A stretch of DNA of 33,452 nt from the IMG/VR virus record IMGVR_UViG_3300021963_000015, positions 1 to 33,452 of that record. One strand, given 5' to 3'. The position numbers and the translations under genes are program-made. Within the stretch, counting starts at the first letter, position 1. Every line of letters starts with the position of its first letter. Positions 1-33,452 of the stretch are shown here, piece after piece. The notes under the pieces were generated by a model. That model ran no database searches and was not told where the DNA came from. It saw only the letters and a program-made list of their open reading frames with translations. Source of the DNA: a virus.

Positions 1-127
1 ACTGCTCGATGGCTTTTTGCTGATATGGTCGGAGTGTAGTCACTTGTAGTTGGTTTGTAGTAGGTTTTTTGCAAGATAAGTTACTACAAAAAAACGGCCT
101 TTGCAATATCGTGAAGGGCGTTTTTTG
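1..127. repeat. Left copy of 127-bp terminal direct repeat
   Basis: These bases are identical by eye to 33326-33452. An exact overlap of 127 bases equals a common maximum assembly k-mer, so this is most simply the overlap left by a circular contig rather than a biological terminal repeat. The repeat covers the 5' end of the helicase gene and part of the non-coding region upstream of it. Confidence 0.93.
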
Positions 128-256
128 GATTTGTAGTAAGTGTAGTAAGACTTTTTAATAAAAAAGAGTATGTATTATATGATGACGATATGAATAATAT
201 TTACACGCATATAGGGTTTCAAAAGTGCGTTTGTAGTAACTACATCTTACTACAAA
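34..256. repeat. TTTGTAGTAA repeat array, candidate replication origin or operator
   Basis: Four exact copies of TTTGTAGTAA lie at 54 bp to 200 bp from the helicase start: 130-139 and 230-239 on the plus strand, 81-90 and 247-256 on the minus strand. The last pair forms a perfect 10-bp inverted repeat with a 7-nt spacer overlapping the primase stop codon. Degenerate copies lie at 140-149, 54-63, 43-52 and 33-42. An AT-rich stretch (about 150-215) sits between the clusters. I found no copies elsewhere. Iteron-like repeats next to an AT-rich segment, between primase and helicase genes of a phage that also encodes a DnaA domain IV-like protein, suggest an origin. An operator array is the alternative. 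Confidence 0.6.
88..126 (-). terminator. Intrinsic terminator after the primase gene
   Basis: Arms 90-101 and 114-125 form a 12-bp stem with one G-G/C-C mismatch and a 12-nt loop. Poly-A/poly-T flanks make it potentially bidirectional. On the minus strand it follows the primase-helicase stop (250) and precedes the helicase start (33368, equal to 43 on the circle), so it separates two transcription units. A second copy lies at 33413-33451 because of the terminal repeat. Confidence 0.7.
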
Positions 257-2439
257 ATTGGGGCAATGTACGTTTCCAGATCGCTGGGGCATATTTGCCA
301 TTTTTTGATTGGACACTTCCCTGCTTCTTCCCTGCGACTTTGTTGGATGTAACCGAGTGCTTTAAGCTGCTGGCCAATCTTGTGGAGGCTCAACGACTGC
401 CGTGAATTCATGTCAATGTATACTTTTATTTCGCTGGTCGTCATCCATTTGTGAACGCTTGTTGACGGTGACTTGAAGTATTTGACTATAAGCTCGCGCT
501 CAAGACTCGGCTGCTCGTTGTCCATAGTGTTGTTGTTGAGGTACGCCGTGTCCTGCTGATCTAAATACCACGCCTTTGGGTTCGCCTTCCACTCGTTGTA
601 TATCTCCATCCACAGGTCAATTTTGTCAATCGCCTCGTATGCGTCCCAGTCAATTTTCAACACGTCAATCGGCACGATACGCCTATTACCAGTAGGGTCG
701 TTTATAATTTCCGCCTCGTTTGATGTGCCGCATAATACAGCTACACGCCGCAGTTCTTCGTGTACCTTGCCATAGGGTTTGCGAATGGTAAAGGTTTGCC
801 GGCTGGAAAGCTCTTTTAGCTTCTTGGCCTCCTGCTTGCTCTTGCCTCCAAACTCATCGTCGCAGAGGATTATCTTTTTGCACATGAGGATTTCATCATC
901 CTTTCCGGCATCGAGTTTTGATTCGCCGTAATACGAGCGCAGTTCTTCGGGTAGCAGGTATCGGAAGAAATTGGTCTTGCCGATGCCTTGCGCTCCTGTC
1001 AGCACAAGGCAGATGACCGAGTAGTCGTAGTGCATGGATGCGACTACGCCATGTAGCCATTTTTTAAGGAAATTAGCGACGTAGAACGGATCATGACCTT
1101 TTGCGTGTATACAGTCCACCAACTGGATGAAGTTGCCTCTCGGTTGACGTGAGGCGTGTTTAGCGAAGAACTCCATGAATGGGTTGTAGCGCGATGTATT
1201 TTCACTGTCAATAATGTCAAAGACCAGTTGCTTTTTCACCTTTGATCCGTAGGCGTGAACGGCTTGCAGGTAGATTGTGTTCAGCTCTCGGTCGGTCACT
1301 GGCTCTCCTGCTTTCTCGTAGTTGCGTGTTATTTCATTCATGCGGATGTTGATGCCTCCGATAAATGTTTTTAGAGCGTCGAGCATCTCATCCGCGCTTG
1401 GCTTTTCGATGTCTTTTTCTTCCAATGCGAAAGCCTGCGTCACGCGTTCTTCTACGTCTTCAAGGCCGTCTACTTCGGTGAGGTAGCTTATGGTTTCCTT
1501 TCGTGCGTCGTCGGTAGACCTGAAGCCACCAGCGACGCCAACGCGTGCGCGGTTAATGAGCGACATGCGTTCAATGCGCTTTGTCTGCTCGGTCTGCGTT
1601 TCTACGCCAGCGGCGCGCGCCATGTAAACGAGTGTCGCGAATGTTATCTCGCGTCGCGACGAGCGTTGCAACTCTGCGTATTTAGCGTCGCACTTCTGCG
1701 CGTTGTACTTGGCGCTCATCTGCGACAGTGTATGGAAGTGATCCAGTCCTTTCGGATCGTCTTTGTACTTGCTTATCAAGGCGCAGCCGACGCGATACCA
1801 GTCTTGATAGCCTTCGCATAGGTTTATGTTGCGGCTTACGATTTGCGCGATCATGTAGTCGCTATCTGATTCGTTGCCGACGTACTGCGCACGCACAGGC
1901 GCTGATGGCTTAGGTAGATAATCTTTGAAGCGTGCCGGCTTTTTCTCTGCGATGTATAGGTCAGGATCGTAGCTGACGTAGCGCAGGCGTGTCACGTCTT
2001 TGCAGGCGCGGTCTACTATCAACTCATACCTGTCGGCGATGCGCTTTTCAAGGCCGAGGTATGCGTCAAGGTGTCTATTTGGATCGATAGGGAAGATGGC
2101 GCAGTAGCCTTTTCCTCCTGCTGAACGGAACATGGCGTATAGCAATGGGTCGTATCGCAGCTTTGCCGCGCCTTCTTCGATGTTTGGGTTGTCCTGTTCG
2201 TCTATGTCCATGCATATGAAACCGCTATGCTGTATGAGCTGATCGGACTTGCGCGCTTTGAACTCTCCGCTCGTTGTGAAGGCGGGTAATTTATCTTTGG
2301 TTGTCTTGCCGGTTCGATATGCGAGGATGTGATCCTGCCATCTGCCGTCTTTAATGTTGGCAAGCACGGTGTTTAGGTCGCCTGAATTTATCGGCGTTGT
2401 GTTGCGGTGGCTATCAAAAATTGATACTTTGATTGACAT
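250..2439 (-). CDS. VirE_N / VapE-type primase-helicase
   Basis: This 729-residue protein probably primes and unwinds DNA at the phage fork. Residues about 60-170 resemble the VirE N-terminal (BT4734-like) primase-type domain, with MDIDEQD at about 77 and a GGKGY segment at about 107. A PriCT-like helical region follows (about 195-280). Residues about 430-620 are a virulence-associated E-type superfamily 3-like ATPase with Walker A GAQGIGKT (481-488), Walker B IILCDDEF (about 523-530) and an arginine-finger-like PTGNRR (about 582). The C-terminus (about 660-720) looks like a winged helix. The start ATG lies 25 nt after an intrinsic terminator, and the stop overlaps the TTTGTAGTAA array. Family assignment is from recognisable motifs; the exact chemistry is inferred. 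Confidence 0.88.
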   Translation of the reverse strand: MSIKVSIFDSHRNTTPINSGDLNTVLANIKDGRWQDHILAYRTGKTTKDKLPAFTTSGEFKARKSDQLIQHSGFICMDIDEQDNPNIEEGAAKLRYDPLLYAMFRSAGGKGYCAIFPIDPNRHLDAYLGLEKRIADRYELIVDRACKDVTRLRYVSYDPDLYIAEKKPARFKDYLPKPSAPVRAQYVGNESDSDYMIAQIVSRNINLCEGYQDWYRVGCALISKYKDDPKGLDHFHTLSQMSAKYNAQKCDAKYAELQRSSRREITFATLVYMARAAGVETQTEQTKRIERMSLINRARVGVAGGFRSTDDARKETISYLTEVDGLEDVEERVTQAFALEEKDIEKPSADEMLDALKTFIGGINIRMNEITRNYEKAGEPVTDRELNTIYLQAVHAYGSKVKKQLVFDIIDSENTSRYNPFMEFFAKHASRQPRGNFIQLVDCIHAKGHDPFYVANFLKKWLHGVVASMHYDYSVICLVLTGAQGIGKTNFFRYLLPEELRSYYGESKLDAGKDDEILMCKKIILCDDEFGGKSKQEAKKLKELSSRQTFTIRKPYGKVHEELRRVAVLCGTSNEAEIINDPTGNRRIVPIDVLKIDWDAYEAIDKIDLWMEIYNEWKANPKAWYLDQQDTAYLNNNTMDNEQPSLERELIVKYFKSPSTSVHKWMTTSEIKVYIDMNSRQSLSLHKIGQQLKALGYIQQSRREEAGKCPIKKWQICPSDLETYIAPIL

Positions 2440-2463
2440 GAAGATTGTTGATTTTATGGGTAG

Positions 2464-2498
2464 AAAAAAATACCCCGACTGGTCGAAGGCAGTCGGGG
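2464..2498 (-). terminator. Intrinsic terminator inside the primase leader
   Basis: A perfect 9-bp stem (CCCCGACTG with CAGTCGGGG; plus-strand arms 2473-2481 and 2490-2498), an 8-nt loop and a run of seven T on the minus strand (2464-2470). It lies only 25 nt before the primase ATG and downstream of a promoter-like box at 2564-2571. It either ends the upstream operon or attenuates primase transcription. Confidence 0.85.
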
Positions 2499-2563
2499 CA
2501 GGCCAAGGTAGCGGCTTTGCTTACGTCATTGATTGGCTTCGACTCCGCTCTCTGACTCTGGTA

Positions 2564-2571
2564 CAAATATA
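2564..2571 (-). promoter_or_regulatory. Host-type -7 box TATATTTG upstream of primase
   Basis: An exact match to the Bacteroidetes -7 consensus TAnnTTTG in non-coding DNA, 125 nt before the primase ATG. No TTTG -33 element is present at the usual distance, so it may be a weak promoter. Transcription from here would cross the terminator at 2464-2498. Confidence 0.45.
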
Positions 2572-2606
2572 CAACATTAAGTCATATTGCGACCTTTCGC
2601 ATTGCA

Positions 2607-2738
2607 TCAATCAATCCATCCATCACCACGTGACCAGTGCCAAAGTCTGTGTTTTAGAATTTCCCATCCCAAAGCCCAAAATGAATTGGCCACATAATAC
2701 CCGGCCTCACATTCCATTCTATATTTTCTCTTGGTCAT
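2607..2738 (-). CDS. Small protein of unknown function, start uncertain
   Basis: Not recognised. The reading frame stays open up to 2828, but the best start is the ATG at 2738, preceded by an A/C-rich leader (AAAACAAAACCAAAA) like those of the other early genes, giving 43 residues with several aromatic residues and a tryptophan-rich C-terminus. A start at 2801 would make an ATGA overlap with the gene upstream but would translate the 15-bp tandem repeats as repeated MTCQN units. Coding status is uncertain. If it is not a gene, the non-coding gap here is 2440-2797. Confidence 0.38.
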   Translation of the reverse strand: MTKRKYRMECEAGYYVANSFWALGWEILKHRLWHWSRGDGWID

Positions 2739-2767
2739 TTTTGGTTTTGTTTTGTCAGATTGATAGG

Positions 2768-2804
2768 TCATATTTTGACAAGTCATATTTTGACAAGTCA
2801 TATT
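2768..2804. repeat. 15-bp tandem repeats with nested palindromes
   Basis: Two full copies and one partial copy of TCATATTTTGACAAG (2768-2782, 2783-2797, 2798-2804). Each junction makes the inverted repeat TGACAAGTCA, and a further half site (GGTCA) sits at the left edge. The spacing suggests binding sites for a dimeric protein: operator or iteron. They lie just after the stop of the gene ending at 2798. Confidence 0.65.
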
Positions 2805-3010
2805 TCGTCCTTGCCAAGCTGCTTGCATCCCCGCAGGTCGTGTTCATCTGCGACATTTCGCATCGCGTCAATGACCGAGTTGTCCATGTACGTTGCGGCG
2901 ATCGCAAGGTCATAGAACATCTGCACCAGCTCGGTAGCGGTCATGTCGCTGCAGTCGCGCTCAATGCTTATCCTCCTGTCATCAACCTGCAGGCTTAACT
3001 TTAATCCCAT
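2798..3010 (-). CDS. Small acidic phage protein of unknown function
   Basis: About 70 residues from the ATG at 3010, which directly follows the stop of the SSB-like gene; an in-frame ATG at 3028 would add six residues and overlap that gene. Predicted to be helical in its second half, with many acidic residues and no recognised domain. Similar short helical proteins sit near SSB genes in Bacteroidetes phages, by general recollection only. Its stop overlaps the tandem repeats at 2768-2804. Confidence 0.65.
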   Translation of the reverse strand: MGLKLSLQVDDRRISIERDCSDMTATELVQMFYDLAIAATYMDNSVIDAMRNVADEHDLRGCKQLGKDEI

Positions 3011-3011
3011 A

Positions 3012-3293
3012 TCAGAACGGCAGGTCATTGCTTTCGGCTTTGAGGTTCAACTGATTGTGCGATTCTGACTGCGGCTTGCCAGCGTAGTAGTCTGCGCTGT
3101 TGGGTGAGTGCTGCTGCTTTACCTGTGCGTTGCCGGCAAGGAACTCGCCTTTTGCGCCTTGCTTGCGCCACAGCGATACTTGATACTCGACGCCGTTAAG
3201 GAGCAGGTTACCCTTCCAAGAAGGTGCGTTGGCGTTAGCCGATTGGTTCGTAAAGAGGCTTATGTCGCCGTCTTTCTTTTGGTATGTACTCAT
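3012..3293 (-). CDS. SSB-like protein with DLPF acidic tip
   Basis: A 93-residue protein whose first 55 residues look like a small beta-rich domain (KKDGDISLF near the start, a GVEYQVSLWRK strand, then residues GEFLAGNAQV). This resembles DUF736/OB-like single-strand binding proteins of plasmids and phages. The linker is Q/N/S-rich and the protein ends in NDLPF, matching the acidic-hydrophobic tail by which SSBs recruit partner enzymes. It sits four genes' length upstream of the primase, consistent with a role at the fork. The leader before ATG is AACCCAAACCAAATT. The fold is inferred, not proven. Confidence 0.55.
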   Translation of the reverse strand: MSTYQKKDGDISLFTNQSANANAPSWKGNLLLNGVEYQVSLWRKQGAKGEFLAGNAQVKQQHSPNSADYYAGKPQSESHNQLNLKAESNDLPF

Positions 3294-3324
3294 AATTTGG
3301 TTTGGGTTTAGATTGTTTTTTGGG

Positions 3325-3690
3325 TTAAGGTTGCAAAAATAGTGGTGGTGCGTTCCATTCCTCGCATTCGTTTTCGAAGGCGGTATCGTAGAAGAAGTCC
3401 AGCGGTGTCTGATCCAGCCACGCCTGTGCGCTCTCGGCTTCAGCGTCGCTCATGACGGCTTTCTTCCACTCGAACAGCACTGGCGGAATTTCCCCAACTT
3501 TGACTTCGGTTGGCGTCATGTCCTGTTTTATGTACTTAAAACTTGACAAATAAGCGTCGAGGATGTCGATGTCGCCTGTGCTGTCTTCTGTCCAATTGGT
3601 CGATTCGTACTCGATGTGAACCTCGATGTCGATGCGTCCACCTGCGTGTGGAATGTCGTAGTGTTGCGAAAATTTGCGTTCTATGCTCAT
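3325..3690 (-). CDS. Hypothetical early protein
   Basis: 121 residues, not recognised. Acidic, with a beta-rich N-terminal half (alternating residues in RIDIEVHIEYES) and W/F-rich C-terminal half. The start ATG overlaps the stop of the upstream gene as ATGA and is preceded by GGAGGTGACCA, one of only two obvious Shine-Dalgarno-type sites in this early region. Part of the leftward early operon. Confidence 0.7.
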   Translation of the reverse strand: MSIERKFSQHYDIPHAGGRIDIEVHIEYESTNWTEDSTGDIDILDAYLSSFKYIKQDMTPTEVKVGEIPPVLFEWKKAVMSDAEAESAQAWLDQTPLDFFYDTAFENECEEWNAPPLFLQP

Positions 3691-3938
3691 TGGTCACCTC
3701 CCTGTATTTTATCACGCATCCATTTTGCGCCAACAGTAAAGAAGAGTCTCTCCGACCACATATCTTTTTCATCAATAGGGATGTGTTCATCTCTGCCTTG
3801 CCCTATTTGCTCGTCCGTTGGCAGTTCAATGGGGGTTACATAATCGTCAATGTATTGCATAATGTGTTTTGCGTCTATCATTGACACCTCGCATTTTTCA
3901 GCGGCAGTTAAAAACATTTCTTTTGTGTATAGTTTCAT
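3687..3938 (-). CDS. Hypothetical early protein
   Basis: 83 residues from the ATG at 3938, chosen because an AACC-rich leader (AAACCAAACCGACCT) directly precedes it; the open frame extends to 3977. Contains a helical N-terminus and a LPTDEQIGQ...GAKWMRDKI pattern that recurs in small phage proteins of unknown function. Four-base overlap with the next gene, so translation is probably coupled. Confidence 0.65.
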   Translation of the reverse strand: MKLYTKEMFLTAAEKCEVSMIDAKHIMQYIDDYVTPIELPTDEQIGQGRDEHIPIDEKDMWSERLFFTVGAKWMRDKIQGGDQ

Positions 3939-4189
3939 AGGTCGGTTTGGTTTAGTTTGGACATCATTGCGACGCACTTGGTGCGTTCTTCGGTCACGCC
4001 AAGGTTGTAGGCGTTCTGCAGGTCTTGCAGTGCGCTCCGGTACGCCTCCGCCCAGACTGGGTAGAGGCGCGCCGAAACTTCGGGCGATACATTTTGGAAG
4101 AGCTGGCCAACAAGCGTCACGATCTTGCCCAGCTGCATGTTGTGGTGTATGAGCGACATCATAGCTTCGTCGCGTTCAAATTGTGTCAT
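3935..4189 (-). CDS. Hypothetical helical early protein
   Basis: 84 residues, almost entirely predicted alpha-helix, with no recognised domain. It starts at an ATGA overlap with the upstream gene (4186-4189) and its last four bases overlap the likely start of the downstream gene. No function can be assigned; position in the early operon suggests host takeover or replication support. Confidence 0.65.
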   Translation of the reverse strand: MTQFERDEAMMSLIHHNMQLGKIVTLVGQLFQNVSPEVSARLYPVWAEAYRSALQDLQNAYNLGVTEERTKCVAMMSKLNQTDL

Positions 4190-4620
4190 CGAAATGTAAC
4201 GGTTAATGTAGTTTTGGCTGGCTTCACTGGTACCACCGGCACAACTTCGCCAGTGTTGGGATCGACGATGGCGGCGGTGTCTGCCATCTTAAACGCTGTT
4301 TTTACTAACTCGTGTCGTGCTTTGAGGCGGTCTGCCAATTCAACGCAGACTGGATCGTGGTTGAAGTCCGGCATGTCACGCGGCTCGCGTAGCTGAACGC
4401 TTGCGCCGTGGAATTTGAACTCGCCCTTGCCGTAGGTTGCGGCGCTGTCTTTGGCCACTTCCTCGGTGAGTTCGATTATTGCCTCCAGCGCTTTCACAAC
4501 CGCCTTGCAGCGGATGTGAACGGAGAGCGGATCGACGTGGCCATCCATGACTTCAGCGGTGACGTGGTTGACAAACGCCTCTATTTCGGCTTTGTCGATG
4601 TTTGTTGGAAGCGTCAGCAT
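4186..4620 (-). CDS. Hypothetical early protein
   Basis: 144 residues. A helical region (about 8-70) is followed by a short GKGEFKFHGASVQLRE beta segment and a PDFNHDPVC motif (about 95), a layout common in unnamed phage proteins found near recombination genes. The C-terminus is V/P/T-rich. The ATG is preceded by AAAGGAGGCGACCA, a clear Shine-Dalgarno-type site embedded in the 3' end of the upstream gene, which it overlaps by 7 nt. Function unknown. Confidence 0.7.
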   Translation of the reverse strand: MLTLPTNIDKAEIEAFVNHVTAEVMDGHVDPLSVHIRCKAVVKALEAIIELTEEVAKDSAATYGKGEFKFHGASVQLREPRDMPDFNHDPVCVELADRLKARHELVKTAFKMADTAAIVDPNTGEVVPVVPVKPAKTTLTVTFR

Positions 4621-4829
4621 TGGTCGCCTCCTTTCAGTGCGTTGATGAAGGCCTCTCTGTCCTTCAGCTGCGAAGACTTAAAGCGCATCTTCATCTGGTG
4701 CAGTTCGTAGTTGAAGCGGCCACGCTCCTCGCGTTGCTTGATGCTGAACTTGCTTAGTTCAAGCTTGAATTGTTGGTCTGTCATTGCCTTTTTTGGCAGT
4801 GGGGTGAAGGTGATTGTTTCGTTGGTCAT
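4614..4829 (-). CDS. Small basic helical early protein
   Basis: 71 residues, rich in K, R, Q and E, predicted helical (about 18-65), ending in KGGDQC. The GGDQ-type tail is shared with the gene at 3687-3938 and arises because the same Shine-Dalgarno-containing sequence is translated at both gene junctions. Leader before ATG is AACCAAATAACCAACCC. Function unknown; nucleic-acid binding is possible from charge only. Confidence 0.62.
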   Translation of the reverse strand: MTNETITFTPLPKKAMTDQQFKLELSKFSIKQREERGRFNYELHQMKMRFKSSQLKDREAFINALKGGDQC

Positions 4830-4837
4830 TGGGTTGG

Positions 4838-5551
4838 TTATTTGGTTATACGGAGATTTACTTTGTTGCGGTTCTTGTAGTTGTAGATTTCTTCAATTTG
4901 CGCGATTTGCTGCTTGACTGTCACCTGTGGAGTGAACTGGTCTTTTAAGTACGTCAATTTTTGAATAAAAACATCTACATCGAAATCAACATTTTGAAGG
5001 CATTTTAAGCAGGCAGTCCACATAGTTTTACGCATAATGTTTGTCAACGCGTTAATTTTTAATGCTTTGCGGACTAATTCTTCTACCTCTTTTTTATTTG
5101 GTATTTGTAATGTGCCTTTTATAAAAGCGTATTGTTTGCGCTGACCATGATTGCCTTTTTCGCATGCACACAAAACATTCAAAAGTGTAAGGTTGTACTG
5201 GTTCATTAGGTATTTGATGAAAATGTAATTGTCATTTTCAGCAGCACAATGAGATTCTAAAATGTCAAGGTAACTCCATTTCTGTTTAATCTCATTGTGA
5301 CGTTGTGCCTCTTGCAAGCCTGCACCTACATTAACAATGTAATTAACAGGCAATTCAAGTTCTTTTAAGGCTTCAATTCGGTGTTGGCCGTCAATGATTT
5401 CATAGTGTTCATTGACTTCAATGAACGTAGGCAACAGTTGTTTTTGCATGCTTTCTACAATTCGCTTGACGTGATTAGGTCTGACTGGTCTATTGCCGTT
5501 CAGTTTTCTAAATTTGTTGTAATCGGTAGTGGATTTAATTAAATGTGTCAT
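4838..5551 (-). CDS. ParB-like (DGQHR-type) nuclease-domain protein
   Basis: 237 residues. The first 90 residues have the ParB/sulfiredoxin-like pattern: RPVRPNHVKRI (about 22-32) followed by the hallmark IIDGQHRIEALKEL (about 53-66). The rest is helical with no recognised domain. Phage ParB-like proteins include DNA-binding and nuclease or ATPase activities; which applies here is unknown. The gene is clearly more AT-rich than most of the genome, as is its upstream neighbour, hinting at separate acquisition. Leader before ATG is AAACCAACCAAAAACA. Confidence 0.72.
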   Translation of the reverse strand: MTHLIKSTTDYNKFRKLNGNRPVRPNHVKRIVESMQKQLLPTFIEVNEHYEIIDGQHRIEALKELELPVNYIVNVGAGLQEAQRHNEIKQKWSYLDILESHCAAENDNYIFIKYLMNQYNLTLLNVLCACEKGNHGQRKQYAFIKGTLQIPNKKEVEELVRKALKINALTNIMRKTMWTACLKCLQNVDFDVDVFIQKLTYLKDQFTPQVTVKQQIAQIEEIYNYKNRNKVNLRITK

Positions 5552-5565
5552 TGTTTTTGGTTGGT

Positions 5566-6036
5566 TTAAAGGGTTTTGAAATAATTGATGATGTTGTTTA
5601 GCTTTGATTCCAGTACGTTGATGCGGTGGGTCAACTGGTCATTTGCAGTTACGATAGGTTGCTCCTGCTCTCGCATAACTGATTCGGTGAATAGCGTTGG
5701 TTGCACGATGTCCTGTGGCTTAATTTTTTTGCCTCTCTTTGGGTACTTATGCTGATAATCTTTTTTCAATTGCGTTAGTTCTTCAGCCAGTTCAGCGATT
5801 ACTTTCTTTGGATTTTTGACCTCAATAAATATTAGCCGATTTTGTGACCTTTCGGCTAATCCGTATTTGATAAAGAAATGAATCGCCTCTGATGTCATCC
5901 CATCTCTATCCTGCCCTGCAGAAGTTGTTTTCAGACATTCATAGGCCTCGTCTATCGTCATAGAGTTTCGATTGCGTAATGCAGTGTAAAACTGATTTGC
6001 TTTAATGTTGTACTTTTCTGTTAGTGTTAGGTTCAT
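5566..6036 (-). CDS. Hypothetical protein with possible winged helix
   Basis: 156 residues. An N-terminal helical region (about 25-70) could be a winged helix. A lysine-rich segment follows (about 88-105), then QPTLF (about 113), which resembles the beta-clamp-binding pentapeptide, and a C-terminal coiled coil (about 130-155). AT-rich like the ParB-like gene 14 nt downstream, so the two may be a pair. Leader before ATG is AACCTAACCCAACCA. Function unknown. Confidence 0.62.
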   Translation of the reverse strand: MNLTLTEKYNIKANQFYTALRNRNSMTIDEAYECLKTTSAGQDRDGMTSEAIHFFIKYGLAERSQNRLIFIEVKNPKKVIAELAEELTQLKKDYQHKYPKRGKKIKPQDIVQPTLFTESVMREQEQPIVTANDQLTHRINVLESKLNNIINYFKTL

Positions 6037-6049
6037 TGGTTGGGTTAGG

Positions 6050-6541
6050 TTAAAGGGTTGAAAGGTATTTGATTCCGGATTCGTACTTCACCGCATCCCA
6101 GCTCTCGCGCGCCTCCAGCTTGTAGCGCTCTTGCGGATTGCTGACCTTCTGCATTAGCAGCTGGCCATACCTTACGCGGAGTTCTGCGAGTAGCTGCTCT
6201 TTTTCGATAGCCATAGCGACTTCATCAGCGCTGGCGATGCTGGTGTCAAGGCCGATGCCGAAGTTGGCAAGCGCCCTGCCCCAAGCCGATGTTTCGCAGT
6301 TCTCGACGTAGCTGGTCTTGTTGATGGCTGAACTTGTGCGGTCTTCCTGCGCCATTCCGCTGGCGACGATGCGGCCATTAGCGTCGGTGATCAGCGCGTT
6401 CAGCACGCAGAAGTCAGGTGTCAGCTGCACGACTTCGGTGGTGAGTGCATGGTCTGCGAAGTGAGAGCGGAAGTATTTGAGGCGCTCGTTGACTTCAACA
6501 TACGGCTTGCCTTTAATGTTGGTTGTTTTGAATTGATGCAT
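6050..6541 (-). CDS. Putative ERF/Rad52-like ssDNA-annealing protein
   Basis: 163 residues. The core (about 10-105) carries the pattern KGKPYVEVNERLKYFR, then GRIVASGMA, then INKTSYVENCETSAWGRALANFGIG. This belongs to a widespread phage family that I associate with single-strand-annealing recombination proteins; the assignment rests on recall of that pattern, not on a search. The C-terminus is helical. Leader before ATG is AAACCAAACCAAACACA, among the best examples of the early leader motif. It would act with the SSB-like protein and nucleases in phage recombination. Confidence 0.5.
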   Translation of the reverse strand: MHQFKTTNIKGKPYVEVNERLKYFRSHFADHALTTEVVQLTPDFCVLNALITDANGRIVASGMAQEDRTSSAINKTSYVENCETSAWGRALANFGIGLDTSIASADEVAMAIEKEQLLAELRVRYGQLLMQKVSNPQERYKLEARESWDAVKYESGIKYLSTL

Positions 6542-6662
6542 TGTGTTTGGTTTGGTTTGTTGATTGGTTGACAGCGTAGTTCAACGCAGCGCGGATGCTG
6601 CCAAAGCGCGCGCGGCATAAGGTGAGGGTGTCAGCCTCGCAGTAAACGGAAGTAAGTCGCAT
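6513..6662 (-). CDS. Possible small protein overlapping the annealing-protein gene
   Basis: 49 residues from the ATG at 6662, preceded by the leader AACCAATCTAAA. The first 32 residues have normal codon use and a Cys-containing segment; the last 17 are N/Q/T-rich because they translate the leader of the next gene, which it overlaps by 29 nt. Coding is plausible, since the gap would otherwise be 130 nt in a tightly packed operon. Not recognised. Confidence 0.4.
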   Translation of the reverse strand: MRLTSVYCEADTLTLCRARFGSIRAALNYAVNQSTNQTKHNASIQNNQH

Positions 6663-6672
6663 TTTAGATTGG

Positions 6673-6855
6673 TTAGAAAGTGTAGGTGTCATCTTCTTCG
6701 TTGAGTTCATTGGTATTTTTTAGGTGCGCTAATATACATAAATAAATAATAGGTATTGAACAAAATATCAAGTACCACCACCACTTGTGGTGGAAGTCAG
6801 CCATCAGGTAAACCATTGACAGCAAGGAGGGAAGGAGGAGGAGGATGTTGCTCAT
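6673..6855 (-). CDS. Small membrane protein
   Basis: 60 residues with two hydrophobic segments (about 3-19 and 26-44) separated by a short HHKWWW turn, then an acidic cytoplasmic-type tail. No domain recognised. Start overlaps the upstream stop as ATGA. Early membrane proteins in phages can serve exclusion or takeover, but nothing here shows which. Confidence 0.6.
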   Translation of the reverse strand: MSNILLLLPSLLSMVYLMADFHHKWWWYLIFCSIPIIYLCILAHLKNTNELNEEDDTYTF

Positions 6856-7067
6856 TCGTAGTCATTGAAAATAGACACCATGTTTGTTAAGGTTACCTCG
6901 TAGCCAAGCCATACCAGCACAGTATGCATATCTCCAACGCGTAGTCTTGTCCAAAACTCCTCGGCTTTTAAAATGTCAATGAGGCTGTTGCGCATACATA
7001 GGTCAACGGCGTTTAGTCGCTCGAGCGCTTCAGGTGTTAGGCGCTCGTATAGGTTTTGTCGTTGCAT
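6852..7067 (-). CDS. Hypothetical early protein
   Basis: 71 residues, mostly helical, no recognised domain. The start is 2 nt after the stop of the 55-residue frame at 7070-7237, and the stop overlaps the start of the membrane-protein gene. Leader before ATG is AACCAACTATAACT. Confidence 0.65.
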   Translation of the reverse strand: MQRQNLYERLTPEALERLNAVDLCMRNSLIDILKAEEFWTRLRVGDMHTVLVWLGYEVTLTNMVSIFNDYE

Positions 7068-7069
7068 AG

Positions 7070-7237
7070 TTATAGTTGGTTTAGTTGGTTGTGACGTGCT
7101 TGCAGGTATCGGCCAAACAGCTCGTAGTTAAACGTTAGCGGCCGTATTGTTTCGGAGTGCGACGGTGTCGCGGTTGTGGCCAGCATGTAGCGGATGTGGC
7201 GATGCCACGCGTAGAGGTAAGCAGGGATGAAGTTCAT
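7070..7237 (-). CDS. Small early protein (55 residues)
   Basis: A short frame of 55 residues rich in aromatic and histidine residues, not recognised. Support for coding: its ATG overlaps the upstream stop as ATGA, its stop is 2 nt before the next gene, it fills an otherwise empty gap, and its ATG follows one of the clearest early leaders (AACCCAACCAACCA). Confidence 0.55.
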   Translation of the reverse strand: MNFIPAYLYAWHRHIRYMLATTATPSHSETIRPLTFNYELFGRYLQARHNQLNQL

Positions 7238-7494
7238 TGGTTGGTTGGGTTAAAGGTTGGCATTGGTAGAGGTGTTGATGAGCGTTGGAAGCGGATGAAG
7301 CGAAACCAGTCGCGGTGTTGGCTGCGGAAAAGTGCGTCTACAATTTGACGTGTTCGCGTCGAGTTGCTGTTCGGCTGGAAGGGATAGTCGGCGTGCATTG
7401 CGTACATGCCGCTCGGCAGCTTGTGGATGTACGCAATAACGATATTACCGTTGTCCATCGTGATTGGCGTGTGGGTAATGATTTCGTGATTCAT
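7234..7494 (-). CDS. Hypothetical early protein
   Basis: 86 residues with a beta-rich N-terminal half (residues 1-40, including NGNIVIAYIHKLPSG) and a basic, aromatic C-terminal half. Not recognised. ATGA overlaps at both ends place it in a translationally coupled chain. Confidence 0.62.
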   Translation of the reverse strand: MNHEIITHTPITMDNGNIVIAYIHKLPSGMYAMHADYPFQPNSNSTRTRQIVDALFRSQHRDWFRFIRFQRSSTPLPMPTFNPTNQ

Positions 7495-7541
7495 AGGGTA
7501 GTTTGGTTTATAGGGTTGGAAGTGAATGATTTTTCATACAT
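7491..7541 (-). CDS. Possible 16-residue leader peptide
   Basis: A 16-codon frame whose ATG follows AACCACCAAAAAACACACATT, the same kind of leader that marks proven early genes, and whose TGA overlaps the next ATG. It could be a coupling leader peptide or the remnant of a deleted gene. The surrounding 7542-7606 stretch shows nothing else. Confidence 0.3.
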   Translation of the reverse strand: MYEKSFTSNPINQTTL

Positions 7542-7606
7542 AATGTGTGTTTTTTGGTGGTTATGAATGATTTATTGCGCGTTGGTGAGCCGCGCCCCTC
7601 GGTGGG

Positions 7607-7873
7607 TTAAGCTAATCTTCTATATGTGTCCCACTCAATACGGCCTGTTTTGCGGCACATACCTTTTCCGATCACAATTTCGTACGGAATCGACGTCAAT
7701 TCTAAACATTCGCATTTTACCCACGAATTGGACGCTGTGTACCATTCTACTTGCGCCCTGTTCTTTTCTGTGTCCAATGCAATTACTCTGCCTATGCGAC
7801 CTACAACGTAGTCGCCTTTAGAACGTACTACCTCTGATCCGATCTCGAATTTGTTTTGTGTTGTGTTTTCCAT
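7607..7873 (-). CDS. First early gene, SH3/KOW-like small protein
   Basis: 88 residues from the ATG at 7873; a longer frame reaches 7918 but would begin upstream of the predicted transcription start. The middle (about 8-55) alternates hydrophobic and polar residues with GSEVVRSKG and GRIGRVIALD, which suggests a small beta-barrel of SH3/KOW type, though this is weak. It is the first gene after the consensus host promoter at 7904-7936, so it should be the earliest product, a position often held by host-takeover proteins. Confidence 0.62.
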   Translation of the reverse strand: MENTTQNKFEIGSEVVRSKGDYVVGRIGRVIALDTEKNRAQVEWYTASNSWVKCECLELTSIPYEIVIGKGMCRKTGRIEWDTYRRLA

Positions 7874-7903
7874 AATTTGGTTTTTTTGGTGGTTGATTGT
7901 ATG

Positions 7904-7936
7904 CAAATATACATACATATATATATACGAACCAAA
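7904..7936 (-). promoter_or_regulatory. Early promoter, Bacteroidetes consensus (-33 TTTG, -7 TATATTTG)
   Basis: The -7 box TATATTTG is at 7904-7911 and the -33 box TTTG at 7933-7936, with a 21-nt AT-rich spacer. Both match the Bacteroidetes consensus. The predicted start of transcription is near 7897, giving a leader of about 24 nt that contains the AACC-rich element before the ATG at 7873. An inverted repeat TTGGACA/TGTCCAA lies upstream at about 7983-8001 and might be an operator. Confidence 0.78.
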
Positions 7937-8033
7937 CTTTTTTTATTTTTTTTTCTGCGTTTTTAGCGCGCAAACGCACTTTTGGACAAAACTTGTCCAA
8001 CGCCCCCGATTTACAAGCCTTGATTTTCCGCCG

Positions 8034-8450
8034 TTACCTCAACCGTGCGAACAAAACGACGCTGGCCACCAGTCCCAAAATCGCCCCGACAAGCAGTATC
8101 GGCCACCTGCTTTTGCGCTTCTTCGGCTGCACGACAACGGTGCGCTCTACGATTGTCGTATCGCGCAAAATTAGCCTCTCTACGACCGTATCTCTGCGTA
8201 GGCGTATGACAATGCCACTACCTGAATTTGCGACGCTTAGAACGCTTGTTTTGGCACTATCCCGCAAGGCGAAGCGGCGTACCACTCCTGCGCTGTCGCA
8301 GAGGTCGGGAAGCGTTAATTCGGTCAAACTGCCAGCGGTCACGACTTGCCGATCCGTATGCACGATAGCGCTCGTGCGGATCACCTCCGCAGGTTTCCGG
8401 CAGCAACCGAAAAGCAGAAAGCTAAATATGAGCGTATTCTTTGACGGCAT
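8034..8450 (-). CDS. u-spanin-like lipoprotein with C-terminal membrane anchor
   Basis: 138 residues from the ATG at 8450, which overlaps the amidase 3' end by 29 nt. Residues 1-16 form a lipoprotein signal with lipobox LFGC (Cys16). Residues about 117-134 form a single C-terminal transmembrane helix followed by ARLR. The periplasmic part between them is basic and predicted beta-rich, without a coiled coil. An outer-membrane lipid anchor plus an inner-membrane helix in one chain is the definition of a unimolecular spanin (as in phage T1 gp11), which fuses the membranes in the last step of lysis. Position after the endolysin supports this. The upstream in-frame extension to 8615 has no signal and is rejected. 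Confidence 0.72.
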   Translation of the reverse strand: MPSKNTLIFSFLLFGCCRKPAEVIRTSAIVHTDRQVVTAGSLTELTLPDLCDSAGVVRRFALRDSAKTSVLSVANSGSGIVIRLRRDTVVERLILRDTTIVERTVVVQPKKRKSRWPILLVGAILGLVASVVLFARLR

Positions 8451-8832
8451 CGAAGGAAGGGCAGGCTTTTGCGACCTTGGGGAAGTCCCTGTGACCGAGA
8501 ATCTTGGCAGCTGGGTACTTGGCACGCCACTCGTGCAGGACTTGTGAGAGCGCGTCTTTTTGCCCTTGCGTGCGATTGTCAACGGCATCGCCTCGGCTGT
8601 TGATACCACCCACATAGCTGATATGCAGGCTTACGGAGTTGTAGCCAGCGACGCCATTGCAGACTGTTTCATCCGGTGCAAGCGTCACGACTTCGCCATT
8701 GGCTTTGACGACCTTGTGATACCCGGGTGACTTCCACTTTAAATTCTCACGCCAATAGCGCTGAATGGCGTCAATGTTCGTGCTGTGCGGTGTCGCCGTG
8801 CAGTGGACAACAAGGTATTTAATGTTTCTCAT
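8422..8832 (-). CDS. N-acetylmuramoyl-L-alanine amidase endolysin
   Basis: 136 residues covering one Amidase_2 (PGRP-like) domain. Zinc-ligand and catalytic candidates are the His in VVHCTAT (about 10), the GYHKVV segment (about 38-43), and GHRDFPKVAKACPSFD (about 112-127), which contains the second His and the usual Cys ligand. It cuts the bond between muramic acid and the stem peptide. No signal peptide, so release depends on the holin (9790-10086). It has its own late-type promoter at 8846-8874. Confidence 0.92.
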   Translation of the reverse strand: MRNIKYLVVHCTATPHSTNIDAIQRYWRENLKWKSPGYHKVVKANGEVVTLAPDETVCNGVAGYNSVSLHISYVGGINSRGDAVDNRTQGQKDALSQVLHEWRAKYPAAKILGHRDFPKVAKACPSFDAVKEYAHI

Positions 8833-8845
8833 AAGGTCACAAAAC

Positions 8846-8874
8846 TAAATATCAAAGTGTGATTTTTTGCGCAA
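8846..8874 (-). promoter_or_regulatory. Late-type promoter upstream of amidase
   Basis: GATATTTA (8846-8853) preceded, after exactly 14 nt, by TTGCGCA (8868-8874), reading on the minus strand. The ATG is 13 nt after GATATTTA. The upstream box lies in the arm of a 7-bp inverted repeat (TGCGCAA/TTGCGCA) that spans the gap after the metallophosphoesterase gene. Confidence 0.72.
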
Positions 8875-8909
8875 AGTACCAAATTCAGTGCCTTGCGCAC
8901 ATTTTCTCG

Positions 8910-9788
8910 CTATCGGGTGCTGGTCGTCGTGAACGTCGCATCAATGACGCGGGTTTCTATTTTTTCATTTACAATCTTCACTAAGCTCAACTTCATCCAG
9001 TAACCGCCAAGCGGCTTCGGAGGTCTGCCTCTCTCAACGTGGAAGCCACCCACTCCGCCTGCATATTCCTCCTTGTACGTCGCAGTGCGTATTTGATGCA
9101 GTGGCCGCTGCCTCATCATGTAGTTGCTTCGGTTGAGGTAGCTGATGACGTTGACATGGTGGTACAGCTCGTGGACGTGACCTTGCCATGTGCAGTCGTA
9201 GCCTTCCACCATTGCCATGATCCTTTGATCTTGAATAACGCCCTTGGTCACTACGCCGCCTCCTCCTGATCCGTGGAAGTAGTGCATCGCAAAGCGTGTG
9301 TAGTGGGTGGTGTTCGGTGAATGGGCAAAGCCAAACAGTATCGCGCCGCCGTAACCGCCGAGTTGAACGTCACTTCCGCACTCGTGGTTTAGAAGCGTGA
9401 CGAACATCTGCAAGGCGTCGAACTCAACATTGCGGATCACGCTTGTTTCGTGGTTGCCGTAGCCGATCAGCGCGATGTGCTTGGCGTAGGGTTTGAACCA
9501 CTGCACCGCGTCGTTTACGACGGCTTGGAGGTAGTTGCCTTTATTATGTTCTGGCCGTATCTCATCCTTTCCCCTGCGAGGATCGCCTCTGCCCTGCATG
9601 AGGCAGAACGTGTCGCCGTTCATGATGATCTTTGCGCCTCTGCGCACGGCTTCGTCGAGGTGGCTTTTCAACAGGTCACGATCGCACTTCGGGTTGTCCC
9701 AATGCAGGTCGCTGACCAGCAGAAACTCCGCCTCCTTCCCTTCGCAGTCGAAGGTGTGAACATTCGCTGCGCGTCGGGTTATATTCAT
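8910..9788 (-). CDS. Calcineurin-like metallophosphoesterase
   Basis: 292 residues. The ordered metal-binding motifs of the family are visible: D-x-H in VSDLHWD (about 26-32), GD in NGDTF (about 57-61), GNHE (about 110-113), an H in a FHGSGGGG segment (about 170), and GHVHE (about 204-208). The substrate could be nucleotides, nucleic acid ends or phosphoproteins. It stands between holin and endolysin, an odd place for such an enzyme. Leader before ATG is AACCAATAGT, like early genes, so it may be expressed or acquired separately. Confidence 0.82.
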   Translation of the reverse strand: MNITRRAANVHTFDCEGKEAEFLLVSDLHWDNPKCDRDLLKSHLDEAVRRGAKIIMNGDTFCLMQGRGDPRRGKDEIRPEHNKGNYLQAVVNDAVQWFKPYAKHIALIGYGNHETSVIRNVEFDALQMFVTLLNHECGSDVQLGGYGGAILFGFAHSPNTTHYTRFAMHYFHGSGGGGVVTKGVIQDQRIMAMVEGYDCTWQGHVHELYHHVNVISYLNRSNYMMRQRPLHQIRTATYKEEYAGGVGGFHVERGRPPKPLGGYWMKLSLVKIVNEKIETRVIDATFTTTSTR

Positions 9789-9789
9789 A

Positions 9790-10086
9790 CTATTGGTTTG
9801 GTGGTGTGCTTTTTAGCAGCTTCATGATGCGCACCTCCAGCACCTCCGTGATCTTAACACCTGAAAATCCGACGATGAAGGCGAGGCCGTACTCAATGTT
9901 GGGCGCTTTTATGTTCAGTATTCCAATGATGACTGGCGCGATGTAGGTGGCAGATAGCGTGCCGCTAAGCACGGCGATCAGCTGCATTTTCCAGTTCTTC
10001 ATCTTGGGAGCCAGCAGTAGTGCGCCGAAGAAGCCGGCGATAGTTAGGCCGAGGTTGATGCCGATGGATTTGAGGAAGTCGATCAT
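9790..10086 (-). CDS. Putative holin
   Basis: 98 residues with about three hydrophobic segments (about 9-26, 34-57 and 66-80), a short charged loop (KMKNWK) and a basic C-terminus. This size and topology fits a class I-like holin that permeabilises the inner membrane. Position next to the lysis genes supports it. No family was recognised, so the call is from topology and context. Confidence 0.65.
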   Translation of the reverse strand: MIDFLKSIGINLGLTIAGFFGALLLAPKMKNWKMQLIAVLSGTLSATYIAPVIIGILNIKAPNIEYGLAFIVGFSGVKITEVLEVRIMKLLKSTPPNQ

Positions 10087-10088
10087 TG

Positions 10089-10355
10089 TTAATCTTCGTT
10101 TAGTGTGTTAGATACGTCGTCGCGCTCGGTGTAGTCCTTGCCGTACTGGTCATCCCAGCCGAGGAAGGTATGCACGCCTATTGGCGGAGGCCAGCACTCG
10201 AAGGGAAGGTAGGTCGGATCAGGCTCTCCATCCCAAAGGATGTCGACGCAATATGTACCATCAATGATGCCCAGCGGCACTACGAAGCCTTGCGGCACTG
10301 GTAGCGCTGTGAATGTCGCTTCGTTGGGGAAGGCGTATTTGCGAAAGGTCGGCAT
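10089..10355 (-). CDS. Small protein of tail-fibre cassette
   Basis: 88 residues with a FPNEATFTALPVP opening, GTYCVDILWDGEP (about 33-45) and PPPIGVHTFLG (about 56-66). This type of short, P/W-rich protein is regularly found beside tail fibre and lysis genes in Bacteroidetes phages (recollection). Function unknown. It starts one base after the stop of the tail fibre gene, implying coupled translation. Confidence 0.62.
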   Translation of the reverse strand: MPTFRKYAFPNEATFTALPVPQGFVVPLGIIDGTYCVDILWDGEPDPTYLPFECWPPPIGVHTFLGWDDQYGKDYTERDDVSNTLNED

Positions 10356-11825
10356 TTATAGTCGGGTTAATTCGGCGAGTTGGTCGTTAGATAGCCGTGT
10401 TGTGTAGAGTGCGGCGGCGCGGATGCGGTCGTTAAGTTGGGACAGCCCTTGAAATGTTGAGCCTAAATTTAATTTATTGCAAGCTGGTATTGTTGCCGTT
10501 AAATTTGATTGCACGTTTACGCTATTTATATACAACACGCACCCGCTTGTGCTATACGCTAAAGCTAATTTGAGCGTTCCAAATGTAACATTGCCAGTAA
10601 AAGATGCTTGCTCTGCTGATGCTGCCGTTACCCTTGTTATTATTGTTGTATCGCTACCAAAAGCAATAAGTATTCTATTTAAAGCAGTGTTATCAGTTAA
10701 CTCTATGACCCTTAAAGCCGTTTTAGCTCCTCGCTGAAAATCCACCTCCGCATACACCGTCCCCTCCATTTGCCCTATCAACCCACTCACGAGCGCCCCC
10801 GATGCGCTGATGACATCAGCGGCACGGCTTCCTGCTCCTGTCGTTGTGGGGATGTAGGTGGTCGCGACGCTGCCTGTTTCGAGCTGTGCGCCCCAAATGT
10901 ATGCAGTTAAGTTGAGCGCGCCCGATGCGGGAAAAGACACATCCCCGTTGCCTTCTGCCATACTAAATATAAGGTTACCACTCAAATCGCCTGATGCAAT
11001 AGTGTATGGTGCTGAAATAAGCCTATACCATCCATCTCCGTAATCTTGAACGCTTGCCCCTGCTGTTAATGCCGTGCCGCTGGCAAGGCTGAAATATGAA
11101 ATTGATGTGCCGCTTCCCCCTGTGTACGCCGTAAAACCAATAGCGCAAAAATTGAGAGGGTTGGTCGCTCCTGCCTTTACAAATAAACTAAAAGTATGCT
11201 GTCCTGCCGCAGTTACTGTCACTCCTGTGCCACCATAATAAGCGTACTGAGTGTTACCAGAGGCCGCACCACCAACGTACTTGGTTATGCTTCCGCTTGT
11301 TCCATCGGGTGCAAGAAAATCCGTGCTTCCTGTTGTTATCGTCATTCCTCCCGATGCCGCTGGCGTGTCCTGACCCGTCATAAATTGCACATTCCGTGCA
11401 AAATTCGTCGCACTCGGCTCAATCAAAGCCGCAGGGCAACCTCCGCCTATCGGGTAGTCCAAGCGAAGCACTCCCGAAGCCACACTCTCAATCAACCCGC
11501 TGCTATTTACGCGCGTCGCCGTTGTGTTGCGGCTCACGGTGAAACGCATCGTGCTGTCTTCCGCGACAAACGGCGGCACGTCTTGGTACAAGTTCCCCGC
11601 CTTGTAAAACTGCGGCACGATCAGCAGCGAAGGCGTGAACGGCAGTCCGTCCGTGTAGACCTCTTGACCTCGCGACACAAGGCAGCTTCCTGCCCCTGCG
11701 TTTTCATCTTCGACGCTTGCACCTGCGCCCTTTGCGCCTTCAAGCGCTGCCGACCACTGCGTTTTGTAGGGATTCGTGCCGTGCTGTGATATGAACGGCA
11801 ATCCGTAGCCGATACCTAAAGCCAT
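10356..11825 (-). CDS. Tail fibre / receptor-binding protein
   Basis: 489 residues. The N-terminus (1-40) probably attaches to the tail. The middle (about 90-335) has a glycine/serine/threonine-rich beta pattern ending in YIWGAQLETGSVATTYIPT (about 308-327), a hallmark of phage fibre carbohydrate-binding modules. The rest (about 340-489) resembles a concanavalin/LamG-like domain. The DNA for parts of the C-terminal domain (about 10445-10740) is noticeably AT-rich beside GC-rich flanks, consistent with host-range mosaicism. It probably recognises a cell-surface glycan. Confidence 0.8.
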   Translation of the reverse strand: MALGIGYGLPFISQHGTNPYKTQWSAALEGAKGAGASVEDENAGAGSCLVSRGQEVYTDGLPFTPSLLIVPQFYKAGNLYQDVPPFVAEDSTMRFTVSRNTTATRVNSSGLIESVASGVLRLDYPIGGGCPAALIEPSATNFARNVQFMTGQDTPAASGGMTITTGSTDFLAPDGTSGSITKYVGGAASGNTQYAYYGGTGVTVTAAGQHTFSLFVKAGATNPLNFCAIGFTAYTGGSGTSISYFSLASGTALTAGASVQDYGDGWYRLISAPYTIASGDLSGNLIFSMAEGNGDVSFPASGALNLTAYIWGAQLETGSVATTYIPTTTGAGSRAADVISASGALVSGLIGQMEGTVYAEVDFQRGAKTALRVIELTDNTALNRILIAFGSDTTIITRVTAASAEQASFTGNVTFGTLKLALAYSTSGCVLYINSVNVQSNLTATIPACNKLNLGSTFQGLSQLNDRIRAAALYTTRLSNDQLAELTRL

Positions 11826-12166
11826 TAGATTGCGCTTACAATACTGACACCCTGCATCGTGTAGCCAATGACGCTGCCTGCGTTCAAAGTCACCGCTGCA
11901 ATTCTTCTGCCATTGTTGGCGGCTATAATCATTCCCGCGCTGAATGCCTGCCCCGATGCAAATGACCCGATGCCGCCAGCACTTACTGCCGTCATCATGT
12001 TGGTGCCGTTGCTATCCGTTAGCGTCGTGAACTTGGCTTCTTGGTTGACAATCAGTACGTCGTACGTCCTTCCTGTCACCAGTGTGCCTGATGCATTGGT
12101 CGTGTTCAACACCTCAGCGGTCATCCCTCTGCCAATCAGCGCATCCATTTGTTGTCCTACGTTCAT
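11825..12166 (-). CDS. Small structural protein, possible decoration or fibre-associated
   Basis: 113 residues from the ATG at 12166. The open frame extends to 12220, but those 18 residues lie on the late-type promoter at 12184-12212 and are not expected to be translated. The protein is A/G/T/S-rich and beta-like with no recognised domain, and its last base overlaps the fibre start. It may be a head decoration or fibre base protein. Confidence 0.6.
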   Translation of the reverse strand: MNVGQQMDALIGRGMTAEVLNTTNASGTLVTGRTYDVLIVNQEAKFTTLTDSNGTNMMTAVSAGGIGSFASGQAFSAGMIIAANNGRRIAAVTLNAGSVIGYTMQGVSIVSAI

Positions 12167-12183
12167 TGTATTTTCTTTAGTTG

Positions 12184-12212
12184 TAAATATCGTTTTGCCT
12201 AATTCTATGCAA
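12184..12212 (-). promoter_or_regulatory. Late-type promoter upstream of small structural protein
   Basis: GATATTTA (12184-12191) with TTGCATA (12206-12212) exactly 14 nt upstream on the minus strand. The ATG is 17 nt after GATATTTA. It shares the longer match TTGCATA-N10-AAACGATATTTA with the scaffold promoter (19581-19609). Confidence 0.75.
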
Positions 12213-12228
12213 TTCTGCAATTGCGGTT

Positions 12229-12738
12229 TTAACTTGTTGGTATCTGGCAGACGTTGCGTGAAAACGGCAACTCAAACACGACCGTCGCCTGCCATCCTGC
12301 GACCTTGTCATCCCTTGCCTCCACGAAGCGCGTAGCACTCACCGCGCCTGTGATCGTGTAGTCGCGGTCAGGATCATCGGTGAACTCGGCGACGAAGTCC
12401 TGCATGATGCGCAGCGTGTCGCTTAACACCTCATCCTCGTTATCCGTCCACCGGTAAACCACGCTGCCACTTATGGTCGCGTCCACGCCGCGTAGGTCTG
12501 CCACCCTGTCCATCACAAGCACGCTGACGGTTAGGTTGGTAGCACCCATAGGCATTGACGCGCTCTGCGCATCAACGAATAACAGCGGGTAGATAACCCT
12601 ATCCCTGTCGGTTGTCCGCAGGTTGATCACGTTGTCCGTGCCGATCGCCAGTGGATCGCCGAAGCCCACCGCGTTGATCTGCAGGTGCGACTCCGCGAAA
12701 GCTATCAGGTCGTTTTTGATCGTTACCCAACTGCTCAT
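12229..12738 (-). CDS. Putative tail-completion / tail terminator protein
   Basis: 169 residues. N-terminal helix, then a beta-rich body with a variable loop, ending in GWQATVVFELPFSRNVCQ, a closing pattern typical of small neck or tail-completion proteins in Bacteroidetes phages. Position just after the portal and connector candidate supports a neck role. No firm family hit from memory. Confidence 0.5.
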   Translation of the reverse strand: MSSWVTIKNDLIAFAESHLQINAVGFGDPLAIGTDNVINLRTTDRDRVIYPLLFVDAQSASMPMGATNLTVSVLVMDRVADLRGVDATISGSVVYRWTDNEDEVLSDTLRIMQDFVAEFTDDPDRDYTITGAVSATRFVEARDDKVAGWQATVVFELPFSRNVCQIPTS

Positions 12739-12777
12739 AGAATGTCTTTAGTTTGTTTACGTTCTTCGAATGTGCCA

Positions 12778-13344
12778 TTAAAAGTAGTTGCGTCTGTTTT
12801 CCGGGTAGTCCAGCGGATCGCGATACCTGCCCCTGCGACCAAGCACCATCCCTGTCTGATACGCACTGTTGGCCGGGTAGATCGTGTCAATCGCAACTGG
12901 CGGGTTGTCGAACAGCGGGAACAGTGTGTGGTTCTCCTGAAGGTAGCGCGTGATGCGCTCGGTGTACCACTCCGCATCATCGCGGCTTTTGTCCATCAGC
13001 CGCGTCATCTCACGCTCGCTCATGCTGCTCGATTCCGTGCTGCTGCGCCTGTCCATCCCTTTATTCATAAACTTAAACGCCAAAACCATCGGCAGTTCAA
13101 AGTACATCCACTGAATTATCGCTGGCTGGATGTAGGTCTGCATCAGCGTCGTGTTGTTAGCCGTCAGCGTTCCGGCAATGACCTGCGTCACCAGTTCCGC
13201 GTATAGCGCCGATCCCACCGCTGGCTGAATGTGCATCTCCTGCACTTTCACAATGGTTGGACGTAGCTGCGTGTAGCTTACGTTCTCGCTAATGACCGAA
13301 TTTTCGATCAGCGTGTTTTCGCTTATAAATAGTGCCTTGCTCAT
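12778..13344 (-). CDS. Putative head-tail connector (DUF6712-like)
   Basis: 188 residues, mainly helical, with an IQPAVG segment (about 39-44) and a helical bundle that includes WMYFELPMVL (about 79-88). This resembles the adaptor-type protein encoded next to the portal in Bacteroidetes phages (DUF6712, from recollection). The start overlaps the portal stop as ATGA. A role as head completion or connector protein is inferred from size, helical content and position. Confidence 0.55.
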   Translation of the reverse strand: MSKALFISENTLIENSVISENVSYTQLRPTIVKVQEMHIQPAVGSALYAELVTQVIAGTLTANNTTLMQTYIQPAIIQWMYFELPMVLAFKFMNKGMDRRSSTESSSMSEREMTRLMDKSRDDAEWYTERITRYLQENHTLFPLFDNPPVAIDTIYPANSAYQTGMVLGRRGRYRDPLDYPENRRNYF

Positions 13345-15392
13345 TCGACGATTCTTTCAACTTGTGTACCTTTTTTGATCACCAACTGCTGCACCCACAT
13401 GTGCCGGCAGCTTGGCCTGTGCCTGCCATCTTCCAGTGTCAGCCAGCCGCCTCTGCGCTCCCAGACGCTGTAACCCATCAACGCCGTCAGCTGGTTAATG
13501 TCGTCGCGCGTGTATAGGCGTGCGCTGCTCAAGTCCATCATAACTTGGCAGAACTTGCGGCTCTTATCGTAGCCGTCAGCCTTGCTCAACCCCCGATATT
13601 CTGGCCGCCAGTCGTAGCGGTAGCGCACCTCGACAATCGGCTCTGGAACTTTCTCCTCTTTGGTCGCCTCACCAATGCCGCGCTTCAATGGATACTTGTT
13701 GACTTGCAGAAGGTACTGGATGCGCTTGCGGATGCGCGCCTTACTCACCCCGAACTCCTTGGCCATTTCTTCAACCGTTGCATCCTCGCGTTTGCGCCTG
13801 TATTTTACGATTTTGTCGTCCAGCGCCTTATCTTGGTCGGAAACGGCAAACTGCATGAAGAACTCCGCCTCGCCGTATTCGTTGAAGTCCAGTTCGCGTT
13901 CTTGCAGCACCTCGAAGCTTTCACGCGCCTCACCGAACTGCTGGCCAACTTGCGCGAGGAACTCCAGCTCATCAGCTTCATCGGTGAACGCCTGCTCCTT
14001 GACGCCCAGTAGCTGGTCAACCTGTTCCGGGTTAAGGCCGAAGCCAGCCGTCAGCATCGTGCGCGCCTGTTCGAGTGTGACCTTGCCTTGGGAGTAGTGG
14101 CGCACAATACGCATCAGGTTTTGATACTGCCTGCCTGAAAGCGTTTTAATAGCTTCATTTACGCCTACGCTGGCTTCTACGGTCGTTTCACCTGCGTCGG
14201 GTGTCGCCTCTGCAAGTGGCTCGTAGCCTGCCTTTTCGCGTAGTTCGTCCTGCGTCAAAATCTGCATCAGCGCCTGTTCGGAGAGCTGCTCGGTGATCGG
14301 ATCGAAAGGCTGCAGGTAGAGGCACTCGTAGCCGTTGAATGATGTTAGGTAGTTGATCATGCGCTCCACGATCAACACGCGATTCATGATGTAGGTGTTC
14401 TTGAACAGCTCGTAAGCCTCTGCCAGTTCCTTGCGGCCGCCAAGCTGCCCCTCTGTGCGAATGCCGAACAGCATTGGCGAGGTGACGTTGTGCGCTACAA
14501 AGATTTCCTCCTGAATCTGCTTGTTAAGCAGGTCAAACTGCTTATCCAAGTCCGAAGGCGTTAGCGACTGGATGCTCGGCGCATTTTCCTTGCCGGTGCT
14601 GAAGGTCAGCACGAAGCGCCCTGCGTTGTTTGCGCCGCTGAACTTGTTGCGCATCTGCCTCTCAATCTCTTGCTTTTCCTCGTCCGTCGGGATGCCATCA
14701 GCGAAGTTGATCATCTGCCCACCCCAAAACTGGTTGCGGATGTTGCTGATGTGGAACTTGGCAATCTCAACATCGCACTCAATGTATGCCAGCGCGCCCT
14801 GATAGTTTGGAAGTGGGTAGTGCTTGACCCCTGCTGCGTAGTGCCTGTAATAAAATAGCTGCTTGCCGACGCGGTTATTCGGGTCAAACTTGGGCATGCG
14901 CTCAACTTCCGCGCCCTTTGGGTACTGGCGGATCATGCGCTCATCGTACCAATCGGCAATTAGAAACATTGTGTCATCGAGCGACACGCGCACCTTTTCA
15001 AACGGCACGTGTTCAATAAACGCGATGCCGCCACCCCTGTTCCACGTCACTGCAAGTGCGAAGCCATTGAACAGCTCAAGATCCAAAACGAATTTTTGCG
15101 TCAGGTCGTTCAGGTCATCATCTTCGTTCACGTCAGCCATGAATGCCTCCGCCTTTGCCTGTTGCGCGACGGTAGTCTTATCTGCATCGACTGCCCAGCC
15201 TTTGCCAGCGATGTAGTTGCACTTGCCGTTGATGATGGCGTTGTGCTTGGCGCTTTTCTTGTATATGTCGAGCAAATAATATGGGTAGTCGTTCATCTCC
15301 CCAAACGTGTACAAGTCGTTAGCCTTCGATTGTAACATCAAAGGGTAGCGATAGTCTGCCTGTGGGATGAAGCTGAAATTGAGTTTAGTCAT
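13341..15392 (-). CDS. Portal protein with C-terminal extension
   Basis: 683 residues, longer than most portals (400-500). The first about 400 residues have the portal pattern: an N-terminal segment ending KWSA-like HNAIINGKCNYIAGKGW (about 51-67), a helical wing, and the PSIQ...DLLNKQIQEEIFVAHNV stretch (about 275-310) followed by a polymerising C-terminal helix. After about 400 an acidic helical linker leads to a HTH-like segment (KEFGVSKARIRKRI, about 552-565) and a terminal domain with RGGW and CRHMW motifs (about 650-672). The extension may contact the scaffold or protease. The portal forms the dodecameric DNA channel. It overlaps the next two genes slightly. Confidence 0.85.
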   Translation of the reverse strand: MTKLNFSFIPQADYRYPLMLQSKANDLYTFGEMNDYPYYLLDIYKKSAKHNAIINGKCNYIAGKGWAVDADKTTVAQQAKAEAFMADVNEDDDLNDLTQKFVLDLELFNGFALAVTWNRGGGIAFIEHVPFEKVRVSLDDTMFLIADWYDERMIRQYPKGAEVERMPKFDPNNRVGKQLFYYRHYAAGVKHYPLPNYQGALAYIECDVEIAKFHISNIRNQFWGGQMINFADGIPTDEEKQEIERQMRNKFSGANNAGRFVLTFSTGKENAPSIQSLTPSDLDKQFDLLNKQIQEEIFVAHNVTSPMLFGIRTEGQLGGRKELAEAYELFKNTYIMNRVLIVERMINYLTSFNGYECLYLQPFDPITEQLSEQALMQILTQDELREKAGYEPLAEATPDAGETTVEASVGVNEAIKTLSGRQYQNLMRIVRHYSQGKVTLEQARTMLTAGFGLNPEQVDQLLGVKEQAFTDEADELEFLAQVGQQFGEARESFEVLQERELDFNEYGEAEFFMQFAVSDQDKALDDKIVKYRRKREDATVEEMAKEFGVSKARIRKRIQYLLQVNKYPLKRGIGEATKEEKVPEPIVEVRYRYDWRPEYRGLSKADGYDKSRKFCQVMMDLSSARLYTRDDINQLTALMGYSVWERRGGWLTLEDGRHRPSCRHMWVQQLVIKKGTQVERIVE

Positions 15393-16197
15393 AAGAAACG
15401 TAGTCGATCGTGTTTGTTGTACTGGTGAAGCTGCCCTCCGTCGTTTCGATCATCGCAAGGCCTGTTTCAAGAACTCGCGGGTTCGTGGTTGGCAGCAGGA
15501 AGCGACGCATAGCACGCGTATGCCTATTCGTCTGCGACTTGTTATGCTGATTGAAATTACTGTTATTCATATCAATCGTGAACGCCTGCGTCGCTGATAC
15601 CTGCGTGGAACTCCAGTAGCTTTGATTGACGAAGCTGCCAATGCCTGCACTGGCAAGGTTTGTATACATTTCGGTCAGTTCCTCCAACGACGGCAGGAAC
15701 CAGTCGCTAAAACTGTTCAGCACCAGTTGATCTGCCAACCTTGCTGCGATGCCCGCGGTGGCGCAACCCGCGACAATAGATGCCGTGTTTATGACACCTT
15801 GACCAATCGCCTCGGGTGTCGCCCCTTCAGCTATCAGCGTCCCTTGGCAGCCCCACGGCGCGCTGCTCGACTGATCTACTGTCGCGGTAATGTAGGCATA
15901 ACCGCTGTCGGTAAATGTGTACAAGCCGCCCTGCACGAAGTCACCAGCGGCGTAGGTTGCTGGGTTCTCCGTGACCTCGTAGCGATACTGCCCCTTCGTC
16001 AACGCGCCCAAGGTAAACGCGAATTTGTCGTAGCGGCTTTCGTAGCTGCTTAGGTTGTCAATCGCGTTCAGGTAGATGTCAGTGGCTTCCAGCGTCGCCA
16101 AGTTCGTCAGCCGTAAGCGGTAGACCGTCGCGCTGTTCGCACGCTCGGTCCACGTCACCGCTATCGTGTTGCTCTGGCTGGCCTTGAGGTATAGCAT
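15385..16197 (-). CDS. Structural protein with inserted DUF1566 (C-type lectin-like) domain
   Basis: 270 residues. Residues 1-80 resemble a fibronectin-like beta domain and residues about 240-270 end with an ETGLAMIE...YVSY motif; these two parts form a compact structural protein in related phages. Between them (about 90-238) lies a DUF1566/Lcl C-terminal-like domain: GGLYTFTD, DWFLPSLEELTEMY (about 166-179), NQSYWSST (about 192-199) and a closing RHTRAMRRFL. This C-type lectin-like fold can bind ligands and is a known diversity-generating-retroelement target elsewhere. The last beta region is unusually Asn/Gln/Lys-rich. No reverse transcriptase is present. A late-type promoter precedes the gene. 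Confidence 0.68.
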   Translation of the reverse strand: MLYLKASQSNTIAVTWTERANSATVYRLRLTNLATLEATDIYLNAIDNLSSYESRYDKFAFTLGALTKGQYRYEVTENPATYAAGDFVQGGLYTFTDSGYAYITATVDQSSSAPWGCQGTLIAEGATPEAIGQGVINTASIVAGCATAGIAARLADQLVLNSFSDWFLPSLEELTEMYTNLASAGIGSFVNQSYWSSTQVSATQAFTIDMNNSNFNQHNKSQTNRHTRAMRRFLLPTTNPRVLETGLAMIETTEGSFTSTTNTIDYVSYD

Positions 16198-17281
16198 GAA
16201 GTTGTTTTATTGAAATATCCCTTGCCACGTTTTTGTACAAATTGAACCTGCGCCGCGTGATCTCATCAATGTCAAAGCGCTTCTGCATCTTCGCTGTCAG
16301 CCTGTCTGCCATCTCACGCACCATCGCTGGCTCGTTGATCATTGCCTTCATCGACTTGTACCACTTCTTCGGTTGCTTTTCGTCAACAAGCACGCCATCC
16401 CAGCCGTCGGTGATGCAGTCGGCATACATGCAGACGTTGCTGGCGATGATTGCCTTGTTCATCCACGCGGCTTCCGTCACCTTCAACTCCGACTTGAGCC
16501 TGTTGAACTTATTGTCGCGCAGAGGCGCAAGGGCAACATCAACGAAGTTGTAGCCTCCAACGTAGCTGTAAATATCAGCAGCTTGTATGCGTCCGTAGTT
16601 GTTGTTCTTGCCCTTGTTGCTGAACACCTGCTCATATTGCTGATATATCGGGTTGCCCTCATTCCACCCGGCAAGGTACAGCATGTAGCGCCCTTCCAGC
16701 GTGTGATCGTCGCAGAGGCGCGACAGTGGCAGCTCCAGCAACGCCACGTCCTCCGTGTGCTGCGCCGCGCCGAAGTAGCCAAAGCGCAGGCGCTCGCTCT
16801 TGGTCGGTTGTGGCTTAAATTGGTCATACAACAGGTGTGGCACGTTCTCGCATATGGTCGCGTTTCGGTTCAGCTTGACGATCTCATCGCGCAGGTACGT
16901 CGTAGTCGTGATGACCGCATCAGCAAGTTTGACGTGTTCAGCGACAATCGCAGACATGTTCGTGTCGTGGTAGTGCTTGTAGAAACTATGCCCAGTGCCA
17001 AGATGCCAGTAATCATCCATGTCCAAAATGATCTTCGCGCCGTACTGGCGCAGGATGTCAGCGACAGGCTTGACCGCCTCAATTGGCCCTGCAATCCAAG
17101 TGCGATTATACAGGAACACGTCGATCGTTCGCAGTTCTTCGTCGCTCATGGTGCGCACGTCAGCGATGCTCACGAACTCGGCCTCGCTGCCGAACATCTC
17201 ATGGACACGGCTGCTTGGCATCTCCAAGCGGTAATAGCTGCACCCGGTGGGATGCTGATTGTAGACGATACATACACGCAT
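16079..17281 (-). CDS. GT-B-like glycosyltransferase
   Basis: 400 residues. The N-terminal half has GT-B-like Rossmann features (RVCIVYNQHP start; LDMDDYWH at about 91; DAVITTTTYLRDEI at about 120). The C-terminal half has FGYFGAAQHTEDV (about 167) and the sugar-nucleotide-binding pattern KSELKVTEAAWMNKAIIAS (about 263-281), then DGWDGVLV. It may glycosylate virion proteins or modify a host glycan. The last about 40 residues overlap the 5' end of the next gene by 119 nt and look like out-of-frame sequence, so the original C-terminus may have been lost. It follows a terminator and a TAACTTTG box. Confidence 0.8.
   Translation of the reverse strand: MRVCIVYNQHPTGCSYYRLEMPSSRVHEMFGSEAEFVSIADVRTMSDEELRTIDVFLYNRTWIAGPIEAVKPVADILRQYGAKIILDMDDYWHLGTGHSFYKHYHDTNMSAIVAEHVKLADAVITTTTYLRDEIVKLNRNATICENVPHLLYDQFKPQPTKSERLRFGYFGAAQHTEDVALLELPLSRLCDDHTLEGRYMLYLAGWNEGNPIYQQYEQVFSNKGKNNNYGRIQAADIYSYVGGYNFVDVALAPLRDNKFNRLKSELKVTEAAWMNKAIIASNVCMYADCITDGWDGVLVDEKQPKKWYKSMKAMINEPAMVREMADRLTAKMQKRFDIDEITRRRFNLYKNVARDISIKQLHAIPQGQPEQHDSGDVDRACEQRDGLPLTADELGDAGSH
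16212..16240 (-). promoter_or_regulatory. Late-type promoter upstream of lectin-domain structural protein
   Basis: GATATTTC (16212-16219) with TTGTACA (16234-16240) exactly 14 nt upstream on the minus strand. It is the most divergent of the seven sites (one change in the downstream box). The ATG is 14 nt after it. It lies inside the 3' end of the glycosyltransferase gene. Confidence 0.6.
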
Positions 17282-17285
17282 AGAA

Positions 17286-17293
17286 CAAAGTTA
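17286..17293 (-). promoter_or_regulatory. Possible host-type -7 box upstream of glycosyltransferase
   Basis: TAACTTTG matches TAnnTTTG and lies 4 nt before the ATG, immediately after a strong terminator. No -33 TTTG is visible, so it is weak. It would give an almost leaderless mRNA. The methyltransferase gene has the same arrangement (27415-27422). Confidence 0.33.
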
Positions 17294-17297
17294 GCCC

Positions 17298-17333
17298 AAA
17301 AAAAAGAACCCTGCGCCACCATTCGCAGGGTTC
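17298..17333 (-). terminator. Intrinsic terminator after the tail tube gene
   Basis: A perfect 10-bp stem (GAACCCTGCG with CGCAGGGTTC; plus-strand arms 17306-17315 and 17324-17333), 8-nt loop and eight T on the minus strand (17298-17305). This is the strongest terminator seen here and isolates the capsid/tail tube unit from the glycosyltransferase. Confidence 0.93.
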
Positions 17334-17363
17334 TCCAACCAACCAAAATCTATGCTAATATAC

Positions 17364-17900
17364 TTACGATCCGCCAGTGATTTGCGTGCTACTTGTCAAA
17401 GCGGCGATTTTAGTTGAATCAACCTCGCTGCATGGCAATTCCTCCATACCTGTGAACGTCAACTCGTAGCCATTCCTGTCACCCATGGCAGTACCTGTCT
17501 GCGACGTGCCGCCGCTGACGTCAAGGCCGTTGCTCCTCCCCAGCAGCCAGTACTTGCCATTCCTATCGGTCACAATAGCCATCAGCCTGTTGAGGCCAAG
17601 GAGTCGCAACTCATTGCGCACGTTCTGCGCCATTCTGTTGATAGGAAAAACCAGCTCTTGCTGATAGAAGATAGTGCCGTTTTCCGTCGAGGCGTTGACA
17701 GTTTCGGTGAACTGCCCTGCACCTTTCGGCACTTCGTATTTGTAGAATCCCGAAGCGGGGAAAGTACCTGTCACCACGCCCGAAGCATCTACTGCAATCG
17801 TGCCGGTGACGCTGTTGAAAGCGATGAGGCGAACCTCCGTGATGCCACCGACATTGTCGCGGCATCCTAATTTATAACCAGTTGTTAAGGCGCAAGGCAT
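17364..17900 (-). CDS. Major tail tube protein
   Basis: 178 residues, beta-rich, with LTTGYKLGCRDNVGGI at the N-terminus, a FYKYEVPKGAGQFTETV strand pair (about 52-68), RLMAIVTDRNGKYWLLG (about 104-120) and a C-terminal GDRNGYELTFTGMEE segment (about 141-155). This order is familiar from major tail proteins of Bacteroidetes siphophages. Flanking terminators and the position just after the capsid gene fit an abundant structural subunit forming the tail tube. Confidence 0.72.
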   Translation of the reverse strand: MPCALTTGYKLGCRDNVGGITEVRLIAFNSVTGTIAVDASGVVTGTFPASGFYKYEVPKGAGQFTETVNASTENGTIFYQQELVFPINRMAQNVRNELRLLGLNRLMAIVTDRNGKYWLLGRSNGLDVSGGTSQTGTAMGDRNGYELTFTGMEELPCSEVDSTKIAALTSSTQITGGS

Positions 17901-17924
17901 GTCTATTTTGTTTTAGTTATTGAC

Positions 17925-17958
17925 AAAAGAAAAGAAGCGGGGAGGGTTGCCCCTCCCC
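17925..17958 (-). terminator. Probable terminator after the major capsid gene
   Basis: A perfect 8-bp GC-only stem (GGGGAGGG with CCCTCCCC; plus-strand arms 17939-17946 and 17951-17958), a GCAA tetraloop, then a T-rich but interrupted tract (GCTTCTTTTCTTTTG). It may stop part of the transcripts, lowering tail tube relative to capsid expression. Confidence 0.68.
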
Positions 17959-17964
17959 ACGTCA

Positions 17965-18951
17965 TCAGCCTGCAGGTGTAGTCGCGTTAGACGCTTTATA
18001 CAACACCATCTGTTCAGGGAAGGCAAACTGCACACCGTACTTAAACGCCGCTTGGAAGCGCACTTGGTCATTGTCGTAGGATGCCCAAATGCGGAATTGA
18101 TCTTCGTCGCTCAATAAGTCCGTGCCGTAGTACAGGTTCTCAAGCGAAGTAGCAACGATCCTGCGCGTGTTGTTCATGCCATTCACCGCAACGACTTTCA
18201 GGTTCGTGCCGGGGAAGAACATCTCACCACCGCCAAGCTGTCCGAGGTCGCCTTGGAATAGGTTAACGCTGACCAATTTGTTAGCTAACAAACGATACAC
18301 GTCCCATCCGCAAAATGCAACAAGGTCAGGCCTGCTCACAATTGCGACAGGGATGTTTTGATATACGTTCTCAAAAGCCGAAACGATTGTCGCATCGCTG
18401 AACGCAGCACCTGCCAACGATGACACGATAGTAGCTGATGCCGTGGTTTTCTCCATAAGGTGCAGAAGTCCTACGGTCTTGTTCAACGTAGCGTCACCGC
18501 TTATTGTAGCCGACCCTCCAGTCCATCCAGACGCGCCTGTCGCCGATGTCGACTGCCAAATTGCAGTCTCGATGTTAGCGGCAATCTTCTTCGCCTTCTG
18601 CGTTGCAAAAGCCTGCTCAAACGGCACACCTTCGTAGTTGCTGCCCTGTGTCAACTGGGTGGCAAGCCACTTTGTTTCCATCTCACGAGGGCACAACTCC
18701 TCCTGCACCTTGACACGCGCAACGCTGATGACGCGCTGGCTGAATGACGTTGTGCCGCTGGCTGCCCACGCGCATGCTGTGGCGGATTGAAACACGGCGT
18801 CGGTGTCCATAAGGTTCAACGCCTCTTGATTTTTTACGCCCACGCGCTTCTGCATGAGCGACTGCGTTTTTGCGTCGAAAACGGCAGTAGTCAACAACGG
18901 GAGCTTATTCTGCTCTACGTAGTCGGTTAGTCCTGAAATTGAAAATGACAT
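17965..18951 (-). CDS. Major capsid protein (HK97-like)
   Basis: 328 residues. Helical N-terminus (1-60), an E/K-rich segment at about 80-125 typical of the P-domain spine, a S/G-rich loop (about 136-150), P-domain residues such as NVYQNIPVAIV (about 195-205) and a C-terminal FRIWASYDNDQVRFQAAFKYGVQFAFPE stretch (about 287-314) that closes like other phage capsid proteins. Position directly after protease and scaffold genes confirms the call. Terminator downstream. Confidence 0.85.
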   Translation of the reverse strand: MSFSISGLTDYVEQNKLPLLTTAVFDAKTQSLMQKRVGVKNQEALNLMDTDAVFQSATACAWAASGTTSFSQRVISVARVKVQEELCPREMETKWLATQLTQGSNYEGVPFEQAFATQKAKKIAANIETAIWQSTSATGASGWTGGSATISGDATLNKTVGLLHLMEKTTASATIVSSLAGAAFSDATIVSAFENVYQNIPVAIVSRPDLVAFCGWDVYRLLANKLVSVNLFQGDLGQLGGGEMFFPGTNLKVVAVNGMNNTRRIVATSLENLYYGTDLLSDEDQFRIWASYDNDQVRFQAAFKYGVQFAFPEQMVLYKASNATTPAG

Positions 18952-18954
18952 AGT

Positions 18955-19575
18955 TTATTTTTTAAGGGTTTTTAGGGTTTCATTCAATTCTGCAAGACGG
19001 TTGGCGCGGCTCATCTTCACGGATTCAACGACCGCGTCACTTGCTCTTTTCTTAGGCGCAGCGGTAGGCATCTGCGCCAACGCTGATAACGCCGTGTCAA
19101 TCGTGCTGAACCTTGCAGCGTTAGCCTCTACCTCGCCGCCCATCTTTGCCATCAGTTCCTCAACCTTTGCCGCCAAGGCAGCGATAGCCGCCTCCATAGC
19201 TTGCATCCTCTCTTCGTGCGGATCAGCAGGTGCGCCTTCGCCTTCGGGTGTGACTTCAATTTCTACCTCTTGCGCCTCAACAGCTTCAGGTGCCGGTGCC
19301 GGTGCAGCGTCGCCAATCTCGACGATCTTGCCTCCCTCGGTAGTCACAACGCCAACTTCGGGGATTGAGTGCGCGCCATCGGGAGCAGGCAGCAGTCCCT
19401 CTTCGGTCACGACATAGACGAGCGTGCCAACGGCTAACTCGCCATCGACGCGGATCATCGTGCCATCCTCCAACTTGTAGTCGCTGAACGCCAACGGCAC
19501 AGCGGCTGGTGCCGGCGCAGCGGAGAAGCTACGCAGCACGCGGGTTAACTCTGAAATTCGATCTGATAGGTTCAT
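18955..19575 (-). CDS. Capsid scaffolding protein
   Basis: 206 residues from the ATG at 19575, exactly 5 nt after a late-type promoter; the open frame runs further upstream but that part has no supporting features. Residues about 33-90 hold a repeated beta motif (KLEDGTMIRVDGEL...VGTLVYVVTEEG) seen in phage scaffold proteins. Then come A/P/E-rich linkers (about 90-120) and a coiled coil (about 122-150), and a K-rich C-terminal helix that may bind the capsid protein. It should be removed by the protease encoded upstream. Confidence 0.72.
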   Translation of the reverse strand: MNLSDRISELTRVLRSFSAAPAPAAVPLAFSDYKLEDGTMIRVDGELAVGTLVYVVTEEGLLPAPDGAHSIPEVGVVTTEGGKIVEIGDAAPAPAPEAVEAQEVEIEVTPEGEGAPADPHEERMQAMEAAIAALAAKVEELMAKMGGEVEANAARFSTIDTALSALAQMPTAAPKKRASDAVVESVKMSRANRLAELNETLKTLKK

Positions 19576-19579
19576 ATAG

Positions 19580-20167
19580 TTAAATATCGTTTGGTTTGAT
19601 AGTATGCAAAAAACTCTCAAAGGCCTGGGCAAACTCCGACATGGCCACTTCAATCTCGCTCTCCGTTGGCTGCATCCCGAAGTAGCCTTCAATTGAAAAT
19701 CCTGTGAAGCTGTCGCGGTTCTCCCAGACTTGATCGTTCTCGACCTTGAACGATCCAAACCAGCTGCCGTCAGCGACATCCTCGAAGCCGGTAGGAGGAT
19801 TTACGCCCCTGTCCCTGTCGATAAGGTAGCTTTCAAACATGTAAACGCCATCCAGCTCTTGCCGGTGTTCCGCGTTGACGTTGTGTTGGTTGCCCTGCTT
19901 AAAGTACTTTTGCACCATCTTCCGGATTGTTTCCTTTTGGAAAACGACGTAGTACTCGCCCCTCGTTTTGTCCCTGCGTAGTATCGGTGTATCGGCGAGC
20001 ATCAACGGCCCTGTCAACACGCGTTTTTCGCCTGTTTCGGTAAACCGCATCTTTTCCTTGCTGAACGCCTGAAATGGCCGCTCAATCGCAGGGGATTCAA
20101 CGAGCGCGACGTAGCTGACGCCTTCGTCAACTTCATCAATGGTCATCAGATAGACTGGTAGTTCCAT
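19580..20167 (-). CDS. XkdF-like prohead protease
   Basis: 195 residues from the ATG at 20167. An upstream ATG (20182) gives five more residues but lies inside the late-type promoter. Matches the XkdF/peptidase S78_2 pattern: opening LPVYLMTIDEVDEGVSYVALV, VNAEHRQ (about 96-102, candidate catalytic His) and DSFTGFSIEGYF (about 152-163, candidate catalytic Ser). It matures the prohead by cutting the scaffold. The stop codon is part of the next promoter's GATATTTAA. Confidence 0.85.
   Translation of the reverse strand: MELPVYLMTIDEVDEGVSYVALVESPAIERPFQAFSKEKMRFTETGEKRVLTGPLMLADTPILRRDKTRGEYYVVFQKETIRKMVQKYFKQGNQHNVNAEHRQELDGVYMFESYLIDRDRGVNPPTGFEDVADGSWFGSFKVENDQVWENRDSFTGFSIEGYFGMQPTESEIEVAMSEFAQAFESFLHTIKPNDI
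19581..19609 (-). promoter_or_regulatory. Late-type promoter upstream of scaffold and capsid
   Basis: GATATTTA (19581-19588) with TTGCATA (19603-19609) exactly 14 nt upstream on the minus strand. The scaffold ATG begins 5 nt after GATATTTA. It overlaps the protease 3' end and probably drives scaffold and major capsid genes. Confidence 0.8.
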
Positions 20168-20172
20168 AGCGT

Positions 20173-20201
20173 TAAATATCATCAGTTACCCAACTGTGCA
20201 A
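20173..20201 (-). promoter_or_regulatory. Late-type promoter upstream of protease
   Basis: GATATTTA (20173-20180) with TTGCACA (20195-20201) exactly 14 nt upstream on the minus strand. The protease ATG is 5 nt after GATATTTA. It overlaps the tape measure 3' end. Confidence 0.78.
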
Positions 20202-22011
20202 ATTGCCGAATCGTGCGCAGCCTGTTTTGTATCCCACTCACGTCGGACTCTACGACGTAGGCACGTAGTGGCTGCCCTTGTGGCTGCCCGGTGTTCGGGT
20301 TGATCAACTGGCTATTCGGGTTGAGCGCGTTGCCCTGTGGCGCTGCCATGCCTCCGCCGCCCCCTGTGCCAGCTGTGCCGCCTCCGCCGCCTCCTCCGCC
20401 GCCGCCGCCAGTGATGCTCCTGACCTGCCCGATGCTGGTTGCTGCAATAGCGGCGATGCGTAGGCCAGCGTTAATCTTCGCCATCGTGCTAAGGCTTAGC
20501 GCCTGCGTCACGCCAGCAGCACCAGCTGTCAAAGCGTTGGCAGGGTTCAGCGCTGCGTTGGCATTGATGCCTGCCAGTTCCTTCTGCAAGTTTATAACAA
20601 CTTGCGCTATTGCCATGCCTTTCTCCAACGCCAGCGCCGCCAACATCACGGCTTTGCTCTTGCCCCCAAGTGATCGCATAATCTCAACGACGCTACTCGA
20701 TGCGGCGTTGTAGAACTGAACACGCGCCTCATTGTACGCCTTATCCCGCTGCAAGTCCTCTTGCCGTAGCTTTTCGCGCTCTGCGTATAGCTCATCTTCA
20801 ATTTGTATCTGATGGTCTAACTGCGCCCTCTGCGCATCTAACTCCGCCTGATCCGCTGCGTCCTGCTGTTCTTGAATCTTGGCCGTGCGTTCAGCGCGCA
20901 GTTGCGTCAGCAATAGGTTGGTCGCCTCCTCGTTGCCCTGAACCTTGGCGAGGCGCTCCTCATAGCTGGCGTCAATCTGCTCCAGTTCACGCTCGTTGGC
21001 AGATAGGCTGCTCTCCAATAGCACCTGCCTGCTGTCGGCAATGATGCCGTCAATTTCCTTCTGCTTTGCGGCGGCAGCTTCCCGCTCCTGCTCCTGTTTC
21101 CTCCTGCGCTCTTCGGCGGCTTTCTCGCGCTCTTGCTGCCTCTTATCCGCATCTTTTGCGGCAGCGTCCTGCTTTTCTAACTCTGCCTTTTTCAGATAAC
21201 TTTCATACTGCGCGCGCAAGACATTATGCTGATGCCGCGCCTCCGCCATCTCTTCCTCATCCTTCGCATTTTGCAGTCGCTTCCTGCTGATCTCAAACTC
21301 CATCGCGAAGACCTCGGCTTCGGTAGCGCCGCGCTCCTTGGCGATTTCTGCGGCACGCTCCATCGACTGAATCTGCTCGTCAATGTTCTCCTTCACCTCA
21401 ATACGCAAAAAGCGTTTGACCGCCGCCGTCAGCTTGTCATAGTTGGCAATCAGCAAGCCAATGGCTACCACCGCCGCTCCGATGCCTGTCGCTACAAGCG
21501 CCAATCGAAACGCCTTCATTGCCCCTGTGCTGGTCCCCACTGCCAGCGCATAGGCACGCTGCGCCGCCGCGTTTAGGTTGACCATCACCGCCGAATCTTT
21601 GTTCAGCGCGTTGGCGACAGCCGTAGCGCCATTGACTAACGCCAACGCCGCCTGCACCTTCATCATCGCCTTCTGCACATCCTCGCTCTCCTCGCCGAAC
21701 AACGCGGCTGCACCTTGCGCAACAGCGAAGCCGCCTGCGATGCCTTGTATCGCAGAGGTGAACGTGTCCAGCGTCCGCGTATCTGACGCCAGCGCCTTGA
21801 CCTGTGCGCTTGTGTCGCCGATGGCGTCCTTCAGCGATCCTGCCTCGGCAGCCATCCGCCGGAACTGGTCGGTGTTCTTCTGCCCCGCCGCTTCGAGGTC
21901 AAGCATCTGCTTTTGCAAGTCGCGGAGGCGTGCCTTCGCTGACTGCGTCGCCTTCTGGGTGTCGTCTTCGGCTCTGACCTTGACGGTGATCTCTTTGTCT
22001 ACTTCTGCCAT
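20182..22011 (-). CDS. Tape measure protein
   Basis: 609 residues. Helical throughout, with long coiled coils rich in A, E, Q, R and K (about 205-430), hydrophobic segments at about 168-190 and 450-530, and a run of 11 glycines (about 537-547) followed by an N/P/Q-rich tail. This is the typical make-up of a phage tape measure, which sets tail length and may enter the host membrane. At 1.5 Angstrom per residue the tail would be roughly 90 nm. It is short for the class and unusually lies after the tail tip genes. No peptidase domain seen. Confidence 0.78.
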   Translation of the reverse strand: MAEVDKEITVKVRAEDDTQKATQSAKARLRDLQKQMLDLEAAGQKNTDQFRRMAAEAGSLKDAIGDTSAQVKALASDTRTLDTFTSAIQGIAGGFAVAQGAAALFGEESEDVQKAMMKVQAALALVNGATAVANALNKDSAVMVNLNAAAQRAYALAVGTSTGAMKAFRLALVATGIGAAVVAIGLLIANYDKLTAAVKRFLRIEVKENIDEQIQSMERAAEIAKERGATEAEVFAMEFEISRKRLQNAKDEEEMAEARHQHNVLRAQYESYLKKAELEKQDAAAKDADKRQQEREKAAEERRRKQEQEREAAAAKQKEIDGIIADSRQVLLESSLSANERELEQIDASYEERLAKVQGNEEATNLLLTQLRAERTAKIQEQQDAADQAELDAQRAQLDHQIQIEDELYAEREKLRQEDLQRDKAYNEARVQFYNAASSSVVEIMRSLGGKSKAVMLAALALEKGMAIAQVVINLQKELAGINANAALNPANALTAGAAGVTQALSLSTMAKINAGLRIAAIAATSIGQVRSITGGGGGGGGGGGTAGTGGGGGMAAPQGNALNPNSQLINPNTGQPQGQPLRAYVVESDVSGIQNRLRTIRQFAQLGN

Positions 22012-22014
22012 AGT

Positions 22015-24339
22015 TTAGCTTGTTGGATCTGCTGGGAAAGTTGGGTCTTCGTATGTCTTGCCGAAATTAGGATCAAGCAACGTCACAGGCGTGTAGATGC
22101 TGGCGTTGATCTCGCCGTCAGTCTTGGCCGTTGGGTCATCGCTGAAAGTTGGGTCAAGTGTCGTAGGCACAAAGGCGTCGATTGGCAGCACCCTGCGCAT
22201 CGTCACCCTGCATAACTTAGACTGGCCAACAGCGTAGTCTTTAATCTCCAACAGCCGCCAGTTTATGCCCTTCCAGTAGATCAACTTACGAAAGTCAAGC
22301 GTCGCGATGTCGGTAGAGGTCAATAGCATCGTACACTCCACGGTCATCGCCTGCTTGCTGGTTAGCTCAAAGATGTAGCCGTCCCAAAAGTTGTTGAAGA
22401 GGTTGTTGTTGTTGTATAACAGCGGATTTCCGCTGACGTCGTAAGTTCGATAGAAGATACGCCGCGGTATGCCAAACGACAGGTCAAAGTTCCCGGTCGC
22501 ACTGGTGTTGTATGGGTTCTGCAGGTGCGTCGCTAAGCTGATAGCCGACACAACGCTGATCACACTGGAGGCAACGCTGTTGGAATAAAGCTGCCCGAAG
22601 TAAATATAAAACGTCGAACTAAAGCCTGTGTTGTTAGGCTGAACATAGCCGCTATGCAGCGCCAACCGATAGCCAAGCTGCAAGCTGCGCGGGTTGCCGT
22701 TGCCATCGGTGTCGAAGCCTCGCCCTGCGATGAGGTTCGTCGTGTACTGCGCCGGGATCAGCGTCTTAGCCTTCAAGTCAATGACCTGATCTCCGCTCCT
22801 GTTGTAGTTGCCAGTGTCATAGATTCGCGATCCATACCCCTCCTTAAACTCGCTCTGGTACAGCTTTCCAAGTGCGTCGCCTCCATCCGCGTATTTGAAG
22901 ACATAGCGCTTCTTGCTGCTGGGGTCTCCCATCAACACTGTCATCTCCGCATTTTCGTCGGACTTCTGCGACCAGTCCAAAACACTACTGGCATAGAACG
23001 ACGTGAACGGCTCAATGTAGATCAGCTTCGGGTCTTGCGGCGATTGGTAGAAGTATAGGTTGAACATCTTCTGCAAGTCTTGCAAGAAGTCAATCTGCCT
23101 CACGTCCATCGGCAAACCCTTCTGCATGCTGATCGTATTAAAGCGCCCCATGGTCACGCCTTTGATGGTCAACTTCCGGTTAAGCAGCGTAGAGTTGCCT
23201 GCGCCTTTTATCGCTTTAATGTAAAAGCTTTGCTGTGGCTGCAGGTAGATATTTTGCCGCCATTGCACAGTGCCGGTTGCTCCTGTCCACGCCACGCGAT
23301 GCGCAATAAGCGGCCCTGTTGGGTTGCTGAAATAGCCGCGAAATAGCGCAGTCAAAAGCGCTCCTGTCGAGCCGCTGCAGACGGCGGTGAACTCAAGGTC
23401 GAAGCTATGCGCCACCGTGTCTTCGTTGCGAAAGTAGGTGTTGCCACTTATGATGCTTAACCCGGATGTCAAAGTAAAGGGCGCAGTGTTGTTTACAGGG
23501 AAAGACACGTCAACACCTCCAGTCGTCAGTGTGAGCGTCGCACTGCCGCTTACATTGCCGCTGCTTGTGCTATTGGAAGACAAAAGCCAGTCATTCGCCC
23601 AAGGCACTACCAGCTTCGAGAATACGTTGCCGCTACTGGATAGAAAGTTCGATTCGTAGCGGTAGCCATGCTGTGCGAAGATTTTGTCGACCAGCATCTT
23701 TGCGAAGTAGCACGGCCGCCACTGATAAATCGGCACAAGGTTAGGCGCAATGTATCCGTACAGGTTGAGGATAGGCGCAAGCGTCCCTGTCGGCACTGTG
23801 CCGTTGACGTCGGCGTTACCCTCCGCGTCGATGTATGCATAGCAATATCCACTCGTCGCACTGTTGGCATTGCCAGCAACGATGACATCAAGGTTGCTGA
23901 ACTCATGGTCGTAAGTGTCGACGCCTGCCGTAGACGCCAGCAGCGTCTCTCCCATGACGCTGAACAAGCTAACGCTCTCGCCGTAGATGCTGACCTCGTA
24001 AGTCGGCACTCCCCTGGTAACCCTCATCGCCATCATCTGCATAGTGCCGCTGAATACCTGGACGCCATCGCTCCACACCGCACAGTCGATGCGCTTGTTA
24101 GGCGTGAACCCACCAACGAAGCTCTGCACGTTGTATGCATGTCGGAAGGCGTTGTCGTTGCGCGTCGTACTCGGCAGCGTCACCGTCTTGCTGTAAGTCC
24201 CTGACCTGCGCGTGATGTCCTGCGCGTCTTGAATCGTGTACGTCAACTCAATGTCGAAGTCCTCCATTAAATCGAGGTCGACACCTGATGCCAGCTTGTT
24301 ATCGGCGTCCGGGTAGCAGACGAATTTGACGTTACTCAT
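22015..24339 (-). CDS. Tail tip / baseplate protein (large)
   Basis: 774 residues. The N-terminus has IQDAQDITRRSGTYSKTVTLP (about 36-56), a signature of large tail or baseplate proteins in many Bacteroidetes phages. The long body is beta-rich with many Tyr, Asn and Ser residues and a repeated YQ/YSN texture. Likely hub or distal tail protein. Overlaps the upstream gene by 4 nt and ends just before the tape measure gene. No enzyme motif seen. Confidence 0.65.
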   Translation of the reverse strand: MSNVKFVCYPDADNKLASGVDLDLMEDFDIELTYTIQDAQDITRRSGTYSKTVTLPSTTRNDNAFRHAYNVQSFVGGFTPNKRIDCAVWSDGVQVFSGTMQMMAMRVTRGVPTYEVSIYGESVSLFSVMGETLLASTAGVDTYDHEFSNLDVIVAGNANSATSGYCYAYIDAEGNADVNGTVPTGTLAPILNLYGYIAPNLVPIYQWRPCYFAKMLVDKIFAQHGYRYESNFLSSSGNVFSKLVVPWANDWLLSSNSTSSGNVSGSATLTLTTGGVDVSFPVNNTAPFTLTSGLSIISGNTYFRNEDTVAHSFDLEFTAVCSGSTGALLTALFRGYFSNPTGPLIAHRVAWTGATGTVQWRQNIYLQPQQSFYIKAIKGAGNSTLLNRKLTIKGVTMGRFNTISMQKGLPMDVRQIDFLQDLQKMFNLYFYQSPQDPKLIYIEPFTSFYASSVLDWSQKSDENAEMTVLMGDPSSKKRYVFKYADGGDALGKLYQSEFKEGYGSRIYDTGNYNRSGDQVIDLKAKTLIPAQYTTNLIAGRGFDTDGNGNPRSLQLGYRLALHSGYVQPNNTGFSSTFYIYFGQLYSNSVASSVISVVSAISLATHLQNPYNTSATGNFDLSFGIPRRIFYRTYDVSGNPLLYNNNNLFNNFWDGYIFELTSKQAMTVECTMLLTSTDIATLDFRKLIYWKGINWRLLEIKDYAVGQSKLCRVTMRRVLPIDAFVPTTLDPTFSDDPTAKTDGEINASIYTPVTLLDPNFGKTYEDPTFPADPTS

Positions 24340-25505
24340 AGCGCCGTGTTTTCGTAACCCACCTGAACGTCAACGCTGATCTGCTGCAACTTATCAACGA
24401 CACGCTTGCGGACGTTGTAGGTGTCCGTCTTGACTACCACTGGAACGAGCTGCGTGCCAAGCTGAATCCAGCACTCCGGTGAGTAGATCATCTCTTGCAG
24501 CCATGTGAACTCCGCATCGGTGAGCCAGTCGCTGTTCAGCGTGTAGGTGTCGCGGTACGTCACTGACCACTGCTTGTCATAAACGTCATCGCCGTAGACG
24601 CTGGCGTTGTAGCCGTAGGTCTTGCGGTCAACATCGACGCGCTGCCTGTTCATCCGGGTGAAGGTGTAGCTGTCAATGCCGCCGTACATGTTCCGGAAGA
24701 AAACACGTAGGTCGTTGTAACGCTGGCAGTTGTCAATCGTTATCGTGTATGTTGGGGTGAAGTCCTTGTCTACTGCCACGTCATCATTGTAAAGCGTGAC
24801 CGTGTAAGTGCTTCCGACTGGCGGGAAGTTCTTAGTGCCGTCATCCCCATCGCTTGTCTGCATGTCGGTGAGGTTGTAAAGTCCAATCGGCCCAAGGTTG
24901 AAGTAGTTGCTGATGTTGCTGCTTCCCGACACGGTAAATGTGCGCTCAAGTGAGGTCTTGTCGTAGTACTCGATTTCCGCCACCGGCACGCTGCCCGACT
25001 TCAATATCAACCCAATGAAGTCATGTTGACCGCTGGCCATGCTGTAAGCCGTTGGCCGATTGCTCACCGTGATCTGATTGGCCGAACCAAATCCAGCTTG
25101 ATAGTTGTCGGGTACAAATGCCGCGTAGTCCTGCTGCCTGAACGCCGCCTGCCACGCGATAAGTGACGCTGATGCTGTGCCGCCTGTGGCCACCGTCGGG
25201 GGCGTGCCAAACTCCTCCCTGAATGTCAAGTTAGCGTTCACCGCATAGCCGCCGTTCTGCCAGCCGCTTGTTAATTGCGGCACTTGTGGCGTGATCAGCG
25301 TTTCAACAACTTTGCTCACCCCGAAGAAGCCGTAGTTTGTTGTTGGCAGTTTGTCGCACTTCAAGCGCGCGGAGGAAAGCGACCCCGACACGTCGCACAC
25401 ATAGCGAAAGTTGGCGGAGGCGGTGTTGTTGCTTGACACGACCACGACGTCGCTGTTGCCGACAGGGAGGAGCGAGGGGAGCGGTGAAATTACTGTAATA
25501 CTCAT
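24336..25505 (-). CDS. Tail tip / baseplate protein
   Basis: 389 residues, beta-rich. Notable segments are FRYVCDVSG (about 33), RYNDLRVFFRNMYGGIDSYTF (about 262-282) and a C-terminal WLTDAEFTWLQEMIYSP (about 336-352). The combination recalls baseplate or tail fibre-linking proteins encoded beside the 774-residue protein in Bacteroidetes phages. No enzymatic motif. It overlaps both neighbours by 4 nt, so it forms a coupled trio with them. Confidence 0.55.
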   Translation of the reverse strand: MSITVISPLPSLLPVGNSDVVVVSSNNTASANFRYVCDVSGSLSSARLKCDKLPTTNYGFFGVSKVVETLITPQVPQLTSGWQNGGYAVNANLTFREEFGTPPTVATGGTASASLIAWQAAFRQQDYAAFVPDNYQAGFGSANQITVSNRPTAYSMASGQHDFIGLILKSGSVPVAEIEYYDKTSLERTFTVSGSSNISNYFNLGPIGLYNLTDMQTSDGDDGTKNFPPVGSTYTVTLYNDDVAVDKDFTPTYTITIDNCQRYNDLRVFFRNMYGGIDSYTFTRMNRQRVDVDRKTYGYNASVYGDDVYDKQWSVTYRDTYTLNSDWLTDAEFTWLQEMIYSPECWIQLGTQLVPVVVKTDTYNVRKRVVDKLQQISVDVQVGYENTAL

Positions 25506-26086
25506 ACGTTCATTGATAAACTTATTTCTTTGCCTGCCACCTGTGCGATGCTGCTCACCAGCTCGTCCAGCTTACTGTCGGTAAGCACAGGGTTGAGGAA
25601 TGGACGCGGCTTGATACCTCTTTTTTTGATGGTGACTGCAATTTTATATGCAGCTTGTGTAATGCTATTATCTGCATCCGTATCATCAAAATCAGTTAAT
25701 GCAACTGGTTTATCCTCAATCCATTTTTTTATTGCTTCTATGTGCTTTAGGCTTGGCGCAATGCGCTTAAAAGTAAAAGGCAATCCCCTGTTTTCCTTTA
25801 CGCCATTAACGCCGTACTCCACGAACTTCCAATACGTCGCCATCTCCATAGCCACCTGTGCGACCTTTGCCTCTACCGGCAACTCCGCGAAGCCTACCGA
25901 CTGGCGGAGGTTTAACGTCGCCTTGGCGTCAACGCTGTCAATGCCTTCGGTAGTCAGCTTAATGACGTCGCTCATCCACCTGACCATAGCAAGGTTCACG
26001 TCTTTGCTGGCTGACAGGCTGACGCTCTTTGTAACATCGCTGCCAACGCCAAGGACGTCGCCTTCAATCTCCGTCGTAAACTTCAT
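25502..26086 (-). CDS. Putative HK97 gp10-like tail completion protein
   Basis: 194 residues. YWKFVEYGVNGVKENRG (about 88-104) and KKRGIKPRPFL (about 153-163) match the pattern of HK97 gp10-like neck/tail completion proteins. A central segment (25615-25800) is clearly AT-rich beside GC-rich flanks, suggesting intragenic recombination. The ATG is 5 nt after a late-type promoter. It follows the tail chaperone gene directly. Confidence 0.55.
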   Translation of the reverse strand: MKFTTEIEGDVLGVGSDVTKSVSLSASKDVNLAMVRWMSDVIKLTTEGIDSVDAKATLNLRQSVGFAELPVEAKVAQVAMEMATYWKFVEYGVNGVKENRGLPFTFKRIAPSLKHIEAIKKWIEDKPVALTDFDDTDADNSITQAAYKIAVTIKKRGIKPRPFLNPVLTDSKLDELVSSIAQVAGKEISLSMNV

Positions 26087-26091
26087 GCATG

Positions 26092-26120
26092 TAAATATCG
26101 CAGCGCGAAAATCTATGCAC
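26092..26120 (-). promoter_or_regulatory. Late-type promoter upstream of tail genes
   Basis: GATATTTA (26092-26099) with GTGCATA (26114-26120) exactly 14 nt upstream on the minus strand. The ATG begins 5 nt after GATATTTA. It probably drives the four tail genes to the tape measure. Confidence 0.75.
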
Positions 26121-26826
26121 TACGGCATCGCCTTCATCAGCAACAGCGCGTTCATGAACTCCCTTGCCGGCATATTGAAGACCTGATCCATGCGCAGCGG
26201 ATCTTTTCCGGCCATACGGTAGACCACACCCACCCAGCCGTAGTTCGGCTTCTTTACGCCTTGGCCGTTGTCGTCGTCGTCCCCTGCTCCGTCAAAGACC
26301 TCCGCGTAATCGTCAACAAAGGCTCTGAAAGCTGCAAAAAAAAAGCGGCATAACCCCAAACGTCACCCATGTTCATCTGCAACATCGCCTCTGCGCGCTG
26401 CTTATGCCCCTTGCCGTCGTATGCCTTCGGCCACCACTTCCACACCCTGCACTCCCTCGAAAGCGTCGCCAAGATCAGGTGCAAGTTGTCAATCACCCCC
26501 TGCTCGCTGCTCATGTCGTAGCTGTACAACTCCACAAGCTGCCCTGCGCTGATTTCGTCAATGAACCACTCAAATTGATACCACTTTCCGGCGACCTTGG
26601 CGTGACGCTTGGCAGCCAGTGACGATAGCGATTTGCTCGCGGCGTTGATCTCTCCGTAGCGCTTGTTGACCTCTGCAATCGTCATCTTCTTGACTTGCTC
26701 AATCGGCAGGTTGTCAATAACTGCAACTACGCCGATCTTTTTGTCGCTGGCCGTGTAGATGCTGTTCGCCTCAATCGACACAATGCGCTGGAACTGGTCG
26801 ACGGTGATTTTGTTCAGTAGGCTCAT
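26120..26826 (-). CDS. Tail assembly chaperone, long form by -1 frameshift
   Basis: Predicted 235-residue fusion, like lambda gpG-T: residues 1-163 from the frame that starts at 26826, then 72 residues from the -1 frame ending at 26120. The added part carries an acidic DDDDN run, NYGWVGVVYRMAGKDP and a closing NMPAREFMNALL, which looks like real conserved protein, while the frame-0 tail after the slip is T-rich and low in complexity. The slip occurs on the T9 run at 26336-26344. Such chaperones bind the tape measure during tail assembly. Confidence 0.75.
26254..26826 (-). CDS. Tail assembly chaperone, short form (frame 0)
   Basis: 190 residues in the zero frame: helical, with VDQFQRIVSIEA near the start, and a T-run tail after residue 163. 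This is the gpG-equivalent that should be made in excess over the frameshift product. Its start overlaps the methyltransferase stop as ATGA. Family identity comes from the frameshift layout and position rather than a domain I recognise. Confidence 0.7.
   Translation of the reverse strand: MSLLNKITVDQFQRIVSIEANSIYTASDKKIGVVAVIDNLPIEQVKKMTIAEVNKRYGEINAASKSLSSLAAKRHAKVAGKWYQFEWFIDEISAGQLVELYSYDMSSEQGVIDNLHLILATLSRECRVWKWWPKAYDGKGHKQRAEAMLQMNMGDVWGYAAFFLQLSEPLLTITRRSLTEQGTTTTTAKA
26336..26346 (-). promoter_or_regulatory. Programmed -1 frameshift slippery site
   Basis: On the minus strand GCT TTT TTT TTG in frame 0: nine consecutive T at 26336-26344. Slipping back one base on T TTT TTT places the ribosome in the frame of the C-terminal extension. 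A run this long slips readily without a structure; no clear downstream hairpin was identified. Confidence 0.75.
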
Positions 26827-27410
26827 GACAGCAGCTTTTGTATTTTCTCAAACGTCGCCTCGCTTTGCGTCCACACACCCAGACCGTGTGAGTGTTCGAA
26901 GTTGTGTTTATACCCCTGCAACTCTGCAAAGAACCTGCCAACATCGTGCGGGAAGCTGATCGTATCGTGAAACAAAACGACGCCATCAGGGTTGAGGAAT
27001 GGCAGCCAAGTCGTGTAGTCGTTCTTGACCGCGTTGTAGGTGTGCAGGCCGTCTATGTGCAGGATGTCGATCTTCTTCTCCCAGCGCTTGGCCACGTCGT
27101 CGAAGTAGCCTTTGATGAAGTATAGGTTCTTCATATTCAACGTCGCCCGGAAGTCTTCGCGCAAACCCATGACGTGGTCGTATGTGCTGCGCCTCCCTGC
27201 GTGTTCGTCGCCCTCAAATGAATCAATGCCGTACACCTTGCCGAATCCAAGCACCGCAAAGCAAAAGGTTGAGAATCCGTAGTCAACGCCAAGGTCGACA
27301 GTCACCTTCGGCTTAAGTGCCTCGGTTAGGTTTATCGCAAAGTTGCCGTGCCCCTCCCACGCCGTTGGCTTGGCAAGGATCATCTGATAGAAGTGTTTGA
27401 CTGCGTGCAT
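26823..27410 (-). CDS. Class I SAM-dependent methyltransferase (Methyltransf_24-like)
   Basis: 195 residues. SAM-binding motif I is VDLGVDYGFSTF (about 38-49), followed by VYGIDSFEGDE (about 59-69) and IDILHIDGLHTYNAVKNDY (about 114-132) with HDT at about 149. The pattern fits the Methyltransf_24 group, which mostly modifies small molecules or sugars. No DNA-methylase catalytic motif (DPPY-type or PC) was seen, so genome modification is not supported. It sits between terminase and tail chaperone, unusual for this enzyme type. Confidence 0.82.
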   Translation of the reverse strand: MHAVKHFYQMILAKPTAWEGHGNFAINLTEALKPKVTVDLGVDYGFSTFCFAVLGFGKVYGIDSFEGDEHAGRRSTYDHVMGLREDFRATLNMKNLYFIKGYFDDVAKRWEKKIDILHIDGLHTYNAVKNDYTTWLPFLNPDGVVLFHDTISFPHDVGRFFAELQGYKHNFEHSHGLGVWTQSEATFEKIQKLLS

Positions 27411-27414
27411 GGTG

Positions 27415-27422
27415 CAAATTTA
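27415..27422 (-). promoter_or_regulatory. Possible host-type -7 box upstream of methyltransferase
   Basis: TAAATTTG matches TAnnTTTG and is 4 nt before the methyltransferase ATG, in the short gap after the large terminase stop. No -33 element is visible. Parallels 17286-17293. Confidence 0.3.
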
Positions 27423-28598
27423 CTACATGATAACATACCTACCACCGGCGTTGGCGGATAGCTTGTTCAAAGCAACGTACCTTACCGCGTCAATGGCGTG
27501 GTTGTACCTGTCAATCGGCACTCCCAACGACGCGCCGGAGCGGTCGGTGTCCCAAGTGTAGTTCCTCAACTCCTTGATCAGGTTCGTCGATTCACGCGTG
27601 ACCAGTAGCGGCTGCCGCTTCAAGATGTCGATGCTGTTCCTGATGCTATCGGCGCCCTTCGTAGCCGGGTGGATGTTGAAGCCAAGGCGATGCACCTCCT
27701 CGATGCTCTTTGGTTCAGCACTGTCTGCAATGATCGGCCACGACCTGTTGATGCCGAGCTTGCGAAGGTGGTCAGCGATGTCTTGGTTCGTCAGGCCGCT
27801 TTGGTATAGCAACTCGTGCAACAGGATAGCGCTGCCACGTCGATAGACCGCCACCACCGCCGTCGGGTCATTGGTGTAGCCCCAGTCGAGGCCAATGGCT
27901 ACCAGCTTATCACCAGCGAAGTCAATGCCTTCGACCTGCTGCCAGTCGTCAAAGACTACGCCCTGAAGCGATCCAACTTCACCGAGGCCGTACACCTTCC
28001 ACCAGTTCGCCCAATACGTCGATGTTGCCGCTTTGACCTTGGCCTGTTCGATGTCATTGCGGATCGTTTCCGGCAAGGCTTCGTTGTCCTGATAGGTCAG
28101 CACGATCAGTTCGCTGTCTGCCTCTGCCAGCACCTCGGTATGCGCCCAGAACTCCGACACGGGGTTGAAGTCGATGTAGATGCTTTCGCTTGTTCGTATG
28201 GCCAGCTGATAGTAGGCTTCGAACTCTACGTTGTTGGCCTCGTTGATGTACAGCACCTGCCTCCTTGCCCCTCGTAGCTTCGCCTCCTGATCCGCGCTAA
28301 AGAACTCAATCGTGCTACCGTTGGCGAAGGTGTACGTCAGCAGCGTCTTGTTCCAGCGGTCTATGACAAAGCGGTTCGTCCACTGCATGACTTTGACGAA
28401 GTCCTTGATTGCACCCCTGCGAAGGTGCGGGATGCTTTCAGAAACTACGCTGATTTCAGTCTTGGCCTTTGCGGCGATGTGGATCAGCACCGCGAGTATT
28501 GCGTACGTCTTGCCCGCGCTTGTTCCGCCCTGTACGACCTTCTTGCGTGCGGTCATCTTGCGGATGCGCTTTGTCGCTGTCGTGTAGACGAAACTCAT
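27423..28598 (-). CDS. terL: Terminase large subunit
   Basis: 391 residues. ATPase domain with Walker A GGTSAGKT (about 24-31) and Walker B LYINEANN (about 116-123). Nuclease domain with IGLDWGYTNDP (about 235-245), IIADSAEPKS (about 289-298) and YNHAIDAVRY (about 368-377) supplying the acidic metal ligands. Belongs to the PBSX/Terminase_3-type group. It packages DNA into the prohead through the portal. The start overlaps the upstream gene by 4 nt. Confidence 0.95.
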   Translation of the reverse strand: MSFVYTTATKRIRKMTARKKVVQGGTSAGKTYAILAVLIHIAAKAKTEISVVSESIPHLRRGAIKDFVKVMQWTNRFVIDRWNKTLLTYTFANGSTIEFFSADQEAKLRGARRQVLYINEANNVEFEAYYQLAIRTSESIYIDFNPVSEFWAHTEVLAEADSELIVLTYQDNEALPETIRNDIEQAKVKAATSTYWANWWKVYGLGEVGSLQGVVFDDWQQVEGIDFAGDKLVAIGLDWGYTNDPTAVVAVYRRGSAILLHELLYQSGLTNQDIADHLRKLGINRSWPIIADSAEPKSIEEVHRLGFNIHPATKGADSIRNSIDILKRQPLLVTRESTNLIKELRNYTWDTDRSGASLGVPIDRYNHAIDAVRYVALNKLSANAGGRYVIM

Positions 28599-28783
28599 TC
28601 ACCCATTACTTTCTTTAGCTTCTCAATGTAAACCACCGCATCCATCAACTCCTCCTGCAAATGCTGAAGCCACTGCTGCGTAGTTAGGTCGTTCCTGTCC
28701 ATAGTTACGCCGTACTTCGCCTTGCCCGCCTCAGCTCTTGTCCTGAATTGGTCAACAACGGCTTGTGTGATTGTGTCAGTCAT
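28595..28783 (-). CDS. Small MazG-like helical protein
   Basis: 62 residues, helical, with KAKYGVTMDRNDL (about 21-33) and EELMDAVVYIEKLK (about 44-57), an EExxDA pattern reminiscent of one half of a MazG-type nucleotide pyrophosphohydrolase. It is too short for a complete enzyme unless it oligomerises. Similar short proteins are common in phages. It sits between small and large terminase genes and overlaps both. Confidence 0.62.
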   Translation of the reverse strand: MTDTITQAVVDQFRTRAEAGKAKYGVTMDRNDLTTQQWLQHLQEELMDAVVYIEKLKKVMGE

Positions 28784-29180
28784 TAAACAGCGGTTGTTCG
28801 ATCTTGACCTCGGTTTGCTGCTTCTCGACCAATCCGTTCAAGCGCTGTGTGATGCTGGTGTTGTAGATTCCACACATGCCGCCTCTGATCTGGTCAGCGC
28901 GGATCGTGGTCTTGATGCGCGTACAGACTTCCAAATAACGGTCGTATCTGTTGTCTGGATTCGTGAAGTATTGGTCAATGCTTTTGCCAATGCCTTGCTC
29001 GTAGCAGTATACTTGAAAGCCCTCAAACGTCAGCGGGTTCTCACGCTCACGATGCACTTTGTCGGCTTTGACACCAACATAGTCCTCGACCAACACAGGT
29101 GTTGCCTTTGTCTTTTTGCAATAGTCGGAAAACGCATCCCACATTGCCTCTGGCGTTTCAAAGTTCAATAGCTTTCCCAT
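28776..29180 (-). CDS. terS: Terminase small subunit
   Basis: 134 residues with the signature NPLTFEGFQVYCYE (about 48-61), YFTNPDNRYDRYLEVCTRI (about 71-89) and IRADQIRGGMCGIYNTSITQRLNGL (about 93-117), a pattern of the gp3-like DNA-packaging family. It selects the phage genome for packaging and activates the large subunit. Its start abuts the upstream small gene and its 3' end overlaps the next gene by 8 nt. Confidence 0.88.
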   Translation of the reverse strand: MGKLLNFETPEAMWDAFSDYCKKTKATPVLVEDYVGVKADKVHRERENPLTFEGFQVYCYEQGIGKSIDQYFTNPDNRYDRYLEVCTRIKTTIRADQIRGGMCGIYNTSITQRLNGLVEKQQTEVKIEQPLFND

Positions 29181-29374
29181 TACGCGTCTATGTTGTTTAC
29201 GATGTCTATAACCTTTTCAACAATCGCCACCTTGGCATGCATGGCGTTGGGTGCGTCGCACTCGCTGATGCTGTCGAGGATGTTTGACAGGTTTGTCAAT
29301 AACGCCCCGCGATCCTGCCACTCCATCGCCCTTGCGTCGTTGGCTTCGATTAGCACTCCGATCTTTTCTTCCAT
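29180..29374 (-). CDS. Small helical protein upstream of terminase
   Basis: 64 residues, acidic, predicted helical, not recognised. Ends exactly at the small terminase start and begins 1 nt after the upstream stop. Leader before ATG is AACTAAACGAAGACTAAG. May be a packaging accessory by context only. Confidence 0.6.
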   Translation of the reverse strand: MEEKIGVLIEANDARAMEWQDRGALLTNLSNILDSISECDAPNAMHAKVAIVEKVIDIVNNIDA

Positions 29375-29375
29375 C

Positions 29376-29843
29376 TTAGTCTTCGTTTAGTTCGCCTAAT
29401 TCTCGTAGCTTGTTCCTGCTCCATCCAAGTGCCGCCTTGCCGCCCCAAAGCAGGTAGCTGATGTAGCCACAGTCGCTGGTGCTGTCTGCGTTGTCGTAGT
29501 ACGTTTCCGCGCGCGACAGGTAGCTATGCATCCGCTTGATCGTTTCAACGCTTATGCCTTCGCCTTTGGCAAGCTGCTGCGCTCTGACCTTGCCGGTCTG
29601 CGTCGCACACTTGTTGCCATTGCGCTCGTTCAATTCAATGCCGCGCTTGGCGTTGTTGCGCACACCATCGCCGTAGTCAGCGTATGTTTCAGCAAAAGCG
29701 CTACGGTCTGCCTCCCATTGCCTCGCACAAACGAGGTAGCGCTGCTGCTGGCTTGGGAACTCGCTGGCAGTCTTGTCGTCACCCATGCATCGCTGGATGA
29801 AGTCGGTTTTGCTTTCGCTGTCTGTTGGTGTAGGTAGTGGCAT
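29376..29843 (-). CDS. Conserved phage protein of packaging/head module
   Basis: 155 residues from the ATG at 29843, 5 nt after a late-type promoter; an upstream ATG at 29858 is inside the promoter. Motifs are LPTPTDSESKTDFIQRCMGD (about 3-22) with QQRYLVCARQWE (about 33-44), then KRGIELNER (about 66-74) and a helical AKGEGISVETIKRMHSYLSRAE...YLLWGGKAALGW stretch (about 91-145). The same two modules are often fused to or beside capsid-maturation genes in other phages. Function not established. Confidence 0.65.
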   Translation of the reverse strand: MPLPTPTDSESKTDFIQRCMGDDKTASEFPSQQQRYLVCARQWEADRSAFAETYADYGDGVRNNAKRGIELNERNGNKCATQTGKVRAQQLAKGEGISVETIKRMHSYLSRAETYYDNADSTSDCGYISYLLWGGKAALGWSRNKLRELGELNED

Positions 29844-29848
29844 ATTGA

Positions 29849-29877
29849 TAAATATCATTCAACTGATAATCGTGCAC
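29849..29877 (-). promoter_or_regulatory. Late-type promoter, first of the late region
   Basis: GATATTTA (29849-29856) with GTGCACG (29871-29877) exactly 14 nt upstream on the minus strand. The ATG at 29843 is 5 nt after GATATTTA. It would drive the packaging genes and tail chaperone. Confidence 0.68.
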
Positions 29878-30085
29878 GGGAGTCCATTGCGTCTGCCATC
29901 ATTTCCTGCAATCGCGAAACGGCGCATGATCCGCACCACCAGTTCGTACGTCCGTAGCCGTTGGCGTTGGCGACGTTTTCAAGCATCGCGACCTCGCTTG
30001 GCGATAGCGACATGGTCTGCGACGCGTAGTAACCGTCAAGCTTATGCTTGACCGATAGCACCTGCATAGCTTCGTCAAGTGTCAT
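29855..30085 (-). CDS. Hypothetical small protein with CxxC
   Basis: 76 residues, not recognised. Contains MSLSPSEVAMLENVANANGYG (helical, about 25-45) and a WWCGSCAVSR segment (about 49-58), a CxxC that could bind zinc or be redox-active. It overlaps its upstream neighbour as ATGA with a GGAGA sequence nearby. Its 3' end lies over the first late-type promoter. Confidence 0.6.
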   Translation of the reverse strand: MTLDEAMQVLSVKHKLDGYYASQTMSLSPSEVAMLENVANANGYGRTNWWCGSCAVSRLQEMMADAMDSRARLSVE

Positions 30086-30336
30086 TTCTCCGAAAGTTTA
30101 ATAGTCAGCACCGTCAACCCGGCGGCGCTTAATCCGACCGGTATGGCAAGCATCCAGTGCAGGTTGGAGGCTGCGATGGTCAGCACTACGCCCCACCAAA
30201 AGGCGAGGCAGGTCAGGCAGGTCAGCGGCTTGCACTTCGCATAGCGGTAGTACCACGCTGGCAGGACGTTATAGCGGTTCATCGCCAAGGAAGTCATAGT
30301 GGCCAAAAGCAAGATAGTAATCAGATCCAAGTTCAT
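30082..30336 (-). CDS. Small membrane protein with Cys cluster
   Basis: 84 residues with an N-terminal hydrophobic helix (about 4-19), a KCKPLTCLTCLAFWWG segment (about 34-49) and two further hydrophobic stretches (about 50-76). Proteins with this Cys-rich membrane motif recur in Bacteroidetes phages near replication genes (recollection only). Overlaps the sigma-like gene by 68 nt, which is unusually long. Confidence 0.6.
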   Translation of the reverse strand: MNLDLITILLLATMTSLAMNRYNVLPAWYYRYAKCKPLTCLTCLAFWWGVVLTIAASNLHWMLAIPVGLSAAGLTVLTIKLSEK

Positions 30337-30838
30337 GTTTTAGTCGTTGTTTGCAGTTGTTGATTGTGTACGAAATTGATCGCCAAGGTATCTTGGTGTG
30401 GCGCTCGATGAGCTTCTTGTTGCCCAGTTCAAGCCATAGGAGGAATAGCTGTTTGTCGTAGGGGTAGGCACCGGCTTTCGCCCAGCCATCCATGACTTCG
30501 AGCGCCCGGTTAAATATCGCATCAGGCCTTGCGTCATACGGCTCATCAGCTGCCTCCAGCTGCTGATCGGCGATTTCTTCACGCAGTTCATTGTGTCTGA
30601 AGTCGCGTTGAAATTTAGAGTTGCGACTTCGGTATAGGTTGATAGCCATGCGCACGATGTAGAAGTTGAGGTAGCCTCCTGCGTGCATTGCTTCGATCTT
30701 ATCGGCTGGCTTTTCATATAAGCGGATGACGAGTTCATGTTCGAGGTCAGGCGCAAGGTCAGGCGTTGCCAGCTGCCGCGCTATCTGACGCAGCTTGCCG
30801 CTGGTGTACAGCGTTAGTATGATCGTGCGTGCCTCCAC
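30269..30838 (-). CDS. Sigma-70-like (ECF-type) transcription factor
   Basis: 189 residues starting with GTG at 30838. Residues about 30-78 look like sigma region 2: DLEHELVIRLYEKP then GGYLNFYIVRMAINLYRSRNSKF. Residues about 130-175 look like region 4, with a helix-turn-helix at LIERHTKIPWRSISYTINNCKQRLKHEL. The linker is acidic. This family is seen in Bacteroidetes phages. I infer that it redirects host RNA polymerase to the seven TTGCAYA-N14-GATATTTA sites, because those sites do not match the host consensus. It could instead be another HTH regulator. It overlaps the DnaA-like gene by 80 nt. Confidence 0.58.
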   Translation of the reverse strand: MEARTIILTLYTSGKLRQIARQLATPDLAPDLEHELVIRLYEKPADKIEAMHAGGYLNFYIVRMAINLYRSRNSKFQRDFRHNELREEIADQQLEAADEPYDARPDAIFNRALEVMDGWAKAGAYPYDKQLFLLWLELGNKKLIERHTKIPWRSISYTINNCKQRLKHELGSDYYLAFGHYDFLGDEPL

Positions 30839-31166
30839 ATTGATTGCAAATATACATAGTATCTCTTGGTCTGACGTTGTGCGGTTCGTAGCGCTTAATT
30901 TCTTTGAGCCAAGTGTACTTGTTCATGGTCACCTGCAGAATGTAGATGACCTCCAAGCCGTGGTGGACAGTTGAATAATGGCGACGCATCAGCTTGGCTA
31001 TCTCCATCAACGTCATCTGCATCTTACTGCGCATCAAATGCATGAGGCAGTATCGCGCTTCGGCGACTTCGCGGTGACGGTCTTGGCTCTGCATCTGACG
31101 CAGGCCAACGCCTGTGCGCTTCGTGACCTGCTCCGCGTAGTAGTAGAACTCCCTTTGTCTGTTCAT
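30759..31166 (-). CDS. DnaA domain IV-like DNA-binding protein
   Basis: 135 residues. Residues about 10-80 resemble the DnaA C-terminal DNA-binding domain: DRHREVAEARYCLMHLM (about 29-45), then TLMEIAKLMRRHYSTVHHGLE (about 52-72), whose HYSTVHHG matches the DnaA signature DHSTVxHA. No AAA+ domain is present, so it binds DNA but does not itself load helicase as DnaA does. A CNQCGG motif (about 107-112) may bind zinc. It could recognise the TTTGTAGTAA repeats at 34-256. The start overlaps the HNH stop as ATGA. Confidence 0.72.
   Translation of the reverse strand: MNRQREFYYYAEQVTKRTGVGLRQMQSQDRHREVAEARYCLMHLMRSKMQMTLMEIAKLMRRHYSTVHHGLEVIYILQVTMNKYTWLKEIKRYEPHNVRPRDTMYICNQCGGTHDHTNAVHQRQAASDSAAAGNA
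30847..30854 (-). promoter_or_regulatory. Possible host-type -7 box upstream of sigma-like gene
   Basis: Exact TATATTTG in the 3' part of the DnaA-like gene, 8 nt before the GTG start of the sigma-like gene. No TTTG -33 element at the right distance. The same extended TGTATATTTG occurs at 7904 and 2564. Confidence 0.35.
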
Positions 31167-31585
31167 TGGTTGGTGGTTGTTGCTAAAATATCTTTATATC
31201 GCTGGTGTATTTGACGTTTGTGATGAACGTCTGAATGACATTCATTGCATAATATTTGTATATTTTCCTTAGTATCTTGACCTCCGTTGCAGACTTCAAT
31301 AATGTGATGCGCGACAAGATGCAGTGACGGATTTAGTTGACTTAACCATTGTTTATCACGACTGCAATTCCAGCAAAAATCACGCATAGATTCATTGACT
31401 AATTTAATTAGCTTCCTATGCTCTGCACGATTTTGATTCTTTTCATTTTCAGGTTTTTTAACCCAAGCCAGCCATTTGTCGCATTTTGGGCAAACACATT
31501 TAGCGTAGTGTGCTAAATTTTCCGTCTTGATTATTTCACCAAGTGTTCCGCATATTTCGCAAATCTTTTGTTCGTCTGTTGTCAT
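31163..31585 (-). CDS. HNH endonuclease
   Basis: 140 residues. An N-terminal zinc ribbon (CEICG at about 9-13 and CPKC at about 32-35) precedes an HNH core: CWNC (about 71-74), LVAHHIIEV (about 91-99), Asn in TKENIQILCNECH (about 105-117) and HH (about 121-122). The gene is clearly AT-rich compared with its neighbours, as expected for a recent arrival such as a free-standing homing nuclease. Packaging-type HNH is less likely, because it lies away from the terminase. Confidence 0.85.
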   Translation of the reverse strand: MTTDEQKICEICGTLGEIIKTENLAHYAKCVCPKCDKWLAWVKKPENEKNQNRAEHRKLIKLVNESMRDFCWNCSRDKQWLSQLNPSLHLVAHHIIEVCNGGQDTKENIQILCNECHSDVHHKRQIHQRYKDILATTTNQ

Positions 31586-31920
31586 TCGTTGGTGGTTGAT
31601 TTGTTGATTGCTTTGAGAAAGTCATCGAGTGATCGCACGATGAAGTATTTGTAGCCAGCCGATTCAATCTGCATCTGCCAAATTTTCTGCGCCACGTTTT
31701 GCCGCCCTGTTTCGGTCTTAAACTCCAACGCTATCATCCCTGTCGGCGACAGGTATAGCATATCCGCGACGCCAGCGACAACGCCCATGCCCTTCATGAC
31801 TGCGCCTTGATAGCTGTTGTTGCTGTTGTTGTTCACCGCAAAGAGTAGTCCGCGCTCTGCTTGGTAGTTATTCCAGTGATAGACGAAGCACTGGGATTGA
31901 AGTCTGAACTCTGTAGACAT
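31582..31920 (-). CDS. VRR-NUC domain nuclease
   Basis: 112 residues that fit the VRR-NUC (PD-(D/E)xK type) fold: E4/Q8-type opening (TEFRLQSQCFVYHW), GVVAGVADMLYLSP (about 46-59) with the catalytic Asp, and ALEFKTETGRQ (about 63-73) with ExK. Such proteins act as Holliday-junction or structure-specific nucleases. It overlaps the helicase 3' end by 88 nt and the HNH gene by 4 nt, so the helicase-nuclease pair is likely functional partners. Confidence 0.85.
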   Translation of the reverse strand: MSTEFRLQSQCFVYHWNNYQAERGLLFAVNNNSNNSYQGAVMKGMGVVAGVADMLYLSPTGMIALEFKTETGRQNVAQKIWQMQIESAGYKYFIVRSLDDFLKAINKSTTNE

Positions 31921-33368
31921 GCGAATAGTGGTTGGCCGTGATCGTTTTTAAGTTCCTGCAGGAAGAAGAAGTACCCCATGCGGTAACCGCACAAATTTAG
32001 CAATTTCTTTGCGGTTTGTTTGTCCTTAATGATGTTATGAAGCACCCAGTGCAGCTTGATTTTCTTAAGCTTAATCAATGCCGCCACTTCTTCCAGTGTT
32101 GCCTGCTTCGCCATGTTTCGGTAGTCGATTGGTGTGTAGTTTCCGTTGATCTGCAAGATGACTTCTTCACCCATCTCCCCGACTTTGACTGGCGCGACGT
32201 AGCCGCACGCAGGGCAAGTCGTCAGCGACGTGTGCATCATATACCCGCACTTCCTGCAGTTCTTCTGCGGTGCAATGCCTTTGCTTTTCTTGGCTTTTTT
32301 CTCCAGCTTCCAAACGCGGTCAAACTCCCACGCCTTGTGCTGCTCCCTGTTGTTTCCAAAATCCAGTATGGTAAACTCCTTCTTAGTCTGCGTCACCCGG
32401 CTGCCTCTGCCGCACATCTGCAAGTATAGCGGCAGTGACTTTGTCGCCCGGTAGAGGATTACGACTTCCACGTTTGGATCGTCGAAGCCAGTGGTTAGGA
32501 TGCCGCAGTTGCACAGGATGCCGTTTGCACTTGCCTTAAACCACGCCAGCACCTCCTGTCGTTCATCAGGCTTCATCGTGCTATCGAGATGCCTCGCTGG
32601 CAGCCCTGCGCCTTGCAGCTCGCTGCATAGCTCCTTACTCGACGCGATACTTGGCGCAAATGCCAGTGCCTTCTTGCCGTTGCAGTAAAGGAGATAGTTG
32701 GCTATGACACCGCGAAAGACTTTCTGCTTGCTGTACGCCGCACCCAGTTGCGCCGCGTCGTAGTCGCCGTTATAGGTTCGCACTCCGGTCAAGTCTACTG
32801 GCACGCTGTACGTCGTCGGCGTTGCGAGGTATCCGTCGTCTATCAACTCGCGGATGGTGACAGGATCGACTATTTTCGTGTAAAACTCCTTCAACGCCTT
32901 TTGGTTGCCTTCGCGATGCGGCGTTGCTGTCGCGCCTATGACCGTTGCTTTTTCTGGTATGTAGGCAAAGAGTTTGTCGAAGCTGCCTTTGTGCGCTTCG
33001 TCGATGATTACGAGGTCAATGTCCTGCATCATCTTTTCGTATTCCGCCTTTGCCATTCGTCTGTTCAGCGATTCAATCATCGCGATGTAGCATGTTGATT
33101 GTTGCAGTTTTGCTTTGCCTTGCTTGATGGCTATTGGTGAAACGTCAAAGCGTGTGAGTGCGCCGTCTGTTTGCGTCAAAAGTTCAACGCGGTCTGTGAC
33201 GATTAGCACGTTCTTGCGTTTGTTCAATGCGAACTGAACCATTGCGCTGAACATTACCGTCTTCCCTGCACCTGTTGGAGCGCACAGGATCACGCGCCTG
33301 TTGCCCTCGCCAATGGCAACGCGCAACTGCTCGATGGCTTTTTGCTGATATGGTCGGAGTGTAGTCAC
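31833..33368 (-). CDS. DEAD/DEAH-box helicase with zinc ribbon
   Basis: 511 residues from a GTG at 33368. Superfamily 2 motifs: LRPYQ (4-8), Walker A APTGAGKT (about 30-37), IIDEAH (about 117-122), GATATP (about 146-151), GILTTGFDDP (about 287-296) and QMCGRGSR (about 313-320). A CRKCGY...CPACGY zinc ribbon lies at about 378-397. A TTG at 33431 would extend it by 21 residues, but it lies in a terminator loop; the GTG follows an early-type leader (ACAAACCAACTACAA) and starts the typical MTTLRPYQ. Likely replication or repair helicase; its 3' end overlaps the nuclease gene. Confidence 0.9.
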   Translation of the reverse strand: MTTLRPYQQKAIEQLRVAIGEGNRRVILCAPTGAGKTVMFSAMVQFALNKRKNVLIVTDRVELLTQTDGALTRFDVSPIAIKQGKAKLQQSTCYIAMIESLNRRMAKAEYEKMMQDIDLVIIDEAHKGSFDKLFAYIPEKATVIGATATPHREGNQKALKEFYTKIVDPVTIRELIDDGYLATPTTYSVPVDLTGVRTYNGDYDAAQLGAAYSKQKVFRGVIANYLLYCNGKKALAFAPSIASSKELCSELQGAGLPARHLDSTMKPDERQEVLAWFKASANGILCNCGILTTGFDDPNVEVVILYRATKSLPLYLQMCGRGSRVTQTKKEFTILDFGNNREQHKAWEFDRVWKLEKKAKKSKGIAPQKNCRKCGYMMHTSLTTCPACGYVAPVKVGEMGEEVILQINGNYTPIDYRNMAKQATLEEVAALIKLKKIKLHWVLHNIIKDKQTAKKLLNLCGYRMGYFFFLQELKNDHGQPLFACLQSSDFNPSASSITGITTKQSADYSLR

Positions 33369-33452
33369 TTGTAGTTGGTTTGTAGTAGGTTTTTTGCAAG
33401 ATAAGTTACTACAAAAAAACGGCCTTTGCAATATCGTGAAGGGCGTTTTTTG
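33326..33452. repeat. Right copy of 127-bp terminal direct repeat
   Basis: Exact copy of 1-127. It contains the helicase start, the TTTGTAGTAG/TTACTACAAA repeats (33379-33388, 33406-33415) and the terminator hairpin at 33413-33451. Joining the two copies closes the genome into a 33,325-bp circle. Confidence 0.93.

Follow-up and report, generated by a model that had tools for sequence, protein, structure and literature searches.

A predicted C-type-lectin-like domain inserted in a small portal-adjacent phage protein, and its apparent exchange as a cassette between related phages

The lectin-insert gene and its neighbourhood

The window, that is the whole 33,452-nt stretch of DNA that was analysed, is an entire IMG/VR virus record that carries an exact 127-nt direct repeat at its two ends (1-127 = 33326-33452), and because of these repeats the assembly, of 33,325 bp, is judged to be probably circular and complete. 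Nearly all large open reading frames (ORFs) lie on the minus strand, and these follow the order terminase, tape-measure-like, capsid-like, PHROG 19091 gene, glycosyltransferase, lectin-insert gene and portal, followed by the tail genes. The position of the portal and lectin-insert genes (Table 1) corresponds to the gene order of Nonlabens phage P12024S. The host probably belongs to the Bacteroidota, since the portal matches those of Nonlabens phages P12024S/L and of a Bacteroides phage. The glycosyltransferase ORF overlaps the 5' end of the lectin-insert gene by 119 nt (16079-16197) in a different frame, and synonymous change in residues 1-40 may therefore be lowered; the overlap is absent from the relative L062, where the genes lie at 8925-9995 and 10001-10807.

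Several other genes have features of their own. The portal protein (683 aa) is extended at its C-terminus, where it weakly matches helix-turn-helix domains, and may be a fusion, and a Methyltransf_24 gene (26823-27410, E 2.4e-21) sits among the structural genes. The PHROG 19091 gene (17364-17900) and the capsid-like gene (17965-18951) occur in relatives as divergent alleles on otherwise about 90% identical backbones (for the capsid-like gene, for example, 64-69% vs 88-94% nucleotide identity), and the tail protein encoded at 10356-11825 (PHROG 5939) shares 39-90% amino-acid identity between close relatives.

Table 1. Positions of the lectin-insert gene, its parts and its two neighbours in the window
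Feature	Position	Strand	Evidence
Glycosyltransferase gene	16079..17281	(-)	Pfam Glyco_trans_1_4; PHROG 7162 glycosyltransferase, E 5e-40
Lectin-insert gene	15385..16197	(-)	ORF of 270 aa with ATG start; scaffold, lectin-like insert, scaffold
N-terminal scaffold, residues 1-83	15949..16197	(-)	54/83 identical to insert-free L185; 42% to L334 (other insert)
Insert, residues ~84-240, DUF1566/Lcl-type, C-type-lectin-like	15478..15948	(-)	missing in L185; AF2 pLDDT 94.7; 8q4e Z 15.4; PHROG 4245
Asn/Gln/Lys/His-rich last strands, residues 203-227	15517..15591	(-)	12/25 residues N/Q/K/H; variable sites without A bias
C-terminal scaffold end, residues 241-270 (ETGLAMIETTEG...)	15388..15477	(-)	25/31 identical to L185 over residues 240-270
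Portal protein gene	13341..15392	(-)	8-nt overlap with the 3' end of the lectin-insert gene; PHROG 33693 portal, E 1.2e-36

Scaffold, insert and the states of the insertion site

Comparison with L185, a relative whose portal is 91% identical to that of the window, resolves the protein into a scaffold of about 114 aa that is interrupted by a DUF1566/Lcl-type domain of about 157 aa. L185 encodes a 114-aa homologue without the lectin domain (L185:1381-1725), which aligns to window residues 1-83 and 240-270; the two flanks were aligned separately, since MAFFT put the L185 C-terminus in the wrong place. The N-terminal domain and the C-terminal end are, on this sequence evidence, one small protein split by an insert, a statement made from the L185 sequence and not from a structure model: an AF2 run on the whole protein with 34 relatives was poor (pLDDT 50.8), and nothing is drawn from it.

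Sequence profiles and modelling converge on the nature of the insert. The Pfam family Lcl_C (PF07603, formerly DUF1566) matches residues 152-231 with E 3.8e-6 and 27.6 bits, below its curated cut-off of 34.9 bits, and it matches all 10 of the 10 family members that we selected at E<=0.01 (best 1.7e-9); PHROG 4245 matches residues 76-233 (E 7e-21). An AF2 model of residues 77-239, built on a 41-sequence alignment including viral homologues at 23-45% identity, is of high confidence (Table 1; pTM 0.91). Its best match among solved structures is the C-terminal domain of Legionella Lcl (PDB 8q4e; Foldseek E 1.5e-7; tabulated Z from VIA, rmsd 2.5, 121 aligned), which is also matched by sequence profile (E 3.2e-18), followed by the Bacteroides ovatus fimbrial protein 4eps (Z 12.2) and a Bdellovibrio domain (Z 11.0), while snake-venom and mammalian C-type lectins match at Z of about 7-9. 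The prediction of a C-type lectin (CLec) fold is well supported because a confident model and these structure matches agree. A motif check of the 270-aa protein found none of EPN, QPD and WND; EPN/QPD and WND are the canonical motifs of Ca-dependent sugar-binding C-type lectins. Legionella Lcl is described as likewise devoid of the expected Ca/carbohydrate motifs (PMC11162425).

The sequence-only reading of this locus, which proposed a DUF1566 domain inserted in a compact small protein whose two ends belong together, is borne out on the two points at which it could have failed, in that a CLec fold is predicted and the insert boundaries match insert-free L185. It also held that the last strands are unusually rich in Asn, Gln, Lys and His, and saw in this a hint of retroelement diversification. 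The richness stands (Table 1), but the composition is largely family sequence; N211, N212, H218, K220 and N224, for example, are invariant or nearly so among 34 aligned relatives.

The insertion site can be filled differently. L334 (55% portal identity to L185) encodes at the same place a 300-aa homologue with a related N-domain (Table 1) and a matching C-terminal end; its residues 86-277 match PHROG 5939 'tail protein' (E 1.6e-14), a family also matched by the window's tail protein 10356-11825, with which the L334 insert aligns by BLASTP at E 9e-6. Searches with the L334 insert gave no Pfam match and no significant PDB sequence match. A portal-seeded search returned 80 loci, 9 of which start at the contig end and 1 more is too short; of the 70 with enough upstream sequence, 68 have a lectin gene before the portal, and the other two are L185 and L060, where the homologue (L060:1592-2397) is broken after residue 49 by decay (a frameshift) or sequencing error. 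When 310 loci were merged to 85 distinct genes and the 7 cut by a contig end were removed, 78 complete genes with an N-domain start remained, comprising 75 with the Lcl insert, 1 empty (L185), 1 tail-type (L334) and 1 broken (L060); these are not population frequencies because the searches started from lectin, scaffold and portal sequences, and the empty and alternative-insert states are each represented by one contig. One comparison used 71 of 80 loci and another 71 of 80 portal loci, and a motif-anchored set lost the 2 of 34 loci without the motif.

Beyond these metagenomic relatives little was found. A tblastn search of phages and plasmids gave no match at E 1e-5; relaxed to E 10 it returned 32 phage records, each with <60% identity. 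The N-domain alone gave one chance-level match, and its PHROG matches to the short families 5910, 19594 and 13566 were weak (E 0.005-0.13) and set aside; a PDB match to the decoration protein P04 (8phs) was at chance level (E 0.99). A scan of bacterial genomes gave no match, a further scan one weak 32-residue match to a WOR-3 contig (E 1e-4), and a defence library none.

Variation of the insert and its exchange between phages

A portal tree of 43 phages resolves three backbones (A, B and C), each one clade; its rows are 43 of 44 selected by portal length from 83 aligned genes, L003 being left out for its short portal. The insert tree differs: backbone C as one clade is rejected (AU p 1e-50), and backbone A as one clade is not rejected at 0.05 (AU p 0.06). 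Compared with the window, the glycosyltransferase and portal genes of clade A have about 85-95% DNA identity and few amino-acid changes, and the insert has 68-88% in its front and 53-94% in its tail; synonymous divergence is raised alongside nonsynonymous divergence, which fits the import of divergent alleles. The broken gene of L060 is aberrant in this comparison. Among 23 phages of the same backbone (clade A; 253 pairs) identity ranges over 85.9-96.5% for portals and 63.7-100% for inserts, and the two have a correlation of 0.07.

In eight of these 23 phages (L046, L049, L050, L051, L054, L055, L057 and L061) the insert core (codons 84-207) is base-for-base identical and the portals are 86.3-96.5% identical. 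The exact tracts of their 28 pairs, which are not independent, start at residues 66-84 in 26 and end at residues 217-231 in 27, and a reciprocal case is provided by L018/L025 and L049/L061, which share residues 1-76 exactly and have different inserts. Exchange breakpoints cluster near the junctions of scaffold and head. Across these genus-level backbones, L032 (A) shares an exact tract of 387-388 nt (codons 80-208) with L041, L043 and L044 (C), from which it differs in its portal (60% identical) and glycosyltransferase gene (55%); the same tract recurs in L033 (A) and in L042 and L045 (C). Moreover, in L035, L037 and L039 (C) scaffold and insert are 70-90% identical to those of the window on a backbone of 53-64%, and L139 and L141 (C) hold B-like modules. 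Short-read assemblies can mis-join at identical tracts that exceed the k-mer, and the common tracts might on this account be assembly chimeras; we regard this as very improbable, since both flanks of each contig are of the same backbone (nucleotide identity to the window: L032 glycosyltransferase 87%, portal 89%; L041 glycosyltransferase 57%, portal 53-62%) and each version turns up repeatedly (five contigs for backbone C, two for backbone A), no two of these contigs having the same IMG/VR sample number. To judge from these sequence comparisons, the insert varies by recombination between related phages.

Bimodal or mosaic patterns are found elsewhere too, in the tail protein 10356-11825, in 17364-17900, in the capsid-like gene and in others; the lectin-insert gene is therefore one of several hot spots. 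This bears on a rival account in which the head-swapping is part of a mosaicism common to the whole phage group, the insert having no special role and being a structural ornament (a capsid or tail decoration serving stability or trimer formation), and the Legionella domain is indeed reported to form a trimer as well (PMC11162425). We consider the account unlikely but not negligible, because across six phages of the same backbone the immediate neighbours (glycosyltransferase, portal and 12778-13344) are uniformly 94-99% identical in amino acids vs 79-92% for the lectin-insert gene, and because the breakpoints fall at domain junctions.

In phages the C-type lectin fold is best known as a scaffold of retroelement hypervariation. 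DUF1566 is common among the targets of such retroelements (DGRs; PMC4159848, PMC6642488, PMC8143477): it is described as the commonest Pfam domain of DGR targets in human microbiomes, with 47 proteins (PMC4159848), and as a DGR target in Bacteroides phages F1, F2 and F4 (PMC8143477). With the Asn-rich last strands this would suit diversification of the lectin domain by a DGR, whether in cis or in trans from the host, which on the following evidence we hold to be scarcely credible. The reverse transcriptase profile RVT_1 has no match in the window record, which looks complete, and none in 46 + 46 related records or in L185, L334 and L160, most of these 95 being fragments; the same search finds it in the DGR phage Bacteroides F4. 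The best template-repeat candidate in the window has 11 non-A mismatches in 60 nt and five codon shuffles give 8-11, whereas the same scan of F4 returns a clean template with 0 non-A mismatches in 60 nt. In the Asn-rich stretch of 23 distinct clade-A genes, 13/28 A sites are variable vs 35/47 non-A sites, which makes A the least variable base, and the raised synonymous divergence speaks against a DGR as well. The retroelement idea is not supported.

Proposed role and comparison with known systems

We favour, with moderate confidence, a virion-displayed adhesin with exchangeable heads: a small structural (head-neck or tail-attached) protein whose scaffold of about 114 aa would present a C-type-lectin-like head through a permissive loop. 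This reading is based on the homology to an adhesin domain, the pattern of exchange and the place near the portal. We infer from gene order that the protein sits on the virion, and the head may bind a cell-surface glycan of the (probably Bacteroidota) host; homology to Legionella Lcl makes both location and binding plausible. Recombination in co-infected cells could use the conserved scaffold sequence that flanks the head as its region of homology and so swap the head as a cassette; a phage might thereby alter its binding specificity with its assembly interface unchanged, and selection for host range or adhesion may keep the exchange going. More tentatively, the locus could be a dedicated display socket, in which a loop of a small portal-adjacent protein may stay empty or accept either a C-type lectin or a tail-fibre-type domain, and heads are traded across phage genera through the homologous flanks of the scaffold, yielding lectin diversity of the retroelement kind without a retroelement.

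Receptor-binding and neck proteins are already known to shuffle domains; new here are an internal socket, seen empty or filled by a lectin or a tail-type domain, and the variation of a DUF1566 lectin fold by recombination. The fold best known in phages for retroelement hypervariation is here exchanged as a cassette by recombination; the junctions are mapped, and a relative of the tiny protein has the site empty. If this is a virion protein, the site would be a natural fusion site for domain display on the phage particle, and the locus offers a testable case of phages of different genera drawing on one pool of adhesin heads. Among open-licence papers, none was found that describes a portal-adjacent phage protein with DUF1566 as its exchanged insert.

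The closest structural parallel, the Lcl C-terminal domain, is alike in its CLec-type fold and its polar, basic last strands. Lcl is described as a bacterial adhesin that carries the domain C-terminally behind a collagen stalk (PMC11162425), whereas the phage domain is an internal insert; the trimer and glycosaminoglycan binding are properties of Lcl. The DGR target of Bacteroides uniformis phage F4 belongs to the same DUF1566 family, in a phage, and has the pattern YWSST..A.....N.G in common; F4 possesses a reverse transcriptase, Avd and a template repeat, none of which is found in the window. Porphyromonas phage005a (BK068088), a Bacteroidota phage, has an annotated DUF1566 C-type lectin fold protein with 27.6% identity over residues 85-233 (E 8e-3); no common scaffold was seen between the two proteins, and the phage005a gene lies on the strand opposite to the head and tail genes. 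In Nonlabens phage P12024S the corresponding place, with the PHROG 19091 gene on one side and the portal gene on the other, is taken by gp05 (125 aa); this protein lacks an Lcl domain and shows no sequence kinship that could be detected, so it was rejected as an insert-free homologue and is a positional counterpart only.

Domain exchange is described as concentrated in phage neck and receptor-binding proteins, some of which carry carbohydrate-binding domains (PMC10684548), and the lectin-insert gene likewise displays recent domain exchange on a conserved base. In the neck passage structure and receptor-binding proteins, too, a conserved part is reported to be kept and the head swapped between related phages, with the gene near the portal (PMC10684548). 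The exchanged domain of those proteins is described as C-terminal, whereas that of the window protein is internal, in a tiny scaffold in which one site has empty, CLec and tail-type states.
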